Of a DNA stretch of 64,000 bases, positions 1 to 64,000 are shown one piece after another. Within the stretch, counting starts at the first letter, position 1. Each line of letters starts with the position of its first letter. The translations under genes were made by a program, and so were the position numbers. This DNA is from Candidatus Kapaibacterium sp. (lineage in GTDB: Bacteria > Bacteroidota > Ignavibacteria > Kapaibacteriales > UBA2268). The DNA lies in contig CALBDO010000008.1 in the NCBI GenBank assembly GCA_937927515.1, positions 86,434 to 150,433 of the forward strand, in the 5' to 3' direction. The notes under the pieces were generated by a model that had not been told where the DNA came from, searched no databases, and worked only from the letters and a program-made list of their open reading frames with translations.

Positions 1-1
1 T

Positions 2-490
2 GATAAACCAATCGTTAAGCCCGAGCTGATTACAATAAAAGGAAAAAGCAATATAATCGAAAACATAGATAGGTGGAAAACAGTAAAAGTATTTCTCGAA
101 GATGTACACAAGCCAATGCAATTAGAAGTTCCTTTACAAGATACCTTACATTCTCAGATTACATCCGTACCAACAAAGGTTATGGTGTATGTGGATGTGG
201 ACCTTGCATTGGACAAAATTATCTACGACATACCAATTAGAATCGAGGACGGAAGTCTACCACCGAACCACATTTTAGAACCAAGATACATAAATGTGGC
301 AATACGAGGAGGAATAAACAAGATGATAGAGCAAGACTTTCTCGTACTCGATGCCAAAGTTAAATATTCACAGGTAATTACCGACACGATAGGAATAATT
401 GTGCCCCAAGTTGAAGTGCCACCTGGGTTTACACTGCTTTCAATAGACCCACCATATTTATACCACAGAGTTGTAACAAAGATGAAATGA
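2..490 (+). CDS. YbbR/CdaR-like domain protein (5' end outside window)
   Basis: The frame is open from base 2, well upstream of the track's ATG at 116, and reads without a stop, so this is the C-terminal part of a longer protein cut by the window edge. The segment at residues 1-40 (ITIKGKSNIIENIDRW) is typical of a YbbR repeat, and further beta-rich sequence follows. In Bacillus, CdaR is a membrane-anchored YbbR protein that modulates the diadenylate cyclase CdaA. Whether this protein does the same cannot be judged, because its N-terminal membrane anchor and neighbours are off the window. The gene ends one base before the convergent TrkH gene, leaving no room for a separate terminator. Confidence 0.7.
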   Translation, partial: DKPIVKPELITIKGKSNIIENIDRWKTVKVFLEDVHKPMQLEVPLQDTLHSQITSVPTKVMVYVDVDLALDKIIYDIPIRIEDGSLPPNHILEPRYINVAIRGGINKMIEQDFLVLDAKVKYSQVITDTIGIIVPQVEVPPGFTLLSIDPPYLYHRVVTKMK

Positions 491-491
491 A

Positions 492-2267
492 CTAACCAAC
501 ATTAATGTTTACTTTTGGTAGGGAATAGTTATATTCTTTAGCTTGAGCGAATAAAGATGTGAAGAAAGTTAGAACACCAATTCTACCAATAAACATAATC
601 CAAACAAGCACAAATTTGCTCGTATCGCAAATAAAGAATGTGGTATTACGGCTAAGTCCAACAGTAGAGAAAGCCGAAACTACTTCGAAAAGTAAATTCA
701 ATGGATTTTTATCCGTTTCAAGAAGAATCAAGAAAGAAGTGCCAAGAATTATAACAAAGATTGAAAGCAAGACAATTGCAATAGCTTTTTTTATTGTATC
801 ATAATCGATTTCGCGTGAATAAATCTCGAGGCGGTCTTGTCCACGCAAATACTTATACAAAAAAAGTAAAACAACAGTAAAAGTTGTTGTTTTAATACCT
901 CCACCAGTTCCACCGGGAGAAGCACCAATCCACATTAAAAAAATCAGAATAATAGTGCTAAAAACAGAAAGTTGTTCTATTGCAACGGTGTTGAAGCCAG
1001 CAGTTCTTGCCGTTACCGATTGAAAATATGCATTGAATATTTGCTCTAAAAAGTTATGTCCCAAAACACTTGAATGATAATCCCCCAGATAAATTAAAAT
1101 TGTACCCAGAGCAATCAAAGTCGCAGTCGACACCAAGACAAGTTTGGTCGTAGGAGTAAACCTTTGAGTTTTGTAAGTCCTTTTCTTTCGGAAGCTAAAA
1201 GCAAACATCTCTGTTAAAGATAAAAACCCCAAACCACCCAAGATAATAAGCAATGAAATAGTAAATTTAAAGTTGTAGTTGTTTTTTAAAAGTGGGGTCA
1301 TCAAGTTTTCAGAGAATAAAGAGAAGCCAGCGTTGCAGAAAGCAGAAATAGAATGAAATATTACAAAAAAAGCATCGGATGAGATATTCGAAGTATGATG
1401 CTTTATCGACAAATATAATATTATTGCACCGATAGACTCGATTAAAAAAGTGTAAAAAATAATTCTTTTCAACAAGGAGCCGATTGCAGAAAATGTATCT
1501 GGACTGAGAAATTCCTTCAAAAGAAGTCGCATCTTGATAGTTAAACCACCACTTACAAAAATGAAGAAGAAAGTTGTCAACGTCATAATCCCCAATCCAC
1601 CAATTTGAATAAGCAGAAGTATTATTATCTGCCCAGTTAGAGAAAAATCTTTTGCGGTATCGAGAACAATTAATCCAGTTACACAGACAGCACTTGTCGA
1701 GGTAAATAATGCATCAATATACTTAATAGGCTGACCTGTGGCAGAGACTTTGGGTAAAGATAGCAAACCAGAACCGATTAGAATGAGGAATGCAAAACTA
1801 ACAGCAAGAATCACTCCAGGTGGAACTTTCAGTCTCGTCAATGCTGTACTGTGGCGAACTAATTTAAATATCCCAGAGATAAAAATTGCTAGTTGAGTTA
1901 TTATCAGATATAACAAAGCTATTTGGTCGAAGGAAAGCAAAGGGAAAACAGATTTAATAACAAGTTGAAATGGTCGTTCAAATATGATTTCTATTACCAA
2001 GAAAAGAGTTATTAACAGTTCAACCCAGCGTTGCTTGATGTGTTCCAAAAAATTTTGCAGAGTAAACAATCGTAGTAATTCCTCTACCACAAAAGCATAG
2101 ATTATAACTCTAATTATGAGGCTAATAAATTTCTCTTCCAGACGAGACAGGGGAAAACCTATTAAAAGAATAAAGGTCAGCGAGGAACCTAAACCAATAA
2201 GGAGAAGAAAAATATCGAGAAAAATTTTTAAATTGGTTTTTATTTTTCTGACTGTTGAGATTTTCAT
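492..2267 (-). CDS. TrkH/KtrB-type potassium (or sodium) uptake channel with N-terminal membrane extension
   Basis: This is an integral inner-membrane cation transporter of the Trk/Ktr/HKT superfamily. All four pore-loop segments are visible: TSAVCVTGL (about residue 191), CNAGF, TARTAGFNT and FSTVGLS, each with the filter glycine. The canonical KtrB/TrkH core starts near residue 148. The preceding ~145 residues add several hydrophobic helices, making the protein 591 residues against roughly 450-480 for usual members. A regulatory KtrA/TrkA (RCK) partner is not in the window. A TAnnTTTG -7 element lies 14 bases upstream of the ATG. Potassium is the likely substrate by family, but sodium-coupled or sodium transport cannot be excluded. 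Confidence 0.9.
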   Translation of the reverse strand: MKISTVRKIKTNLKIFLDIFLLLIGLGSSLTFILLIGFPLSRLEEKFISLIIRVIIYAFVVEELLRLFTLQNFLEHIKQRWVELLITLFLVIEIIFERPFQLVIKSVFPLLSFDQIALLYLIITQLAIFISGIFKLVRHSTALTRLKVPPGVILAVSFAFLILIGSGLLSLPKVSATGQPIKYIDALFTSTSAVCVTGLIVLDTAKDFSLTGQIIILLLIQIGGLGIMTLTTFFFIFVSGGLTIKMRLLLKEFLSPDTFSAIGSLLKRIIFYTFLIESIGAIILYLSIKHHTSNISSDAFFVIFHSISAFCNAGFSLFSENLMTPLLKNNYNFKFTISLLIILGGLGFLSLTEMFAFSFRKKRTYKTQRFTPTTKLVLVSTATLIALGTILIYLGDYHSSVLGHNFLEQIFNAYFQSVTARTAGFNTVAIEQLSVFSTIILIFLMWIGASPGGTGGGIKTTTFTVVLLFLYKYLRGQDRLEIYSREIDYDTIKKAIAIVLLSIFVIILGTSFLILLETDKNPLNLLFEVVSAFSTVGLSRNTTFFICDTSKFVLVWIMFIGRIGVLTFFTSLFAQAKEYNYSLPKVNINVG

Positions 2268-2281
2268 TCTGATAAAAAATA

Positions 2282-2289
2282 CAAAAATA
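2282..2289 (-). promoter_or_regulatory. TAnnTTTG -7 element upstream of the TrkH gene
   Basis: On the minus strand the sequence reads TATTTTTG, an exact match to the Bacteroidota primary-sigma -7 consensus TAnnTTTG, 14 bases before the TrkH ATG. The region is AT-rich, so a chance match is possible. No convincing -33 TTTG was seen at the usual distance. Confidence 0.4.
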
Positions 2290-2342
2290 GAAAATTAAAA
2301 AGTTCAATTTAAAAATGGTATGTTTTTTAAAATAGTGAAAAT

Positions 2343-2948
2343 ATGATAAGGGAGAATTTTTACTTTGATGTAAACAAAAGAATAGAACGAAGCATCGAGA
2401 CAAAAAAGAAAGTAATAGAGCACCTATCCAATATAATTTTAGAAGTAGGAAAAATCCTTGCCGAGCGATTGAAAACTGGTGGAAAAATACTGCTTTGTGG
2501 TAATGGTGGGAGTGCAGCAGACAGCCAACATATAGCAGCAGAGTTAGTTATTCGATTTCGTGGGAGCGTGAAGAGGAAAGCACTTCCTGCCATTGCACTT
2601 ACCGTCGACCCATCGATTATGACAGCTGGTGGCAACGACATAGGATTTGAAAATGTCTTTGCGAGAGAAGTCGAAGCATACGGAAAAGAGGGCGATGTCT
2701 TGGTTGGTATTTCTACAAGCGGTAATTCACCCAACGTTTATAACGCAATTAAAGTAGCAAACTCGCTTGGCTTGATATCTATCGGCTTGCTTGGAGGAGA
2801 TGGTGGCAAGATTGCACCACTTTGCAAACACAAAATTATTGTACCTGAAACCGAAACGGCTTTAATTCAAGAATGCCACATTATGATTGGTCACATATGG
2901 TGTGAAATTATCGAAGAGTATCTCTTCCCCGAGCAATTTCAAAAATGA
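2343..2948 (+). CDS. gmhA: Phosphoheptose isomerase (sedoheptulose 7-phosphate isomerase)
   Basis: This cytoplasmic SIS-domain enzyme converts sedoheptulose 7-phosphate to D-glycero-D-manno-heptose 7-phosphate, the first step of ADP-heptose synthesis for LPS inner core. The sugar-phosphate loops CGNGGSAADSQHIAAEL (about residues 52-68) and GISTSGNSPNV are intact. The C-terminal QECHIMIGHIWCEIIEE helix carries the conserved catalytic histidine region of GmhA. At 201 residues the length is normal. It is the first gene of a plus-strand run; the next gene starts five bases after its stop. A heptosyltransferase-like gene elsewhere in the window (37913-38935) fits a heptose-containing LPS. The ATG at 2343 has no clear Shine-Dalgarno sequence. 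Confidence 0.92.
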   Translation: MIRENFYFDVNKRIERSIETKKKVIEHLSNIILEVGKILAERLKTGGKILLCGNGGSAADSQHIAAELVIRFRGSVKRKALPAIALTVDPSIMTAGGNDIGFENVFAREVEAYGKEGDVLVGISTSGNSPNVYNAIKVANSLGLISIGLLGGDGGKIAPLCKHKIIVPETETALIQECHIMIGHIWCEIIEEYLFPEQFQK

Positions 2949-2952
2949 GCTT

Positions 2953-4254
2953 ATGAAACATTCACAACGAAAGATACGTCTGGCTTGGTATTTCTACGAC
3001 TGGGCAAACTCTGCATTTGTAACGAGCGTAATAACTGTTTTCCTGGGTCCATATTTAACTTCAGTAGCACACAAATCAGCACAGTTATCAGGAGGCTTGT
3101 TTATATTTGGAGTATACATTTACCCGGAGTCTTTGTTTTCTTATGTTGTGTCGCTATCAGTCCTTTTGCAAGTACTTATTTTGCCATTTGTTAGCTCAAT
3201 TGCAGACTTGAGGGATTTGAAAATAAAATTGCTTTATCTTTTCGCATATACTGGGTCTCTGTTTACAATTTCATTGTACATCTTAGATGAAAAGACAATC
3301 ACGTATGGGGTATTTGCTTTTATGATTGCAAACATTTTCTTCGGGGCAAGCATTGTTATGTATAATAGTTTGCTGGTCGAGATTGCTAACCCTAATGAAA
3401 GGGACAAAGTATCCTCCATCGGATGGGCATTTGGGTATGTAGGTGGCGGAATAGTTCTTGGACTCAACCTTATTGTAATTTTCTTTTCAAGTGCATTTGG
3501 AATTTCCAACGAAGAAGCTATTCGTATATCATTTGCGGTTGCTGGCGTATGGTGGCTCCTATTTTCTTTCATTTCTCAAAATTTATTTAAACTTCCTCCT
3601 TCTCGAATTAATAATAGATTTGACAATAATCACAAAAATGCGATAAAACAATTAAAGGACACATTGAAAAACCTTTTCAAGAACAAAAATGCTTTGCTTT
3701 TCTTCATCGCTTTCCTTTTGTTCAACGATGGCGTACAAACCGTGATTATTATTTCCACTCAATTTGGTAAGAGAGAATTAAATTTAAGCATAGAATTTCT
3801 AGTCTTGGTAATTCTTGCAGTACAATTCCTCTCATTCTTTGGGACATTATTAGTCATGAAAATAAATGAATACCTAAAATCCAAAGCAACCTTAATAACA
3901 TGTTTGATTATTTGGAGCTTCATAGCAATTTATGGATATTTTTTCCTTAGAGACGAGATAGGCTTCGTCGTACTTGCGATATTAATTTCATTGGTTCTTG
4001 GTGGCACACAAGCAATTAGCAGGTCGATATTTACAAATTTTATTCCAAGGCAAAGAGAAGCCGAGTACTTCAGCTTTTATGAAATCACTGAAAAGGGCTC
4101 GAGTTGGGTAGGACCCTTGACCTTTGGCTTGGTTCTTCAGTTGACAAAATCATATAGATTAGCTATTTTATCCTTAATTTTGTTTTTTTTAGGTGGTATA
4201 TTTTTCCTTTTAAAGGTTAATTTTTCTGAAGTCGGCACAGGAGAACTTGAATGA
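2953..4254 (+). CDS. MFS transporter, UMF1/Atg22-like family
   Basis: This is a multi-pass inner-membrane permease with about twelve hydrophobic helices over 433 residues. The N-terminal WYFYDWANSAF signature is characteristic of the UMF1 (Atg22-like) branch of the major facilitator superfamily, whose bacterial substrates are largely unknown; the fungal relative Atg22 exports amino acids from the vacuole. I chose the ATG at 2953 rather than the track's 2887. The upstream 22 codons overlap gmhA and are not hydrophobic or conserved-looking, whereas MKHSQRKIRLAWYFYDW gives a standard family start five bases after the gmhA stop. Its stop overlaps the next start as ATGA, so the two are probably translationally coupled. 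The substrate is unknown. Confidence 0.85.
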   Translation: MKHSQRKIRLAWYFYDWANSAFVTSVITVFLGPYLTSVAHKSAQLSGGLFIFGVYIYPESLFSYVVSLSVLLQVLILPFVSSIADLRDLKIKLLYLFAYTGSLFTISLYILDEKTITYGVFAFMIANIFFGASIVMYNSLLVEIANPNERDKVSSIGWAFGYVGGGIVLGLNLIVIFFSSAFGISNEEAIRISFAVAGVWWLLFSFISQNLFKLPPSRINNRFDNNHKNAIKQLKDTLKNLFKNKNALLFFIAFLLFNDGVQTVIIISTQFGKRELNLSIEFLVLVILAVQFLSFFGTLLVMKINEYLKSKATLITCLIIWSFIAIYGYFFLRDEIGFVVLAILISLVLGGTQAISRSIFTNFIPRQREAEYFSFYEITEKGSSWVGPLTFGLVLQLTKSYRLAILSLILFFLGGIFFLLKVNFSEVGTGELE

Positions 4255-6836
4255 ACCTTAACAAATCAATTTATTTAATTATTTTATTAAACCTTTCTAT
4301 TCTAAGCTTCCCCAACCAAGTTTTATCGCAATCTGCAACGAATGAAAATTCTGTCGCAGTTTTCAACTCCGATACTCGAATGGTATTCAAGCTAAATGGT
4401 TACTGGGAGACTTCTATCGAGGGCGATGACTTCATCTCCTATTACTTTCCCAATGTGTTTTACAATTGTAAAGAAGTCAGAATTCGCAAAAGCATACACC
4501 TGGATAAACAATTAATTCCCAACTCTGTCTGGCATTTATACTTTCTTGGGGTAAATGATGAAATTGAAATATATTGGAATGACCAATTCGTTGGCAAATA
4601 TATCTCCGATGGTTCACCATTGTGGATAACTTTGCCTCGGAAAATCAACCTCCGAGAAAACAATCGGCTCGAATTTGTCGTTAAAAGAGCTACTCCATTG
4701 GTATTTCAAATCAGAAAGAATTATTTGTATTACCAAAAAATTGCAACTGGGATACCAAGAGATTTCTTTCTTATACGTACATCGGTCGTTTGGCTTAATG
4801 TTTCCTCCTTGAAATCAGAATTTGAAAGTTTAAACAAGACTACACTCAAAGCGAAAATTAATGTAAGTTCGTTCGAAATAGAGAATCTATTAAGACTTGG
4901 TGGCATTAGTTCTCAGACGTCTCCATATGTTGCATTAAATGCAGAAATATTTCTAAAATATAAAACTACAAAGCAAGTCGTTGCACAAACTTCCACAAGT
5001 ATAAACCTATCATCTTTTAGAAATGTGTATTTAGAGCCATCCCTCGTTGTGATTTCCCCTTTGCTTTGGGAACCAGACAACCCAAATCTTTATGAACTTG
5101 AAGTTAGGCTAACTTGTTCTGGAGTAACGATAGACAATCTGCGTCAAGACATTGGGCTTGCAAAATGGGATACTTACAAAATCAAAGAAACAACAAACTT
5201 CCTTTTAAATGGCAAACCATTTATTTTTAAAGGGGTAGATTATATAGAGGACTTTTACTCTGGTTCTACCGAAGCCACTTTAAAAAAGATAGAAAGCGAC
5301 TTAAAAATTTTAAAATCACTTGGGGCAAATGCTGTTAGATATATTTTCACACCTCCTAATCCATACTTTTTGCAACTGGCAAACAAAATGGGTATGTTGG
5401 TTCTAACAGATTTGCCTGCACATTTCATTCCAGCAAGCATACTAAAGAAGTCGGACCTTTTCGTTCGTTTACAAACCATAACCGATAATATAACTAGAAA
5501 TTGCGGTACCAATCCATCCCTTTTTGCAATTGGAATTGCCGATGGCTTGGACTATTCCAATTCAATTGTCACTGAATACATCCACAAAATGACTAAATGG
5601 ATAGACAATTACCCGCAAGTGAGAAAATACGCAACAGTTGTTATCGGACAAAAACCGAGCTCACTTGAATCCTTAGACTTTTTAATTGCTAAAGATAATG
5701 TTAGTATCACCGAATACGAAAACATTTTAAACTATCTTAAGAAGTTTTGCGCCACTACGAAGATACCGGTGCTTTATAACTTTGGAACTATTATCGACCC
5801 AAACAACCACAAAGGTTACAATGACATTATGTCTCTGGAATACCAAGCATACTATTTAAATAGTCGATATCTCCTCCGAAATCAAATAGGAAATGCTGGG
5901 GTACTCTATTGGTCGTACAATGATTATTTTACTGAAAACCCACTTGGAAAATCTGCAATTAATGAACCATTTGTTTGTTACTCTGGGATAATAGGTAATA
6001 AAAGTCAAAGACTATCATTTAATATGCTAAAAGCTTTATTCAACAACGAAGAGACACCTGTTATTAATCCTGGACAGGTAGAGCCTGATTTTCCAGTTAT
6101 ATATTTAATTGCTGGGGGATTTGCATTCCTTCTTTGGGGAATCCTAATCAATCGAAGCAGAAGATTCAGAGAACATACATTTCGCTCCCTATTCCGAACA
6201 TACAACTTTTTTGCCGACATCCGCGACCGACGCTTAATTTCTAATTTTCAAACTGGGGTTTTTGGAATTACTCTTTCAACAATCCTTGCACTTTACTTGG
6301 CTTCTATTCTAAGTTATTGGAAAACGAATGAAAGTATTCATCATCTTTTGAACTTGTTATTAGTAAACGACTTTATTAAAGAATGGACTTATAGATTCTC
6401 TTGGAAAGTGGATTATTTCATTATCATCTTGACAATTTTAATTTTTATCAAGATAAATATCCTGGCTTTGCTACTAAAAGTCGCATCGCTCTTTGTCCGC
6501 TCGAAAATCTTTTTAAGTGATACATTCAAGATGGTGATTTGGTCTGGGGCACCTCTTTTATTTTTCCTACCAATCTCAATTTTTATCAATAGGTTACTTC
6601 CAATTTCACCAATTTTGGCTAATGTTTCTAATTTCTTACTAATTCTATTTCTGCTTCTCTGGTTACAAAGGCTTCTTAAATCAATTTGGATTGTTTTCGA
6701 TGTTCGCCCTTCAAAAGTTTATGCAGTATCATTATTTGTCCTCTTCTTTGTATGTACTGCCTATTTTTCTTATATTCAATATAAATTTTCATTTTTTGAG
6801 TATGTTTCACAATATTTAAAATTATATTTCTTATGA
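4251..6836 (+). CDS. GH2-like (beta-galactosidase fold) protein fused to a C-terminal membrane domain; probable pseudoenzyme
   Basis: An N-terminal signal peptide (residues about 1-26) precedes a jelly-roll and immunoglobulin-like region, then a TIM-barrel-like part from about residue 310 (FLLNGKPFIFKGVDY, then SLGANAVRYIFTPP), the order seen in glycoside hydrolase family 2. The acid/base site, normally Asn-Glu after a HPS-like motif, reads NPSLFAIGIADG. The nucleophile site, normally an EYG-like motif, reads IPVLYNFGT. Both catalytic glutamates therefore seem absent, although the WSYNDY strand near the barrel end is kept. From about residue 625 there are roughly six hydrophobic helices, so the solute-facing domain is tethered to the inner membrane. 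It overlaps the MFS gene before it and purC after it by ATGA. It may bind a carbohydrate or glycoconjugate rather than cleave it; that role is inference. Confidence 0.75.
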   Translation: MNLNKSIYLIILLNLSILSFPNQVLSQSATNENSVAVFNSDTRMVFKLNGYWETSIEGDDFISYYFPNVFYNCKEVRIRKSIHLDKQLIPNSVWHLYFLGVNDEIEIYWNDQFVGKYISDGSPLWITLPRKINLRENNRLEFVVKRATPLVFQIRKNYLYYQKIATGIPRDFFLIRTSVVWLNVSSLKSEFESLNKTTLKAKINVSSFEIENLLRLGGISSQTSPYVALNAEIFLKYKTTKQVVAQTSTSINLSSFRNVYLEPSLVVISPLLWEPDNPNLYELEVRLTCSGVTIDNLRQDIGLAKWDTYKIKETTNFLLNGKPFIFKGVDYIEDFYSGSTEATLKKIESDLKILKSLGANAVRYIFTPPNPYFLQLANKMGMLVLTDLPAHFIPASILKKSDLFVRLQTITDNITRNCGTNPSLFAIGIADGLDYSNSIVTEYIHKMTKWIDNYPQVRKYATVVIGQKPSSLESLDFLIAKDNVSITEYENILNYLKKFCATTKIPVLYNFGTIIDPNNHKGYNDIMSLEYQAYYLNSRYLLRNQIGNAGVLYWSYNDYFTENPLGKSAINEPFVCYSGIIGNKSQRLSFNMLKALFNNEETPVINPGQVEPDFPVIYLIAGGFAFLLWGILINRSRRFREHTFRSLFRTYNFFADIRDRRLISNFQTGVFGITLSTILALYLASILSYWKTNESIHHLLNLLLVNDFIKEWTYRFSWKVDYFIIILTILIFIKINILALLLKVASLFVRSKIFLSDTFKMVIWSGAPLLFFLPISIFINRLLPISPILANVSNFLLILFLLLWLQRLLKSIWIVFDVRPSKVYAVSLFVLFFVCTAYFSYIQYKFSFFEYVSQYLKLYFL

Positions 6837-7729
6837 CCACCATTTACAAAACCAACTTTGAGGACATTAAGCTAAAAAACCGCGGAAAAGTTCGCGACAT
6901 TTATGAGTTCGACAATTTTTTGCTTTTCGTTGCCACCGACCGCATCTCTGCTTTCGACGTGGTTATGAACGAACCGATTCCTTCTAAAGGAAAAATCCTA
7001 AATCAAATTTCCAAATTTTGGTTGACAAAAACGAAAGACATAATTGCTAATCATTACATAACCGATGATGTAAGGCAATATCCAAGCGCATGTCAGAAGT
7101 ATGCAGATGTTCTCGATGGAAGGTCTATGCTTGTAAAAAAGTGCAAACCATTGCCAATCGAGGCAATAGTTCGTGGTTACATTGCTGGCTCTGGTTGGAA
7201 GGAATACCAAAAAACTCAGTCCATCTGTGGCATACCACTACCCGAAGGATTACAAGAATTCCAGAAATTACCCGAGCCAATTTACACCCCATCGACCAAA
7301 GAAGAAATTGGTCACGACATTAACGTGAATTTTGATTATACTGTGAACCTATTGGGACAAGAATTAGCAAATAGGATTAAAGAGACCTCTCTTAACTTAT
7401 TTAAATTTGCCTCGAGTTACCTCGAAGGCAAAGGCTTAATACTTGCTGATACTAAATTTGAATTTGGTTTGGACAACAATGGCAACTTAACACTTATCGA
7501 CGAGGTCCTAACACCCGACTCCTCGAGGTTTTGGCTTTCGGAGGATTATGCGCCCGGTAAGCCACAATATAACTTCGATAAACAAGTTCTTCGAGATTAT
7601 TTGGAATCTTTGGCTTGGGACAAGGTACCTCCTCCACCCCCGCTACCACCAGAAATAATCAATAAAATCGTCGAAAAATATAAAGAAGCTTTTAAAAGGA
7701 TTATAGGCAAAGACTTTGATGAAAACTAA
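6833..7729 (+). CDS. purC: Phosphoribosylaminoimidazole-succinocarboxamide synthase (SAICAR synthase)
   Basis: This cytoplasmic purine-biosynthesis enzyme condenses CAIR with aspartate using ATP to give SAICAR. The N-terminus has the family nucleotide-binding pattern (KNRGKVRDIYEF then VATDRISAFDVV). The central segment EAIVRGYIAGSGWKEYQK and the C-terminal LIDEVLTPDSSRFW are diagnostic. The length of 298 residues is typical of the single-domain, yeast-like form. A proline-rich patch, PPPPPLPPE, sits near residue 265, where related enzymes also have prolines. The start overlaps the preceding stop in ATGA, and the rodA start lies inside its last codons. No other purine gene is in the window. 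Confidence 0.96.
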   Translation: MTTIYKTNFEDIKLKNRGKVRDIYEFDNFLLFVATDRISAFDVVMNEPIPSKGKILNQISKFWLTKTKDIIANHYITDDVRQYPSACQKYADVLDGRSMLVKKCKPLPIEAIVRGYIAGSGWKEYQKTQSICGIPLPEGLQEFQKLPEPIYTPSTKEEIGHDINVNFDYTVNLLGQELANRIKETSLNLFKFASSYLEGKGLILADTKFEFGLDNNGNLTLIDEVLTPDSSRFWLSEDYAPGKPQYNFDKQVLRDYLESLAWDKVPPPPPLPPEIINKIVEKYKEAFKRIIGKDFDEN

Positions 7730-8957
7730 TATTAGAACCAAAAATCTAACCAAAATACTCGATTTAAAGCTTTTAGGAAGTGTTCTCTTCCTGATTTTGG
7801 TGGGTATTTATTCTATTTACAGTAGTCTTTTGAATTCTGAAACGCTTATTCAATTTCAAAAGCACCTTGGTTACGTCATACTTGGAATCATTATAACTAT
7901 TGTAGTTACTTTTTCTTCTGAAAATTGGATTCGAAGCATTACATTTCCATTGTATATCGTTACTGTCATTTTGCTTATAGCAGTACTCATTTTTGGAGTT
8001 AAAATTAATGGCACAGTAGGCTGGCTTAAATTCGGTGGTTATTCTTTACAACCAGTTGAACTTGCTAAATTGGCTGTTATTCTTACCTCATCTGCTTTTC
8101 TTTCTATTCCCGGTGTTAGCGTTAAGAATATTCGAGGTTTGGGCTTTCTCTTTATAATTTTTCTCATACCAATTATTTTCATCGTTTTGCAACCAGACTT
8201 TGGTTCTGCAATCATTATTCTAACTCTATTTTGGAGTATTCTTTATTGGTCGGATTTTAATCTTAATTTTCTGGTTGGAATACTAGCACTACCTTTTTTA
8301 CTTCTGTTCTACTTAAAAGGATTAGTTGAATTTATCGTTGTCGTCGCAATTTTTTCTGGAATAATTTTTTATATCAATAAAAATAAAATTTTAACATCCC
8401 TCATCACTATTGTTATTGTGGTAGGGCTTGCTTTTGCAATTAAAGACACAATAAATCATTTACATGAACATCAGCAAGCAAGAATCAAAGCTTTTGTTAA
8501 TCCAGAATTTGCACCATTGAAACAAAGTTACAATGTCATTCAAAGCATACTTGCAGTTGGAAGTGGTGGTATAATTGGCAAAGGACCTTTTTCTGGAACA
8601 CAAACCCAGTTAAAATACGTCTATGCCCAGCCCTCCGACTTTGTATTTTCCATACCAGCCGAAGAATTTGGTTTCGTTGGTTCTATTTCTATCCTAATAG
8701 CATTTACAATTTTTATTACTAGAGTGATTAAAATTGGCACCGAGACCAATTCTCCTTTCCTGAAACATATCATACTAAGCTACGGCACATTGTTATTTGT
8801 ACATTTTGTGCAAAACATTGGTATGGCTATAGGTTTGTTACCTGTTATGGGTATACCTCTTCCTTTCGTAAGCTCGGGTGGTTCTTTCTTCCTGGTTAAT
8901 TCATTTCTCTTAGGTGTCGTGCTAAATGCGAATAGAAGAAAATTCCAAGTCTACTAA
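7719..8957 (+). CDS. rodA: Rod shape-determining peptidoglycan glycosyltransferase RodA (SEDS family)
   Basis: This is a SEDS-family inner-membrane glycosyltransferase that polymerises lipid II during cell elongation, together with a class B penicillin-binding protein. About ten hydrophobic helices are visible. The signatures KFGGYSLQPVELAKLA, LQPDFGSAI, the long loop SYNVIQSILAVGSGG with GKGPFSGTQTQ, AEEFGF and the C-terminal GIPLPFVSSGGS are all conserved SEDS motifs. I chose ATG 7719 over the track's TTG 7716; it lies inside the end of purC. RodA is preferred over FtsW because of the motif pattern and the absence of division genes nearby, but the two are hard to separate from sequence alone. 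No mreBCD or PBP2 gene is in the window. Confidence 0.9.
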   Translation: MKTNIRTKNLTKILDLKLLGSVLFLILVGIYSIYSSLLNSETLIQFQKHLGYVILGIIITIVVTFSSENWIRSITFPLYIVTVILLIAVLIFGVKINGTVGWLKFGGYSLQPVELAKLAVILTSSAFLSIPGVSVKNIRGLGFLFIIFLIPIIFIVLQPDFGSAIIILTLFWSILYWSDFNLNFLVGILALPFLLLFYLKGLVEFIVVVAIFSGIIFYINKNKILTSLITIVIVVGLAFAIKDTINHLHEHQQARIKAFVNPEFAPLKQSYNVIQSILAVGSGGIIGKGPFSGTQTQLKYVYAQPSDFVFSIPAEEFGFVGSISILIAFTIFITRVIKIGTETNSPFLKHIILSYGTLLFVHFVQNIGMAIGLLPVMGIPLPFVSSGGSFFLVNSFLLGVVLNANRRKFQVY

Positions 8958-9585
8958 AATTGAGGAACTTTATAATGTTCTTAAAAAATTTGAAAAAAAT
9001 ATTAAAGCCACTCTCACACATTTTGCAAAAGTTTCAAAAAAAGACTACTTCTACGAGCTTTGTTATTGTTTGCTAACTCCTGCAACCCAAGCAAAGAATG
9101 CAGAGGCTGTCGTTCACTACTTAAAGAAAACTAATTTTTATGAAAGAGGTTACGACCCAACTGAAATTCTACGAGGAAGTGTATTTAAAAATGTTAGGAT
9201 TTATATTCGTTTCCACAATCAAAAAGCAAAGCGCTTGTTACTTGCTCGCAAAAATTGGAAAGTAATAGAAAATATTTTAGAAACGCCAATCTCGGCAAAA
9301 GAGAAACGAGAAGAACTTGTAAAATATACAAATGGCTTCGGCTACAAAGAAGCCTCGCATTTTTTAAGAAACATTGGATACAAGGGTCTGGCTGTTCTTG
9401 ATAGACATATCTTAAAAAACATGCAGTATTTTGGTGTTATAAGCTCTATTCCAAATGTAGGTAGTCGTAAAAACTACCTCTATGTCGAGGAGTTGTTTTT
9501 TGATTTTGCCCGCTTTTTAGGACTCGAGCCCGAAACTCTTGACCTCTTACTATGGGCAAAAGAAACTGGCTATGTTGGTAAGTAA
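8926..9585 (+). CDS. ogg: 8-oxoguanine DNA glycosylase/AP lyase, Ogg2 family
   Basis: This base-excision repair enzyme removes 8-oxo-guanine and nicks the resulting abasic site. The helix-hairpin-helix segment GFGYKEASHFLRNIG contains the expected catalytic lysine (about residue 147), and AVLDRHILKNMQ carries the conserved catalytic aspartate. At 219 residues without extra domains it matches the Ogg2 class, which is known mainly from archaea and thermophilic bacteria, rather than MutM or eukaryote-like Ogg1. The ATG lies 32 bases inside rodA in another frame, which implies translational coupling with a gene of unrelated function. The C-terminal lysine seen in this class is retained (GYVGK). 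Confidence 0.88.
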   Translation: MRIEENSKSTKIEELYNVLKKFEKNIKATLTHFAKVSKKDYFYELCYCLLTPATQAKNAEAVVHYLKKTNFYERGYDPTEILRGSVFKNVRIYIRFHNQKAKRLLLARKNWKVIENILETPISAKEKREELVKYTNGFGYKEASHFLRNIGYKGLAVLDRHILKNMQYFGVISSIPNVGSRKNYLYVEELFFDFARFLGLEPETLDLLLWAKETGYVGK

Positions 9586-9603
9586 CTTAGCTTAATTAGC
9601 AAT

Positions 9604-11133
9604 TTATTTGACAAACATTTCTTCAATATCTACAATCTTGATTTTCTCTGGCTTCACCTGCAGTGGGAAATGGGAAATTTCTTTGTCCTCCTCTAAAACT
9701 TCTTGTGGTTTTGGAGTGGGGTACGATATTGGGCTAGGTGCGTTATTTATCAAATCCTCCTTCATCTTCTCTACATTATTTGTAACAATTGCAAACTTGA
9801 TGTTATTATATTGTATATGTTTGCGTATAGCATTATTAACTTGCTCCAATGTGAGGTTTTGAATTTTTTCTCTTAAATATTGAATGTAATTTCCATTATC
9901 TTTTATACCATAAAATCGACTATCCACTTGATACCCTAATCGTTCCATTGTAGTCTGAGCATAGAACAAGGAATAGTTTAGCAAGAATTTCTTTGTCAAC
10001 TCAAATTGTTCCTTAGTAAGACCGCTGTCGACGACCTTTTTGAGTTCTCGAAGTGCAGCTCGCAAAGCAAACAAACGAGCTTCGTGAGGTACGGGGCGTA
10101 TCCAGACTTCGAATATTTGCTTTCTTCGTGGATTATTTGGTTGTGGAAATCGCAACGCTCCCCCATTTAGGAACGCCTCGATATATGCATAATCTCCGTA
10201 GTTCAATCCTCGACTTTCCCGGATTACCTGATAAAGATGGCTCGAGGAGTTCCTATGCTCTCCAAACCAAGATTTAAATAACCATAGAGCAAAAAAATCC
10301 TCCTCCCCACGAACAACATTTATCGGAAAACCAAAGCTAATGGCAGTTGCATTGCAATCCTTGTTGACTAATATGAATTCATACCCATCAATTTTCTGTG
10401 GTTTGATTTCTGGATAAATTGCTTCCGAGCCATTGCTGAGCGTACTTTCTAAATCCTTTCGAAGTTCATCTGGTAAATCACTTGGGTAATTTCCGCCGAC
10501 TGCAACTACGAAGTTCCTTTTGTTAAAGTATTGCTTATAAAATGATTTGACATCGTCTAAGGTTATATTTTTCAGTCCCTCAATGGTTCCTTCGGATATA
10601 TGTCCATAGGGTGTACCATCGAAAATAAATTCATAAAGAGCAGCCTTTCCCAATTCCTCGTCGCTGGAATATCTTAAATCCTTTTCTAAGTAGTTCAACA
10701 TCTCGCTACGTATTCTCTCGAAGTCTTCTTGCTTGAAGGCTGGAGAAGTAATACATTGCTTAAACAAAGGAAGAAATTCATTTAGATTATCAATATGGGT
10801 ACGTCCATAAATTGTAGTCATTTCCTTATCCACCTTCGTGGAGTAAGAAGATGCAATCGGAAACAATTTATCCAAAATTTCCTCGTAAGAATTTTGCAAA
10901 GTGCTACCTTCAGCAAGCAAACGAGCCGTTAGCATTGCAAGTCCCTCTTTACCTTTTGGGTCGTTTTGCGAGCCTACCTTGAACCAAACGATAAAAGAAA
11001 CAGTTGGGTCCTCGGCAACTTTCATCTGAATTATCCTTTCGCCCTCCATCTTTTTAACACCACAATTATTCAAAAAAACTGTCAGAAGTATTGCAATTGT
11101 CATTAGGCTGAAAATGTGTTTAATTTTCATCAT
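9604..11133 (-). CDS. M16-family peptidase-like lipoprotein, non-catalytic subunit
   Basis: This has an M16 (insulinase/mitochondrial processing peptidase-like) fold but no zinc motif: where HxxEH is expected the sequence reads GLAMLTARLL. A lipoprotein signal peptide ends at LNNC (cysteine about residue 24), so it is probably attached to an envelope membrane. The C-terminal half keeps the second M16 lobe (ESRGLNYGDYAYIEAF). It directly follows, with a four-base overlap, a gene for an M16 protein with an intact zinc site, the usual active/inactive pairing of bacterial M16B peptidases. Its likely job is to complete the closed chamber around substrate peptides. Confidence 0.88.
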   Translation of the reverse strand: MMKIKHIFSLMTIAILLTVFLNNCGVKKMEGERIIQMKVAEDPTVSFIVWFKVGSQNDPKGKEGLAMLTARLLAEGSTLQNSYEEILDKLFPIASSYSTKVDKEMTTIYGRTHIDNLNEFLPLFKQCITSPAFKQEDFERIRSEMLNYLEKDLRYSSDEELGKAALYEFIFDGTPYGHISEGTIEGLKNITLDDVKSFYKQYFNKRNFVVAVGGNYPSDLPDELRKDLESTLSNGSEAIYPEIKPQKIDGYEFILVNKDCNATAISFGFPINVVRGEEDFFALWLFKSWFGEHRNSSSHLYQVIRESRGLNYGDYAYIEAFLNGGALRFPQPNNPRRKQIFEVWIRPVPHEARLFALRAALRELKKVVDSGLTKEQFELTKKFLLNYSLFYAQTTMERLGYQVDSRFYGIKDNGNYIQYLREKIQNLTLEQVNNAIRKHIQYNNIKFAIVTNNVEKMKEDLINNAPSPISYPTPKPQEVLEEDKEISHFPLQVKPEKIKIVDIEEMFVK

Positions 11134-12470
11134 TTACTCCCTTTTAGAATAACAACTGTTCTTTTTGAAGGGACAAAGAAAGATTTTGCAACATTTTGAA
11201 TATCCTGCGGAACAATTGTTTCGAGTACTTTGTAAAATTTCTCGATACTTTCTATCTCCGTAGTTAACGCTAAAGGACGAGCAAGAGCAGAAGCAACTCT
11301 GTGAGGTGTTTCTAAGTTCATCAAAAAATAATATTTCATATGTTTTTTCAAATCTTGAAGTTTACGCTCCTCCACCAAGTTATTCTGAAAATACTCAATG
11401 GTTTTGTAAATTTCGTTTTCTACATATTCTATGTCATTCACATTCTCGTTTTTGACCTGTGCCCACACCATCCAAAGAAACGGGTCACGGTTGAAATTGA
11501 ACTCTTCCTCGAGAAAGATGACTTTCTGCTCTCGAATGTAAAGTTTTTTGTAAAGGTCGCTATTTGTACCAAAAGCTAAACTACCAAATAAAATAGTTGC
11601 AACATAATTTTTGTCCTCTGGCGCAAATGAGCTACCCTTGTATGCTACGACAATTATTGGAGAGGTTTTCCCAGGATACGATACTTTTGCTCTTTTCTCC
11701 TTGGTTTGCTCTGGCTCGGGTTCAATTTTTGGAGGGACATAACCTTTTTGCCAAGAAGAGTAATATTTTTTTACCAAGGCAAAAGTTTTTTCGTATTCTA
11801 TATCACCAGCAATCAAAAGCACGCAATTGTCGGGACGATAGTAGCGGTTGAAGAAAGACAAACTATACTCGTACATTTTTGGCATATTTTTAATGTCGTC
11901 TTCAAAGCCAATTGTTGTATGCTTGTAGGTATGTTTTTCAAAGGCAGTGTTGCACAGAGTCTCCCAAATCCAGAAGAAAGGGCTGGCTTTTCCTTTCCTA
12001 TATTCTCCGTAGACAGCACCAGCCTCTGTTTGAAAATCTTGTTCCGGATACCAAAGGTTTTGAAAACGGTCGCTTTCTAAATCCATTACTTTTTCCAGAT
12101 TGTCGGCGGTAAAATTCAAATGATAACAAGTGTAATCATCTGTTGTATAAGCATTACCATCGGCACCTATCTCGGTTAGTATTTGGTCGTAAACATTTCC
12201 AGGATACTTTTTGGTACCACGAAACATCATATGTTCGAAAAAATGTGCAAATCCAGTATGACCTGGTTCATACTCGTCTCGGCTCCCAGTCCGTACGATT
12301 GTGTAATAGGAAACCAAGCCATTGCTTGGCATTTTGATAAGAATCACCTTGAGCCCATTTGGCAAAATATCGACCTTGTAATCATACGGAAAGAAACGAT
12401 TTTTCGAGGATGAACTAACAAACATAAAGGCACCAATTATTAAAAATGTTGATAGGAAGAATCTTTTCAT
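11130..12470 (-). CDS. M16-family zinc peptidase, catalytic subunit
   Basis: This is a secreted or periplasmic zinc metallopeptidase of 446 residues. The inverted zinc motif HFFEH is at residues 76-80, and the third metal-ligand glutamate fits AVYGEYRKG near residue 156. A hydrophobic signal sequence is present at residues 1-20. The family degrades peptides or processes short substrates as a dimer; the following overlapping gene supplies the inactive partner. Upstream, 20 bases away, lies the sigma-54-type regulator on the same strand, so the three may share a transcript. The substrate cannot be predicted. Confidence 0.92.
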   Translation of the reverse strand: MKRFFLSTFLIIGAFMFVSSSSKNRFFPYDYKVDILPNGLKVILIKMPSNGLVSYYTIVRTGSRDEYEPGHTGFAHFFEHMMFRGTKKYPGNVYDQILTEIGADGNAYTTDDYTCYHLNFTADNLEKVMDLESDRFQNLWYPEQDFQTEAGAVYGEYRKGKASPFFWIWETLCNTAFEKHTYKHTTIGFEDDIKNMPKMYEYSLSFFNRYYRPDNCVLLIAGDIEYEKTFALVKKYYSSWQKGYVPPKIEPEPEQTKEKRAKVSYPGKTSPIIVVAYKGSSFAPEDKNYVATILFGSLAFGTNSDLYKKLYIREQKVIFLEEEFNFNRDPFLWMVWAQVKNENVNDIEYVENEIYKTIEYFQNNLVEERKLQDLKKHMKYYFLMNLETPHRVASALARPLALTTEIESIEKFYKVLETIVPQDIQNVAKSFFVPSKRTVVILKGSK

Positions 12471-12490
12471 ATATTTTACTCCAATTGAAA

Positions 12491-13879
12491 TTAATTTCTT
12501 CTTCTGTAAATATTTGGATTAATTCCATACTTGCGTATCTTGTTATGAAGTGTTTCCCTACTCACACCAAGCAATGCAGCAGCTTTGCTAACATTACCAT
12601 TGCAAGACTCGAGTGTTTTTTCAATTTTCAATTTTTCTACTCTTTCCACATCGCTTTTTATATCTCCACTGCTTGTTATCGTAGGCAAGAAAGTCTCCGT
12701 CTCGCTCAGTTGTTCTTTGCCTAAGAATTTTTTTAAGTCTGGTATTTCAATAGTATCTTTTTCAGTGTATTCGCGTACTATTCTAATTGTATTTATTAAT
12801 TCACGAACATTACCAAGCCAAGTTTGTTCTTGGAGAAATTCGACTGCAGATGGAGAGAAAAATTTAGTTCTTCCGCTTTCGATGTTAAACTTTGTTAAAT
12901 AATATTGAACTAATTCTGGGATATCTTCCTTGCGTTCGCGAAGAGGGGGTACATTTATTTCACACTCTCGTAGACGATGGTAAAGCTGGCTTCGAAATGT
13001 ACCTTGGGAAATCATAGCTGGTAGGTCTTTATCGGTTGCAGAGATGATTCGAACATCGACTTCTTCATTTTCGCTGCTACCAATCTTTCGAATAATCTTC
13101 TCCTCTATGGGGTTCAATAACGAAGCCTGCAATTCAAGGTTCAACTCTCCAATCTCGTCGAGAAAAATAGTTCCACCATTAGCTTTTTGAAAAAGCCCTT
13201 CTTTGTTTGTAATGGCACCGGTATAAGCACCTTTCACATGACCGAAAAGTTCGCTTTGAAAGAGCTCTTTTGGAATATTTGGGATATCTACAACAACAAA
13301 TGGTTTTCTGGCACGCCGACTAACAGCATGTAACGCTTGGGCTACAAGCTTCTTGCCAGTACCTGTCTCGCCCAAAATAAGAACATTTAAATCTGTTCTA
13401 CCAAATCGAATAATGCTATATCCAAGGTCGAGCAAAGCCTCTGAACTTCCGATTATTCCATTGGAGCGAAGGAATTGTAGAATTTCGCTCCTATCTTTTT
13501 GCTCCGGTAGGTTTATTGCGCTACTTAACACCTCCTTCAACTTATCAGCGCTAACCAAACTTTTTTCGATAAAATTCACTGCCCCAAGTTTGGTTGCTCT
13601 CACAGCAGTTTCGATTGTTCCCTTACCAGTAATCATGATGACGGGCAAAAATGGATAATTCCTTCGGCAATATTCGAGGACATCAATCCCATTCATATTT
13701 GTATCAGGTCCGAATTCAATATCTAAAAGCAAGGCATTGACTTTTCTATTGAACTTTTCGATATAGGAAATTGTCTCCTCTGGTGTATGCACCATATGAG
13801 TCTCGTATCCAAAGTTTTGAACAATTTCGGCAACAGTCGAGCAAAATTCAAAATTGTCGTCGGAAATAAGTATTTGCAT
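12491..13879 (-). CDS. NtrC-family sigma-54-dependent response regulator
   Basis: Three domains are visible. A receiver domain spans residues 1-125, with a DD pair near residues 7-8 and phospho-acceptor aspartate in LLLDIEFG. An AAA+ sigma-54 activator domain spans about 140-380, with Walker A GETGTGKKLVA, the sigma-54 contact loop GAYTGA, and Walker B GGTIFLDEIGEL. A Fis-type helix-turn-helix lies at the C-terminus (GNVSKAAALLGVSRETLHNKIRKYGI). The contact loop has Tyr instead of the usual Phe in GAFTGA, and Walker A has K where E is common. No adjacent histidine kinase exists, so its input is unknown. A 12-bp palindrome and a -7 element lie just upstream, suggesting its own promoter and possibly autoregulation. 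Confidence 0.93.
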   Translation of the reverse strand: MQILISDDNFEFCSTVAEIVQNFGYETHMVHTPEETISYIEKFNRKVNALLLDIEFGPDTNMNGIDVLEYCRRNYPFLPVIMITGKGTIETAVRATKLGAVNFIEKSLVSADKLKEVLSSAINLPEQKDRSEILQFLRSNGIIGSSEALLDLGYSIIRFGRTDLNVLILGETGTGKKLVAQALHAVSRRARKPFVVVDIPNIPKELFQSELFGHVKGAYTGAITNKEGLFQKANGGTIFLDEIGELNLELQASLLNPIEEKIIRKIGSSENEEVDVRIISATDKDLPAMISQGTFRSQLYHRLRECEINVPPLRERKEDIPELVQYYLTKFNIESGRTKFFSPSAVEFLQEQTWLGNVRELINTIRIVREYTEKDTIEIPDLKKFLGKEQLSETETFLPTITSSGDIKSDVERVEKLKIEKTLESCNGNVSKAAALLGVSRETLHNKIRKYGINPNIYRRRN

Positions 13880-13896
13880 TTTTACCTCATAGCTTA

Positions 13897-13908
13897 GTAA
13901 GTACTTAC
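13897..13908. promoter_or_regulatory. 12-bp perfect palindrome upstream of the sigma-54 regulator gene
   Basis: GTAAGTACTTAC is a perfect 12-bp inverted repeat with no spacer. It lies 18 bases before the regulator ATG and abuts the predicted -7 element, so a bound dimer would cover the transcription start. Operator function is inferred from position and symmetry only. Confidence 0.35.
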
Positions 13909-13915
13909 AAAATTA
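13908..13915 (-). promoter_or_regulatory. TAATTTTG -7 element upstream of the sigma-54 regulator gene
   Basis: The minus strand reads TAATTTTG, an exact TAnnTTTG match, 28 bases before the ATG of the response regulator. It overlaps the stop codon of the preceding lipoprotein gene and touches the palindrome at 13897-13908, so the regulator can probably be transcribed independently of gltX. Confidence 0.4.
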
Positions 13916-14359
13916 ATTTTTTATTTGAAATGTTAGCACTTGCAACGAATCGAACAGTTCCCGGAAAAATATGCTGTTTTTGGTCTGGAATCTTGGTTGC
14001 CATTTGGCACTAAAATACACACCCAATCTGTTGTTCCGATATTCAACGAAATTCAATGTGTCGCCCCATTCATTAATTGCCTGCGTCTTCAAAATTGTTG
14101 AATTAATATGCTCTAAGGTAGAGCAAAAAACTTTTGGTTGAAGATGGCGAATTTTTATCTTTTTATCTCCATTCATCACTTTATACAATCCACCATCTGA
14201 ACGCAATAGATATCGCTCTTCTCTTTCTTTTGGCTTTTTATAAATTGTTCCCCAGTAGATTTCCAACTGCTTTGTATCTTCGTTTATACAAAAAGGAAAT
14301 TTTGTTGAACAAGAGAGAACAAAGATTAACAATATCATCAAAAAGCTATTTCTCATCAA
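13913..14359 (-). CDS. Small lipoprotein of unknown function
   Basis: I do not recognise a family. The 148-residue product has a short hydrophobic signal ending in a lipobox-like LSC (cysteine about residue 17), so it is probably a lipoprotein. The rest is polar, with many charged and aromatic residues and no repeats. Its ATG overlaps the gltX stop by four bases (ATGA), so it is probably translated from the gltX message. That coupling supports it being a real gene, though nothing suggests a functional link with tRNA charging. Confidence 0.65.
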   Translation of the reverse strand: MMRNSFLMILLIFVLSCSTKFPFCINEDTKQLEIYWGTIYKKPKEREERYLLRSDGGLYKVMNGDKKIKIRHLQPKVFCSTLEHINSTILKTQAINEWGDTLNFVEYRNNRLGVYFSAKWQPRFQTKNSIFFRELFDSLQVLTFQIKN

Positions 14360-15822
14360 ATTTCGATTTGAATTTTTGGAACTACATTATTTAGAAAATT
14401 TTCAAGTCTTTCGACTACTTCCTCTTTGCCTAAAACTTCCATAGTCTCGAACATTCCCGCTCCATATGATAGGCCTGTTATTGCGACTCGCAGTGAATGT
14501 ATTATATTTCTCAATTTCAGATTCTTCGTGTTTAAATAGTTGACAATTGTATCATGTATTTTTTCTGATGTAAATTCTTCGATTTGTTTTAAAATCGTCA
14601 ATATATCCTTCATATTTTCATATGTGGTTTCGTTCCAATGCTTTTTTAAAAACTCTAAATCATACTGAACGGGCTTTTCGAACATATATGGAGCAAAATC
14701 CATAATATCTGGCAGCTTCTTCACCCTTTCTCTTAAAAGCGCAACAACTTTCTGTAAATAATCATCGGACAAACCCAAGTAGCCACGCCTTTCGACCCAA
14801 AACCGAAATTCTTTTGCCAGTTCGCTCACTGGCTTTGAATAAAGATATTTTGCATTTATTGCATCGAGTTTAACAACGTCGAAAATTGCCCCAGCTCGGT
14901 TTACTTTTTCCAATTCAAACTTATCAATCAGTTCTTCGATTGAGTAGATTTCCCTGTCTTTAGAGGGATTCCAACCGAGCAATGCAATAAAGTTTACAAA
15001 AGCATCTCGGAAGTAGCCTTTTTCTATATAATCCTCGACAGCTACATCTCCCTGCCGCTTGCTCAATTTGGTCTTGTCCTTGTTTAAAAGCAAAGGTAGA
15101 TGTGCCAACTTAGGGACCTCCCATCCAAAAGCATTGTACAAAAGAATGTGTTTTGGAACAGAGGGTAACCACTCCTCGCCACGAATGATATGGGTGATGT
15201 TCATAAGATGGTCGTCCACAACATTTGCAAGATGATACGTAGGATATCCATCAGATTTCAAAAGAACCTGGTCGTCTACATCTTTGGAATTCACGATGAT
15301 TTCCCCACGAATGATATCAAAAAACCGAATTTCTTGGCTTTCGGGGACTTTAAGACGAATTACATAAGGAATACCTTGTGAAATCAATTCCCTCGTTTTT
15401 TCATTTCCAAAAGTAAATTGATTTTTCATCGAGTGCCTATCATACTTAAATTCATGATGAGGTGATTTTTGACGCGCCTGTTCGAGTTCCTCCGCAGTAT
15501 CAAAAGCATAATAAGCCCAGCCTTTTTCTACAAGCATCTCCGCATGTTTTCGATAGATTTCTAATCTTTCGGACTGAACATACGGAGCATATGGTCCACC
15601 AATATGTGGTCCTTCGTCGAATTCAATACCAGCCCAAGCAAGTGTTTTAATCAAATTTTCGACAGAGTTTGGAACATATCTCGTACGGTCGGTGTCTTCT
15701 ATCCTTAAAATCAATTTTCCATTGTGTTTCTTTGCAAAGAGAAAATTATAAAGTGCTGTTCTCAAACCACCCACATGAAGATAACCCGTCGGCGACGGAG
15801 CAAAGCGAACTCTCACAGACAT
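14356..15822 (-). CDS. gltX: Glutamyl-tRNA synthetase
   Basis: This class I aminoacyl-tRNA synthetase charges tRNA-Glu in the cytoplasm. The HIGH-type motif is in FAPSPTGYLHVGGLRTALYN at residues 7-26 and the KMSKS-type loop is KLSKRQGD near residue 243. The length of 488 residues is normal, with a full anticodon-binding C-terminal half. Whether it is discriminating or also charges tRNA-Gln is not decidable here; no gatCAB or glnS gene is in the window. AGAGGA eight bases before the ATG supports this start, and a TAATTTTG -7 element lies 24 bases upstream. The lipoprotein gene downstream overlaps its stop. Confidence 0.96.
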   Translation of the reverse strand: MSVRVRFAPSPTGYLHVGGLRTALYNFLFAKKHNGKLILRIEDTDRTRYVPNSVENLIKTLAWAGIEFDEGPHIGGPYAPYVQSERLEIYRKHAEMLVEKGWAYYAFDTAEELEQARQKSPHHEFKYDRHSMKNQFTFGNEKTRELISQGIPYVIRLKVPESQEIRFFDIIRGEIIVNSKDVDDQVLLKSDGYPTYHLANVVDDHLMNITHIIRGEEWLPSVPKHILLYNAFGWEVPKLAHLPLLLNKDKTKLSKRQGDVAVEDYIEKGYFRDAFVNFIALLGWNPSKDREIYSIEELIDKFELEKVNRAGAIFDVVKLDAINAKYLYSKPVSELAKEFRFWVERRGYLGLSDDYLQKVVALLRERVKKLPDIMDFAPYMFEKPVQYDLEFLKKHWNETTYENMKDILTILKQIEEFTSEKIHDTIVNYLNTKNLKLRNIIHSLRVAITGLSYGAGMFETMEVLGKEEVVERLENFLNNVVPKIQIEI

Positions 15823-15846
15823 AGTTTTTGTCCTCTAAAAGAAAAA

Positions 15847-15854
15847 CAAAATTA
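15847..15854 (-). promoter_or_regulatory. TAATTTTG -7 element for gltX
   Basis: The minus strand reads TAATTTTG, an exact TAnnTTTG match, 24 bases before the gltX ATG in a 171-base divergent intergenic region. A TTG lies 18 bases further upstream (TTGCAACATTG), a reasonable -33 partner. This is the best-formed promoter candidate of the set. Confidence 0.45.
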
Positions 15855-15993
15855 CGAAATTCCTCAATGTTGCAAGGTATTTGCGTCTAATCCATTATGA
15901 GTTGCAATTGATTAATTAGTCGGTTCATTAATTTGCCGTAACATTTAGAATAGAAAATATTCCTAAATTTACTTTTTTTTAAAAGGGATTTAC

Positions 15994-16506
15994 ATGGGAA
16001 GAAAGGCAACGGAAATTATTGGAATCAATGTCGAAGAATTAATTAAAAACTTAAACTGTGCTTTAGCAGAGGAATGGCTTGCTTTCTATCAATATTGGAT
16101 TGGTGCTCGGTTGATGGTCGGCCCAATGCGAGGTGAAATCGAGCCAGAACTACTTCTCCACGCTTCCCAAGAATTGAACCATGCCGTTCTTGTTGTCAAC
16201 AGAATCATCCAATTAGGCGGGACCCCAATACTTACTCCAGAGGATTGGTTTAAATACGCAAACTGCAAGTACGAAGCCCCAATCGACCCCTACATCGAAG
16301 TGATACTCCAGCAAAATCTCGATGCAGAGCGCTGCGCAATACAAAGGTATCAAGAAATTGCATCGCTGACAAATGGAAAAGACTTTGCAACTTACCAAAT
16401 GGCTGTTACTATTCTTAACGAAGAAATTGAACACGAGGAAGATATCGAATCTTGGATTTCTGATATCATTCGTCTAAAAGAGGAATTTAAATCGATGAGA
16501 TTTTAA
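15994..16506 (+). CDS. Ferritin-like Dps-like (DPSL/thioferritin-type) protein
   Basis: This 170-residue four-helix-bundle ferritin-like protein should oxidise and store iron or consume peroxide. Iron-ligand candidates are E27, E60 with H63, E112 and the EEIEHEE segment (E144, H147), in the usual ferritin spacing. Two cysteines, C91 in YANCKYEAP and C114 in AERCAIQRY, are placed like the disulfide-forming pair described for Dps-like DPSL proteins. It is transcribed alone, divergent from gltX, after a purine-rich AAAAGGGA; a weak TAAATTTA -7-like element lies about 23 bases upstream. An ordinary bacterioferritin is less likely because there is no obvious heme-binding methionine position. Confidence 0.82.
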   Translation: MGRKATEIIGINVEELIKNLNCALAEEWLAFYQYWIGARLMVGPMRGEIEPELLLHASQELNHAVLVVNRIIQLGGTPILTPEDWFKYANCKYEAPIDPYIEVILQQNLDAERCAIQRYQEIASLTNGKDFATYQMAVTILNEEIEHEEDIESWISDIIRLKEEFKSMRF

Positions 16507-16524
16507 AATTGCTCGCAAATTATT

Positions 16525-17256
16525 TCATTTAGGACTATTTTTTAGTTCGGGTGGGAGAATATAATACTTTGGTGGCACCTTACTTAATGTATCGTCATTT
16601 TGTCTTTTATTTTTCGATTCAAGTTCTTTGGTGTTCATAGCCTTTTGTTTTCCATCGTTAGGTTCCAAGCTATACCTTTCGTTGTTTGTTAATACCAATC
16701 TCGGCAAGCTTCTACTTTGGGTATCCTCCATTTTTTCATCAACTTTTGGAATTGGTGTAGCGGCTGTGTCGACTGGTTCCTTTTTCTTTGGTGTTATTTG
16801 GGCAAAAGGTGCATTTTCTTGCTTCTTAGGCTCTTTGTATTTGAATGCAAAACTCTTCGAAGAAAGGGAGCTTGCAAAAATCCCAGAATTCGATAGACAT
16901 TCTAAAAAAGAAAAGAATGGAATTAAAAGTTTGTCCTTGTAAAGTATTGCTGGTCGGTTCATTTGAAATTCAAATTTCCCAAAACTTTTATGATATAATG
17001 CGAAAAACATCGACCCAGGAAGAAAAAATAAACTGGTCTGACCAAATACATAAGTATAACTTTTACTGTCTTCAACAAAGTTTTTTCGACCCTTATCTAA
17101 ACTCTCGAAATAAAAATACTCGAACTCTTTTAATTTGATTACATAAATAGCTCGAACCTTATCGTCGATGCTAAAATATAATTTTTTATAACTTTGGCAT
17201 TTTAAAACATCCACGAAAAGAACAAAGCACAAAAAAGACAGTGCATAAAATTTCAT
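16525..17256 (-). CDS. Secreted protein of uncertain function, possible stand-alone amidase N-terminal domain
   Basis: Residues 1-20 form a signal peptide ending near KCQS. Residues about 24-135 are beta-rich and resemble the copper-amine-oxidase-N-like (beta-sandwich) domain that precedes the catalytic part of some FCB-group N-acetylmuramoyl-L-alanine amidases (PAILYKDKLLIPFFSFLECL near residues 101-120). The remaining ~110 residues are low-complexity, Lys/Pro/Asn-rich and probably disordered, ending at PELKNSPK. No amidase catalytic domain follows: there is no downstream H/E zinc-ligand region and the next gene is convergent. It lies 15 bases behind the FKBP isomerase gene, so they are probably cotranscribed. 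The domain resemblance is moderate evidence only. Confidence 0.55.
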   Translation of the reverse strand: MKFYALSFLCFVLFVDVLKCQSYKKLYFSIDDKVRAIYVIKLKEFEYFYFESLDKGRKNFVEDSKSYTYVFGQTSLFFLPGSMFFALYHKSFGKFEFQMNRPAILYKDKLLIPFFSFLECLSNSGIFASSLSSKSFAFKYKEPKKQENAPFAQITPKKKEPVDTAATPIPKVDEKMEDTQSRSLPRLVLTNNERYSLEPNDGKQKAMNTKELESKNKRQNDDTLSKVPPKYYILPPELKNSPK

Positions 17257-17271
17257 CTTTTTAATAATTAA

Positions 17272-18030
17272 TTAATTATTACCTTTTGGAGAATTGTTCT
17301 TATCACTTGGTTGTTTTTCAATTTTAACCAGCTCGATTTCGAATATTGTTGTAGCATTTGGTGGTATAGTTGGAGGAGCACCTTTGTCGCCCCAGCCGAG
17401 GTGGGGCGGAACATAGATTCGCCAAATCGACCCTTCGCGCATACGTGTAATTGCCTCTCTCCAACCGGGAACAACCCTTGCTAGTTCGAGTGTCACAGGG
17501 CTTCGAGTATAAGTGTTGTCGAACACCCTACCGTCGAGGTATTGAGCTTTTAGATGGATGGTGACAAAATCAGTTTCTTTCGGAATATCTCCTTTTCCCT
17601 CGCGAAGCACTTCGTACTGTAAGCCAGATGGCGTCTCGACAATCCCAGGTCTTTTTCTATTGCTATCCAAGAATGCCTTGCCTTGTTCAAGATTTTTTGG
17701 TGCTTCTTCCAAAAGCTTCTTCTCTTGGATTTTCATCCGTTCTTCTTGTCGTGTGAGTAATATCTTTTGAAATTCTATCCTAAATGAGTCCAATTCACCG
17801 GGGGTCATAAATGTAGAGTCACCCTTGAAAGCATTTCTAAATCCTAAAACAAGATAATCCATATTTATTTTTAAAGAATCGCGCATCATTTGTCGTCCAA
17901 TGTCGTAACCAATCATATAACTGGCTTTGTCGTCTGGATTTGTAGGCTTTGGCAAATTTGTCTTGATTGTCTCCCGTCCACCACAAGAGAACAGAAAAAC
18001 CACGGAAAGAAAGAAAAGGAAATTTCTCAT
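17272..18030 (-). CDS. FKBP-type peptidyl-prolyl cis-trans isomerase, lipoprotein
   Basis: This envelope folding catalyst has a lipobox at LFSC (cysteine about residue 16), an FkpA/Mip-like N-terminal dimerisation region (KASYMIGYDIGRQMM) with a charged helix, and a C-terminal FKBP domain from about residue 130. Recognisable FKBP positions are DGRVFDNTY, VVPGWREAI and IPPNATTIFEIELVKIE. The usual LAYG turn is LGWG. At 252 residues it is of normal Mip-class length. It heads a two-gene minus-strand unit with the secreted unknown downstream. A TAATTTTG element lies 22 bases before the ATG. Confidence 0.92.
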   Translation of the reverse strand: MRNFLFFLSVVFLFSCGGRETIKTNLPKPTNPDDKASYMIGYDIGRQMMRDSLKINMDYLVLGFRNAFKGDSTFMTPGELDSFRIEFQKILLTRQEERMKIQEKKLLEEAPKNLEQGKAFLDSNRKRPGIVETPSGLQYEVLREGKGDIPKETDFVTIHLKAQYLDGRVFDNTYTRSPVTLELARVVPGWREAITRMREGSIWRIYVPPHLGWGDKGAPPTIPPNATTIFEIELVKIEKQPSDKNNSPKGNN

Positions 18031-18052
18031 CTTGTTACCCTATTAAAAAAAA

Positions 18053-18060
18053 CAAAATTA
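18053..18060 (-). promoter_or_regulatory. TAATTTTG -7 element for the FKBP isomerase gene
   Basis: The minus strand reads TAATTTTG, an exact TAnnTTTG match, 22 bases before the ATG of the FKBP gene in a 97-base divergent region. No clear -33 TTTG is seen. Confidence 0.4.
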
Positions 18061-18127
18061 CAAATTATTTTTTTGTAAATTTTAGTAATTTGCTAAGTTA
18101 CGACTATAAAAAAAGTTAATATACACA

Positions 18128-19348
18128 ATGGTAGCCGAATTTAAATTTCCAAGCGAAATAGACCCTCTGGGAGGCAATGTGAACCGTAGCTTGGATTATC
18201 AAAGGTTGCCACAAGGACGGCAAAAGCAGATTTCTGTGCGAAATGGCGAAATCATTCGTGGCAAGATTATGGAAGTCATTTCCCCTCGCCAGGCTGTAAT
18301 CTCCCTGCCCGATGGAACATTTACTGCAGAAATTTCAGGTAAATTCAAACCAGGCGACGAGCTTTTTTTCCGCGTCCAATCTGCAGAACCTACTTTGATA
18401 CTAAAAATTCATAGCCTATTTGTAACAAGAGACAATAAAGAACTATCAACAAATGAAATTTTACGAATTTTAGACCTACCACGAACAAACTTGTTTGAAA
18501 AAATTATCGAAAGCGAAAAATCAAAATCAAATCTTCTTGTACGCGATGATATAATTCTTTTGGCAAAATATGCTCAGTCAATAACTGAGAAATATCCGAA
18601 AGAGAATATAAACTTACTACTTCGGTTTTTGGAATTTTCGCTGAAAAATCTAATTATGCCCGAGACACAGCTTTATTTCTCTTACGCAAAAATTTTCGAT
18701 TTTGGCAAAATCTCCAACCAAATTATAAATTTCTTACTATCTAATCAAAAATTGTTGCCCGAAGAAAGTAGAAAAAAAATCTTGGATTTCCAAAATTTAC
18801 TTACCAAAAGAACAGATACTACTACTCTTTTTCAATTATTCAGCCCCAATTTTTCCCACACAAGTGATAACTTTATTAATACACTTGTCTCGGCGCTCAA
18901 TCAATTAGACCTATCATCGGATATTAAATCAATCTTTACCGAACTTAAAAGTATTTTAAACTACCTATGGACAATTAACTCCGCATCGATACTTTCGGGC
19001 GGGAATACTATTTTTTTCATTCTTCCATACATACAAGGAACTAATTTAAGATATTCTGTCTTTCGTTATCGCAAAAAAGTGTTTGGTAGCAAGCAAGAAG
19101 AAACTTTCACCCTCGATGACGAAGAAACAATCGAGCCAGTCGCAAGCAACTTGGAAAATGAAATGAAACAATTTTTCTCAAGCCAGCAAGGGAAACAATT
19201 ATACCAGCAACTTGTCAATTCATACAAAAGAACCTCTACTCGAGAAGGGGATAAATTAATCATCAAATCACCATTTGGTTCGGTTCAAGTTGTCCGCATT
19301 TTTGCTCCAGGAAGCAGTGGGCAAGCCAGCGTCTCAATTGTGATTTAA
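18128..19348 (+). CDS. Flagellar hook-length control FliK-like protein
   Basis: The N-terminal region around residues 35-95 (GEIIRGKIMEVISPRQAVISL and KPGDELFFRVQ) matches the beta-rich start of FliK-like proteins, which measure hook length and switch export specificity in the flagellar secretion system. The middle is helical and poorly conserved. Near residues 295-325 a typical FliK-type strand pair appears (FILPYIQGTNLRYSVFRYRKK). A FliK role fits the fliLMNO cluster found 10 kb away, but the gene sits next to cysS and the usual compact C-terminal FliK motif is weak, so this is a family-level call. It is divergent from the FKBP gene. Confidence 0.55.
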   Translation: MVAEFKFPSEIDPLGGNVNRSLDYQRLPQGRQKQISVRNGEIIRGKIMEVISPRQAVISLPDGTFTAEISGKFKPGDELFFRVQSAEPTLILKIHSLFVTRDNKELSTNEILRILDLPRTNLFEKIIESEKSKSNLLVRDDIILLAKYAQSITEKYPKENINLLLRFLEFSLKNLIMPETQLYFSYAKIFDFGKISNQIINFLLSNQKLLPEESRKKILDFQNLLTKRTDTTTLFQLFSPNFSHTSDNFINTLVSALNQLDLSSDIKSIFTELKSILNYLWTINSASILSGGNTIFFILPYIQGTNLRYSVFRYRKKVFGSKQEETFTLDDEETIEPVASNLENEMKQFFSSQQGKQLYQQLVNSYKRTSTREGDKLIIKSPFGSVQVVRIFAPGSSGQASVSIVI

Positions 19349-19394
19349 TTTATTTGTGCTAATTTTGCTTTTTGCAAAACCAACGAAATACAAC

Positions 19395-20867
19395 ATGGCT
19401 TATCAAATATACCTTTTTAATTCACTTACAAGAAAAATCGAGAAATTCACACCACTGGAAGGTAAAACAGTTCGAATGTATTCTTGCGGCCCAACAGTAT
19501 ACAATTATGCTCACATTGGTAATATGCGTTCCTTTCTCTTTGCAGACCTATTGCAAAGGGTATTGAGGGTGGTCGGTGGATATAAAGTCCGTTGGGTAAT
19601 GAATATTACGAACATTGATGACAAAACGATAAGAGATAGCGCCTTTGGTAGTATAGCTTGGTTGCCAGAGATGGGAAAGCAAACAGACGACCCAATGCAA
19701 AACTTAATAAAATTCACAGAATTTTATCGCAAAGCATTTCTCGAGGATATACAAAAGCTGGGTATAAATCTGAACGACTTTTACAAAATGCCCAAAGCAA
19801 CGGATTATATTCCTCAAATGCAGGAGTTAGTGAAAAGAATTGTGGAAAAAGGTTTTGGGTACATCGCTAATGGTTCGGTCTACTTCGATGTAAGCAAATG
19901 GAGAAATTATGACATTTATGGCAAACTTTATCATATCGATTTTGAAAAATTCAAAGAAGGCTCGAGGATAGACGCCGACTCTTACGATAAAGAAGAGTTT
20001 TCAGATTTTGCTCTCTGGAAGGCAAAGAAAACTGGAGAACCGTATTGGAAATTTACTTTAAATGGAATATGTTGCGATGGACGGCCAGGGTGGCACCTTG
20101 AGTGCTCTGTAATGGAACGAGAAATTCTTGGGCTACCGTTCGACATTCACACTGGTGGCGTAGACCTTAAATTCCCGCATCACGAAGATGAAATCGCCCA
20201 AAGCAAAGCCGGATATGGCATCGAACCCACTGCATTTTGGTGTCACAATGAATTTCTGCTCGTCGAAAGCAAAAAGATGAGCAAATCACTAGGAAATTTT
20301 TTCACACTGCGCGACTTGCTCGAAAAAGGTATAGACCCTATCGACATAAGATACCTAATGTTTACTGTTCATTATTCGACACAATTAAACTTTACTTTCG
20401 ATGGCTTGAACTCTGCACGTAAAGCACGCCTACGAGTGCAGAACTACATCTATGAATTGTTCGAAAATAAAAACGAAACTGGCATCGAACCAGACATAGA
20501 AAAACTCCGCGACCTTGTGTTTGCAGAACTGGCAAACGATTTACAAACGCCCAAGGCAATTGCCTATTTATTCGAATTTCTAAATGAGCACCCAGCAAAT
20601 AATTTAAGCAAATCTGCTGTAAATCGTCTGGTCAACTTTTTCGAAGAACTTAACAAAATATTTAACGTATGGAAAATTGAACCAAAACCAAGCGAAACTA
20701 TACAAATCCCCGAGGAAGTTATTCATCTGGCAGAGAAAAGATACCAAGCAAGAAAAGACAAAGACTACAAGTTGGCAGACAAGTTGAGAGAGGAAATACT
20801 ATCCAAGGGATTTATTGTTATTGACAAAAAAGATGGCTTCGAATTGAGACCAAACGAAAACGATTGA
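19395..20867 (+). CDS. cysS: Cysteinyl-tRNA synthetase
   Basis: This class I tRNA synthetase charges tRNA-Cys. The zinc-cysteine and HIGH-type motif are in YSCGPTVYNYAHIGN, followed by NITNIDDKTI. The zinc-site sequences CCDGRPGWHLECSVM and GGVDLKFPHHEDEIAQS are present, as is KMSKSLGN. I prefer ATG 19395 (490 residues) to the track's GTG 19356, because MAYQIYLFNSLTRKIEKF is the standard N-terminus and the extra residues look unconserved. Neither start has a strong Shine-Dalgarno sequence. It follows the FliK-like gene by 46 bases and converges on the phosphohexomutase gene. Confidence 0.96.
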   Translation: MAYQIYLFNSLTRKIEKFTPLEGKTVRMYSCGPTVYNYAHIGNMRSFLFADLLQRVLRVVGGYKVRWVMNITNIDDKTIRDSAFGSIAWLPEMGKQTDDPMQNLIKFTEFYRKAFLEDIQKLGINLNDFYKMPKATDYIPQMQELVKRIVEKGFGYIANGSVYFDVSKWRNYDIYGKLYHIDFEKFKEGSRIDADSYDKEEFSDFALWKAKKTGEPYWKFTLNGICCDGRPGWHLECSVMEREILGLPFDIHTGGVDLKFPHHEDEIAQSKAGYGIEPTAFWCHNEFLLVESKKMSKSLGNFFTLRDLLEKGIDPIDIRYLMFTVHYSTQLNFTFDGLNSARKARLRVQNYIYELFENKNETGIEPDIEKLRDLVFAELANDLQTPKAIAYLFEFLNEHPANNLSKSAVNRLVNFFEELNKIFNVWKIEPKPSETIQIPEEVIHLAEKRYQARKDKDYKLADKLREEILSKGFIVIDKKDGFELRPNEND

Positions 20868-20882
20868 GTTTGGCTTAGGTAT

Positions 20883-22280
20883 TTATCGCAACAGTCTAAC
20901 GGCACTATCGAGTAGTTCGTTTACGATGCTCATAGAGCTTGCTTCTGCATAGAAACGCACTAGTGGTTCTGTCCCCGAGGGTCTTATCAAAAGCCAACCG
21001 TCATCTAAATAGAATTTATAACCATCCTTTGTATCGATATTTCTAACTAAATATTTTCCAATTTTCGTGGGGCTTTTCGAGCAAGCACGAAGCAAAGCTC
21101 TCTTTTCTTGTTCCGAGACTCTTAAATCGCGCCTCCAATAACGATGTGGACCGAATTCTTTATCCAACTCGTCGGATAGTTCTTTGACTGTCATATTTCG
21201 TTTAGCCATTATCTCGAGCAATAACAAAGCATTGAATATACCATCGCGCTCGGGTATATGTATGATTGTGCCTAAACCGCCGGATTCCTCCCCGCCGATT
21301 AATATTTTTTGCTCGTTCATCAATTTAGCAATATGTTTGAAGCCTACGGGTGTCTCAAATAACTGCAAGTTGTTTTTTTCGCAGTACTTGTCCACCATTG
21401 AGGTGAGCGAGACCGTTTTTGCAACAGCGCCCTTTTTCCCACGAAATTCATAAAGGTATTTCAACAAAATCATAAAGATACGATGCGAGTCGACAAAGTT
21501 TCCCTCGTTGTCTACAACCCCCAGTCTATCTGCATCACCATCAGAAGCAATTCCAATGTCGTATTTACCAGTTTTCATTAAATCTACCAAGGCATGTAAA
21601 TTTTCGGGAACGGGTTCTGGATGGTGTAATTCTCCAAATGATGGGTTTACAGAGCCATGTATCTCGGTAATATCGGGAAGAAGCAACTTGAGTATACCTT
21701 GACCGGCACCATACATCGGGTCGAACAAAATTTTAAAGTTCTTAGAACGTATCAAATCTATATCAATTTTTTTCTTTATATACCTTAAATATGGCTCACG
21801 TGCATCAAATGGACGAATAAGTCTTGTCCCAATGTATATGTCCCAAGATTTAAATCTCATTTTTGGGACTCTTTTAATATTTTGCAATTCAGCTTCGACC
21901 TTTTTAACTTCCTCGGGTGGAGCTGGCCCACCGAAGCGACCCTTGATTTTATATCCATTATAATTAGGTGGGTTATGAGATGCAGTAATAACAATTCCAA
22001 GGTCGGAGCCCTTTTGCTTGGTGTGAAAAGAAACCATAGGGGTCGAAGCAAAAGTATTGGTTAGATGTGCAACTATGTCATTGTATGCAAAAATCAGAGC
22101 AATTTCGTGAGCGAATTCCTTTGATAGGAATCGAGTATCGTAACCTATAACAACAGAAAGGTTGGATTTTTTTAAAGATTTAAGATAATTAACAGTGGCA
22201 AGGGCAACTTTGTGTAAATTTTCAAAAGTGAAATCCCGAGCGATTTCACCACGCCATCCATCGGTACCAAAAGCAATCAT
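20883..22280 (-). CDS. Phosphoglucomutase/phosphomannomutase family protein
   Basis: This cytoplasmic alpha-D-phosphohexomutase moves a phosphate between C1 and C6 through a phosphoserine. The active serine is S101 in TASHNPP, the metal loop is DGDADRLG, the sugar-ring loop is GGEESGGLG and the C-terminal phosphate-binding segment is IRPSGTEPLVRFY. These loops fit the phosphoglucomutase/phosphomannomutase branch; glucosamine mutase usually differs in the GEESGG region. Substrate preference cannot be fixed from sequence. It is the last gene of the outer-membrane protein-asnS-trxA-phhB-eno run, 26 bases behind eno. A TAATTTTG element only four bases before the ATG could give an additional leaderless transcript. 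Confidence 0.88.
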   Translation of the reverse strand: MIAFGTDGWRGEIARDFTFENLHKVALATVNYLKSLKKSNLSVVIGYDTRFLSKEFAHEIALIFAYNDIVAHLTNTFASTPMVSFHTKQKGSDLGIVITASHNPPNYNGYKIKGRFGGPAPPEEVKKVEAELQNIKRVPKMRFKSWDIYIGTRLIRPFDAREPYLRYIKKKIDIDLIRSKNFKILFDPMYGAGQGILKLLLPDITEIHGSVNPSFGELHHPEPVPENLHALVDLMKTGKYDIGIASDGDADRLGVVDNEGNFVDSHRIFMILLKYLYEFRGKKGAVAKTVSLTSMVDKYCEKNNLQLFETPVGFKHIAKLMNEQKILIGGEESGGLGTIIHIPERDGIFNALLLLEIMAKRNMTVKELSDELDKEFGPHRYWRRDLRVSEQEKRALLRACSKSPTKIGKYLVRNIDTKDGYKFYLDDGWLLIRPSGTEPLVRFYAEASSMSIVNELLDSAVRLLR

Positions 22281-22284
22281 AAAT

Positions 22285-22292
22285 CAAAATTA
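22285..22292 (-). promoter_or_regulatory. TAATTTTG element four bases before the phosphohexomutase start
   Basis: The minus strand reads TAATTTTG, the same octamer found upstream of four other genes, but here it ends four bases before the ATG. If active, transcription would begin at or inside the start codon. It may also be a chance match in AT-rich spacer. Confidence 0.25.
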
Positions 22293-22306
22293 TATGTTGA
22301 ACAATT

Positions 22307-23902
<1,596 letters not shown>

Positions 23903-23906
<4 letters not shown>

Positions 23907-24229
23907 TTCAATAATTTCTCGATTTGTTCAAGGATAATCGACTTTCCAACTGCTCCAATTGTGGATGAAATTAATTTACCATTTTGGAAGTATAACAAAG
24001 TGGGTATAGAGCGAATTCCATAGTTAATGGCAGTATTTGGGTTGTTGTCTACATCGAGTTTACATACTTTAATTTTACCGTCGTACTCTTTAGCGATTTC
24101 TTCAACTATTGGGGCAATCAAACGACAGGGCGCACACCAAGTTGCCCAGAAGTCTACGATGACTGGGATGTCCGAATTAATAACCTCGTCTTCAAACGTT
24201 TGGTCTGTAACATGAATAACTTGTCCCAT
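23903..24229 (-). CDS. trxA: Thioredoxin
   Basis: This 108-residue cytoplasmic dithiol reductant has the canonical active site in FWATWCAPCRLIAP (residues about 28-41), the cis-proline segment GIRSIPTLLYF, and the usual N-terminal VTDQTFEDEV strand-helix. It lies 52 bases after asnS on the same strand and its stop overlaps the phhB-like start (ATGA). The substrate range is not indicated by context. The thioredoxin-dependent protein DsbD, encoded at 43555-45543, is a plausible electron acceptor. Confidence 0.97.
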
Positions 24230-24281
24230 AATCCACCAAATAAAATAAATTTATATATTCGAATTAAAACACAAAATATTT

Positions 24282-25649
24282 TTAAGGGAAAATTCTATAA
24301 ATCATTCTTGGAAAAGGAATAACTTCTCGAATGTGCTTAGCTCCAGTAATCCATTTTACTGTTCTTTCGATACCAAGACCAAATCCACTATGAGGCACAG
24401 AACCAAATTTCCTTAGGTCTAAATACCACTGAAATGCATCCAACGGGAGATTTTCTTCCTTAATTCGTTCTAATAGCAAATCATAGTTGTCTTCTCGCTG
24501 GCTACCACCAATTATTTCGCCACCACGTTCTGGGGCAAGCATATCCATAGCAAGAACAAGTTCTGGATTTTCTGGGTCGCGTTTCATATAAAATGCCTTT
24601 ACTTTTGCAGGGTAATGATGAATTATACAAGGCTTGTCGAATTGCTCCATCAAAGCTTCCTCTTGAACAGCGCCAAAATCTTCGCCCCATGGAAATGGTT
24701 CTTCGACCTCTTTCCCGTCCAATTTCCTTATCAAAGGAACGTTGTGCTTATTCAACCATTCAACAGCTTCGGTATAAGTCATTCGATAGAATGGGCGCTT
24801 AACTTTTTCCAACTGTGTAATATCTCTTTCGAGTGTTTCGAGTTCGCGACGACATGTTTTAAGAACATAATGAACAATATATTCAACGAGGTCTTCGGCT
24901 AGGTCCATATCGTCTTCCAAATCGAAGAAAGCCATCTCTGGCTCGACCATCCAAAATTCTGTCAAATGCTTCCGTGTTTTGGAAAGTTCAGCTCGAAACA
25001 CTGGTCCGAAAGTATATACCTTTCCCAAAGCCATTGCCGAGGCTTCGGCATATAATTGACCAGACTGCGATAGGTAAGCTTTGCCAAGGTCGAAATATTG
25101 GGTCTCGAACAAGGTTGTGGTGCCTTCGCAAGCATTTGGGGTCAAGATTGGTGAATCCATCAATTTAAAGCCATTACCATCGAAAAAGTCGCGTATAGCT
25201 TTGACTACAGCAGCACGAACACGCATGATAGCATGCTGACGAGAGGACCGTAGCCACAAGTGGCGATGTTCGAGTAGGAAAGTGTCTCCGTGCTCCTTGG
25301 GAGTGATAGGGTAATCCTTTGTAAGTTGTATAATTTGGATATCCAAAACATCAACTTCGTAGCCAGAGGGAGCTCGGGCTTCCTCGCGCACAGTTCCCTT
25401 GATAATTACGGAGCTTTCTTGTGTTAGTTCTTTGGCTTTTTCGAAAACCTCTTCGCTAACATTCCCACGAAAAACAACGCATTGGACAATACCCGTCCCA
25501 TCGCGAAGTTGAATAAATTGTAATTTGCCCTTCCCAGTTTTATGATAAACCCAGCCACGCAGTACAATCTCCTGTCCAACATATTGCGAAAGGTTTTCAA
25601 TATAGTGGTATGTTTTATATCGAGAAATAATCGTGGTTTCAGTTTGCAT
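24282..25649 (-). CDS. asnS: Asparaginyl-tRNA synthetase
   Basis: This class IIb tRNA synthetase has an N-terminal OB-fold anticodon-binding domain (residues about 20-120, GWVYHKTGKGKLQFIQLRDG) and a catalytic domain from about 135. Class II motif 2 is in FGPVFRAELSKTRKHLTEFWMVEPEMAF and motif 3 in GLGIERTVKWITG. The insert pattern TPNACEGTTTLFETQYF favours AsnRS over AspRS. At 455 residues it is of usual length. The start codon overlaps the stop of the upstream outer-membrane protein gene by one base, so the two are cotranscribed. Confidence 0.95.
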   Translation of the reverse strand: MQTETTIISRYKTYHYIENLSQYVGQEIVLRGWVYHKTGKGKLQFIQLRDGTGIVQCVVFRGNVSEEVFEKAKELTQESSVIIKGTVREEARAPSGYEVDVLDIQIIQLTKDYPITPKEHGDTFLLEHRHLWLRSSRQHAIMRVRAAVVKAIRDFFDGNGFKLMDSPILTPNACEGTTTLFETQYFDLGKAYLSQSGQLYAEASAMALGKVYTFGPVFRAELSKTRKHLTEFWMVEPEMAFFDLEDDMDLAEDLVEYIVHYVLKTCRRELETLERDITQLEKVKRPFYRMTYTEAVEWLNKHNVPLIRKLDGKEVEEPFPWGEDFGAVQEEALMEQFDKPCIIHHYPAKVKAFYMKRDPENPELVLAMDMLAPERGGEIIGGSQREDNYDLLLERIKEENLPLDAFQWYLDLRKFGSVPHSGFGLGIERTVKWITGAKHIREVIPFPRMIYRIFP

Positions 25650-26314
25650 TACCTTCCCCCAAAAATAATACCGACACCTAAAGTTAAAAAGTTCTTGTCT
25701 CGTTCCTCAGATGTATTTCCAATTAAATTTACAAACCAATATTTTGCCTCGACATTTAAAGTGACTAAACCGACATTGAAATCCAGACCCAACCCCAAAC
25801 CAGCTCCAATTCTGCTATCCGTTTTACTTGTGGCTATTGGAAGCTCTTGATTTAACTTTACAATGTCTATTGAATTCAAAATGTAAAAATATGATAAATT
25901 CCCACTAAGATAAGGAGAAACTGCACTTTTGAATATGTAAAGGTCTATCCCAGCAGAGATGGGAATAAAATTTTGAATTGTTCTTAAAATTACCGTATCG
26001 TATGGTTCCTGCGGGAAATACAATCTTAACTCCGATTTAGGAAATCGATTCAAAGTAATTGCACCACGAAAGTTGAAGTTGTCTGTCAAGGGCAAGCTCA
26101 AATTCAAACCCAAGTGGTAACCAATTTTTGCCGACTCTCGCGCTACATTCCATAAGTTGTTATTTAAATTAATCTTTTCGGAATTATAAATATCATTAAT
26201 TTGTGAATTGGGAGTGGACAATCCGATAGCAAAGCCCACACCCAATGGAGCACCAGAAGAATTGTAGCAAACAATATAACCAAGTATAATGATTGCACAA
26301 AAAATTTTTCTCAT
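25649..26314 (-). CDS. Outer-membrane beta-barrel protein (PorT/OmpW-like)
   Basis: The 221-residue product has a signal peptide ending near SSGAP (about residue 22) and then alternating amphipathic strands with a closing strand ending in IIFGGR, typical of a small eight-strand outer-membrane barrel of the FCB group. I cannot assign a specific function. It is the first gene of a minus-strand run leading into asnS, with which it overlaps by one base. It is divergent from the large OmpA-family gene, and each side of the 109-base region has a TAnnTTTG element. Confidence 0.65.
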   Translation of the reverse strand: MRKIFCAIIILGYIVCYNSSGAPLGVGFAIGLSTPNSQINDIYNSEKINLNNNLWNVARESAKIGYHLGLNLSLPLTDNFNFRGAITLNRFPKSELRLYFPQEPYDTVILRTIQNFIPISAGIDLYIFKSAVSPYLSGNLSYFYILNSIDIVKLNQELPIATSKTDSRIGAGLGLGLDFNVGLVTLNVEAKYWFVNLIGNTSEERDKNFLTLGVGIIFGGR

Positions 26315-26345
26315 AATTGCGTCTTTTTATTCTTTTCAAACATTA

Positions 26346-26353
26346 CAAAATTA
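26346..26353 (-). promoter_or_regulatory. TAATTTTG -7 element for the barrel protein-asnS-trxA-eno operon
   Basis: The minus strand reads TAATTTTG, an exact TAnnTTTG match, 31 bases before the ATG of the first gene in this six-gene run. It would drive asnS, trxA, phhB-like, eno and the mutase. No clear -33 element was seen. Confidence 0.42.
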
Positions 26354-26367
26354 AAAAATTGTTTTTG

Positions 26368-26375
26368 TATATTTG
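26368..26375 (+). promoter_or_regulatory. TATATTTG -7 element for the tandem-OmpA gene
   Basis: The plus strand reads TATATTTG, an exact TAnnTTTG match, 48 bases before the ATG at 26424. It lies 14 bases from the divergent -7 element at 26346-26353, so the two promoters overlap back to back. Confidence 0.42.
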
Positions 26376-26423
26376 CTTTTTTAGGTAAATCTAATTTTAG
26401 TTGGATTATTGTGAGGTTGTCTT

Positions 26424-28412
26424 ATGAAAGTTTCCAAATATCTTATGACATTGTCAATTACTTTTTTGCTGACATTCGGAATTTCAGCGCAAACATCGAA
26501 GCCAATTTTTCCTCTTAATTTTGGTTTTTGGGGTGATTATTCTGCAAACCTTTTACCGATTGAGTCTAATTGGTATGCTTTCAATCCGAATATACAAGCC
26601 TATCAGAAATTGGGAACAATCAGTGATAACTACTTAGCTCACGGCTTTGGCATCGGTGGTATCATTAATATCCCAATTTCTCAGCAAATATATCTAACCG
26701 GACGATTAGGCTACAACGCATTCTTTTCAAAAGTTAACTATTATCAGTTTAATTACAATACACTGCTGTATACAACGGTAGTGGATGCAATCGACGTAAA
26801 TTTCTCTGCACTTGAAATTACTCCGGGTATTCTATTTTATCCTCAACTTGCAAACTTTGAAAACTTATACCTTTTTGGTGGACTGGATATTAAACAATTT
26901 TTAACGAAGGAATTTACAAATAATTTAACTCAAGTAACCGTAGAGTACCCTAATTTAAACACACGTCTGGGATTAGCACTTGGTGTTGGATATACATTTA
27001 AACTATCCGAAAATGTATATCTTTCCCCAGAGTTCTCTGTAAGAATTCCTTTTAAAAAGTACTACAACGAAAACATAATTGACATTATAGACAATCAAAC
27101 TGGTCAAATTCTAGCTTACCATAACGAAAACTTATCTGCCACACATTTGAAATTCGGGATAAATCTTACTTTTTCCTTAACCCCATCTATTGAAACACCC
27201 ACAATACCAGAACAGCCCGATGGAGCTGTCGCTTTCAAAGAAGTATTAGCTTGGGACCCGCAAGGCAGATTTGTTCCCGCAACAGATATAAAAGTATCGG
27301 ATACGAAATATCAAGAATACTTTCCGCTTGTCCCATACATCTTCTTTGAAGAAAATTCGTCTACCCCAGCGAAAGGCACTCAATATCTTACTTCTAATGC
27401 AGAAGCTGGAGCTTTCGAACCAAACAATCTTCCTTTGGATGCACTCGAGATTAACCGTAGGACTTTGGACATTGTCGGCTGGCGACTTAAAAACAATCCC
27501 CGTGCAGATTTAACTATCACTGGAACAATTGACGGCTCTAACATTGAAAAGCAAAACAAACAACTTCCATTAGAGAGAGCTAATTTTGTGAAAAACTATT
27601 TAGTTAAAACCTGGAACATAAACGAGCAAAGAATTAATACACGCACCGCTATGTCCCCTACTAAACCCTCCACATCCAATGTGCCAGATGGGATTGCCGA
27701 GAATCGCCGTGCCGAGCTTTCCAGTTCCAACCCCGAAATTCTTGCTCCAATTTTGATTGAAGGAGAAAGCGTAAGAATTGCTGAGCCGAGTTTAATTCAA
27801 TTTGTACCTGTGGCAAATATTAAAGACTCTATCACATTTTGGGAAATTGACGTCTACCAAGGCAATAATCTCTTGAAACGATTAAATGGTACTGGCTATC
27901 CACAACCTTTGCATTGGAACATCAAGCCAAATGAGCTTTCTGCAAGCAATGTCCCAGTAGACTACACCTTAGTTGTAGAAACAATAAATGGAAAAAAATA
28001 CAAAGCAAGCGGTTCTCTACCGACTGAATATTTTTCCTACACTAAGAAAAAAATGGAGGATTTACCAGAATCCACAATTACTAAATTTAGCCTTGTATTA
28101 TTCGATTTCGACAAAGCAGAAGTTTCCAAACAGGACCAAGAAACAATCACTAAACTTGTAGTACCAAATATTAAATTTAATTCGATAGTTAAAATATACG
28201 GATATACCGACAGAATTGGCGATGATGAATACAACCTTCGACTTGCCACCCGTCGTGCCGAAGCTGTAAAGAGTATTATTCAGCAGCAAAGAAAAAATGT
28301 GAAAATCGAAACCTATGGCGTCGGCGAAAGACAACTGCTATTCGACAATGATTTACCAACTGGTCGACATTTATCTCGAACCGTTCAAATTGTTATTGTC
28401 ACACCTAAATAG
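26424..28412 (+). CDS. Large OmpA-family envelope protein with beta-barrel-like N-terminus and two OmpA-like domains
   Basis: A signal peptide (residues 1-22, ending SAQTS) is followed by about 230 residues of barrel-like strands ending GINLTFSLTP. Two OmpA-type peptidoglycan-binding modules follow. The first, at about 310-435 (GTIDGSNIEKQNKQLPLERANFV and ENRRAEL), keeps the key Asp and Arg positions; the second is at about 545-660 (FDFDKAEVS, GYTDRIGDDEYNLRLATRRAEAV, SRTVQIVIV). A beta-rich linker lies between them. The likely role is to tie the outer membrane to peptidoglycan. It is monocistronic: after its stop comes a hairpin, then the convergent flagellar operon. Confidence 0.85.
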   Translation: MKVSKYLMTLSITFLLTFGISAQTSKPIFPLNFGFWGDYSANLLPIESNWYAFNPNIQAYQKLGTISDNYLAHGFGIGGIINIPISQQIYLTGRLGYNAFFSKVNYYQFNYNTLLYTTVVDAIDVNFSALEITPGILFYPQLANFENLYLFGGLDIKQFLTKEFTNNLTQVTVEYPNLNTRLGLALGVGYTFKLSENVYLSPEFSVRIPFKKYYNENIIDIIDNQTGQILAYHNENLSATHLKFGINLTFSLTPSIETPTIPEQPDGAVAFKEVLAWDPQGRFVPATDIKVSDTKYQEYFPLVPYIFFEENSSTPAKGTQYLTSNAEAGAFEPNNLPLDALEINRRTLDIVGWRLKNNPRADLTITGTIDGSNIEKQNKQLPLERANFVKNYLVKTWNINEQRINTRTAMSPTKPSTSNVPDGIAENRRAELSSSNPEILAPILIEGESVRIAEPSLIQFVPVANIKDSITFWEIDVYQGNNLLKRLNGTGYPQPLHWNIKPNELSASNVPVDYTLVVETINGKKYKASGSLPTEYFSYTKKKMEDLPESTITKFSLVLFDFDKAEVSKQDQETITKLVVPNIKFNSIVKIYGYTDRIGDDEYNLRLATRRAEAVKSIIQQQRKNVKIETYGVGERQLLFDNDLPTGRHLSRTVQIVIVTPK

Positions 28413-28462
28413 AAAACTGTAATATTTTGGTTGCACAGATAGCCAAACTGTTGAACTTGACT

Positions 28463-28493
28463 AATTTACCTACTTCTCAAAAGTAGATAAATT
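28463..28493. terminator. Bidirectional hairpin between the tandem-OmpA gene and fliO
   Basis: Arms AATTTACCTACTT and AAGTAGATAAATT pair over 13 positions with one C-A mismatch around a five-base loop (CTCAA). It sits between two convergent genes, 51 bases after the OmpA stop and 88 bases beyond the fliO stop. The outer AATTTA/TAAATT gives A/T-rich flanks on both strands, as expected for a bidirectional intrinsic terminator, though the stem is GC-poor. Confidence 0.5.
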
Positions 28494-28580
28494 AATACAA
28501 AGTATTCATTGCTAACTGCAGAAGCTAGTAAAGAAATGTTGATTTAATACAGTTCGAACTTCTTAATTTGAGAAATCAGG

Positions 28581-28967
28581 TTAATTACTGGACCTTTTGA
28601 AAGTTTCTTTTAAAAAATTTTTAAAAGAGAAATCTATGGTCTCCGAAGATTGTTTAGGCAGGGCATTTACAGTCGAACCTTTTTGTCTTTCTATTCCAAT
28701 CTCGGTCGATTGAAAAATTTTAGTTACATCGGCGATTGCAGAAATATTGTTTTCTGTGACACCTAAAAGGAGAAAATGCTTTCCTACTTGAACAATGAAC
28801 AAAAAAGTACGATTTGTAAGTGGTATTTTTGCTACTATTTTGAACTCAGTTCCGAGCATTGTTAATCGACGAGAGACTGCATTTCTTTTCAAATAGTATG
28901 AAAGAAAGAAAACTGCCAATAGGAAACCAAAAACAATTACAAAAGATTGAAATAATTGCCAGTCCAT
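28581..28967 (-). CDS. fliO: Flagellar biosynthesis protein FliO
   Basis: FliO assists assembly of the FliP pore of the flagellar type III export apparatus. The 128-residue product has one N-terminal transmembrane helix (residues about 8-24) and a cytoplasmic domain with the FliO pattern LTMLGTEFKIVAKIPLTNRTFLF followed by GKHFLLLGVTENNISAI. It is four bases downstream of fliN, in the classic fliL-M-N-O order. The expected next genes fliP, fliQ and fliR are absent; the cluster ends here against a convergent gene. Confidence 0.85.
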   Translation of the reverse strand: MDWQLFQSFVIVFGFLLAVFFLSYYLKRNAVSRRLTMLGTEFKIVAKIPLTNRTFLFIVQVGKHFLLLGVTENNISAIADVTKIFQSTEIGIERQKGSTVNALPKQSSETIDFSFKNFLKETFKRSSN

Positions 28968-28971
28968 AAAG

Positions 28972-29388
28972 TTATCTTTTAATGGTTTTGAGGCGTTCGG
29001 TCGGGTCTACAAGTGTTGTTATTCTTATACCGAAATGCTTATCAATCACAACAACTTCGCCCTCGGCAATTTTTTTACCATTGACTAAAACATCAACTGG
29101 TTCGCTGACAAGCTTGTCAAATTCAATCACAGACCCCCGACTAAGGTACAAAATATCACGAATTAACATATTGGTACGTCCCAATTCAATAGAAACTGGA
29201 AGTTGCAAGTCGTATAGCATTTCCAGCTTCGGGTCGAGTGGAGAATAAATTGTGTCGCCAGCAGAAGCCCCAGGCTTTTCCGTAGAGATAACATCGGGGA
29301 AAGCCTTTTCTTTTTCTTCTTTGGTTTCCTCCTGTGGAATACCACCACTGCTAATCAGAGCATCTATTTCTTCTTGTGTCAGAGACAT
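28972..29388 (-). CDS. fliN: Flagellar motor switch protein FliN (FliY-like N-terminus)
   Basis: FliN forms the lower part of the flagellar C-ring. The C-terminal SpoA domain is clear at residues about 55-135 (LQLPVSIELGRTNMLIRDILYLSRGSVIEFDKL through FGIRITTLVDPTERL). The N-terminus has LTQEEIDALISSGG, like the CheY-binding peptide of FliM, as in FliY-type proteins. A strong ribosome binding site, AGGAGGA, lies six bases before the ATG and overlaps the end of fliM. The gap to fliM is two bases. Confidence 0.93.
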   Translation of the reverse strand: MSLTQEEIDALISSGGIPQEETKEEKEKAFPDVISTEKPGASAGDTIYSPLDPKLEMLYDLQLPVSIELGRTNMLIRDILYLSRGSVIEFDKLVSEPVDVLVNGKKIAEGEVVVIDKHFGIRITTLVDPTERLKTIKR

Positions 29389-29390
29389 AA

Positions 29391-30422
29391 CTATTCCTCC
29401 TCTTTGTACAACAAATCATCTTCAACAAGGTCCTCCTCGCGAAGCAAGCGAAGAATTTTCACAGCCTTTTTACCATCTACCATACCTGGTCGACCAGCAA
29501 ATTTTTTCTTTCCAGCAACAGAGATAATTATTTCATCCGTGATTTTACTTTTCAATCTGATGATATCCCCAACCTTCAGTTCTAACAATTCTTTTACAGT
29601 AATAGAGGTTTTGCCCAATTCAGCACTCACGGGTAGATATGTTTTCGACATATGCTTTTTTACAATTTCGAGATTTTCGCGAATCTTTTCGGGCGTCATT
29701 TTTATTGGCCCGGCGGTGACTTGCTGACGAGTAAGCTTTGTCAAAACCTCTTCTAGTGCAAAAGTAGGGAAGCAAATGTTCATTAAATAAGTATGCAGAC
29801 CAATATTCACATCAAAAGATACAACAATTACAATCTCCGATGAGGGGGCAATTTGAACAAAGTCTGCCTCCATTTCCAAGCGCTGATACTTGAAATGAAG
29901 TTCAGCAATGGAACGCCAAGCATTCTGTAAATCGCCGAGTGCGTGCTCGATTACACCACGAATAACTGCTTGTTCGATTGTGGTTATTTGTCGGGGTTTA
30001 GGTTGTGTATCGCCACTACCACCCAAAAGCCTTTCGACAAGTACCAATGCGAGCTGCGGACTAATTTCGAGAATTCCTGCTCCGTCGGTCCCAACAATTT
30101 CAAACACGTACAAACAACTGGGATTGGACACCGAGAGTATATATTCAGAATAAAACAATTGGTCGACAGATGTAACAGAGATAGAGACAACAGTTTGTAA
30201 TCTTGAAACCAGATAGTAGCCAAAAACTTCAGCAAAGTTTTCGTGTATACTTTGCAAAGTACGAACTTGCGACTTTGAAATCCTATTGGGTCTGCGAAAA
30301 TCGTAGGTAGATATTTCAGCTTTTTTAAGACGCTCCCCGAGGAAATCATCTACATCGAGCGCCCCTTGCGATATCTCTGTCAATAGATTATCTATTTCCG
30401 ATTGTGAAAGTACTTCACTCAT
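29391..30422 (-). CDS. fliM: Flagellar motor switch protein FliM
   Basis: FliM is the central C-ring protein that receives CheY-P and controls rotor direction. The N-terminal CheY-binding peptide is LSQSEIDNLLTEI (residues 5-17). The middle domain (residues about 45-240) includes SVDQLFYSEY and the GGSGD loop, and the C-terminal SpoA domain includes VSAELGKTSITVKELLELKVGDIIRL. At 343 residues it is of normal length. It is 14 bases downstream of fliL and two upstream of fliN. No chemotaxis gene is in the window. Confidence 0.95.
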   Translation of the reverse strand: MSEVLSQSEIDNLLTEISQGALDVDDFLGERLKKAEISTYDFRRPNRISKSQVRTLQSIHENFAEVFGYYLVSRLQTVVSISVTSVDQLFYSEYILSVSNPSCLYVFEIVGTDGAGILEISPQLALVLVERLLGGSGDTQPKPRQITTIEQAVIRGVIEHALGDLQNAWRSIAELHFKYQRLEMEADFVQIAPSSEIVIVVSFDVNIGLHTYLMNICFPTFALEEVLTKLTRQQVTAGPIKMTPEKIRENLEIVKKHMSKTYLPVSAELGKTSITVKELLELKVGDIIRLKSKITDEIIISVAGKKKFAGRPGMVDGKKAVKILRLLREEDLVEDDLLYKEEE

Positions 30423-30436
30423 TTTTCAACAAATTT

Positions 30437-31006
30437 TTATTGTATAATGAATTCTTGCAAATAAACCTCATTTAAAATTAACTCATGAGTAGCAAAAATA
30501 GCTTTGAGACTATCCTTCAGTTCGCTCGCCAAGACGTTTCTCCTTTGCTGCAATTGGTCTACAGTTAATGAACCGAGCACTTGATTTATTTTGCTTCGAA
30601 TTGGTGCCATAATTTCCGTGGGCAATCCACCACCCTCACCCCTGCCAGTAATTTTTTCCAAAATTTTTTTATCTCGGGCAGAAAATCTTAAAGCAAGATT
30701 GACAACAATAAATTGGTTTGAATTTAATGGGTTTGTCGTGATTCTACCAGTTTCAACAAATTTCATTAATTCCTTGTCGGTGGAAACTTCCTCTTTTTTG
30801 GGTTCTTCTTTTTTGGCACCACCTAAATTCTCGACAACATAAGGAAGAAACAAAAACCTTGTCGCTAAGATTAAAATAATTAAAGCACCAAAAACAATGC
30901 CAAGAATTGGCACAAGACCAAGTCCACCCGAAGCTTTTGGCTCTTTGGTCGCTTCGTGCTGAATATTCTCACCCGTAGCAGTGTTGTTTTCTTCTTTTTT
31001 AGCCAT
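30437..31006 (-). CDS. fliL: Flagellar basal body-associated protein FliL
   Basis: FliL is a single-pass inner-membrane protein that associates with the stator units. It has a short Lys/Glu-rich cytoplasmic tail, a transmembrane helix near residues 33-58 (VPILGIVFGALIILILATRF) and a periplasmic stomatin-like domain with NSNQFIVVNLALRFSARDKKILEKI and a C-terminal EVYLQEFIIQ. I chose ATG 31006 over the track's TTG 31012. It is the first gene of the fliLMNO run; the 171-base region before it shows no exact -7 element. Confidence 0.87.
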   Translation of the reverse strand: MAKKEENNTATGENIQHEATKEPKASGGLGLVPILGIVFGALIILILATRFLFLPYVVENLGGAKKEEPKKEEVSTDKELMKFVETGRITTNPLNSNQFIVVNLALRFSARDKKILEKITGRGEGGGLPTEIMAPIRSKINQVLGSLTVDQLQQRRNVLASELKDSLKAIFATHELILNEVYLQEFIIQ

Positions 31007-31183
31007 AAACAAACCTTTTGAATTATATAAAATTTAAAAATTGTGCCAAATAATTCTTTCCTTGATAAGTCATTTATTACTAACTACTTGCTTATAATAA
31101 TCATTTTCTCTAAGCAAAAAATTGGCTAAAAATCACCAGCATACATAATAATAATCGAAAAATTTTAAAAAAATTGTAGAATT

Positions 31184-32332
31184 TCACCACCTTTTCATAA
31201 TTTCTCTTGCAATTACCAGATGTTGTATCTCCGAAGTACCTTCATAAATCTCAGTTACTTTTGCATCTCGCATCATACGCTCTACATGATATTCTCGGAC
31301 ATAACCATAACCACCGTGAATTTGAACAGCTTCTCGGGTAATTTCATTTGCAATAGTCGTAGCGAAAAGTTTTGCTTCCGAAGACTCTTGAATATGGTCA
31401 TAGCCATTGTCTCGCAACCAAGCAGCCTTGTATATCAATAGTCTTGCAGCATTTATTTTCATCGACATCTGGGCAAGTTTGGCTTGTATTAATTGATGTT
31501 CGATTATTGGTTTTCCAAATGCTTTTCTTTCTTTAGCATAACGAACCGAAGCCTCGAAAGCCCCTTGTGCAATTCCCAAGGCTTGTGCTGCAATACCGAT
31601 ACGCCCTCCATTCAATCCACGCATCGCAATGTAGAAGCCCTCGCCTACATTTCCAATAACATTTTCTTCGGGTACTTCCACATTTGTGATGCTTATACTT
31701 GTCGTATCGCTGGAGCGCAATCCCATCTTGTCTTCTTTTTTACCGGGCTCAAACCCCGGGGTCCCTTTCTCAATAGCAAAGCAAGTTATGCCTTTGTAAC
31801 CAAGTTCAAAATTGCTATTCGCAAAAACAACATACAAATCTGCGTTTTGACCTGTGGTAATCCAATTTTTACTTCCATTTAATATCCAACGGTCTCCAAC
31901 TTTACGAGCAGAAGTCTTAATCTGTGTGGCATCACTACCAGCTTCTGGCTCGCTTAGACAATAGGCACCTATCATTTCACCAGTTGCTAACCTTCGAAGA
32001 TACTTTTCTTTCAAGTAGTCGGAGCCATATTTCTCGAATATCCAATTTACAAGGGAATTGTGCACAGAGAAAATTACCCCAACGGAGGCATCTACTTTCG
32101 ATATCTCCTCCAATGCAATTACGTAGCTTATTGTATCCAAGCCGCTACCACCCCAATCGGGGGAGACCATCATACCAAGAAAGCCAAGTTCACCAAGCTT
32201 CTTGATTATTTCCCAAGGGAATTCTCCATTGACATCTCTTTCAATTACCGAGGGGGCAATCTCCTCTAGCGCAAATTTTCTTATCGTATCCCGGACTTGC
32301 TCGTGAATTTCATCGAACTGAAATGATATCAT
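31184..32332 (-). CDS. Acyl-CoA dehydrogenase (short/medium-chain type)
   Basis: This FAD enzyme oxidises acyl-CoA to trans-2-enoyl-CoA and passes electrons to ETF. Motifs include LSEPEAGSDATQIKTSA and WITTGQNADLYVVFA for the N-terminal/middle domains and HGGYGYVREYHVERMMRDAKV near the end. The catalytic base fits the glutamate in EIYEGTSEIQ, the position used by short- and medium-chain and butyryl-CoA enzymes. At 382 residues it is of normal length. It is transcribed alone, divergent from hflX. Substrate length cannot be set, and no ETF or other beta-oxidation gene is nearby. Confidence 0.94.
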   Translation of the reverse strand: MISFQFDEIHEQVRDTIRKFALEEIAPSVIERDVNGEFPWEIIKKLGELGFLGMMVSPDWGGSGLDTISYVIALEEISKVDASVGVIFSVHNSLVNWIFEKYGSDYLKEKYLRRLATGEMIGAYCLSEPEAGSDATQIKTSARKVGDRWILNGSKNWITTGQNADLYVVFANSNFELGYKGITCFAIEKGTPGFEPGKKEDKMGLRSSDTTSISITNVEVPEENVIGNVGEGFYIAMRGLNGGRIGIAAQALGIAQGAFEASVRYAKERKAFGKPIIEHQLIQAKLAQMSMKINAARLLIYKAAWLRDNGYDHIQESSEAKLFATTIANEITREAVQIHGGYGYVREYHVERMMRDAKVTEIYEGTSEIQHLVIAREIMKRW

Positions 32333-32421
32333 ACATTCCTACAAAACATTACCACGAATGCAAATTAAAAAATTTTTTTGTTTTCAAATCGTTTAATTTA
32401 TTTATTGCAAACATTTTGGTG

Positions 32422-33693
32422 ATGATAGAGAACGAAATTTTACCAGAGCGCACTTTGTTGGTTGCTATTCCACAAAAAGGCACATCAAAAGATACAATCG
32501 AAGAGCATCTCGAAGAATTGTCCTCTCTTGTGTATACAGCCGGAGGTGAAGTTGTCGATACTATTTATCAAGAAGTTATATCGCTAAATCCAGCAACAGC
32601 AATAGGAAAAGGTAAAGTTCAAGAAATCAAAAACATAATCAAGGACAAAGAAATAAATTTGGTGGTTTTCGACGACGAATTAACCCCAGTACAAACTAAA
32701 AATCTCGAAAGTGAGTTCCAAGTAAAAGTAATAGACCGCACTACATTAATACTTGCTATATTTGCTAAACATGCACGAACTAATGAAGCAAAAGCTCAGG
32801 TGGAATTAGCCCAACTACAATATATGTTGCCAAGACTAACACGTCTTTGGACACATCTCTCGAAACAGTATGGCGGAATTGGAACTCGTGGACCTGGCGA
32901 AAAGCAAATAGAAAGCGACCGAAGAATGATAAAACTTAGAATCCAAAGATTACAAAAAAAGCTGAAAGAAATTGCAAAGCAAAAAGAAATAGAAAGAAAG
33001 CCGCGCTCAAATTTTTACAAATTTGCTATTGTTGGCTATACAAATGCTGGTAAATCTACATTGATGCGACATCTTACAAATGCCAATGTCTTGGTCGAAG
33101 ACAAACTTTTTGCCACTTTGGACACCACAACGAAAGCATTGCGCTTGCCAAACGATAAAATTGCTTTGATTTCCGATACCGTTGGCTTTATTCGCAAATT
33201 ACCAACACATTTGGTTGCTTCATTTAGAAGTACTTTGAACGAAGTGCAATTTGCAGATGCCCTTATTCACATTGCAGATGCAAGCCACCGGTTCCTCTCC
33301 GAACAAATTAGCATTGTCGAAGACACACTCGAATCTCTGAATATTGTTCATAAGCCAAAAATTTTAGTGCTAAACAAAATAGACTTAATTCCAGACAAAG
33401 AATATTTAAAATTTCTGCAAACTGAGTACCCCGAGGCAATTTTGATTTCAGCTGAGCGTGGAATAAATATCTCTGCTTTACTCAATAGGATGACCTCGAT
33501 AATGGAATCGGATATTCGATACGTAAAATTGTTCCTACCTTACAGCAAAATGGAGTTGCTCCCCTTGGTCTACAAGTTCTCCAGTATCGTCCAGAAAGAA
33601 GAAAAGAATGAGGGTATCGAATTTCTGACCAAACTATTTAAACAAGAAGAGAATTTCTTCGTCAAAATATTTCAACCGTATATATTAAATTAA
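32422..33693 (+). CDS. hflX: Ribosome-associated GTPase HflX
   Basis: HflX is a translational GTPase that splits or rescues stalled 70S ribosomes under stress. The N-terminal HflX domain spans about 1-185 (NPATAIGKGKVQEI, then RTTLILAIFAKHARTNEAKAQVELAQLQYMLPRL written here in part: AKAQVELAQLQYMLP). The glycine-rich linker GGIGTRGPGEKQIESDRR follows. The G domain has G1 GYTNAGKST, G3 DTVGFI and G4 NKID. I chose ATG 32422; the track's start at 32323 adds 33 AT-rich-encoded residues that overlap the divergent acyl-CoA dehydrogenase gene. It heads a four-gene run with mfd and tsaB. Confidence 0.94.
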   Translation: MIENEILPERTLLVAIPQKGTSKDTIEEHLEELSSLVYTAGGEVVDTIYQEVISLNPATAIGKGKVQEIKNIIKDKEINLVVFDDELTPVQTKNLESEFQVKVIDRTTLILAIFAKHARTNEAKAQVELAQLQYMLPRLTRLWTHLSKQYGGIGTRGPGEKQIESDRRMIKLRIQRLQKKLKEIAKQKEIERKPRSNFYKFAIVGYTNAGKSTLMRHLTNANVLVEDKLFATLDTTTKALRLPNDKIALISDTVGFIRKLPTHLVASFRSTLNEVQFADALIHIADASHRFLSEQISIVEDTLESLNIVHKPKILVLNKIDLIPDKEYLKFLQTEYPEAILISAERGINISALLNRMTSIMESDIRYVKLFLPYSKMELLPLVYKFSSIVQKEEKNEGIEFLTKLFKQEENFFVKIFQPYILN

Positions 33694-33699
33694 ATACTT

Positions 33700-33891
33700 A
33701 TGGAAAATGATTCAAAATTGAGAGTGGAAAATATCCTACGCGACACGAGGAAGAATGTACGCTATATAATCCTTGCCAGTAGGAAATTAACTCGTGAAGA
33801 AAAATTGCGAGTGCTCCGACTATACAATTACGACCCGCAAAACTTAAAAACAAAGCCAAACTCTACTATCATCATCGAAAGCGATATTTAA
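33700..33891 (+). CDS. Small conserved-looking protein of unknown function
   Basis: I do not recognise a family. The 63-residue product is basic and largely helical in character (RVENILRDTRKNVRYIILASRKLTREEKL), with a short polar tail and no signal peptide or membrane helix. It starts six bases after hflX and ends four bases before mfd, in a run of closely packed plus-strand genes, which supports real translation. It might act with either neighbour in ribosome or transcription rescue, but nothing in the sequence shows this. Confidence 0.55.
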   Translation: MENDSKLRVENILRDTRKNVRYIILASRKLTREEKLRVLRLYNYDPQNLKTKPNSTIIIESDI

Positions 33892-33895
33892 AAAA

Positions 33896-36800
33896 GTGGA
33901 AGGCAAGAAAGAATTAAATGAACTTGTAATACCGCTATCCCAACAATTCAAGATTAAGAAAATATTAGAACAGGTAGAAACTGGTTCGTGTTTCGGAATT
34001 CGTCATTTACACGGTTCTTCAAAATCGTGGCTTGTTGCTTTGCTTCGACATAGCTTGGTAAATCGAAGGATTGTCATAATTGTTCCCGATGAAAATTCTC
34101 TAAACAAATTCAATTTGGATTTGCAATCTTTCTTTGGAAGCAAAAATGTTTTTCCTATAACTTCTCGCTCAATATCAAAATACAGACAGAGCCCGAATGA
34201 GAAATTAAAGTTAAACATATACGAGAAATTAATTCAATTCCTAAAATACGAAGACTCGATTTTAATCCTTACCCCTGAAATATTCGAGTTCAAAGTACCA
34301 AAGCCTAAAACATTTACTGAAGAGCGACTCGAGATTTTTGTCGGGATGAATGTAAACTATGAAACTTTCGTTGGAGAACTTCTACTGAAAGGATTTGAAA
34401 GAAAAGATTTTATAGAGGAACAAGGAGATATTGCTATTCGTGGCTCGATTGTGGACATATTCCCACTTGGATTGGACAACCCAGTTCGCATTGAATTTTT
34501 CGGAGACGAAATCGAATCCATTCGCTTGTTTGATTTGGATAGTCACAGAAGCATTAAACGGCTCGACAAAATTGAAATAATCACCACCTTATTTCAGCAA
34601 AAGTATGATTCGACAACTGTTTTAGAGTATTTCAGCTCGCAAGATTTAGTTATCATGGACAATAAAGAATTATTAGAACAATCCTACCCCGAAATCAATT
34701 TTGAGATTCCTTTTCAAACTATTTGGATAAATTCGCTATTTCACAATGACATTGAAATTTCCACTAAACAAACACCATCGAATTATGGTTCGATTCGAAA
34801 CTTTACCGCTGATGTTTTAAATCTTTTCAGTCGAGGATACAAGATTTGTTTTGCCTCCGATGGTGAACTTTTGACAAGCAGACTAAAAGAACTACTTACA
34901 AATTCAATACAAAACGAATACGACAGCAATCCGAATAAGTACGAAATAATTTACGACCCAGAAGAAATCATCGAAAAATGCCTGTGGTTCGAACATCCTT
35001 TGAGCGAAGGTTTTATCTTGGACGAGATATCCATTGCCTTTTTTGCGGAGCATCAAATATTTGGACGGGAGAGCACCCGAATTATCGGGAAAAAAGGAAA
35101 GGGATTGAGCTTACGTGAATTAAGCGAATTAAACATCGGGGATTACGTTGTCCACGTCGATAAAGGGATAGCTAAATTCGATGGCTTGCAGAAAATAAAA
35201 TTTGGTGATAATTACCAAGATTGTGTTCGGCTAATTTTTGCAGACAACGACATAGTGTATTTAAATCTAAACTTTCTCTACAAACTCCAAAAATATCGGG
35301 CAGAGGAGGGTGTTGTTCCAAAATTAAGCAAACTTGGAACAAATGAGTGGGAGAGGAAGAAACAAAGGATAAAGGAACGACTAAAACGAGACGCCTATGA
35401 ATTAATCAAACTCTACGCAGAAAGAAAGTTAAAAAAAGGTTACGCATTTCCACCCGACACTATTTGGCAAAAAGAATTCGAAGCATCCTTTGTTTACGAG
35501 GACACAATCGACCAAGCACAAGCAACAGAAGATGTCAAACGAGATATGGAATCCGAAACGCCGATGGATAGGCTAATTTGTGGTGACGTCGGATTTGGCA
35601 AAACAGAAGTTGCAATACGTGCAGCTTTCAAAGCGGTACAATCTGGAAAACAAGTAGCAGTACTTGTTCCGACAACTATTTTAGCCAGCCAACACGAAAT
35701 GACATTTAAGGAGAGATTAAAGAATTATCCAGTTATTGTCGAAGCGATTTCCAGGTTCAAGTCCCTACAAGAAACAGCGGATATTTTAAATCGGCTTGCA
35801 AGTGGCAGTATAGATATAATCATCGGAACCCACCGACTTCTGAGCGATGATGTAAAATTCAAGGATTTGGGTTTGCTGATTATTGATGAAGAACATCGAT
35901 TTGGTGTTGCCGCAAAGGAGAAATTGAGGAAGCTGAAGGTAAATGTCGATACAATGACTATGACCGCAACCCCTATCCCTAGAACTTTGAATTTTTCCCT
36001 TCTTGGTGTCCGTGATTTAAGCATTATGGAAACTCCTCCGAGAAATCGACTACCTATTTACACAGAAATCATCTTTTGGGAAGAAGATATAATACGAACT
36101 GCAATTGTAAGAGAATTGGCAAGAGACGGACAAATCTTTTTCGTTGTCGACAAAGTCGCACACATTGATATTGCTTTTCAAAGGTTGCTGAAAATAATGC
36201 CGAATCTTAAAATTGCTGTTGCCCATGGTCAGATGAAATCATCAGAACTGGAAAAAGTTATGCACAACTTTATCCTTGGTAAATATAATCTATTGCTGAC
36301 CACTAAAATCATAGAATCTGGGTTGGATATCCCCCGGGCAAATACAATCTTCATTTATAATGCGCACAATTTTGGACTTGCTGAGCTTTACCAATTACGC
36401 GGTCGGGTTGGACGCACAAATATACAAGCCTATTGTTATTTAATAACTCCCCCATTGTCGGCTCTTACCAAAAAAGCCTTGCAAAGACTGCAAGCTTTGG
36501 AGGAGTATACAGACTTGGGAAGCGGATTGAAGCTCGCACTTCGCGACTTGGAAATCCGTGGGGCTGGGGATATTTTTGGTTACGAACAAAGTGGCTTCAT
36601 TAATGAAATTGGCTACGAAATGTATCAAAAAATTCTCGACGAAGCTATCAAGGAATTAAAGTCCACCGAGTTTAAAGAATTATTCCCAGAACAAAATTCG
36701 GATGACAAAATTGACTATCTTTCCAATGATGAATTACAAATCGAGGTAGAGTTCGATGCCTTTATACCAACAACTTATATTCAAAACGAATACGAGAGAT

Positions 36801-37192
36801 TCAAATATTATAAAGAACTATACAATATCAGAACAAATGAACAACTTCAAGCAATTCGAAACGAACTACTCGACAAATTTGGTACTCTACCCAATGAGGT
36901 TGAAAACTTGTTTAAAATTGTCTCTCTTAGGATAAAAGCTCTCGACACTGGCATTCAAAAGATAGTATATCGGTCTAATTCTCTCACGATTGAATTCCCA
37001 GAGGAGAGCAACTCGGAATATTACGAAAATATATTACCCGTTATATCAGATTTTACGCTCTCGCTCGAAAATACAAGATTGGTCCAGAGAAATAAGAAAC
37101 TTTATCTCAAAGTCAAAGTAGCATCCTTTGCCGAAGTTCTTGAAATAATTTGGCGATTCAAAAAAACAATTCAAAGTGTGGTTTATGAATAA
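33896..37192 (+). CDS. mfd: Transcription-repair coupling factor Mfd
   Basis: Mfd removes RNA polymerase stalled at DNA lesions and recruits UvrA. The N-terminal UvrB-like module lies at about 15-330 (DIAIRGSIVDIFPLG), the RNA polymerase-interacting domain near 405-475 (LNIGDYVVHVDKGIAKFDGL), and the translocase from about 500, with Walker A GDVGFGKTEVAIRAAF, DEEH box and TMTATPIPRTL, then QLRGRVGR and a C-terminal TRCF domain. The 1098 residues are slightly short for the family. The start is GTG at 33896, four bases after the small gene; no better ATG exists in this frame near the homologous start. Confidence 0.96.
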   Translation: MEGKKELNELVIPLSQQFKIKKILEQVETGSCFGIRHLHGSSKSWLVALLRHSLVNRRIVIIVPDENSLNKFNLDLQSFFGSKNVFPITSRSISKYRQSPNEKLKLNIYEKLIQFLKYEDSILILTPEIFEFKVPKPKTFTEERLEIFVGMNVNYETFVGELLLKGFERKDFIEEQGDIAIRGSIVDIFPLGLDNPVRIEFFGDEIESIRLFDLDSHRSIKRLDKIEIITTLFQQKYDSTTVLEYFSSQDLVIMDNKELLEQSYPEINFEIPFQTIWINSLFHNDIEISTKQTPSNYGSIRNFTADVLNLFSRGYKICFASDGELLTSRLKELLTNSIQNEYDSNPNKYEIIYDPEEIIEKCLWFEHPLSEGFILDEISIAFFAEHQIFGRESTRIIGKKGKGLSLRELSELNIGDYVVHVDKGIAKFDGLQKIKFGDNYQDCVRLIFADNDIVYLNLNFLYKLQKYRAEEGVVPKLSKLGTNEWERKKQRIKERLKRDAYELIKLYAERKLKKGYAFPPDTIWQKEFEASFVYEDTIDQAQATEDVKRDMESETPMDRLICGDVGFGKTEVAIRAAFKAVQSGKQVAVLVPTTILASQHEMTFKERLKNYPVIVEAISRFKSLQETADILNRLASGSIDIIIGTHRLLSDDVKFKDLGLLIIDEEHRFGVAAKEKLRKLKVNVDTMTMTATPIPRTLNFSLLGVRDLSIMETPPRNRLPIYTEIIFWEEDIIRTAIVRELARDGQIFFVVDKVAHIDIAFQRLLKIMPNLKIAVAHGQMKSSELEKVMHNFILGKYNLLLTTKIIESGLDIPRANTIFIYNAHNFGLAELYQLRGRVGRTNIQAYCYLITPPLSALTKKALQRLQALEEYTDLGSGLKLALRDLEIRGAGDIFGYEQSGFINEIGYEMYQKILDEAIKELKSTEFKELFPEQNSDDKIDYLSNDELQIEVEFDAFIPTTYIQNEYERFKYYKELYNIRTNEQLQAIRNELLDKFGTLPNEVENLFKIVSLRIKALDTGIQKIVYRSNSLTIEFPEESNSEYYENILPVISDFTLSLENTRLVQRNKKLYLKVKVASFAEVLEIIWRFKKTIQSVVYE

Positions 37193-37844
37193 ATCTCTAA
37201 TTTTGTCCCTGGAAACATCTTCAAACGTTTGTTCAATTGCTATATCAGAGAACGAAAATTGCTTGGTTGAATATTCAATACACGCTGCCAATTCACACGA
37301 CCAATTTCTTGCTGTTCTTGTAAAAAGAGCACTTCAAGATTTGCAAATCGAAACTGAACAGATTTCGCACTTGGCTGTATCCTCCGGTCCCGGTTCATTT
37401 ACTGGCCTGCGTATAGGCGCTGCTTTTGCAAAAGGCTTCTGCTACGACAATAAAGTGAAATTGGTACCCGTGCCAACACTTTCCGCAATGGCATTCGCAG
37501 CCTCCGATTTGGTTTCTAAATACGGAAGAAAGATGATTTGCATTTTACACTCCCATAGAAACTTTTTTTTCTACCAATTCTTCGATATGAATTTGAATCC
37601 TTTGAGTAATGTAGCCTTCGACACAGAAGACAAGATACAAGACTTAGTCGAAGATACAGACATTGTAATTGGCAATGGCATCGAGCGAATAGACAAAGGA
37701 ACAAAATTCAAAATCCCAAACATTGTCTCGGCATCAAACATTGCAAAGCTTGGCTATAAACTAATACTCGAGGGTAAAACAATTCCAGCAGAAGATTTCT
37801 CTCCTTCATATTTCCTTGAATTTCAACCAAAAACAACAAAATAG
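37185..37844 (+). CDS. tsaB: tRNA threonylcarbamoyladenosine biosynthesis protein TsaB
   Basis: TsaB is the scaffold partner of TsaD in making N6-threonylcarbamoyladenosine on ANN-decoding tRNAs. It has an ASKHA-type N-terminus (LILSLETSSNVCSIAI), the AANSHDQFLAVLV helix and the diagnostic SSGPGSFTGLRIGAAFAKGF. At 219 residues it is normal. I chose ATG 37185 over the track's GTG 37176; it overlaps the mfd stop by eight bases. TsaC, TsaD and TsaE genes are not in the window. Confidence 0.93.
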   Translation: MNKSLILSLETSSNVCSIAISENENCLVEYSIHAANSHDQFLAVLVKRALQDLQIETEQISHLAVSSGPGSFTGLRIGAAFAKGFCYDNKVKLVPVPTLSAMAFAASDLVSKYGRKMICILHSHRNFFFYQFFDMNLNPLSNVAFDTEDKIQDLVEDTDIVIGNGIERIDKGTKFKIPNIVSASNIAKLGYKLILEGKTIPAEDFSPSYFLEFQPKTTK

Positions 37845-37912
37845 TCTCACATCAATATTTCAATCCACTGGACGAAGCAACAAAAAGCGCTACTCTTGAA
37901 TCAATCTATTTT

Positions 37913-38935
37913 TTAGACTTGTTGAATATCCTTTGTTAACTCTAAAACTGCATCAAAAATATGCTCGGGGGCAATTTCATTCATACAACGAAAATGTTTC
38001 TTTGGGCAATAAGATTTGCCATAATGAGTACATGGACGACAATTTACAGAGTTGTTCTCTACTATTTTGAATGGGGTGCGAAATGGAATGAAACCAAATT
38101 CTGGAACAGTGGAACCAAAAATTTGAATCACGGGTCTCCTTCTGGCAGAAGCAATATGTACAGCCGAGCTATCGTTTGAAATAACAAAATCCACTGTATC
38201 GAGTAGTTCGGCAGTGTCTACTACGCTTAATTTTCCGGCGAAATTCGACACATTTCTAAACCTCTGGGCAATTGATTGACATATATGTTGGTCTTCCTTT
38301 CCACCAATCAGATAAATCTCTGCAGAGAAATTTGATTGCAGCAAATCAACGAGAGCAATAAACTTTTCCAATGGCAATCTCTTTGAAAAGTGCTTAGCTC
38401 CTGGAGCAATTGCTACCCTCTGAATGTGATTTAAGTTTAAATTTCTGTTGTGTGGTAAATACTCACTAATATCCTTGGTAGTCCATAATTCTAAACCCAA
38501 ACCATCATCATACCTTTCCAATGTTGGGAATGAATTTGCATATAAAACTGGAATTGGGCGAATATCTCCAGCCCTTTTCTTAAAGGTAACAGTCAAAAGC
38601 TTGAACAAGCGTCGCTTTTTGAAACGAAAAATGGTGGAAGATTTCCCCAAGGAGTAAACCCAACTACGTAAATTGTTTTGTAAATCAATTATAACATCAT
38701 AATTTTTTGGATTGATGATGGAAAGTGTATTGCATATATGATAAAGAAATGGTTTTGACTTATCATACACAATTAAATTTGTTATTCGTGGATTATATTT
38801 AAAAACTTCCGCAAATTCACTTGCAACCAAAAAATCGACTGTTGAATTTGGGAAGGCATTACGAACCAACCTAACAACAAAACTTGAAAGAATAACATCT
38901 CCAAGGGAGGAGAGCCGAATTATCAGAATTTTCAT
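37913..38935 (-). CDS. Glycosyltransferase family 9 (heptosyltransferase-like)
   Basis: This is a cytoplasmic GT-B transferase of the ADP-heptose:LPS heptosyltransferase family. The N-terminus KILIIRLSSLGDVILSSFVVR is typical, as are VAIAPGAKHFSKRLP in the donor domain, FVISNDSSAVHIASA and IQIFGSTVPEFGF. A cysteine cluster near residues 293-312 (NCRPCTHYGKSYCP) is also common in this family. Together with gmhA it suggests heptose-containing LPS, but the acceptor is unknown. It is a single gene, convergent with tsaB and divergent from the STAS gene. Confidence 0.88.
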   Translation of the reverse strand: MKILIIRLSSLGDVILSSFVVRLVRNAFPNSTVDFLVASEFAEVFKYNPRITNLIVYDKSKPFLYHICNTLSIINPKNYDVIIDLQNNLRSWVYSLGKSSTIFRFKKRRLFKLLTVTFKKRAGDIRPIPVLYANSFPTLERYDDGLGLELWTTKDISEYLPHNRNLNLNHIQRVAIAPGAKHFSKRLPLEKFIALVDLLQSNFSAEIYLIGGKEDQHICQSIAQRFRNVSNFAGKLSVVDTAELLDTVDFVISNDSSAVHIASARRRPVIQIFGSTVPEFGFIPFRTPFKIVENNSVNCRPCTHYGKSYCPKKHFRCMNEIAPEHIFDAVLELTKDIQQV

Positions 38936-38997
38936 CGAACAGACAATATTACTGCAAAATTGCTAAATTAGTATTTTTAAAATAACTTTTTGTTGAT

Positions 38998-39333
38998 ATG
39001 AACCTAACAATAGACCACAGGGACGAAATAACCATAGTTAAAGTTAACGAAAAGAAATTAACATCAGAAAATAGTGCAAATTTGAAAGCAAAATTGCTTA
39101 TAGAGGCTCAGCCCGATTTGCGAGCTTTAATTATCGACCTTAGTAATGTCGAAACTATTGATAGTTCTGGTTTTGGGGCATTCCTGCTTGCCCACCGCCA
39201 ACTGCGTGAACACGACATTCCCACGATTATCGTTGGTGTCAGCGAGAAAATAAAGTACCTATTCGATATACTAAACCTGAATCAAGTTTTCGACTTTTAC
39301 AAAGATGTAGAAGAGGCTATAAATAGCATATAA
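38998..39333 (+). CDS. STAS-domain anti-sigma factor antagonist (SpoIIAA-like)
   Basis: This single-domain STAS protein of 111 residues normally binds an anti-sigma factor kinase and is switched off by phosphorylation on a serine. The conserved phosphorylatable site is in NVETIDSSGFGAFLLAH (about residues 56-72), and the fold boundaries match the family. No anti-sigma kinase (RsbW-like), phosphatase or alternative sigma factor is next to it, so its partner is elsewhere in the genome. It stands alone between convergent/divergent neighbours and its stop is two bases from the nuoC stop. Confidence 0.88.
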   Translation: MNLTIDHRDEITIVKVNEKKLTSENSANLKAKLLIEAQPDLRALIIDLSNVETIDSSGFGAFLLAHRQLREHDIPTIIVGVSEKIKYLFDILNLNQVFDFYKDVEEAINSI

Positions 39334-39335
39334 AG

Positions 39336-39872
39336 TCATTGCAATTCGCCGTCCCGTTCTGGATAGGGCGGTAGAGGCAATGCTCCAGGAATTCCCATTA
39401 GTGGGAAATCCTTTCGCAATGGGTACAATGGTTCGCCAGTGGCTGGGTCGAGAAAATCCTCGGGCATATAGAAACGTCTTAGGTCGGGATGGCCCTCGAA
39501 CTTGATTCCATACATGTCGTAGGTCTCTCGCTCATACCAATTTGCACTTTCCCACACACCGACCATTGTCGGACAAGTTGGATTTTCATTATCAGGTAGC
39601 GGTACTTTTACCCGAAGACGTGCTTTGTGCTTAAGTGAGTAGAGAAAATATACCACCTCGAAGCGGTTCCTTTTCTTCCCAAGCCAATCTATTGCTGTAA
39701 CATCAACAAGCATGTCAAAACTTGTGTCGGGATTGTCGCGCAATTCCATCATTAAATCCACAAGCCGTTCGACTGGAACTATCAATGTATACTGACCACG
39801 AAACTCGACTATTTCGTAACTCGGAGCGATAGTCTTTGCAATTGTTTCTACGGTTTTAAAAATCTCTTCCAT
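39336..39872 (-). CDS. nuoC: NADH-quinone oxidoreductase subunit C
   Basis: NuoC is a peripheral-arm subunit of respiratory complex I. The signature ANWYERETYDMYGIKFEGHPDLRRFYMPEDF and the C-terminal YPLRKDFPLMG are decisive. The 178-residue length is that of an unfused NuoC. No other nuo gene is near: upstream on the same strand is a DUF5683 gene and downstream a STAS gene. The C-terminus is Pro-rich and ends ERDGELQ, where some homologues are shorter. It is the last gene of the gcvPA run. Confidence 0.93.
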   Translation of the reverse strand: MEEIFKTVETIAKTIAPSYEIVEFRGQYTLIVPVERLVDLMMELRDNPDTSFDMLVDVTAIDWLGKKRNRFEVVYFLYSLKHKARLRVKVPLPDNENPTCPTMVGVWESANWYERETYDMYGIKFEGHPDLRRFYMPEDFLDPATGEPLYPLRKDFPLMGIPGALPLPPYPERDGELQ

Positions 39873-39905
39873 TTTCAGAACTCAAAAAAAGCAATTTAAT
39901 ATTTT

Positions 39906-40418
39906 TTACCAAATGACATTAAAAGAAAAGTATAGTCCAGAAAAACTTGGACGAATTGAAAGGGAAATTTTTTCACTAACATCAAAGTTGAACAAATGGG
40001 CATCCACATAGGCATCGAGCATAGAAAGACCATAGACACCTACAAGGAAAAATATGCTGATGTCCCTATTATCTCGGGAATTTTCTCTACGGATTCTTAA
40101 AAAGTATAACTTTGGGTCATTGGGATTGATTTTTGCAACATCATCATACTGGCGAGAGTAATCTAAAAAATCTTTGTGATGTTTAAAAGTGTAATAATAC
40201 ATAACTGCAGCACCACCAAAAAATAATGGAGCTTTCCAATATTGGTGCACATAAATCTGCCCCCAACCCGGCAAGGCTAACGACCTAAACAAAGCACCAA
40301 GAGGTGATTTTTTACCAATATCATTGGGATTGGATGGCTGAATTTTTTCTTGGGACAATAGAGAACATATTGGTAGGAGTATAAAAATTATCGACAGTTT
40401 GATATGAAATTTACTCAT
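39906..40418 (-). CDS. DUF5683-family membrane protein
   Basis: This FCB-group protein of unknown function has an N-terminal signal/hydrophobic segment ending in LLSQEK, then the DUF5683 hallmark [21 protein letters not shown] (about residues 46-66) with a membrane helix ([13 protein letters not shown]). A second helix lies near residue 122, followed by beta-like sequence to the end ([15 protein letters not shown]). The start overlaps the end of ridA by four bases, so both are translated from one message. No function can be given. Confidence 0.82.
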
Positions 40419-40795
40419 TCGACAACAGCGATGGCTTCGATTTCTACCAAGACATCTTTTGGCAAGCGAGCAACTTGGAAAGCAGCTCTGGCTGGCTTGC
40501 TTGAACCCAAAAACTCCTCGTATACTTCATTCATCGCAGAAAAGTTGTTCATATCGCTTAGGTAAACTGTTGTTTTAACGATATTGTCCAAAGATGCACC
40601 AATGCTTTCAAGTATTGCCTTAATATTCAAGATAACTTGCTTGGTTTGGGCTTTAATATCCTCGCCAACAATAGAACCATTAGTGTCGATAGGTATCTGA
40701 CCAGAGATAAAAATAAACTTGCCCTGAGCAATTATTCCTTGCGAATAGGGACCGATTGGCTTTGCTGCATTTTGTGTTGATATAAATTCTTTCAT
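40415..40795 (-). CDS. ridA: RidA-family deaminase (YjgF/YER057c/UK114)
   Basis: RidA hydrolyses reactive enamine/imine intermediates such as 2-aminoacrylate, protecting PLP enzymes. The 126-residue product carries [17 protein letters not shown] and the catalytic arginine context [25 protein letters not shown]. This is the full active-site set of a true RidA. It sits in a run with gcvPA, itself a PLP enzyme subunit, which makes the association plausible but not proven. It is 12 bases behind the ROK kinase gene. Confidence 0.93.
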
Positions 40796-40807
40796 AGGGC
40801 AAACCTT

Positions 40808-41800
40808 TTATGATTCTCCATAATCTTTTGCTAAAAGAGCAGAACCAATGAAGCCAGATTCTTTTGTAAATTGTGCACGAAGGATTTGAACAGATTCAGC
40901 AATATGGGGCAAAGCTCTTTCTTTGATTGTTTCAATTGCAGTTTCAATATATTGGTCTGGTGCTAATGCAACACCTCCACCTATTATAGCAACGCTGATG
41001 TCGAGCAAATTCATAGCAGTCGCCAAACCAATGCCAAGTATATGCCCAATGTAGCGTAGGATTTCGATGGCAACCTCGTCACCTTTTTCAACTGCCTCGG
41101 AGATAAAGTAGGGGTCGGTCTTTTCGTACTTGTGCAAAATTGTATCTGGCTTGTCTTTTATGAACTTTTTCGCAAAAGCCGAAATTTGGTTTTTCCCTAA
41201 ATATTCTTCCAAAACACCAGTACGATATGGTCTTTTAGAATTTAAAGCTTCGAATGGATTGTAAATGATATGACCAAGTTCACCGGCAGCATTGTGTTCG
41301 CCTTTTAAAATCTTCCGGTTGTATACAATCGCACCACCTACACCAGTACCAAGGGTAACATAGATGAAACTATTAAAATTCTTCCCTGCACCAAGGGTCA
41401 TCTCGGCGTATGCGGCACAATTTGCATCATTATCAATGCTTATTGGAAGTGAGAAAACATTAGTTAAAAACTTTCCCAAGGGAACATCGACCCACTCTGG
41501 CATATTTGGAGAGATTTTAACTGTGCCATCATCGAGGACTATGCCGGGAACACCGACACCAATGGCCTTTATCCTTGGAAATCTTTCTTGCATCGACATA
41601 ATCAAACGCTTTAGCGACACCAACATATACTCCAAACCTTTGTTCGCATTAGTGGATTGCGAACGCTGGTAAATAATTTTTCCGCTGGCATCAATAATCC
41701 CGTATTTTAGATTTGAAGCTCCAATGTCGATACCTAAATACAAATCGTCGGTAAAAATATCCTCTTGAATCTCAGTTTGCTTTTTTCTTGGTGATGGCAT
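40808..41800 (-). CDS. ROK-family sugar kinase (glucokinase-like), lacking the zinc cysteines
   Basis: The N-terminus after a ~20-residue extension reads LYLGIDIGASNLKYGIID, the ROK phosphate-binding loop. The sugar site DNDANCAAYAE and GTLGTGVGGAIVYN follow, with an NHE-like segment reduced to GEHNAAGELGH. Most ROK kinases have a zinc motif CxCGxxGCxE after this histidine. Here the stretch is NPFEALNSKRPYRTGVLEEYLG, with no cysteine, although the following EEYLG is kept. Glucose is the most likely substrate, but N-acetylated sugars are possible. It overlaps the divIC-like gene by 29 bases. Confidence 0.85.
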   Translation of the reverse strand: MPSPRKKQTEIQEDIFTDDLYLGIDIGASNLKYGIIDASGKIIYQRSQSTNANKGLEYMLVSLKRLIMSMQERFPRIKAIGVGVPGIVLDDGTVKISPNMPEWVDVPLGKFLTNVFSLPISIDNDANCAAYAEMTLGAGKNFNSFIYVTLGTGVGGAIVYNRKILKGEHNAAGELGHIIYNPFEALNSKRPYRTGVLEEYLGKNQISAFAKKFIKDKPDTILHKYEKTDPYFISEAVEKGDEVAIEILRYIGHILGIGLATAMNLLDISVAIIGGGVALAPDQYIETAIETIKERALPHIAESVQILRAQFTKESGFIGSALLAKDYGES

Positions 41801-42080
41801 AGATTTCCTCGTTCATTTTTACCAATCCATACAACTCTCTTGCAACACGCTCTATTTCTAATGTATCGTAATTAAGCATTTTCAATCTTGTTTCGAGGAA
41901 CTCAACTTGGCGAATTTCCTCCTGTATTTGATTCAACAACTCTTTCCTTTCTTTTTCGAGCTTCCATTTAGTGAAGTAACCAAACCTTGAGAAAAACAAA
42001 AGATATACAACAAATACAACAAATGCGATGCCGACAATTAAACGGAATATTTTCTTATTTATTTCGAATATTCTCATCAA
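41772..42080 (-). CDS. Septum formation initiator, FtsB/DivIC-like
   Basis: This 102-residue bitopic protein has a short cytoplasmic N-terminus, one membrane helix at residues about 12-31 (LIVGIAFVVFVVYLLFF) and a leucine/isoleucine heptad-rich coiled coil to about residue 80 (KERKELLNQIQEEIRQVEFLE). A conserved-style tail, IERVARELYGLVKMNE, matches the end of the FtsB/DivIC family. Partners FtsL and FtsQ are elsewhere. It overlaps gcvPA by four bases upstream and the ROK gene by 29 downstream, so its function is unrelated to its neighbours' as often happens with packed operons. Confidence 0.85.
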   Translation of the reverse strand: MMRIFEINKKIFRLIVGIAFVVFVVYLLFFSRFGYFTKWKLEKERKELLNQIQEEIRQVEFLETRLKMLNYDTLEIERVARELYGLVKMNEEIYAITKKKAN

Positions 42081-43417
42081 CTACTTACCGAAGATAGCAA
42101 ATCGACCAAGTTGTCTATCTCTTGCATTGTGCGTTTCTCGGTAACAGATATTAAGAGACCGCTGTGGAGCTCTTTAAATCGTTTAGTATCTATTCCAGGT
42201 AAAATCCCTACCTTTTTACCACTTTCAATGATTGTCTTTGCGTCTATTGGCGGAATTACCAAAAATTCTCGGAAAAATGGCTTGTCGGTGAGCAACTTGT
42301 ATCCGGGTATTTTTGATATCTGGTCGGCAAGATAATGTGCCTTTTGAAAGCAGTCCTCTGCGATTTCTTTGATACCCTCTTTGCCTACAACAGCAAGGAA
42401 CACTGTTGCTGCAAGCATCATAAGACCTTGATTGGTGCATATATTCGAAGTGGCACGCTCGCGTTTAATTTGCTGCTCGCGGGTCTGCAGTGTCAATACA
42501 AAAGCGCGTTTACCTTCTACATCGATTGTCATACCAGACAAGCGACCGGGCAATTTTCTTATAAACTCCTGTTTTGTTGCAAACAGCCCAAGATAGGGAC
42601 CACCAAAACTCAAAGGAATACCAAGGGGCTGTCCTTCGCCTACTACGATGTCGACATTGTATTCTCCGGGGGATTTCAAAATTCCAAGGGAGATAGGGTC
42701 GACAACTTGAATTAGCAAAGCACCTTTGGAGTGAGCAATTTTTTCTATCTCATCTATTTCCTCAAGGTTGCCGTAAACATTAGGGTGTTGGACAACAACA
42801 GCAGAGGTTTTATCCGAGACTAGGTCGGAAAGAAGATTTAAGTTGCAGGTACCATCGGAGGAAACAGAAAAATCAAATTGAAAATTCTTTCCGGAGGTAA
42901 TAGTGCCACACACCTTCAAATAGTTTGGGTTAACGGTTCCAGCAAAAACAAAATGTGTTTTCCTATTGTGAGCAAAAGACATAAGCAAAGCCTCGGCTAA
43001 AGCAGAAGCACCATCGAGAAGGGAAGCATTGGCTACATCCATGCCCGTAAGGTCGCATATCATCGATTGAAATTCATACATAGCCTGCAAAGTTCCTTGG
43101 GACACCTCGGCTTGATATGGAGTATAAGCGGTTTTAAACTCGGTCCTATCAATAACAAAATTTACCAATGCGGGAACATAATGGTCGTATGCTCCCATCC
43201 CCATAAAACTAACAATGTCGTTAGAATTTAAATTCTTCTTGGAGTACTCGTACAACAATTTAACAACCTCGGCTTCGGAAAGGGAGGGAAACAATTCAAA
43301 TTTTTCGATAACTCTAATTTTTTCTGGTATTGATGTGATTAAATCTTCGAATTTTTCTACACCAATTACTTTAAGCATTTCATTAATTTGCTCATCTGTG
43401 TTTGACACGTATGCCAT
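42077..43417 (-). CDS. gcvPA: Glycine dehydrogenase (decarboxylating) subunit 1
   Basis: This is the N-terminal-half subunit of a two-chain P-protein of the glycine cleavage system. Motifs include SFMGMGAYDHYVPALVNFV, YTPYQAEVSQGTLQAMYEFQ and ANASLLDGASALAEA. The PLP-lysine half, gcvPB, is a separate subunit and is not in the window, nor are gcvT and gcvH. The 446-residue length is standard. It is the first gene of a six-gene minus-strand run ending with nuoC. The divergent neighbour is dsbD; only 17 bases separate the starts if dsbD's longest ORF is used. Confidence 0.95.
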   Translation of the reverse strand: MAYVSNTDEQINEMLKVIGVEKFEDLITSIPEKIRVIEKFELFPSLSEAEVVKLLYEYSKKNLNSNDIVSFMGMGAYDHYVPALVNFVIDRTEFKTAYTPYQAEVSQGTLQAMYEFQSMICDLTGMDVANASLLDGASALAEALLMSFAHNRKTHFVFAGTVNPNYLKVCGTITSGKNFQFDFSVSSDGTCNLNLLSDLVSDKTSAVVVQHPNVYGNLEEIDEIEKIAHSKGALLIQVVDPISLGILKSPGEYNVDIVVGEGQPLGIPLSFGGPYLGLFATKQEFIRKLPGRLSGMTIDVEGKRAFVLTLQTREQQIKRERATSNICTNQGLMMLAATVFLAVVGKEGIKEIAEDCFQKAHYLADQISKIPGYKLLTDKPFFREFLVIPPIDAKTIIESGKKVGILPGIDTKRFKELHSGLLISVTEKRTMQEIDNLVDLLSSVSS

Positions 43418-43554
43418 AATTTCACCAATTAAAAATGCAAATTATGAACTTTAAGATGATTAACCAAAAGCATGAGGTGCCCAACAAGCTTAGAAAAATT
43501 TTTAAAGTTTCCTTTCGTTTCTTTCATTTCATTTTCAACAATTTGGAAATCCTA

Positions 43555-45543
43555 ATGATGGGTCTGATTTTAGCATTATTATCGTTTCTACTTCCTTTTA
43601 ATTTAAGTTCGCGAGAAGCTAATCAGCATTTCGATTGGAATGCTACTTCTAATGTTGCAAAAGCGAAACAAGGCGAAAAATTTTTCGTTCAACTCAATTT
43701 CAATTTTGAAAAAGGTTGGTACATATACGATTTAGTTGAACAAATAGGACCAGAAGGCTTAGGACCACAGAAAACAGAAATATCAATTAAACCAAAAGAT
43801 GCTTTAAAAATTGCCGGCAAGATACAGACACCAAAACCAAAAGTTAAATACGATAGTGCTTTTTACATTGATATACGCACTTTCTCTGGAAAATTTAATT
43901 TCAAAGTTCCTGTGATTGCACTAAAGGATTTAGATTTAACCAAGGACAAAATCATTGTCGAAATCTATGTACAACAATGCAAAGACAACATCTGCCTACC
44001 TGGAATGGAATTCAGAACATTAATCAAGCCGGAAACCATTACAAACAACTTTGATGAAGCCTTTGGAGACAATTTGAATCAAGAGTCATCAGGTACAGAG
44101 TATGTACAACAAAGCACCACTCAAGCGACTAATGCCCCAGAAAAACAAAAGATTTCAACCGAATCAACCAAAGAAATTGAAAGCGTAAAAAAGAAAGGTT
44201 TGCTTGCTTACTTTTTGTTTGCAATTGGAGCTGGTGCCTTGGCTTTGCTAACACCTTGCGTTTTTCCAATGGTACCAATCACTGTCTCGTTTTTCACAAA
44301 GCGTGCAGAAAAGAATCCCGGAAAAGCTTTGCGCGATTCACTCGCCTATGGTTTAGGGATTATATTGACTTTTACGACCCTCGGTTTTCTTCTGGCTTTA
44401 TTCTTCGGTGCATCTGGTATACAAAACTTTGCAACAAATCCGTGGTTAAATCTCGCTATTGCACTTATCTTTTTCGTTTTCTCTCTAAATCTTTTCGGTG
44501 CATTCGAGTTTCAGCTACCAAGCTCTTGGTTAAATGCACTCAACATTAAAAGCCAAGGTTCAGGCATTACCAGCGTCATACTTATGGGTTTGACTTTCTC
44601 ACTCACATCCTTCACATGCACCGTTCCTTTCGTCGGCGTTGCACTTGTTTCTGCAGCGGGCGGGGAATGGTTCTACCCAATAGTGGGTATGCTTGGATTT
44701 TCGCTCGCATTTGCTCTACCTTTTTACTTCTTGGCATTATTTCCATCGGCAATTTCAAAGCTCCCGAGGAGTGGCTCTTGGATGAATAGCATAAAAGTTG
44801 TTATGGGCTTCCTCGAAATCGCAGCCGCAATTAAATTTATTAGCAATGCCGACCTGGTATGGGGATTAGGTATTATGCCAAGAGAGTTGTTCCTTGGTAT
44901 TTGGATTGGTGTTGGCTTTTTAATAACTCTTTACATATTAGGAATTTTTCGACTGCCCCACGAAGAGCCAATTTCCAACGTTGGAACTATGAGGATTTTG
45001 TTTGCTACCTTCTTTATTTCAATTAGCTTCTACCTAATAAGCGGCTTATTTGGTAAAAAACTTGGTGAATTGGATGCATTCCTACCACCACCAGATTACG
45101 AACAAATCATCTCAACAAATGCCGCCGTCGGTACCAATAAATTTGAATTAAACCCGGGGAATACATCAAATGAATCGAGTAATTGGCTTGAGGACTACAA
45201 CCTGGCTTTAAATTTGGCAAGGCAAAGTGGAAAACCCATCTTTATCGATTTCAGTGGATTCACTTGTACAAACTGCCGTTGGATGGAAATAAATATGTTC
45301 AGTAAACCGGAAGTTAAAAGATTATTAGACGAAATGATAAAAGTTCGTCTTTTTACCGATAGAAAACAAGAACCATACATTTCGAACAAGGAAATGCAAA
45401 TGCGTAGATTCAATTCAATCGAATTACCACTTTATGTCATACAAACCCCTGATGAGAAAGTCATAGCCACAAACACATTTACAAGAGATGTGAATGAATT
45501 TGTAAATTTTTTAAAAAAAGGTCTGAACCAGAATGAAAGATAA
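43555..45543 (+). CDS. dsbD: Thiol:disulfide interchange protein DsbD
   Basis: DsbD carries electrons from cytoplasmic thioredoxin across the inner membrane to periplasmic disulfide proteins. All three parts are present: an N-terminal DsbD-alpha domain with a C-x4-C pair (QQCKDNICLPG), an eight-helix core with the redox cysteines in LTPCVFPMVPIT and SFTCTVPFVG, and a C-terminal thioredoxin-like domain with CTNC. The track ORF starts at 43435, but ATG 43555 places the signal peptide at the very N-terminus (MMGLILALLSFLLPF) and leaves 137 bases between divergent genes. I favour 43555. Its stop overlaps the DJ-1 gene by 11 bases. Confidence 0.92.
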   Translation: MMGLILALLSFLLPFNLSSREANQHFDWNATSNVAKAKQGEKFFVQLNFNFEKGWYIYDLVEQIGPEGLGPQKTEISIKPKDALKIAGKIQTPKPKVKYDSAFYIDIRTFSGKFNFKVPVIALKDLDLTKDKIIVEIYVQQCKDNICLPGMEFRTLIKPETITNNFDEAFGDNLNQESSGTEYVQQSTTQATNAPEKQKISTESTKEIESVKKKGLLAYFLFAIGAGALALLTPCVFPMVPITVSFFTKRAEKNPGKALRDSLAYGLGIILTFTTLGFLLALFFGASGIQNFATNPWLNLAIALIFFVFSLNLFGAFEFQLPSSWLNALNIKSQGSGITSVILMGLTFSLTSFTCTVPFVGVALVSAAGGEWFYPIVGMLGFSLAFALPFYFLALFPSAISKLPRSGSWMNSIKVVMGFLEIAAAIKFISNADLVWGLGIMPRELFLGIWIGVGFLITLYILGIFRLPHEEPISNVGTMRILFATFFISISFYLISGLFGKKLGELDAFLPPPDYEQIISTNAAVGTNKFELNPGNTSNESSNWLEDYNLALNLARQSGKPIFIDFSGFTCTNCRWMEINMFSKPEVKRLLDEMIKVRLFTDRKQEPYISNKEMQMRRFNSIELPLYVIQTPDEKVIATNTFTRDVNEFVNFLKKGLNQNER

Positions 45544-46093
45544 AGTTAGTGCTTTGGTTGTCGTTGCAGATGGAACAGAGGATATCGAAGCTACGGTTGT
45601 AATAGATTTGCTGCGAAGAGCGAATTTCGAAGTAACGGTTGCTGGCACAAAGGAAATTGTCGAATTTGCTCGAGGTTTGAAAATTCAACCCGATATACTG
45701 ATAGAACAATTACCCGAAAATGCAATTTGTGATTTGATTTACATACCAGGTGGTGCAAAAGGGGTGGAAAATCTCTCTCAGAACTTACACCTAAAAAAGA
45801 TAATAATGAAATACAAGAAGAACAATAGATGGATATCTGCAATTTGTGCTGCTCCGCTTTTACTTCATAAGTTCGAGATTTTACAAGATAATGACAAAAT
45901 TACCAGCCATCCATCAGTAAAGCATTATTTAGACAAGTACATTTACACCGACGAAATTATAGCAGTTTCGGGCAAGATAATAACCAGTCGAGGTGCTGGA
46001 ACTTCGATTCCTTTTGCATTAAAAATTATCGAACTGCTTACGAATAAGGAACTTTCCGACAAAATTGCCATTGATATTGTTTATAAAAGTTAG
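45533..46093 (+). CDS. DJ-1/PfpI-family protein
   Basis: This 186-residue cytoplasmic protein of the DJ-1/ThiJ branch has the reactive cysteine C105 in ISAICAAPLLL and the conserved glutamate E19 in DGTEDIEA, the pair that stabilises the oxidisable thiol. The TSRGAGTSIPFALKII segment near residue 150 is also family-typical. Homologues are linked to oxidative stress or glyoxal detoxification. Overlap with dsbD suggests joint expression in redox control, which is inference. The start is the ATG at 45533 inside the dsbD end. Confidence 0.9.
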   Translation: MKDKVSALVVVADGTEDIEATVVIDLLRRANFEVTVAGTKEIVEFARGLKIQPDILIEQLPENAICDLIYIPGGAKGVENLSQNLHLKKIIMKYKKNNRWISAICAAPLLLHKFEILQDNDKITSHPSVKHYLDKYIYTDEIIAVSGKIITSRGAGTSIPFALKIIELLTNKELSDKIAIDIVYKS

Positions 46094-46100
46094 TCCGAAA

Positions 46101-46370
46101 ATGAAAAGAGCAGAGTTTAAAGTTTACGGAATTGTCCAGGGAGTTGGTTACCGTTATTTTGTCTATCGCGCAGCAACGAAATTGAATTTAGTTGGATATG
46201 CACAAAATCTTTACGACGGTAGCGTACTCGTAGTTGCAGAGGGAGAAGAAAATAAGTTAGCAGAACTCTATAAAGAACTAAAAATCGGACCGATGCACTC
46301 ATACGTGCAAAAAGTGGAAGTCGAATACTCCGAGCCAAAAAATGAATTCACGCGATTTGAAATTAGGTGA
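46101..46370 (+). CDS. Acylphosphatase
   Basis: This 89-residue enzyme hydrolyses carboxyl-phosphate bonds such as acetyl phosphate or carbamoyl phosphate. The catalytic arginine is in GIVQGVGYRYFVYRAA and the catalytic asparagine in AQNLYDGSVLVVAEG. I chose ATG 46101 rather than the track's 46065, which overlaps the DJ-1 gene and adds a non-family N-terminus. It starts seven bases after the DJ-1 stop, in the dsbD-DJ-1-patatin run. Confidence 0.92.
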   Translation: MKRAEFKVYGIVQGVGYRYFVYRAATKLNLVGYAQNLYDGSVLVVAEGEENKLAELYKELKIGPMHSYVQKVEVEYSEPKNEFTRFEIR

Positions 46371-46386
46371 CCATTAATCCGATAGA

Positions 46387-49041
46387 ATGAAAAAATTTCA
46401 GTTTTTTCTCGTTTGTGTTGCAGTATTGTTATTGCCGAGGGACCTAATCTCGAATGAGCTAATAATAATACCAAAAGAATTAGAAGTAAGAGTAGGGCTT
46501 GCATTAAGCGGAGGTGGAGCGAGGGGGATAGCACAGATTGGTGTCCTTAAAGCTTTAGAAAGTCATAATATTCAGATTTCCGCAATTGCTGGTACAAGCA
46601 TTGGTGCATTTGTCGGAGGACTATATTCAGTCGGGTACACCCCCGAAGAAATGGAGAAAATTGCAATTTCTACGAACTGGGAAAACGTACTGACAATTTT
46701 AAAGGAACAAGAAAGAAGCGAATTGTTTTTGGACCAGAAACTGCTTCAGGATAGAACTTTTGCAACGCTACGATTTAAAAAATTTAAGTTCGTATATCCA
46801 CAAGCACTATCCTTAGGTTGGAAGTTCAATTCATTTATACAAAAATTAATTTGGAATGGTGCTTATTACTCCAATGATTTTAGCGATTTAAAGGTCCCAT
46901 TCCGAGCAGTTGCGACAGATGTTGCAAACGGACGTACTGTTGTGATTTCACAAGGGAATTTAATTAGAGCAATGCGGGCAAGTTCCGCAGTTCCTTTGCT
47001 CAATACACCAATTCAAATAGATACCTTAATTTTAGTCGATGGAGGCCTTTTTGCAAACATACCTGTCGAGGCTCTCTCAGATTTGAAACCTGATATCGTG
47101 GTTGCAGTTAATACTACCTCTCCTATGGTTAATAGGGAAGAGCTGAACAAACCTTGGAGCCTTGCTTCTCAAATCATCACAAATTATATGAATAGGTTCG
47201 TTCAAAGCTCTCTCCATTTAGCCGATTTCGTAATTACACCCGAGATAAATGACCATCCAAATGATAATTTTAAAAGCTTGGATACTCTTATCAAAAAAGG
47301 AGAGGAAGCAGTCAATGAAATTGCTCTTCGTATTGAAGAAAAAATTACTTCCAAAAAGGACTCGATACTTGAAGCAAAAGTTCAAGATGTCCAGTCAATG
47401 TTTAACTTCCAAAAAAAAATTTTTCTGAAACAAATTACAAACAATGATGGGAAAGAATTATTTCTTCTTACAGAGGAAATTACCAACCTCTCGCTAAAAG
47501 ATTATTTAAAGAAAATTATACCGAATTCAATAGAGAAATTAAGATTTTATTCTTCCGACGAAACGAAAATTATACTCGAAGTATCCAAACATCCAACGAT
47601 AAATAACATTAAATGCTTATGCACAATACCAAATCTCGAGCAAAGCGCCGACACAACACTCAAGCAGTTTATGTTTCATTATGATAGCCCATTAACCAGA
47701 ATTAGAATTATTGAAACATTGAGAAAAAAATTTGCCAATCAAGGGTTCTCATTTGTTAAAATCTCGATTCAACCCGAACAGCCATCGGAAGAACTTAAAA
47801 TAACAATCATACCTAATCGAATAGGAAAAATTACTGTCGACCCAAATATAAAAACCAGCGATTTCATAGTGCGAAGAGAAGTTGCAATCAAGGAAGGCGA
47901 TTTTACCAATGCAGAGAAACTCGTTCAATCGTGGAATAATTTAATAAGCTCGGGTTTGTTTAGTGATGTGTTTATTGATTTTGATTTAGATACGGTCAAT
48001 TCATTGTGCAATATTTTTATCTCGGCACAAGAACGTGGGACACAAGTTGTAAACCTACTTCTTCGAGTCGACAATGAAAGGAACCTTCATGGCGGTGCCG
48101 ATTTAATCCACGAAAATCTCTTTAATACCGGAAGCAAGTTTTTGGTGTCTTTAACTGGAAGTAAAGGAGACTTTCTTGCAAAGACAAGTCTTTCGCAAAC
48201 AAGAATTTGGAAAACGACTTTCTCAGTGTCGCTCGAAGGGTTCTATTATCAGAAGCTAATTCCAATTTACAAATGGACATACCCAACAAGAACAAAATTT
48301 GAATCCACAATTGAGAAAGAGATTATCACCGAAAGATACAATTTTAATGTTTCTTTTGGTAAACAAATTGAACGCTTGGGTAACCTATTCCTTTCAGTAA
48401 AATTTGAAAAACAAAGACACTTCGTAAAAGGCGAACTAAATAAACCAAAATATAACAATATTAATAACTTCATTGTTGGATTAATTTACGACTCGAGAGA
48501 CAAATCAGAATTTACCAGCTCTGGCCGTTTGCTAAATTTAATCTGGGAAGCACCTCTATTCAAAGCAGAAAACAATGTGTCATTCAGCAAAGCAACTTTC
48601 ATCCATAGTTCAAACTATCCAATGTTCAAAGTCTTTGTGTTGCGACCGAGAGTATTTTTCGGCTTTGCCGACAATACATTGCCTTTTCCCGATTTTTATT
48701 CATTAGGAGGAGATGGTAATTTTGTCGGTCTACACGAAGATGAACTTCTTGGCCGCCAAATTTTTCAAGCGTTGCTGGATTTGCAATATCGACTACCATT
48801 TAAAATTTATTTCGATACTTATGCAATCCTCACATATTACCTTGGCTCTGTCTGGCAAAACTTTGATGTAATTAGAATAAGCGATTTAAGGCATGGATTG
48901 GGTATCACCATAGGACTCGATACACCAATTGGTCCAGTTCGTTTGTCTGCGGGAAATGCTTTCTACTTTGTCAAAAATCCAAATTCCACTGTCTTTGGAC
49001 CATTGCAACTTTATTTCTCCATCGGAAGCAGATTGTTTTAA
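46387..49041 (+). CDS. Patatin-like phospholipase fused to BamA-type outer-membrane barrel (type Vd autotransporter-like)
   Basis: After a signal peptide (residues 1-22) a patatin domain spans about 36-300. It has the oxyanion loop SGGGARG, nucleophile S71 in GTSIG and catalytic D218 in VDGGLFANIPV. Between about 390 and 560 the sequence resembles POTRA modules (IGKITVDPNIKTSDFIVRREVAI). From about 570 a BamA/Omp85 16-strand-like barrel runs to the C-terminus (final strand QLYFSIGSRLF). This order is that of PlpD-type type Vd secretion, in which the lipase is exported by its own barrel. FCB-group homologues may instead keep the patatin in the periplasm. It ends exactly at the base before the convergent GH57 stop. 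Confidence 0.88.
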   Translation: MKKFQFFLVCVAVLLLPRDLISNELIIIPKELEVRVGLALSGGGARGIAQIGVLKALESHNIQISAIAGTSIGAFVGGLYSVGYTPEEMEKIAISTNWENVLTILKEQERSELFLDQKLLQDRTFATLRFKKFKFVYPQALSLGWKFNSFIQKLIWNGAYYSNDFSDLKVPFRAVATDVANGRTVVISQGNLIRAMRASSAVPLLNTPIQIDTLILVDGGLFANIPVEALSDLKPDIVVAVNTTSPMVNREELNKPWSLASQIITNYMNRFVQSSLHLADFVITPEINDHPNDNFKSLDTLIKKGEEAVNEIALRIEEKITSKKDSILEAKVQDVQSMFNFQKKIFLKQITNNDGKELFLLTEEITNLSLKDYLKKIIPNSIEKLRFYSSDETKIILEVSKHPTINNIKCLCTIPNLEQSADTTLKQFMFHYDSPLTRIRIIETLRKKFANQGFSFVKISIQPEQPSEELKITIIPNRIGKITVDPNIKTSDFIVRREVAIKEGDFTNAEKLVQSWNNLISSGLFSDVFIDFDLDTVNSLCNIFISAQERGTQVVNLLLRVDNERNLHGGADLIHENLFNTGSKFLVSLTGSKGDFLAKTSLSQTRIWKTTFSVSLEGFYYQKLIPIYKWTYPTRTKFESTIEKEIITERYNFNVSFGKQIERLGNLFLSVKFEKQRHFVKGELNKPKYNNINNFIVGLIYDSRDKSEFTSSGRLLNLIWEAPLFKAENNVSFSKATFIHSSNYPMFKVFVLRPRVFFGFADNTLPFPDFYSLGGDGNFVGLHEDELLGRQIFQALLDLQYRLPFKIYFDTYAILTYYLGSVWQNFDVIRISDLRHGLGITIGLDTPIGPVRLSAGNAFYFVKNPNSTVFGPLQLYFSIGSRLF

Positions 49042-51111
49042 TCAAAGGACAAAGTAGGTGAGTGCCCCATCGATTGGATAGGTGATTTCACCCAACTCGT
49101 TCTCAGTTTTAACAAGAAACTCAATCTTTGAACCGATAAAATTATCTTTTGAATGGAAGAGAGATGCCAAATTTATACCAATTACGAAATCTTCATCGTA
49201 GGCAAAATACAAGTTCTGCAAATCAATAGGAATATCAGCATAAAAATTAAACTCACCTTTAGTAATTCCAACTTTTAATTCTTTTGGCTCTGTGATTAGA
49301 ATAGTAATTTTATCGTTTTCCTGCAATTCTCTCGAAAGTCTCAAACCCACAAGGAACAAAGTCTTTGTATTACCAAAAAAAATCTCCGATAAAAAAATCT
49401 TGTTAGAAAGCATAGTTCCTATTGCAGATTTGGCATAGTACCTACCCCAGCCCACATCCGGGGAGAGCTTTCGTATGTTAGTTCCAGTTATTCTTTTTGT
49501 TGCAACAGTCAGCAAATCTAGATTTGGGTGTGTGCTGAGTGGTTCAAGAATTTCATCGGGTGGCTCCACCTCCAAAACTTTGTAGATATTTATTAAATAC
49601 CATCGGAAGAGCTCGTCGAAATCTTCTTTGTTTGGAGCAATATTGTCGTCGCCATACCACCAAAACCAATCTGAACCTTCGGCAACAAGCATGAATTCCA
49701 TTGCTTTAGAATATTTTTGAGAATCATTTTTGTGTTCCTCAATTAAATTTCTTGTTTTTGCGAGCCAATACCAAGCTCTTTGTTTCTGAGGTTGGCCAAT
49801 CCAAGTGTAAAAACTTGCATTTATCCAAGAACCCGGGTAAATCTCCGTAATTCGATAAGCATGGTCGTTTGCAATGGAAGAAACAATCTCGGAGAAAGTA
49901 AATGTCTGCACCAAAGGCTCGTCGGAAATTGTACGATAAAGCAAAGTCAAAAATGGTAAACCATTATCTTTGTAATACTCCCAACAATTTTCACCATCTA
50001 ATATGATTGGGACGCAAGCGATATCGAGAGCATCCTCACCAAATTTATCCATAATTCGATTACGAATACTTTTTAATATACTCACAAAGTCGAATACAGC
50101 ATCTTCTGGCTTCCAATGATGATAAGTAAAACCAATAGAGTCGGATAGAAGAGTATCTCTGAAGAAAAGAACAAGCCTTTTGTCGTCCTTCGCATAAACA
50201 TACGGAAAATATTGCAATAATTCTTCCTGCAGACCAGTTGTACGAAATAAAAGTTTAGGGTCGGTTGCAGTCCAAGTAAAATCATGCTTGAGCATCAAGT
50301 CCAGCACTAATGTTGATAAAGAACCTTCCGAGGGCCAAATACCTTTGGGTTCAAAGCCGAAAACTTCACCAAAATACTGTTTTCCCTTATAGATTTGAAT
50401 TTCAGCATCTTGAGGGAACTTAAAAATCGGCTCAGCAAGATTCAATTCTGGCAAACTAACCTTTGCAATAGATGCGTCGCAAAGCAAAGGCAATATTGGA
50501 TGGTAAAACGGAGAAACACTTAGCTCCACTTGGTTTAAATCATTTAATTGTTTCAATACTGGAACAATTTCATTCATCAACTTGAGCTCTTCATCAAGTA
50601 GTAATTCTTTTTCTTTTTGGGAGAAGCACTTTTCTTTTGTGAAGTATCTTTTGAATTGTGGCCGCTGTCGAGACAGTTGCCCAAGCCAGGCGAGATTGTA
50701 CCAAACCTGTAAATCCAACCAATCTTGCTCGCTAAATTCAACATTAGAGTTTGCTTTGTTGTAAAGCTCGAGATAACGAGGATATTTTGCAATCATATTT
50801 TGGTAATTACAGACAAAGAATTGTTTCCAAATCTCTTGCTTTTCGTCCATGGAGAGAGAAGTTGGTGACTTGTAAGAAAGCTCTTGTACTCTGTCTGTAA
50901 TACCAAGGTGGATGTATTCATAAATTTGCAAAAGTAAAGATGGTACAATATTGAATGTTTGCTTTATTTCGGGAAATTCAAACAAAATCGAAGGCAAATC
51001 CAAGTAGTCTTTTATAGCATGGAACCGAACCCATGGGAGTATAAATTTCTCTTCCTTTCTGTAATAGGGCTGATGCTGATGCCATAGAAAACATATTCTA
51101 AGCGGTTTCAT
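49042..51111 (-). CDS. Glycoside hydrolase family 57 (alpha-amylase/amylopullulanase-like)
   Basis: GH57 enzymes act on alpha-glucans by a retaining mechanism. The N-terminal WHQHQPYYRKE, the nucleophile E262 in GIWPSEGS, and the acid/base D372 in LDGENCWEYY are present in order. Other matches are DFTWTATDP and EGSDWFWWYGDD. The 689 residues include a beta-rich C-terminal domain. There is no signal peptide, so it is probably cytoplasmic. No other glycogen gene is in the window. Its stop abuts the convergent patatin gene with no spacer; upstream lies a serpin gene 155 bases away. Substrate (glycogen, starch or maltodextrin) is not determinable. Confidence 0.9.
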   Translation of the reverse strand: MKPLRICFLWHQHQPYYRKEEKFILPWVRFHAIKDYLDLPSILFEFPEIKQTFNIVPSLLLQIYEYIHLGITDRVQELSYKSPTSLSMDEKQEIWKQFFVCNYQNMIAKYPRYLELYNKANSNVEFSEQDWLDLQVWYNLAWLGQLSRQRPQFKRYFTKEKCFSQKEKELLLDEELKLMNEIVPVLKQLNDLNQVELSVSPFYHPILPLLCDASIAKVSLPELNLAEPIFKFPQDAEIQIYKGKQYFGEVFGFEPKGIWPSEGSLSTLVLDLMLKHDFTWTATDPKLLFRTTGLQEELLQYFPYVYAKDDKRLVLFFRDTLLSDSIGFTYHHWKPEDAVFDFVSILKSIRNRIMDKFGEDALDIACVPIILDGENCWEYYKDNGLPFLTLLYRTISDEPLVQTFTFSEIVSSIANDHAYRITEIYPGSWINASFYTWIGQPQKQRAWYWLAKTRNLIEEHKNDSQKYSKAMEFMLVAEGSDWFWWYGDDNIAPNKEDFDELFRWYLINIYKVLEVEPPDEILEPLSTHPNLDLLTVATKRITGTNIRKLSPDVGWGRYYAKSAIGTMLSNKIFLSEIFFGNTKTLFLVGLRLSRELQENDKITILITEPKELKVGITKGEFNFYADIPIDLQNLYFAYDEDFVIGINLASLFHSKDNFIGSKIEFLVKTENELGEITYPIDGALTYFVL

Positions 51112-51266
51112 CGAAATGCAACATTGTGAAAAAGTAAAATAATAAAAATAGAAATTAATATAAAGGATTTCTCAAACAGCTTGATGAAAATTAAAGGCAA
51201 AGAAGTAGAAAGGATGGATATACTCTAGACTTACCAAAAAATTAAAGAAAATTCAGCACGGGACTT

Positions 51267-52490
51267 TTAATTTAATGCTGGATTGAACAATTTCCCCATG
51301 AACAAAATTGCACCAGAAGTTTGCTCGTATATGACATACACAAATGGCCTATTAAAATGAAATACTGGCTTAAAAGAAGTATAACTTATCTCAACAGAAG
51401 TTGCGGCGGAGGCTTCTGTGCCTTCTTCGTCGACTTCTATATAAGACTTATGCTTCACATCATTAATTGTACAACGCAAAGAGTTGCTAATACCAGAGAA
51501 GTCTGCATTATCGGTAAATGCAATGCTCATACCCATGGCTGAAAGGATTTCTTTCAAACCGACATCGAACACACACTTGAATTTTGGTATGTAGAGAGTC
51601 ACTTCCTTTGTTTCTTTTAGATTATTCAAACATCTTTCCCATTTGCTTCTATCGAAGGAATTTATAAATTCATTCACCAAGGTATTTGCATTCGGAAGTA
51701 TTAATAGCATTGCAATAGAACCTTTGCCATAAGGGAGCCGTATTGCAGAGAATTCATTGTCGGTGTAGCAGTAGAAATTGCGAATTTGCGTCATAAACTT
51801 TGTCTTCAAATAAGTTTCCTCGTTTTCATGGGGAATGGTAAAGTAACCGTCCTTGGTATTGTTTTTATCAAAGGTATATTTCCAAATCCCCTTGAAGTAA
51901 ATTGCATTAATAATGTACATAACAGCGTTGTAAGGGATTTCCTTGACAATTTCTTTGATTTTACCACTTGTTTTTTGTTCGACCCAATTATTAATTATGT
52001 TTTTTGCTTCGGGATTAGAAAAGTTCAGAACTTTGCAATAAGCATTGTAATAATTCTCTAAATCACTAAGAAACTTTTCGTTAAATTCAATACCCTCTTT
52101 TGCCCAAACCGAATTTGCAATTTTTAGGGTTACATTTTTGTCAATGTTTGACAAAAAAGGAATTATTTCTTTGAAAGCAGAGTTAATATCAACCATTGGG
52201 AACTTATCAAGTGCTAGCGTATTTCGCATCGCTTCGAAAGTTTCGCCCGATGCACCATTCATAGTCATACTCAAAGCAACAGATACACTCAATGGGGAGA
52301 TAAAAATATTACCTTCACTGCTGGTTTCGTTAACTTTTTTGAAGAGACGAAATGCAAAATCATTGCACGAAGATGTTACTAATTTTTCATTTTCCGTCAG
52401 TGGTCTAATAGGTGTAACAGCATCTGTAGTGGCTCTCTCGCAAGAAAGTAATATAAAAGCGGAGCAAAGAAAATAAATCAGTGGTTTCAT
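51267..52490 (-). CDS. Serpin family serine protease inhibitor, lipoprotein
   Basis: This serpin of 407 residues has a lipoprotein signal (LLSC, cysteine about residue 17), so it is probably tethered to the envelope. Serpin signatures are visible: NIFISPLSVSVALSMTMNGA near the start, NAIYFKGIWK in the shutter, and the C-terminal FNRPFVYVIYEQTSGAILFMG. The reactive centre loop is GTEASAATSVEISYT-SFKP. Aligned without gaps to the alpha-1-antitrypsin loop it puts P1 at Thr371 and P1' at Ser372, and the small-residue hinge (TEASAAT) fits an inhibitory serpin. It may protect against external or self proteases. It lies 52 bases behind the histidine kinase. Confidence 0.93.
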   Translation of the reverse strand: MKPLIYFLCSAFILLSCERATTDAVTPIRPLTENEKLVTSSCNDFAFRLFKKVNETSSEGNIFISPLSVSVALSMTMNGASGETFEAMRNTLALDKFPMVDINSAFKEIIPFLSNIDKNVTLKIANSVWAKEGIEFNEKFLSDLENYYNAYCKVLNFSNPEAKNIINNWVEQKTSGKIKEIVKEIPYNAVMYIINAIYFKGIWKYTFDKNNTKDGYFTIPHENEETYLKTKFMTQIRNFYCYTDNEFSAIRLPYGKGSIAMLLILPNANTLVNEFINSFDRSKWERCLNNLKETKEVTLYIPKFKCVFDVGLKEILSAMGMSIAFTDNADFSGISNSLRCTINDVKHKSYIEVDEEGTEASAATSVEISYTSFKPVFHFNRPFVYVIYEQTSGAILFMGKLFNPALN

Positions 52491-52542
52491 AATAATCTAA
52501 ATTAAAAACATTACAACAAATTAATTTTAAAAAGGTTACATG

Positions 52543-54729
52543 CTATTGAGTTTTGGGTAAGATAATGGATACATAATTGCCATCGGGGCCAAGAGTGTCG
52601 AATTTAGTTTGACCATTCAAAATTCTAATCATTGAAGCAAACAAGGATATATTTAGGAGAATATCGTCGATGTCGTATCTAATTGCTTCGATGAGATTAG
52701 TTAAATTTTCGTTGTAAAGAGTAATCATCTTCGAAACGCTTTGATTTGGTGAAGCAAGCAACTGAATTTCTACATTACCTTCGGCTTTGTTGTCGATTAT
52801 TTGAACTTGGAATTTTATTTCAGCCATGTCATAAATAAATGCAATGAAAAGATATTCAAACGCTCGTCTAAGTTCACTTCGGTCACTTGCTACAACGACA
52901 TTTAGACTCTCTTCCTCAAACTGCAAGTTAAGCCTTTTAGTTGGAAACTTCTTTAAGAAATTAACAACTGCTTCGTTCATCACATTGCAGATGTTAATAG
53001 TACTTAGAATTTTTGACCCCTCTTTGCCAAATTCTGCAACATCAAACAAATCTGTCGACGAGCTCAGTAGTTTCTGGGTTTCGGTTACTGCAAGGTCTAA
53101 AAATACCTTAGTCTCTTCATCAAAAGCTTTTTGATTTTGCAAGAGAATCTGGTGGTAACCAGAGATAGTAGTCAATGCATTGCGTAATTGATGGCTGAAT
53201 TTGTTCATAAAATAGGACTTAAATTCGCTGGCTTCGCGTGTTATCTGCTCGGCCAAAATCATTTGTTTAGCTTTGATACGTTCTTCAATTTCTGCACGCT
53301 TTTCAAGGGTTATATCACGACCAATTGCGTAAATTAGCCCCTCTGAAGGTGAGAAGGTAAAAGACCAATTAACCCAAATCTCCTCGCCATTCCTTTTTTT
53401 CATCAGATAATCTACTTTTTTAGTAAACTCACTCGATGCATTATCAAGCGACGAGTAGAAATCGTTCATATCCTTTGCATTGGCGAAGAGAGTATCGATT
53501 TTCATCCCTATTAATTCCGTTGGTTCATAGCCAAAAACTTGTGTAGAGGCAGGATTCATGGTTTTCCAGACACCATCAAAACCAGCCACTGCGATGATAT
53601 CCTTGGTGGATTCTAAAATACGCCTTTGCGAGCGGGTCATTCTTTCGGCAAGGTCGATTGCGCGAGCACGACTTGTAGTAATTGATAAAATTAACCCAAA
53701 GAAAACAAAAGATAGAAGTAGCGAAACACCCAAAGCAACCAAAGGTAAGTACTTCTGAAATGAACCACCAAAATCTGGCACAGTGGCAAAATAAATGTAA
53801 ATCTTTTTATCGAGAATGTCGAACTCTTCGGTCCGAGATAGAATAGGTCGATAGCCAGTTCTAAGCAAATCTGCGTTGTAAGAACTGAATAAACGAGTTT
53901 CTAATAAATCATTTTCTCTTTGGTAACAATAGAAAACAATTGTGGTATCACTCGAAACAAGAGCCCCAAGTGATTGTTTGAAGAAGGTTGATATATCAAT
54001 TTCCAACATAACGGCAGATTTGAAAGCTTCTCTTCTTTGTTTGTTATTAGCAATTGGAAAACTCCGGTCGTAGACGGGATAAATCAAAAACATACTTAAT
54101 GTATCGCCTCCACGAAAATGGAAAGCATTAGTAGCAGTCGGCTCGCCTTTTTCAATTGCAAATTGGAACCAATCGTTTAAACGCTCCACCGAGCTTATAT
54201 CCAAACCACGAAGATGTTTATTCCTTTCCTCTGGAATTATAAATTCAATGGGGTAATATACATTTTTATCTATGAAAGGATTAATCTTGTAATCGTAGTA
54301 ACCCTGGCCTTGCACGTAATAGAGGAATTCAGTGACCCTTGCACGAGGAACCTTCTGCACAGACATAACACCAAGAATCGACTTGTAAGTATTTGTTGGA
54401 ACAGAAGCGTAAAGTAAAAGATAGTCTCTTACAACCTGAACCAAGTTATCATATAAACCACGTATGGATGTTGCAACTTGTAAATGTATATTGTAGCCAA
54501 TTTGAAATCTGGTCAATACAGAACTAATTGCTTTATCGAATGCAGCTATGTTATCAGATTTGACTTTTTGTTGAAAGTTATAATAAATAAAAAAGCTTAG
54601 AGCCAGCATAAATAAAAGGATTATATAAGCGGGAAGAGAACGAGAGATGGAAAACACACTCTTTTTCTTTCTTGCTGCTTCTTTCAAAATTGTTTCGTAT
54701 GACGAAATTTCATTTTCAATTTTGCTCAT
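52543..54729 (-). CDS. Membrane histidine kinase (CHASE-PAS-HisKA) with degenerate ATPase domain
   Basis: From ATG 54729 (728 residues) the order is: membrane helix about 31-51, an extracytoplasmic CHASE domain about 70-290 (SILGVMSVQKVPRARVTEF, EFIIPEERNKHLRGLDI), a second helix about 327-353, a PAS domain about 371-476, and HisKA with phospho-acceptor His513 in NKFSHQLRN. The C-terminal ATPase region lacks the N-box asparagine (expected around LRRAFEYLFIAFIYD) and the glycine-rich G1 box, although a final GNYVSIILP strand is kept. The track's start adds 29 residues overlapping the response regulator. It begins just one base after that gene's stop, so they form a pair. Confidence 0.82.
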   Translation of the reverse strand: MSKIENEISSYETILKEAARKKKSVFSISRSLPAYIILLFMLALSFFIYYNFQQKVKSDNIAAFDKAISSVLTRFQIGYNIHLQVATSIRGLYDNLVQVVRDYLLLYASVPTNTYKSILGVMSVQKVPRARVTEFLYYVQGQGYYDYKINPFIDKNVYYPIEFIIPEERNKHLRGLDISSVERLNDWFQFAIEKGEPTATNAFHFRGGDTLSMFLIYPVYDRSFPIANNKQRREAFKSAVMLEIDISTFFKQSLGALVSSDTTIVFYCYQRENDLLETRLFSSYNADLLRTGYRPILSRTEEFDILDKKIYIYFATVPDFGGSFQKYLPLVALGVSLLLSFVFFGLILSITTSRARAIDLAERMTRSQRRILESTKDIIAVAGFDGVWKTMNPASTQVFGYEPTELIGMKIDTLFANAKDMNDFYSSLDNASSEFTKKVDYLMKKRNGEEIWVNWSFTFSPSEGLIYAIGRDITLEKRAEIEERIKAKQMILAEQITREASEFKSYFMNKFSHQLRNALTTISGYHQILLQNQKAFDEETKVFLDLAVTETQKLLSSSTDLFDVAEFGKEGSKILSTINICNVMNEAVVNFLKKFPTKRLNLQFEEESLNVVVASDRSELRRAFEYLFIAFIYDMAEIKFQVQIIDNKAEGNVEIQLLASPNQSVSKMITLYNENLTNLIEAIRYDIDDILLNISLFASMIRILNGQTKFDTLGPDGNYVSIILPKTQ

Positions 54730-54730
54730 T

Positions 54731-55117
54731 TTATTGATTTCTCTTTTTATTTTCAATGATTTTTTCAATATCTGAAACGAAAGAAGGAATATTAATTGGT
54801 TTGGACATATATCCATCGAAACCGGAGCTTAGCATCTTCTGTGCATCTCCGGGCTGGGCAAGTCCAGTAATAGCAATAATTGGAACTTTCTCTAAATTCT
54901 TCTTCGAGCGAATTTTGTTGAGCAACTCTATGCCATTAATATCTGGTAGCAGAACATCAGTTAGAATACAAATCGGAGTGTTTGATTCAAGCCAAACAAG
55001 GGCGCTATTTGCATCATAGAACTCAACTGCATTATAACCACTTTTTTGCAGTACTGTTGCAAATAATTTTGCAATGGACTTATTGTCCTCAATAATACAA
55101 ATTATTCCTTTTTCCAT
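54731..55117 (-). CDS. Single-domain response regulator (CheY-like receiver)
   Basis: This 128-residue receiver has acidic residues ED near 10-11, the phospho-acceptor aspartate in CILTDVLLPDINGIELL (about 54), the Thr switch in IIAITGLA and the Lys in MSKPINI. There is no output domain, so it works by protein contact or phosphotransfer. It is immediately upstream of, and probably cotranscribed with, the CHASE-PAS kinase; it is the likely phosphorylation partner. It lies 30 bases after the OmpA-family gene on the same strand. Confidence 0.92.
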   Translation of the reverse strand: MEKGIICIIEDNKSIAKLFATVLQKSGYNAVEFYDANSALVWLESNTPICILTDVLLPDINGIELLNKIRSKKNLEKVPIIAITGLAQPGDAQKMLSSGFDGYMSKPINIPSFVSDIEKIIENKKRNQ

Positions 55118-55147
55118 TTTTCAATTGAAAAAATTCAAATTAAAAAA

Positions 55148-56539
55148 TTATTTAACAAGAAAAATTTCAACTCGTCGATTTTTCCTTCTGCCCTCTTCTG
55201 TTGTATTGTCTGCAATAGGATAAAAAGAAGAACGCGATGCACTTCGAATTCTTGAAGGGTTTACTTTCCTTGAAATTAAGTAGTTAACTACAGCTTGGGC
55301 TCGTAATCTACCACGCTCTGTATTTTGCTCCAATGTACCTTGGTTGTCCGAATGACCCTCCACAACTACTATGTAATCAGGATTAACTAACAAAAACTCT
55401 GCAAGAACATCCAATGTGTTTCGCATTGAAGGTGTAAGAGAAACAATGTCGGAACGAGTATATCCCTGTAAAACAATTTTTTGATTAGGATTAATCGTAA
55501 TTTTTTCTGGTGTTTCAACAATTTTTATTCCAGCTGAAATTTCATCTTCCTTTGTTAACGAGGCTTCCGCATAAACTTCAGAAGTAGGTACCACACTTAA
55601 TTCCAAAGAAGCAAATAATGGTGTTCTCTCAAAGCCAGAGAACATAATACCTCTTTTTGTAGTTGGAGGAGTTTGTACTATTGCCTCTGGTGGCTTCACA
55701 TATGTTGAATCATACTTCTTATAATCACTTTGTATTTCATCAGGCCCGAAAAGCAAGGAAAAACCACCTTTTATATGAAATGTGTTCAGATTTGAGGAAT
55801 AGCCACTAAATACGACTGTGCCATAATGTAGACTCAAAAAAGGTTTAGCCCTTACTCTAACGGTCTTTGAAATGTCCAAGAAAAGTAAATCCCATCCTGC
55901 TCCCAAGTGAAGATTTAAACGTAATCTTTTAGGATTAGCCGACAAAACCCAATCGGTGACAATTCTGGAACCATCTTTATACTCTACTTCTTGTAAACGC
56001 GATTTATCTCCAAAGAAGTATTCAAGGTCCAAACCACCAAAGGCGTGCAATCCTTCTATTGAAAAATTATATCTAACAGATGGCGAGAGCACCAAAGATT
56101 TAAAATCCAAAAGCAAAGCATACGTGTGCTCTTTCGAAAGTTCTGAATAGGAACGAACAAAACGGTTTTCCAAAATAGCAAATCTCAACATTCCTCCCCA
56201 GTGAGAACCTTTTGGTGAGTACTCTCCCGTTAAACCAAAAAGTACATTGACACCGTCCTTGCTCTCATGCAAAAGCAATCTATTCAGTGAATCACTCAAA
56301 GGTAGATATGGTCTTTCGGGTATCAACAGCTTCCCAATGTTAATGTTGTATGATAAATTAGTATAAGCACCAAACCACCAGTCTCCATAACTCCGGTTTA
56401 ATATTAAAGTATCTAAATTTGGCAAGACCTTGTAATCGAGAAAAGAACCGTAGGGAGCTTGTGCATAGGCTCGAGTTGCTATGAGAAATACAGACAATAC
56501 AACTACAAATCTTTTTTTCATCATTTCATTAAAAATCAT
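55148..56539 (-). CDS. OmpA-family outer-membrane protein
   Basis: A signal peptide (MKKRFVVVLSVFLIATRAYAQ) is followed by roughly 270 residues of outer-membrane barrel-like strands (MLRFAILENRF, LVLSPSVRYNFSIEGLHAFGG) and an Ile/Pro linker. A C-terminal OmpA domain spans about 350-463, with the peptidoglycan-binding Asp in GHSDNQG and Arg in GRLRAQAVV. The track start at 56539 overlaps the upstream stop as ATGA; ATGs at 56524 and 56521 would give a cleaner signal peptide. Coupling to the WD40 gene suggests the two proteins work together, perhaps as an anchor, which is inference. Confidence 0.87.
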   Translation of the reverse strand: MIFNEMMKKRFVVVLSVFLIATRAYAQAPYGSFLDYKVLPNLDTLILNRSYGDWWFGAYTNLSYNINIGKLLIPERPYLPLSDSLNRLLLHESKDGVNVLFGLTGEYSPKGSHWGGMLRFAILENRFVRSYSELSKEHTYALLLDFKSLVLSPSVRYNFSIEGLHAFGGLDLEYFFGDKSRLQEVEYKDGSRIVTDWVLSANPKRLRLNLHLGAGWDLLFLDISKTVRVRAKPFLSLHYGTVVFSGYSSNLNTFHIKGGFSLLFGPDEIQSDYKKYDSTYVKPPEAIVQTPPTTKRGIMFSGFERTPLFASLELSVVPTSEVYAEASLTKEDEISAGIKIVETPEKITINPNQKIVLQGYTRSDIVSLTPSMRNTLDVLAEFLLVNPDYIVVVEGHSDNQGTLEQNTERGRLRAQAVVNYLISRKVNPSRIRSASRSSFYPIADNTTEEGRRKNRRVEIFLVK

Positions 56540-58431
56540 TGGTAAATAATCAATTTCTTTGCCAAACTTGTAAAAGAAGTTTCCAAAACTATAATATACA
56601 ATCCGGAAGCAATATTTCGAGCATCAAGAGTTATTAAAGTCTCGGATGGATAACATTCTTTTTCCAGCAGCACCTTTACATGACCACTAATAGGATTTAT
56701 AAGCAGAAATTTACAAAAAATTGTTTTATCATTTTCAACTCTCAATTCAATCTTCCCTTCGTTATTATTATAATCAGCAAAAAAATTAACTTTCGGCATT
56801 AATTCAAATTTCATAAGGTTTGTTAAAGGTTTGCACACTTCAACAATTTCCACTGTTGCTGTGTCGAATATCCAAAGAATATTTTTCTTACCCCGAAAAT
56901 CAATGTGATTTATTTTAAATGTAGCTTTTCTATCTCCCCATGGATGCAAAGTATAAACATAAACAATTGCAAACGTATCAACATTAACAACGGAACGGAG
57001 CTTCGAATAGATTGTATCCTCCCAGCCAAATTTTAGAGCTTTATTTTCATCGTGATAGACACCAAAATGCTCGGCTGGCAACTGCAAAACAGCATATGAT
57101 GTATCATTGAAAAATCTATTCAAAGGTACTTCATAAATGTTTTTCAAAATTATAGGAAAACTCACAACCCTTCCAGCGTAAGACTGGATTGATGGATACA
57201 GTACCGAAATTGGAATAAAGTATGGTAAACTAAATTTCTGCTTAATATATTCAAACTCGAAGTTCTTATAAAGAGATATCTTCCCATTTCTCATTCCAAC
57301 CAAAAAGTAGGCGCCTCCACCTATGACTTTTAAAAAGGAAATGGCAGACTCCTCTTTCAATGGAATGTGCAACGAGATATTCAATGGGTAAAAAACTTGT
57401 GAAATTGTACTATCCAAAGAGACAGAAATCACCACAGGAACGACATCACAGAAATCAACACCTCGGATATGGAATGAATGTGAAGGGATGGAGTATTCCA
57501 GCTCTTTTGTTTTTAAATTATATATTCGGGATTTACCATCTATGCCACCAGCAATTACCAAAGTATCTTCGGGCGAGAAAGCCACAGACCAAACAACATT
57601 TTTATATGAATTATCGCGATTGGTGACAAACTCGGCTACTTTTTCATCAAGATTAATATCAAAAATTGTGACAATACCATCGTAATCACCTACGGCGAGA
57701 AGATATCCAGATTTAGAAAACTTTATGGAGTATATTTTTCGTTCCAGAGAGAATTTTTTAATTTCATTTAAATTTGAATCGAGTAGCACCACATCACCAG
57801 AAAAGGAGCCAAATGCAGTAAGTTTATTCTTTGGACAAACATCAATTGCCCTAATTAAAGCAGAAGAGCCCGAAACTCTTCGAAAAGAATTAGGTTTTTC
57901 AAAATCGTAAAGATAAATGGAACTATCGGCGGAAAAAATAACTTTCCTTGAACTAAAGAGAAATTTTGCAAAAAGTACTGGCTTTCCACTTGAATACGAG
58001 TCGATTAATTCTTGCTTTTCAGTACTCCAGATGCAAATCCTTCCATCAGAGGATGAAGATAACACCACACCTTCATCATCAAAATAATCAATCGAAGTTA
58101 TCTCAGTTGTATGAACATTTGGGGTTTTCCAAACCAAAATTGGATATGTAAAGTTAAGCGACTCATAATTAAAGAAAATGGAATCGATATCAGCAAGAGG
58201 AGGAAACCAACTGAAGGTTGTGCGATTAAAAAATCTACCAAGTTCAACCCAGTTACGATTGTCCAAGGAATATTCAAAGTATTGTATAGACAAAGTTTTG
58301 GTTTTGAAGTGAAAATCGACCTTACGACCAGCAATCAAAGAATCATCTAAAGTAGGATAAACAACTTGAGTGTAAATAAAATTTAAAGATACAAAGAAAA
58401 CAATAATGATTTGTGTAAAAAACCGAACCAC
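56536..58431 (-). CDS. WD40-repeat propeller protein with T9SS-type C-terminal tail
   Basis: A signal peptide (residues 1-21, ending FIYTQ) and a short beta domain precede WD40-like repeats from about residue 100 to 420, such as ITSIDYFDDEGVVLSSSSDGRICIWST, KIYSIKFSKSGYLLAVGDYDGIVTIFD written here in shortened form as YSIKFSKSGYLLAVGDY, and WSVAFSPEDTLVIAGG. After a further beta region the end resembles a type A sorting domain (ARNIASGLYIIVL, KKLIIYQ), so export by type IX secretion is likely. PorE-type proteins of Bacteroidota combine WD40 and OmpA domains in one chain; here they are neighbouring overlapping genes. It overlaps the OmpA gene by ATGA and is nine bases from the gene before it. 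Confidence 0.8.
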   Translation of the reverse strand: MVRFFTQIIIVFFVSLNFIYTQVVYPTLDDSLIAGRKVDFHFKTKTLSIQYFEYSLDNRNWVELGRFFNRTTFSWFPPLADIDSIFFNYESLNFTYPILVWKTPNVHTTEITSIDYFDDEGVVLSSSSDGRICIWSTEKQELIDSYSSGKPVLFAKFLFSSRKVIFSADSSIYLYDFEKPNSFRRVSGSSALIRAIDVCPKNKLTAFGSFSGDVVLLDSNLNEIKKFSLERKIYSIKFSKSGYLLAVGDYDGIVTIFDINLDEKVAEFVTNRDNSYKNVVWSVAFSPEDTLVIAGGIDGKSRIYNLKTKELEYSIPSHSFHIRGVDFCDVVPVVISVSLDSTISQVFYPLNISLHIPLKEESAISFLKVIGGGAYFLVGMRNGKISLYKNFEFEYIKQKFSLPYFIPISVLYPSIQSYAGRVVSFPIILKNIYEVPLNRFFNDTSYAVLQLPAEHFGVYHDENKALKFGWEDTIYSKLRSVVNVDTFAIVYVYTLHPWGDRKATFKINHIDFRGKKNILWIFDTATVEIVEVCKPLTNLMKFELMPKVNFFADYNNNEGKIELRVENDKTIFCKFLLINPISGHVKVLLEKECYPSETLITLDARNIASGLYIIVLETSFTSLAKKLIIYQ

Positions 58432-58439
58432 ATTAAGCT

Positions 58440-59723
58440 CTACCTAATTAATTGCAATTTAACAATTGCTCGTGAAATTTCAACAGTCGGGTCGTCTATC
58501 GGATAAGCAATAAATACAACGTTGTAGAGCCCTTCTTGCGCATTGTAGGAAGCAAGGAAATCAATGCTATGCTGTCCTTTTGGTGTATAGACACCTTTCA
58601 GCAAGTGTGTAACAATCCTGCCTTTTAAATCATTTACAAAAGCATCCAAGATAACATCATCTTCGACGATGTAATCAACTCGAGTAGATATACTAAATGG
58701 GTTTGGCGAAGGTGTTGCTTTTGTGATAATAGAATTTGGTATTCGTTCGCAATCATATGCAAGAGTTATTATATTGCCAAAGAAATCCTTATAAAGCAAT
58801 TTATAACAATACTCCAATCCTCTGTAAGCAACAGAATCAAATTCATAATGGTACGGTTTTCCGACAGAAGAAGTGCCCAAACCAACCAAAGTGCGGTTCA
58901 TTGGGTCGCTTCTACGGTAGTCGGCAACAGTATCAGAATAATAAATATCTTCAACATTTGGCTTTTCGGGGGTGCGTAAACCACGAACAACAATAAATCC
59001 ATCTACATATGCTTCTGATTGAGTTTCCCAAGATAGTCTTAATTTCTTCAGACCTACGTATTCTACATTGAAATACTTGAGAATTGTTTGGGGTGCGGGT
59101 GCTGTTGATGTAATAAAATTTACAAGGCTTCTTACTTTATCATCCATCTCAATATTGTCATTTACTTGCGCATAGTACATATTCGGCAAGAACAAACTAT
59201 CTTGGTCGAGTTTATAAGCACATGCTTGATAATATATGTATGGTTCGAGCCAACGTAGTTTCTGCGGGGGTAAAGTTCCATCCTTTGTTTTAATAACAAA
59301 TTTCCCGATTACTAATCCCTGGTCTGTTGAGGGAATGACACAGTCTTCGTAATTTTCTGGCCCTGCAATTGTGATACTGAAACGAAACGGTAGAACATTT
59401 GGAGTTACGATATAGCTTCGAGTGGGCAAAATCCCTGGTATAGCAACAATAGGCAAATCACTACTGCCAGGCAATAATTCAATTGTATGCCTATCGGGAG
59501 AAACATTGTAGCCAGCACTATCGAAAGCAAACTGAAAAGTAGCATTAGCGAAGTAAAGCCAGTTAGTGTTTACTCTTTGTAATCTCAAAACAAATTCAAG
59601 TTGATTACCCTTAGTCAATTTTACGCTATCCAAAACGACATTTGCATAATGCAAGGGCTGAGAAAATATATGATTTACGCAAAACAAAAGAATTATGGCA
59701 ATTGATTTTACAAAATTTTTCAT
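58440..59723 (-). CDS. Secreted protein with T9SS type A sorting domain
   Basis: I recognise only the ends. Residues 1-21 are a signal peptide (CVNHIFSQ), and the last ~85 residues form a type IX secretion C-terminal domain (TPSPNPFSISTRVDYIV, NDLKGRIVTHLL, GLYNVVFIAYP). Between them are two beta-rich regions, the first resembling a cohesin- or adhesion-type sandwich, the second a fibronectin type III-like segment near residues 210-270 (RLSWETQSEAYVDGFIVVRG). No catalytic motif was seen. It overlaps the dockerin-tailed gene by four bases and ends nine bases before the WD40 gene, so it belongs to the same operon. Confidence 0.78.
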   Translation of the reverse strand: MKNFVKSIAIILLFCVNHIFSQPLHYANVVLDSVKLTKGNQLEFVLRLQRVNTNWLYFANATFQFAFDSAGYNVSPDRHTIELLPGSSDLPIVAIPGILPTRSYIVTPNVLPFRFSITIAGPENYEDCVIPSTDQGLVIGKFVIKTKDGTLPPQKLRWLEPYIYYQACAYKLDQDSLFLPNMYYAQVNDNIEMDDKVRSLVNFITSTAPAPQTILKYFNVEYVGLKKLRLSWETQSEAYVDGFIVVRGLRTPEKPNVEDIYYSDTVADYRRSDPMNRTLVGLGTSSVGKPYHYEFDSVAYRGLEYCYKLLYKDFFGNIITLAYDCERIPNSIITKATPSPNPFSISTRVDYIVEDDVILDAFVNDLKGRIVTHLLKGVYTPKGQHSIDFLASYNAQEGLYNVVFIAYPIDDPTVEISRAIVKLQLIR

Positions 59724-61798
59724 GGTAAAAATGTTTTTCTACCTCGATTATTAATAGAATAATTTAAATCTCTTGTAGTTATAATTCCATCGAGATTTGT
59801 ATCCCAGATAAGGTATCCCTCGAAATCTCTTTCAGTCCATATATTTATCTGGTCGAATAAATCAATGACGCCATCAGCATTAACATCGCCAGCTGGTAAA
59901 CCAAAAACTAAACCAGAGGGTGTCTTTGCAAGTGGTTTAAGAGCATTTTCTCGTCCCATAACAAGTTCTGGCTTTGTGAAATCTATAGTGGCAACAAAAG
60001 AGCCTCTCTTCAAATTGACCTTTTCCTCTGTAACAACGGATAGGTGATTTCTATGTAAAATTGCGATGTAGTATGCAGTTGCTTGTGTATCAAATTTGAT
60101 TTGCATGTCGGTAAGAGGATACTCCCCATTTCTTCCAATTATTCTGCCGTCACTGGTTAAAAACCCAGTATAAACAATAGGTTTTGGGTCGGTTAATGTT
60201 CGACGAAATTCAATAACAATCCAATCTACGATTGAATCTGGGAATTGGCTCACAAAAATTTTCCCCCTATCAGGGTCGCGATTGTATGGGAAAATGTCTG
60301 GCGGTGTATTTGGCAAAGAATTTTTTGCCTGTAAATCATTTGCCATAATACCATTACGCCAAGCTCCCTCTAAAATTGCTTTACCTTTGAAAGCAAATGG
60401 ATAGAGATACGAGCTTCCAATCGCAAAATCGCCGCTTTGCACCCGTGTGGAGGATTTGACCACATTATATGCCCAACCGTTAAGGGTATCAAATTGAACA
60501 ACGTCTTCCTCCCCGACATCTACCCAGTTCGACCCATCCCACCATTGAAGTTTCAACTTGTAAACATCAAGTCCATTCGTTTCATCTACGGAGGTATCTG
60601 ATGAATGCCTCCACCCATAACCAACAATCGGATAGAATTCTGGTATTAAGTCTCCAGATGAGTTTCTTGGGAAAATAGAAATCTGTCTGCGAACTTTTGT
60701 ATCCCCAAATGCCCAGTTTGGATGCCGCCTTGGCTTTACACGAAAAGTAACTTCAGATGCACCATTTTTGTTATTTTCATTGGTAAAAATTAAATACGTA
60801 TAAAGATTGTTAAATAGAATTGGTGTAGAGTCTGCTCTTAAAGATGTTCTGCGAAAGCTGCCATCAATTTCCGCTTGTGCATTTAAAAACTGAGGATTTG
60901 TTTCTGATGTAAGCGTAAGAGTGTACCATGTGCTATCGTCGGGCTCGGTATAAATACTTGAAAGTAAGCGTAGTGAATCATTAACTGTAACATTCTTTGA
61001 AAGAACAAGCCCACCACTATTGCGCACGTCGAGATTGCCCAATATATTAGCTTCGTCTGGTAATTCACCTCCACTGACTATCGTACCATTACCCCTGTAT
61101 TCGACATCAACACGTTTTCCAAAAACTGGAGTTGTAGCCAGGGATGCTCCAGAGTAACGCACAATTTTGGCAGAATCGCCTAAATAAAAATTTGTCGATG
61201 CTGAATTAATAAATTCACCACGAGAAAGAATTAACAGATAATCCACTTTGAAACCACCACCTCGAATTACCACCGCTCCAAAGGGATTATCCAAGTGCAG
61301 AACTGGAAAGTTTCCAGTACCCCAAATATCCTGCCACTTGGCACCGGCAAGTCGAATTTCTTTATCTCCAAAAATACTGCTTGTATTTGCAACAGGACCA
61401 AGCGCCCAGATATCTCCACGAAACAGATTTATACGCGCAGAGTCTGTCAACAGCAAACTATCCCTTGCTACCAATGGCAGTGGGTTATTTCCAAACTTAC
61501 GCACAGGGTCGATGATTTTCAACCCAGCACCACTAATCACAAGTTGATTGTAAACAATATTTGGCACCTCTTGTGTAAAAGCGGGGCAGGTAGCTGTATA
61601 TTCAAATCGTCCATCAATTGTATCATTTAAATTTTTTACCTGACCAGCACGAACACGGATTGTGCCTAAATTATTGATTGTTCCACCAGTATTGTCCAGA
61701 GTTATACCCTGTGCATCGAGAATGTAAATAGTCAAGAAAAAAACAATCAGCTTAATTATCATTTTCTTGACTATCTGTATTTGCCCTTCAAAGTTCAT
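59720..61798 (-). CDS. Surface protein with dockerin-like C-terminal calcium repeats
   Basis: The 692-residue product starts with a hydrophobic signal (MIIKLIVFFLTIYILDAQ if ATG 61762 is used; the track ORF starts at 61798). A repetitive beta-rich body follows, beginning ITLDNTGGTINNLGTIRVRAG. The end has two EF-hand-like calcium loops, GDVNADGVIDLFDQINI and DTNLDGIITTRDLNY, the type I dockerin pattern. No cohesin gene is recognisable in the window; in FCB bacteria dockerin-like ends are also found on T9SS-associated proteins. The N-terminus resembles that of the upstream protein. It overlaps the following gene by ATGA. Confidence 0.75.
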   Translation of the reverse strand: MNFEGQIQIVKKMIIKLIVFFLTIYILDAQGITLDNTGGTINNLGTIRVRAGQVKNLNDTIDGRFEYTATCPAFTQEVPNIVYNQLVISGAGLKIIDPVRKFGNNPLPLVARDSLLLTDSARINLFRGDIWALGPVANTSSIFGDKEIRLAGAKWQDIWGTGNFPVLHLDNPFGAVVIRGGGFKVDYLLILSRGEFINSASTNFYLGDSAKIVRYSGASLATTPVFGKRVDVEYRGNGTIVSGGELPDEANILGNLDVRNSGGLVLSKNVTVNDSLRLLSSIYTEPDDSTWYTLTLTSETNPQFLNAQAEIDGSFRRTSLRADSTPILFNNLYTYLIFTNENNKNGASEVTFRVKPRRHPNWAFGDTKVRRQISIFPRNSSGDLIPEFYPIVGYGWRHSSDTSVDETNGLDVYKLKLQWWDGSNWVDVGEEDVVQFDTLNGWAYNVVKSSTRVQSGDFAIGSSYLYPFAFKGKAILEGAWRNGIMANDLQAKNSLPNTPPDIFPYNRDPDRGKIFVSQFPDSIVDWIVIEFRRTLTDPKPIVYTGFLTSDGRIIGRNGEYPLTDMQIKFDTQATAYYIAILHRNHLSVVTEEKVNLKRGSFVATIDFTKPELVMGRENALKPLAKTPSGLVFGLPAGDVNADGVIDLFDQINIWTERDFEGYLIWDTNLDGIITTRDLNYSINNRGRKTFLP

Positions 61799-61823
61799 AA
61801 CTCATCCATTAAATTTAAATTAT

Positions 61824-61851
61824 TCCCTACCCCCGAAATTGGGGGTAGGGA
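61824..61851 (-). terminator. Strong hairpin between the two surface-protein genes (terminator or attenuator)
   Basis: The arms TCCCTACCCCC and GGGGGTAGGGA are an 11-bp perfect inverted repeat around a six-base loop, the most GC-rich stem in the window. It begins about 11 bases after the stop of the 700-residue protein and 26 bases before the next ATG. The downstream minus-strand sequence is ATAATTTAAATTT rather than a U-tract, so partial termination or mRNA protection is as likely as full termination. Confidence 0.55.
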
Positions 61852-61862
61852 TGAAATCGATA

Positions 61863-63965
61863 TTATTGGCAAACACCTATTTCGAGAATGCTCTTGTTCA
61901 TAATTGAACCATTGTTGGTGAGGCTCAAAGTACCAAGCACTGGTATAAATTGGCTTTGTGGTCGTATCCAAATACCGTTCAAACCAGTGGCACTACTACC
62001 ATCACCATCTCCAGTATTAGCATTTGTGTTGAGGTTGAATATTCCGGGTTGTGGGAAACCAGTAACTTGAACTAAACGAGTACGGAAGATTCTTTCTGAA
62101 GTCCCCATTGTTGCGTCTTGATTACCAATAACCAACGCAGCACCAGAAACATTTGCAATGGTAATACTATTTGCAGCTGCACCGGCATCACCATTATTGC
62201 TGCCATCAATCTCATCATCAGCCCAAGCAGAGCCACCGAAAACTGCTTGATCGATACCAGTCCAAACTACTGTACGTATTTCGACATCGTCGTTTGCGGT
62301 TGGTACATAACCGACATCCCAGGTACCAGGATTAGTCCATCGTCCATTGGTTACAGACACAATCAGCATTGGGGTTGCAGTAAGAATGATATTAGAGCCG
62401 TCAGACAATTCTTGGGTTGTACCACCACCTGGTGCTGATATTAAGTTAATTCCAGGACCAGACCCACCAGCATACAAAATATTCTTTGGAGCTGTAAGGT
62501 TCCTAGTGTAGATATTACCAACTCGAATTAACTTTTGATGATTTGCGGTGTTGCTGTAGCCTTCGGCAAATCGCATCAAGCTTTCATCCGCATTGAAGGA
62601 GGCATCTTTATCGCTATCTTCATAATAAATTCTCAGAGAGCTAATCGTCCCAGTTCCATTAAAGTTTGCAGTGATAGAACGACGGATATCGGTAGCGTTG
62701 TTAAAGTTGTTTAAATTGCTCGGAACCGTCTGCTGGCGAACATCGAGCTGGAACCAAGTTGGTACGGTAGAAAATGCAACTTGAGTATTAGCATTATTGA
62801 ATGTATAAGTATTGCCCGCCGTCATATTTTGCCATCGGAACTTACCACGAACCTCGACATTCCCAGTATAGCTAGCAGATGCAGTTCCATTTGAATTCAA
62901 CATAGTAAGAATATAGTCGTTTGCACCGGGTGCCATATCAACTTCTTGTGAAACACTTAAATTGTTACATACATTAACATTGCCACCAGCGGTTTTGTCT
63001 CCAGTTCCAATAAGGTACAAATTACCATAGGAAGCAAAATATGTAACATCATTGCCTAATATGGTCTGTGGGCCACCAGAATAGTAGAAGTTTGAAGCGC
63101 AATCAAAGGTGATATTTCCACCAGATTGTGTGAAATTGCCATTCAAATAAACATTGGTATTTGCTGCAAGATTGAATGCTCCATTTTGGTTTGCAAAATT
63201 ATTGAACGTGACGTTGCCAGCACCATTATTAACATAAACACCTCCACCAGCACCACTGGCATTATTTGTAAAGTCCACACTGCTCGTAAATGTACCAGAA
63301 CCGCTGAAGTTCCAAGTTCCATTATTAGTAATGTTAGCATCGGCAGTACTTGGTTGAGTATTGTTTAGATTAAAGGTACCGTTGTTTGTCAAAGCGCCAC
63401 TAGTGTTGCTAAGAGTAAATGTGTTCGCGACACTGGCTGTTGTACCAGAAGCAATTTCTTTCGTAGAGCCACCCGTTAAGACCAAGGAGTAGTAACCAGT
63501 ACCGTTACTTGTATTTTCCCCAGCAACAACTTGATTGCCGCTTGTACCGTTATAAGTAACTGTAACTGCATTAGTTGTGTAATCTCGGTTACCACCTTGT
63601 GGATTGTATGTACCAGAAATGAACACGTCTTCGAGGAAAGTCTTTACACCTGCATCGGCAGTTCCTAAATTAGTGTAGTAAGTCGGCTGATAATTACCAC
63701 TTTGGTAAAGACCTCCAACGTTCATATTACTAGAGCAATACCAAATTACTGTACCTGGGACGGGATTCGAAGCTGTTCCATAAGGAGCTGTACCATCAAA
63801 TTTTCCACCGCTCGAGCGCATACGGATAGTTCCACCACCAGTACCAACCTGGTAAGTACCGCCCGTATTATTTGTAAAGTCTTGAGCAAAGACTTCGGAA
63901 AATGCAAACGCAAGAAGAAGAAAAAAGACAAGTAAAACGATGAATTTGTGGTTTTTTCGAGACAT
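61863..63965 (-). CDS. Large secreted Gly/Asn/Thr-rich repeat protein (surface or adhesin-like)
   Basis: The 700-residue product starts with a clear signal peptide (FLLLAFAFSEVFAQ) and a low-complexity beta-solenoid-like body, for example SGALTNNGTFNLNN and NQNGAFNLAANTNVYL. Its composition is dominated by Asn, Gly, Thr and Ser, with few charged residues. The C-terminus, GSIMNKSILEIGVCQ, shows no T9SS tail or membrane anchor. The first ~40 mature residues (DFTNNTGGTYQVGTGGGTIRMRSS) resemble those of the next gene's product. AGGAG nine bases before the ATG supports the start. A surface-adhesin or S-layer-type role is inferred; there is no clear homologue I can name. Confidence 0.7.
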   Translation of the reverse strand: MSRKNHKFIVLLVFFLLLAFAFSEVFAQDFTNNTGGTYQVGTGGGTIRMRSSGGKFDGTAPYGTASNPVPGTVIWYCSSNMNVGGLYQSGNYQPTYYTNLGTADAGVKTFLEDVFISGTYNPQGGNRDYTTNAVTVTYNGTSGNQVVAGENTSNGTGYYSLVLTGGSTKEIASGTTASVANTFTLSNTSGALTNNGTFNLNNTQPSTADANITNNGTWNFSGSGTFTSSVDFTNNASGAGGGVYVNNGAGNVTFNNFANQNGAFNLAANTNVYLNGNFTQSGGNITFDCASNFYYSGGPQTILGNDVTYFASYGNLYLIGTGDKTAGGNVNVCNNLSVSQEVDMAPGANDYILTMLNSNGTASASYTGNVEVRGKFRWQNMTAGNTYTFNNANTQVAFSTVPTWFQLDVRQQTVPSNLNNFNNATDIRRSITANFNGTGTISSLRIYYEDSDKDASFNADESLMRFAEGYSNTANHQKLIRVGNIYTRNLTAPKNILYAGGSGPGINLISAPGGGTTQELSDGSNIILTATPMLIVSVTNGRWTNPGTWDVGYVPTANDDVEIRTVVWTGIDQAVFGGSAWADDEIDGSNNGDAGAAANSITIANVSGAALVIGNQDATMGTSERIFRTRLVQVTGFPQPGIFNLNTNANTGDGDGSSATGLNGIWIRPQSQFIPVLGTLSLTNNGSIMNKSILEIGVCQ

Positions 63966-64000
63966 CTCTATCTCCTGATTTGTTGAACAAAAACAATTAA

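Follow-up and report, generated by a model that had tools for sequence, protein, structure and literature searches.

The open reading frame at 4251-6836 (+) of the window, which here denotes the whole 64,000-nt stretch of Candidatus Kapaibacterium sp. DNA that was analyzed, encodes an 861-aa protein that combines the fold of glycoside hydrolase family 2 (GH2), in which both catalytic residues are lost, with a C-terminal Yip1-like membrane module. The gene is widely retained as a single copy, and across its relatives the ectodomain is lost stepwise while the membrane module stays constant. We favor, with a probability of roughly 0.55, the reading that this is a core envelope protein whose pseudoglycosidase ectodomain binds a partner or a glycan and positions or regulates the Yip1-like membrane module. 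Since almost all relatives in the class have retained a single copy, the protein has probably become a permanent component of the cell envelope and not an enzyme. A scan of named genomes returned only two close relatives of the source genome, the closest being Candidatus Kapaibacterium Ch6 (56% identity).

Fold and catalytic positions of the ectodomain

The jelly-roll, sandwich and barrel order of the original prediction is borne out by Pfam and by the alignment of a profile built from 62 orthologues to solved structures (Table 1). In the Pfam scan, the protein matches PF00703 (1.9e-8, residues 229-303) and PF02836 (8.9e-10, residues 311-388), the latter over the N-terminal part of the barrel alone. 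Against solved GH2 enzymes, the orthologue profile gives an end-to-end alignment (positions 37-618 of the profile, best 3.8e-62), and jelly roll, sandwich and TIM barrel follow each other as expected for the GH2 fold superfamily. The domain order is thus that of beta-galactosidase and beta-glucuronidase, from which the window protein and most members differ by the absence of both glutamates and by the added C-terminal membrane module. The GH2 assignment rests on the profile alignment because the AlphaFold models are too poor, with a pLDDT of 37 for the full protein (three-sequence input), which is useless for superposition, and of 63 for the membrane part. None of the Pfam and NCBIfam models tested is specific to the family. 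At the N-terminus, the amino acid composition suggests signal cleavage after about residue 26-27.

Table 1. Features of the GH2-membrane protein and its flanking genes, in window coordinates.
Feature	Position	Strand	Basis
UMF1/ATG22-type MFS permease gene, upstream (first possible start)	2887..4254	+	PF11700 1.3e-85
Signal-peptide-like N-terminus, residues 1-27	4251..4331	+	Hydrophobic segment 7-25
GH2 jelly-roll domain, about residues 40-185	4368..4805	+	Profile alignment to solved GH2s; PF02837 in orthologue L050
GH2 immunoglobulin-like sandwich, about residues 186-305	4806..5165	+	PF00703 at 229-303
GH2 TIM barrel, about residues 306-600	5166..6050	+	PF02836 at 311-388; entire barrel in profile alignment
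Asp431-Gly432, site of the active Asn-Glu acid/base pair	5541..5546	+	Profile alignment
Asn510, site of the catalytic nucleophile Glu	5778..5780	+	Profile alignment
Family motif NHKGYNDIMSLEYQA, residues 519-533, consensus NxNGYSDPxSxEAQA	5805..5849	+	Gly522/Ser528 invariant, Gln532 65/66
Yip1-like membrane module, six predicted helices, residues 612-861	6084..6833	+	Hydropathy, Yip1 matches, charge pattern
Conserved basic loop between helices 1 and 2, residues 634-664, predicted cytoplasmic	6150..6242	+	Conservation, positive-inside
purC (SAICAR synthetase), downstream, 4-nt overlap	6833..7729	+	PF01259

In the profile alignment, the acid/base position (SVGNE in 6ncy, SVANE in 6xxw) is occupied by Gly432, with Asp431 replacing the usual Asn, and the nucleophile Glu of active enzymes (TEFG, SEFG) aligns to Asn510 of LYNFGT. 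A catalytic GH2 enzyme has a Glu after the Asn and a nucleophile Glu; the window protein has Gly432 and Asn510 instead. LYNFGT had been named as the nucleophile site from the outset. The acid/base Glu is missing as predicted, while the proposed Ala430-Asp431 pair lies one residue off, the correct pair being Asp431-Gly432. In the proposed comparison of the substituted residues across relatives, 74 of 96 members have neither glutamate and 5 have both, while 17 keep one catalytic Glu (the nucleophile in 14, the acid/base in 3). As judged from sequence, the two-glutamate GH2 reaction is beyond the ectodomain of the window protein and those of most relatives.

All five members with both glutamates belong to one family, f23 (L068, L088-L091). 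These proteins look like active, membrane-anchored GH2 enzymes, and the entire Pfam barrel matches in an f23 member (3.5e-49). They provide a natural control for the dead members.

Animal Klotho is a membrane-anchored, GH1-like pseudoglycosidase that is used for binding. Like the window protein, it presents on a membrane anchor a glycosidase fold whose catalytic residues are incomplete, but it represents another GH family, has a single-helix anchor and stems from an unrelated lineage. Pseudoenzymes often originate as extra copies next to a sister gene that is still active. Here, however, the inactive form has no other GH2 match beside it in the genome and is a near-universal single-copy gene of the class. 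No GH2-Yip1 protein and no related pseudoenzyme turned up in literature searches.

The membrane module

Six hydrophobic segments (residues 615-633, 669-687, 724-742, 761-779, 788-806 and 823-841) lie C-terminal of the barrel, in agreement with the about six membrane helices that had been proposed to follow the GH2 fold. Positive charges amount to 17-22 per 100 residues in the predicted cytoplasmic loops vs. 5-12 outside. Helix 1 is predicted to be a tether, and the five helices behind it to form a module whose N side faces in and whose C end faces out. Hydropathy and charge pattern thus predict the Yip1 topology of five helices, cytoplasmic N side and outer C end, as described for eukaryotic YIPF proteins (PMC6682643). 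The Yip1 model (PF04893) matches 52 of 69 members at E up to 0.1. While the transmembrane part of the window protein stays below the Pfam gathering cut-off (12.4 bits, cut-off 28.6), three free-standing modules of family f19 exceed it (29.7-32.8 bits).

Apart from its extra tether helix and the large GH2 ectodomain, the window family differs from Yip1/YIPF proteins in its conserved loop, which is unlike the YIPF motifs that have been described (PMC6682643). This basic loop between helices 1 and 2 (consensus NRxRRFREYxxRALxRPYNFYADIRDQR) is the most conserved region tested, with a mean of 0.557 vs. 0.336 for the barrel. When the membrane part was searched as a profile against the PDB, nothing but weak matches to cytochrome oxidase subunit 2 (E 0.027) came up, and we rejected this kinship as a chance match. 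A PDB fold search with the model of the membrane part found no match (best E 1.4).

Distribution and evolution of the family

Each of the 60 related genomes searched contains relatives of the protein, which are with few exceptions full-length and almost always present as a single copy. Hence, the GH2-membrane architecture is not a product of chance. At the level of the class, 95 of 100 genomes have a match if those to the membrane module only are counted in, and the gene is also found in families f28, f31 and f46, which belong to the same phylum but lie outside the class. In a tree rooted on active GH2 enzymes of the same phylum, the family forms one clade (SH-aLRT 100). This quick tree, which has long branches and an uncertain inner order, requires nine catalytic-state changes. 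The simplest reading would be an active ancestor and repeated loss of the catalytic residues; given the uncertain inner branches, a regain of the glutamates in f23 might be an alternative to loss.

The ectodomain is reduced to different degrees. Proteins of families f35, f47 and f49 comprise about 540-620 aa and consist of a barrel remnant and the membrane module, without jelly roll or sandwich; their alignment to the family spans barrel and module alike (hhalign probability 99.9, E 1.1e-35). In f19, the ectodomain is gone and the membrane module stands alone, with smc still adjoining in the three loci examined; searches of five further f19 genomes gave no match. As the ectodomain is trimmed or lost in these lineages while the module stays, the membrane module is the constant part. 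Apparently active, half-dead, dead, trimmed and ectodomain-free forms thus occur in one lineage, which makes the family a good natural series for how an enzyme turns into a structural or regulatory part.

Barrel-only relatives carrying a Yip1-like module are seen at L141-L144; the three scanned (L141, L143 and L144) have no Pfam match, and L144 has no NCBIfam match either. One genome of the order, which consists of a single contig, has the gene broken up into three frames (L063, G037:C1:1992542-1994907), reflecting either a recent pseudogene or an assembly error; G053, which has the same genus code, carries a nearly full-length copy without stops. In two f22 copies (G101:C13:224068-226605 and G116:C74:4640-7180), the search match runs through one TAA stop, which may stem from a frameshift or an error or from effects at the match ends.

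Functional readings and gene neighborhood

In the favored reading, the signal peptide would export the protein, the GH2-derived ectodomain would sit outside the inner membrane, and helix 1 would tether it, followed by the conserved basic cytoplasmic loop and the Yip1-like five-helix module. The ectodomain would most likely be a module of fixed shape that binds a partner or a glycan and thereby positions or regulates the membrane module. We infer this location, the binding role and a link to envelope upkeep. The neighbors of the gene are housekeeping genes without a common envelope theme, which counts against this explanation. Among the 91 members without both glutamates, conservation reaches about the 95-100 percentile at Gly522, Tyr523, Ser528, Gln532 (99th percentile), Asp558, Trp764 and Arg807 and in the loop 638-659.

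The original prediction of a carbohydrate-binding sensor would correspond to a glycan-sensing receptor, in which an extracellular sugar, bound by the dead GH2 domain, triggers a signal through the membrane module. Retention of the GH2 fold although the catalytic residues go would fit such a receptor, as would the highly conserved basic loop, which could bind a cytoplasmic partner. RsgI-type anti-sigma factors provide an analogy, as they carry an extracellular carbohydrate-related domain on a membrane protein (PMC12203970), and polysaccharide sensing by the ectodomain is known for the RsgI factors of Clostridium thermocellum (PMC12203970; PMC4711584). The window protein, however, has no kinase, anti-sigma or other output domain; it also differs from RsgI in its multi-helix module and in the absence of an adjoining sigma factor gene. 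Moreover, the gene is a near-universal single copy next to housekeeping genes and outside sugar-use loci, and f19 dispenses with the ectodomain. Conservation of the loops on the old active-site face does not significantly exceed that of the remaining barrel (p = 0.11, a weak test because the strand limits stem partly from a poor model), and thus a retained sugar pocket under selection is unsupported. Taken together, we regard a glycan receptor as unlikely.

The protein might still be an enzyme, i.e., a GH2 with relocated acidic residues or a different reaction. Several acidic columns of the barrel are indeed kept (Asp/Glu387 in 98%, Asp476 in 94%, Asp558 in 95% and Glu530 in 86%), and the five f23 members with Asn-Glu and nucleophile Glu look active. 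Active GH2s, however, have Asp/Glu387, Asp476 and Asp558 to the same extent, and these residues are therefore not evident replacements. Glu530 sits in the NxNGYSDPxSxEAQA motif after the nucleophile strand. Furthermore, both catalytic columns vary freely outside the f23 five (position 432 at the 65th and position 510 at the 25th conservation percentile of the 91 members), and retained catalysis in the window protein is rather improbable.

It is similarly doubtful that the GH2 part is a decaying relic free of selection and that the membrane module alone matters. The reduced or lost ectodomains of f19, f35, f47 and f49 would agree with decay, and the protein evolves faster than its neighbors, with identities within the genus of 59 to 45% vs. 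79 to 75% for PurC. Nearly all members nonetheless have full-length open frames, and Trp52, Trp273, Pro278, Tyr281, Gly381, Gly522 and Ser528 in the GH2 part are invariant across the class.

In 23 of the 24 loci from outside the order, the gene is directly followed by smc on the same strand, mostly after a gap of less than 30 nt. Inside the order this holds for none of 19 loci, the smc of the window genome lies on another contig, and neither the order nor the barrel-only types have an SMC match near the gene. Beyond smc, the next genes are retained less often (in 14 and 13 loci vs. 23), although some of the loci end before these genes could be seen. The arrangement may be an old operon without a common task that was lost in the order of the window. 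Alternatively, the Yip1-like module and basic loop could form an ancient core membrane factor working with SMC or in chromosome-adjacent membrane growth, for which the ex-enzyme GH2 ectodomain would have been turned into an outward-facing regulator, later trimmed or dropped in several lineages; we consider this quite unlikely. With its steady position ahead of smc in loci from outside the order, the gene offers a specific partner that can be tested.

The gene shares 4 nt with the upstream MFS gene and another 4 nt with the downstream purC. A partnership with the UMF1 permease on one substrate, in line with the originally proposed functional link, could draw on the overlap with the permease gene, which is kept in all five genus members, but the suggested check of the gene pair shows the permease in only 5 of 43 neighborhoods, all from the genus of the window, and in none of the other 38, such that the transporter-partner idea is unsupported and very improbable.

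Downstream, purC is the next gene in 8 of the 19 loci of the order and the usual follower in the family of the window, in which an FtsW/RodA-type gene often also follows. In other families of the order, the following genes are, as we take it from their sequence, hrcA and grpE. In several families of the order (L054, L057-L059, L063), the gene is divergent from a gene of roughly 2,200 aa, presumably encoding a secretion-related surface protein of the SprA/Sov type. Near the cluster, a gene at 492-2267 (-) of the window, kept in most of the genus, encodes a 591-aa membrane protein that we take to resemble a TrkH-type ion transporter.

Follow-up and report, generated by a model that had tools for sequence, protein, structure and literature searches.

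A gene cluster with the recurring order g1-g2-g3-(g4)-g5-g6-g7 is kept, in both content and order, throughout one uncultured order of Kapaibacteria, and its product is probably a T9SS-exported surface fibre or adhesin that is monitored by a sensor without a kinase part. The conserved gene set and order, the export signals and the homologies described below are observations; the arrangement that we propose from them, to which we give about even chances of being right, is an operon whose products would build a surface fibre or adhesin of several proteins, in which g3 would be held by way of the T9SS, g2 would dock, g5 would act as a partner and g6 and g7 would provide a readout. A search of titles and abstracts, the coverage of which is incomplete, returned no description of this operon.

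The window, i.e., the whole stretch of 64,000 nucleotides that was analysed, forms the end of contig C8 (86434-150433) in a 2.39-Mb genome; among named relatives, Candidatus Kapaibacterium sp. Ch6 (CP058732) and MAG SKW251 come nearest to it. Features are listed in Table 1. Genes g1 to g5 are five co-directional, tightly packed minus-strand ORFs, found where the original prediction had placed them, and the three tight joints it had reported were confirmed (4-bp overlaps at g2/g3 and g4/g5, and a gap of 8 bp at g3/g4). Elsewhere the gaps are 64 bp (g1/g2), 30 bp (g5/g6) and, if g7 starts at the ATG of its relatives, 1 bp (g6/g7). We infer transcription as an operon from this gene spacing, and signal peptides were judged by eye; a promoter and terminator scan of the sequence gave counts little different from those expected in shuffled sequence (48 vs. 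40.6, sd 6.5; 8 vs. 8.1).

Table 1. Genes and domains of the cluster, with positions in the window, strand, and the properties or evidence by which each was assigned.
Feature	Position	Strand	Properties or evidence
g1	61863..63965	-	700 aa; signal peptide; orthologue alignment
g2	59720..61798	-	692 aa; g1-like N-terminal part and dockerin-like C-terminal module
Two EF-hand/dockerin-type loops of g2 (DVNADGVIDLFD, DTNLDGIITTRD)	59768..59887	-	Sequence pattern
g3	58440..59723	-	427 aa; N-terminal beta-sandwich, middle domain, C-terminal T9SS sorting domain
g3 N-terminal domain, residues 23-169	59216..59657	-	Predicted cohesin-like fold (AlphaFold, Foldseek)
g3 C-terminal T9SS sorting domain (divergent)	58440..58736	-	TIGR04183 matches of orthologues; hhalign to g4 tail
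g4	56536..58431	-	GTG start; signal peptide, WD40 propeller, C-terminal T9SS sorting domain
g5	55148..56539	-	Outer-membrane beta-barrel and OmpA peptidoglycan-binding domain
g6	54731..55117	-	Stand-alone receiver domain
g7	52543..54729	-	CHASE-PAS-HisKA; likely start ATG at 54729, shared with relatives

Because the window stops at the contig end, 35 bp beyond the start of g1, the upstream part of the operon is cut off. The complete genome G002 supplies it: upstream of g1 are genes for a 4,128-aa giant protein rich in Gly, Asn, Thr and Ser, a protein of 1,045 aa that has 'NVGIGTTTP' at its start, weakly matches Phage Tail Collar (E 2e-4) and seems to resemble tail-fibre proteins, and two response regulators, one with a LuxR-type HTH. 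In the genome of the window itself, contig C27 ends with the giant (open frame 4,129) and the second protein (open frame 1,047), after which a g1 variant begins; this variant shares 92% identity over 204 bp with the end of C8. The upstream junction thus exists in this genome too, and the break between C8 and C27 is probably due to strain variation. Genes g1 to g5 belong to a longer operon, with the giant and the tail-fibre-like gene upstream and g6 and g7 downstream. The receiver and degenerate kinase that had been seen to follow g5 are indeed present there, but as members of the conserved cluster rather than as mere neighbours.

Conservation was assessed at 43 loci defined by gene calls (longest ORFs) and profile searches, mostly in unannotated draft assemblies with mechanical ORF calling. 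Either g2 or a g1+g2 fusion lies directly upstream of g3 in 40 of the 41 testable loci (ten families, one order); g5 follows g3 or g4 in 36 loci, and g6 and g7 both come next in 19, several further loci having one of the pair. At E ≤ 1e-6, matches to the g3 profile were obtained in 121 of the 123 genomes of the order and in all 51 genera. Strong matches mostly cover almost the full length of the profile; in a minority of genomes its tail half alone is matched, in other long proteins. Full-length g2 is confined to this order among the 396 genomes of the phylum that were searched, the matches elsewhere being limited to the module at its C-terminus (about columns 460-687) or to short pieces; the occurrence of this module in other Bacteroidota without the operon counts against our preferred explanation.

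A lack of conserved gene order in relatives had been named beforehand as a result that would refute the original prediction, but conserved order was found, in about 40 loci from ten families. This conservation far exceeds chance, and with it the idea that the window holds a chance neighbourhood, in which unrelated secreted proteins adjoin an unrelated two-component pair, is refuted. The genome does have a T9SS (SprA_N and 75 sorting tails above cut-off), and secreted T9SS proteins are common in it, which speaks for the idea; the fusions of g1 with g2 and the joint loss of g6 and the g7 His (see below) join the repeated gene order in leaving this idea with almost no credence.

Protein g1 consists to 45% of Gly, Asn, Thr and Ser and has a signal peptide, which agrees with the secreted Gly/Asn protein first proposed; its C-terminus, 'NNGSIMNKSILEIG', is of a type that the giant upstream protein shares. 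The N-terminal part of g2, of about 400 aa, is paralogous to g1 (about 370 columns, hhalign 98%, E 2.7e-13), and in families f7 and f9 the two are fused or merged into one protein. No Pfam family covers the main part of either. To call them two repeat proteins was loose, for although they are Gly/Asn/Thr-rich, no tandem repeats were found in g1, g2 or the giant protein. A T9SS sorting tail was likewise not found in any of these three, and this too counts against our preferred explanation. Such proteins, rich in Gly, Asn and Thr, secreted and conserved order-wide, could also be the structural material of a surface layer or sheath, with g3 and g5 holding a continuous coat made of g1, g2 and the giant; the peptidoglycan-binding anchor would suit this too. 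We regard a coat as rather improbable, since the tail-fibre-like protein and the protein of about 4,000 aa encoded upstream favour fibres; otherwise nothing separates the two.

The C-terminal module of g2 has at its end an EF-hand pair of dockerin-like type, together with an 'NNRGR' motif. That g2 is dockerin-tailed, as originally stated, agrees with two canonical loops in the window copy, but Pfam Dockerin_1 (PF00404) matches only weakly and below cut-off, in 4 of 12 members (best E 0.14). Judged by pattern, both loops are kept in 14 of 41 homologues and a single one in 24, usually the second, which is much better conserved. One orthologue has an EF-hand match (E 4e-4), and the weak sequence-profile matches of g2 in the PDB include 5lxv_B over the loop region (E 0.39).

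A candidate receptor for this tail is encoded by the adjacent gene. The N-terminal domain of g3 was modelled with AlphaFold from three close sequences (the window, L040 and L041; pLDDT 81), and the fold predicted is cohesin-like: the first 30 Foldseek hits comprise 26 cohesins or cohesin-like modules and four entries for CelQ, an enzyme with a CBM3-type module, and the best hit has an E of 1.2e-3, a probability of 1.00 and a TM of only 0.44. A full-length model of g3 was set aside (pLDDT 43). Assignment of the domain to the cohesins by sequence failed, as hhalign gave 0.3% against 26 cohesins of the order while a positive control gave 99.5%; g3 is not among the PF00963 matches listed, and sequence-profile comparison with the PDB returned no relatives for it.

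We hypothesize that g2 docks on g3. The predicted fold of the g3 domain, the EF-hand-pair tail of g2 and the adjacency of their genes all resemble cohesin-dockerin systems with type II cohesins. The cluster differs from these in that g3 has no sequence-profile match, the first g2 loop is degenerate in many orthologues, and the genes stand in a T9SS context without enzymes. A T9SS-anchored cohesin-dockerin system that builds a fibre instead of a cellulosome, with g3 as cell-surface receptor, g2 as docker, g5 as barrel plus peptidoglycan anchor and g7, with its CHASE sensor, as readout, is a more novel version to which we give a rather low probability. The same homologies could be read as a cell-bound scaffold of the cellulosome type that degrades or binds polysaccharide, given the dockerin-like tail on g2 and the CBM-type modules that accompany cohesins among the Foldseek hits. 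This is unlikely, because no glycosidase domain was found in the cluster proteins scanned and because each operon has one cohesin-like domain (g3) and one dockerin-like partner.

Export of g3 by the T9SS is suggested by its C-terminus. TIGR04183 matches 6 of 16 g3 orthologues (best 1.2e-4), and 15 of 16 g4 orthologues match a T9SS sorting-tail model (best 3e-13); the window copy of g3 has no match and that of g4 is below cut-off (E 0.098). The g3 tail nevertheless aligns with the g4 tail (hhalign 95.9%), so that the T9SS tails predicted for both proteins draw their support from their orthologues and this alignment rather than from the window copies themselves.

The other domains named at the outset, WD40 in g4 (a propeller at about residues 100–345) and OmpA in g5 (residues 367–455; PF00691, E 5.1e-17, 62 bits vs. 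a cut-off of 27), are both certain by domain search. What did not survive is the suggestion that the two form a core resembling PorE, a periplasmic lipoprotein with TPR, WD40, CRD and OmpA domains (PMC7192894). A split PorE, with g4 and g5 jointly bridging the T9SS and peptidoglycan, would account for the same two domain types being encoded in adjacent genes with a 4-bp overlap, and the OmpA domain of g5 does match the PorE model locally. Both g4 and g5 score below the cut-off of that model (NF052230), however, with the match limited to the OmpA part of g5, and two single chains encoded elsewhere in the genome match PorE far better (204 and 173 bits). In addition, only some members of family f1 have g4 between g3 and g5, and most families lack it at this place. 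Its orthologues carry an export tail, whereas PorE is periplasmic; the OmpA domain of g5 is periplasmic, so the outer membrane should separate g4 from that domain. Compared with PorE of Porphyromonas gingivalis, the cluster thus shares the WD40 and OmpA domain types, but on separate chains, with the WD40 protein not conserved at this place and on the predicted exported side, and with no TPR or CRD found. Distribution of g4, its predicted membrane side and the better PorE-like chains together largely refute a split PorE, which we consider very improbable. Loci with g4 are clustered on the g3 tree and at least two gains or losses are needed; we infer that g4 is an insertion confined to one family, where it would serve as an accessory surface module.

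A closer parallel for g5 is offered by the PorP-like barrels, which hold T9SS type B cargo, as in PorE-PorP-PG1035 and SprF-SprB (PMC9143113). As in the PorP/SprF systems, the gene for a T9SS-exported protein adjoins that for an outer-membrane barrel by which the protein is probably held, and as in PorP/PorE there is a peptidoglycan-binding OmpA domain on the inner side. In contrast to those systems, g5 has barrel and OmpA domain in one chain, and the tail of g3 is type A-like rather than type B. Nor could the barrel be placed in the PorP/SprF family, since seven barrel portions gave no NCBIfam match even at E ≤ 10. In three f2 genomes g5 is a barrel without the OmpA domain, and most f7 loci have no g5 beside g3. 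Peptidoglycan anchoring is therefore likely in this genome but not universal, which qualifies the surface fibre or layer anchored to peptidoglycan that had been envisaged: the conserved operon and the giant and tail-fibre-like genes speak for the structure, but its anchor is not a constant part.

Genes g6 and g7 appear to form a signalling pair. The phospho-acceptor region of g6 ('TDVLLPD') is conserved in 24 of 24 rows. CHASE and PAS domains were identified in all 13 g7 members and HisKA in 12, while HATPase_c was found in none of the 13 at E ≤ 1 and no N or G boxes were seen in the alignment; lacking an ATPase domain, g7 is not expected to autophosphorylate. The window copy of g7 has the phospho-acceptor His, as do 18 of 24 rows, and loss of this His is concentrated in loci without g6 (4 of 4, vs. 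2 of 20 with g6; Fisher p 0.0014, or p = 0.006 if two f3 loci count once), a comparison that involves few events and is only partly corrected for shared descent. This pattern is as expected if g7 and g6 act together through that His.

DivL of Caulobacter, which is not known to have the acceptor His, keeps an ATPase-like domain, whereas g7 has no detectable HATPase_c and keeps the His in most members. The two are alike in being PAS- and HisKA-type proteins that act with a stand-alone receiver and from which no kinase activity is expected; DivL is a histidine kinase turned to a new use, the binding of a single-domain regulator (PMC4211667). For g7, phosphate transfer from g6, or phospho-specific binding of g6 in the manner of DivL, is more likely than autophosphorylation.

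Taken as a surface fibre or adhesin, the cluster would work as follows. Protein g3 would be exported by the T9SS and retained at the outer face, where its cohesin-like N-terminal domain may receive the dockerin-like tail of g2. The outward fibre would consist of g2, its paralogue g1, and the giant Gly/Asn-rich and tail-fibre-like proteins. In the outer membrane, the g5 barrel would partner g3, and its OmpA domain, where present, would tie the assembly to peptidoglycan; the WD40 protein g4 would be an accessory surface module of one family. An outside signal would be reported by g6 and the ATPase-less g7, the latter probably passing phosphate to g6, receiving it from g6 or binding g6, rather than autophosphorylating.

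If this is true, the cluster would encode the first defined surface structure for a widespread uncultured lineage of Bacteroidota. Three of its products, g1, g2 and g3, belong to protein families whose main parts have no Pfam match, and g7 is a further conserved protein of histidine-kinase-like type that has no ATPase domain and is paired with a stand-alone receiver. The cluster would also be a small model for how a barrel-OmpA partner keeps T9SS cargo at the surface, and may represent cohesin-dockerin docking outside enzyme scaffolds.

Large genes lie upstream of g1, the gene for the Gly/Asn-rich secreted protein of the g1–g7 cluster. In the window's own genome, G000, they encode a giant Gly/Asn-rich protein and a tail-fibre-like protein, and g1 is likewise preceded by the giant and an 'NVGIGTTTP' tail-fibre-like protein in the complete relative genome G002 (L188); comparable large proteins are encoded upstream of g1 in many relatives, among those with enough contig. 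Families f2, f3, and f9 of the same order have a small gene (about 125–165 aa) upstream of g1 (L161, L176, L162–L165, L171), the product of which shares an 'IEIG/EVG'-type C-terminus with g1 and the giant. At the other end of the cluster, the kinase-like gene g7 is followed by a co-directional serpin gene in genus members with enough contig, and no serpin gene was seen downstream of g7 in other genera.

Features in and around the cluster
Feature	Location	Description
Giant	G000:C27 about 79007-91396 (L200, L201)	~4,100 aa, Gly/Asn-rich, C-terminus 'IEIG'; upstream of g1
Tail-fibre-like protein	G000:C27 about 75856-78999 (L200, L201)	~1,045 aa, 'NVGIGTTTP'; upstream of g1
g2 C-terminal module	g2 columns about 460-687; window about 59723-60421	Includes dockerin-like tail
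Serpin gene	window 51267-52490	Same direction as g7; downstream of g7

Some components have homologues outside the cluster. The best WD40 homologue in f5 and f8 is located apart from g1–g5, adjoining a gene whose product has the N-terminus 'MxFLNPxVL' (L080, L081, L086, L096) and may resemble BatA-type proteins. The g2 C-terminal module, together with its dockerin-like tail, is matched in long proteins elsewhere in the phylum, from different orders and classes (up to E 1e-46); it is possibly a C-terminal module of Bacteroidota in general.

The start of g1 occurs in two versions, one at the end of contig C8 (window end, 64000) and one at the end of contig C27 (L201), with 92% identity over 204 bp, which suggests strain variation at the g1 locus within the source population.
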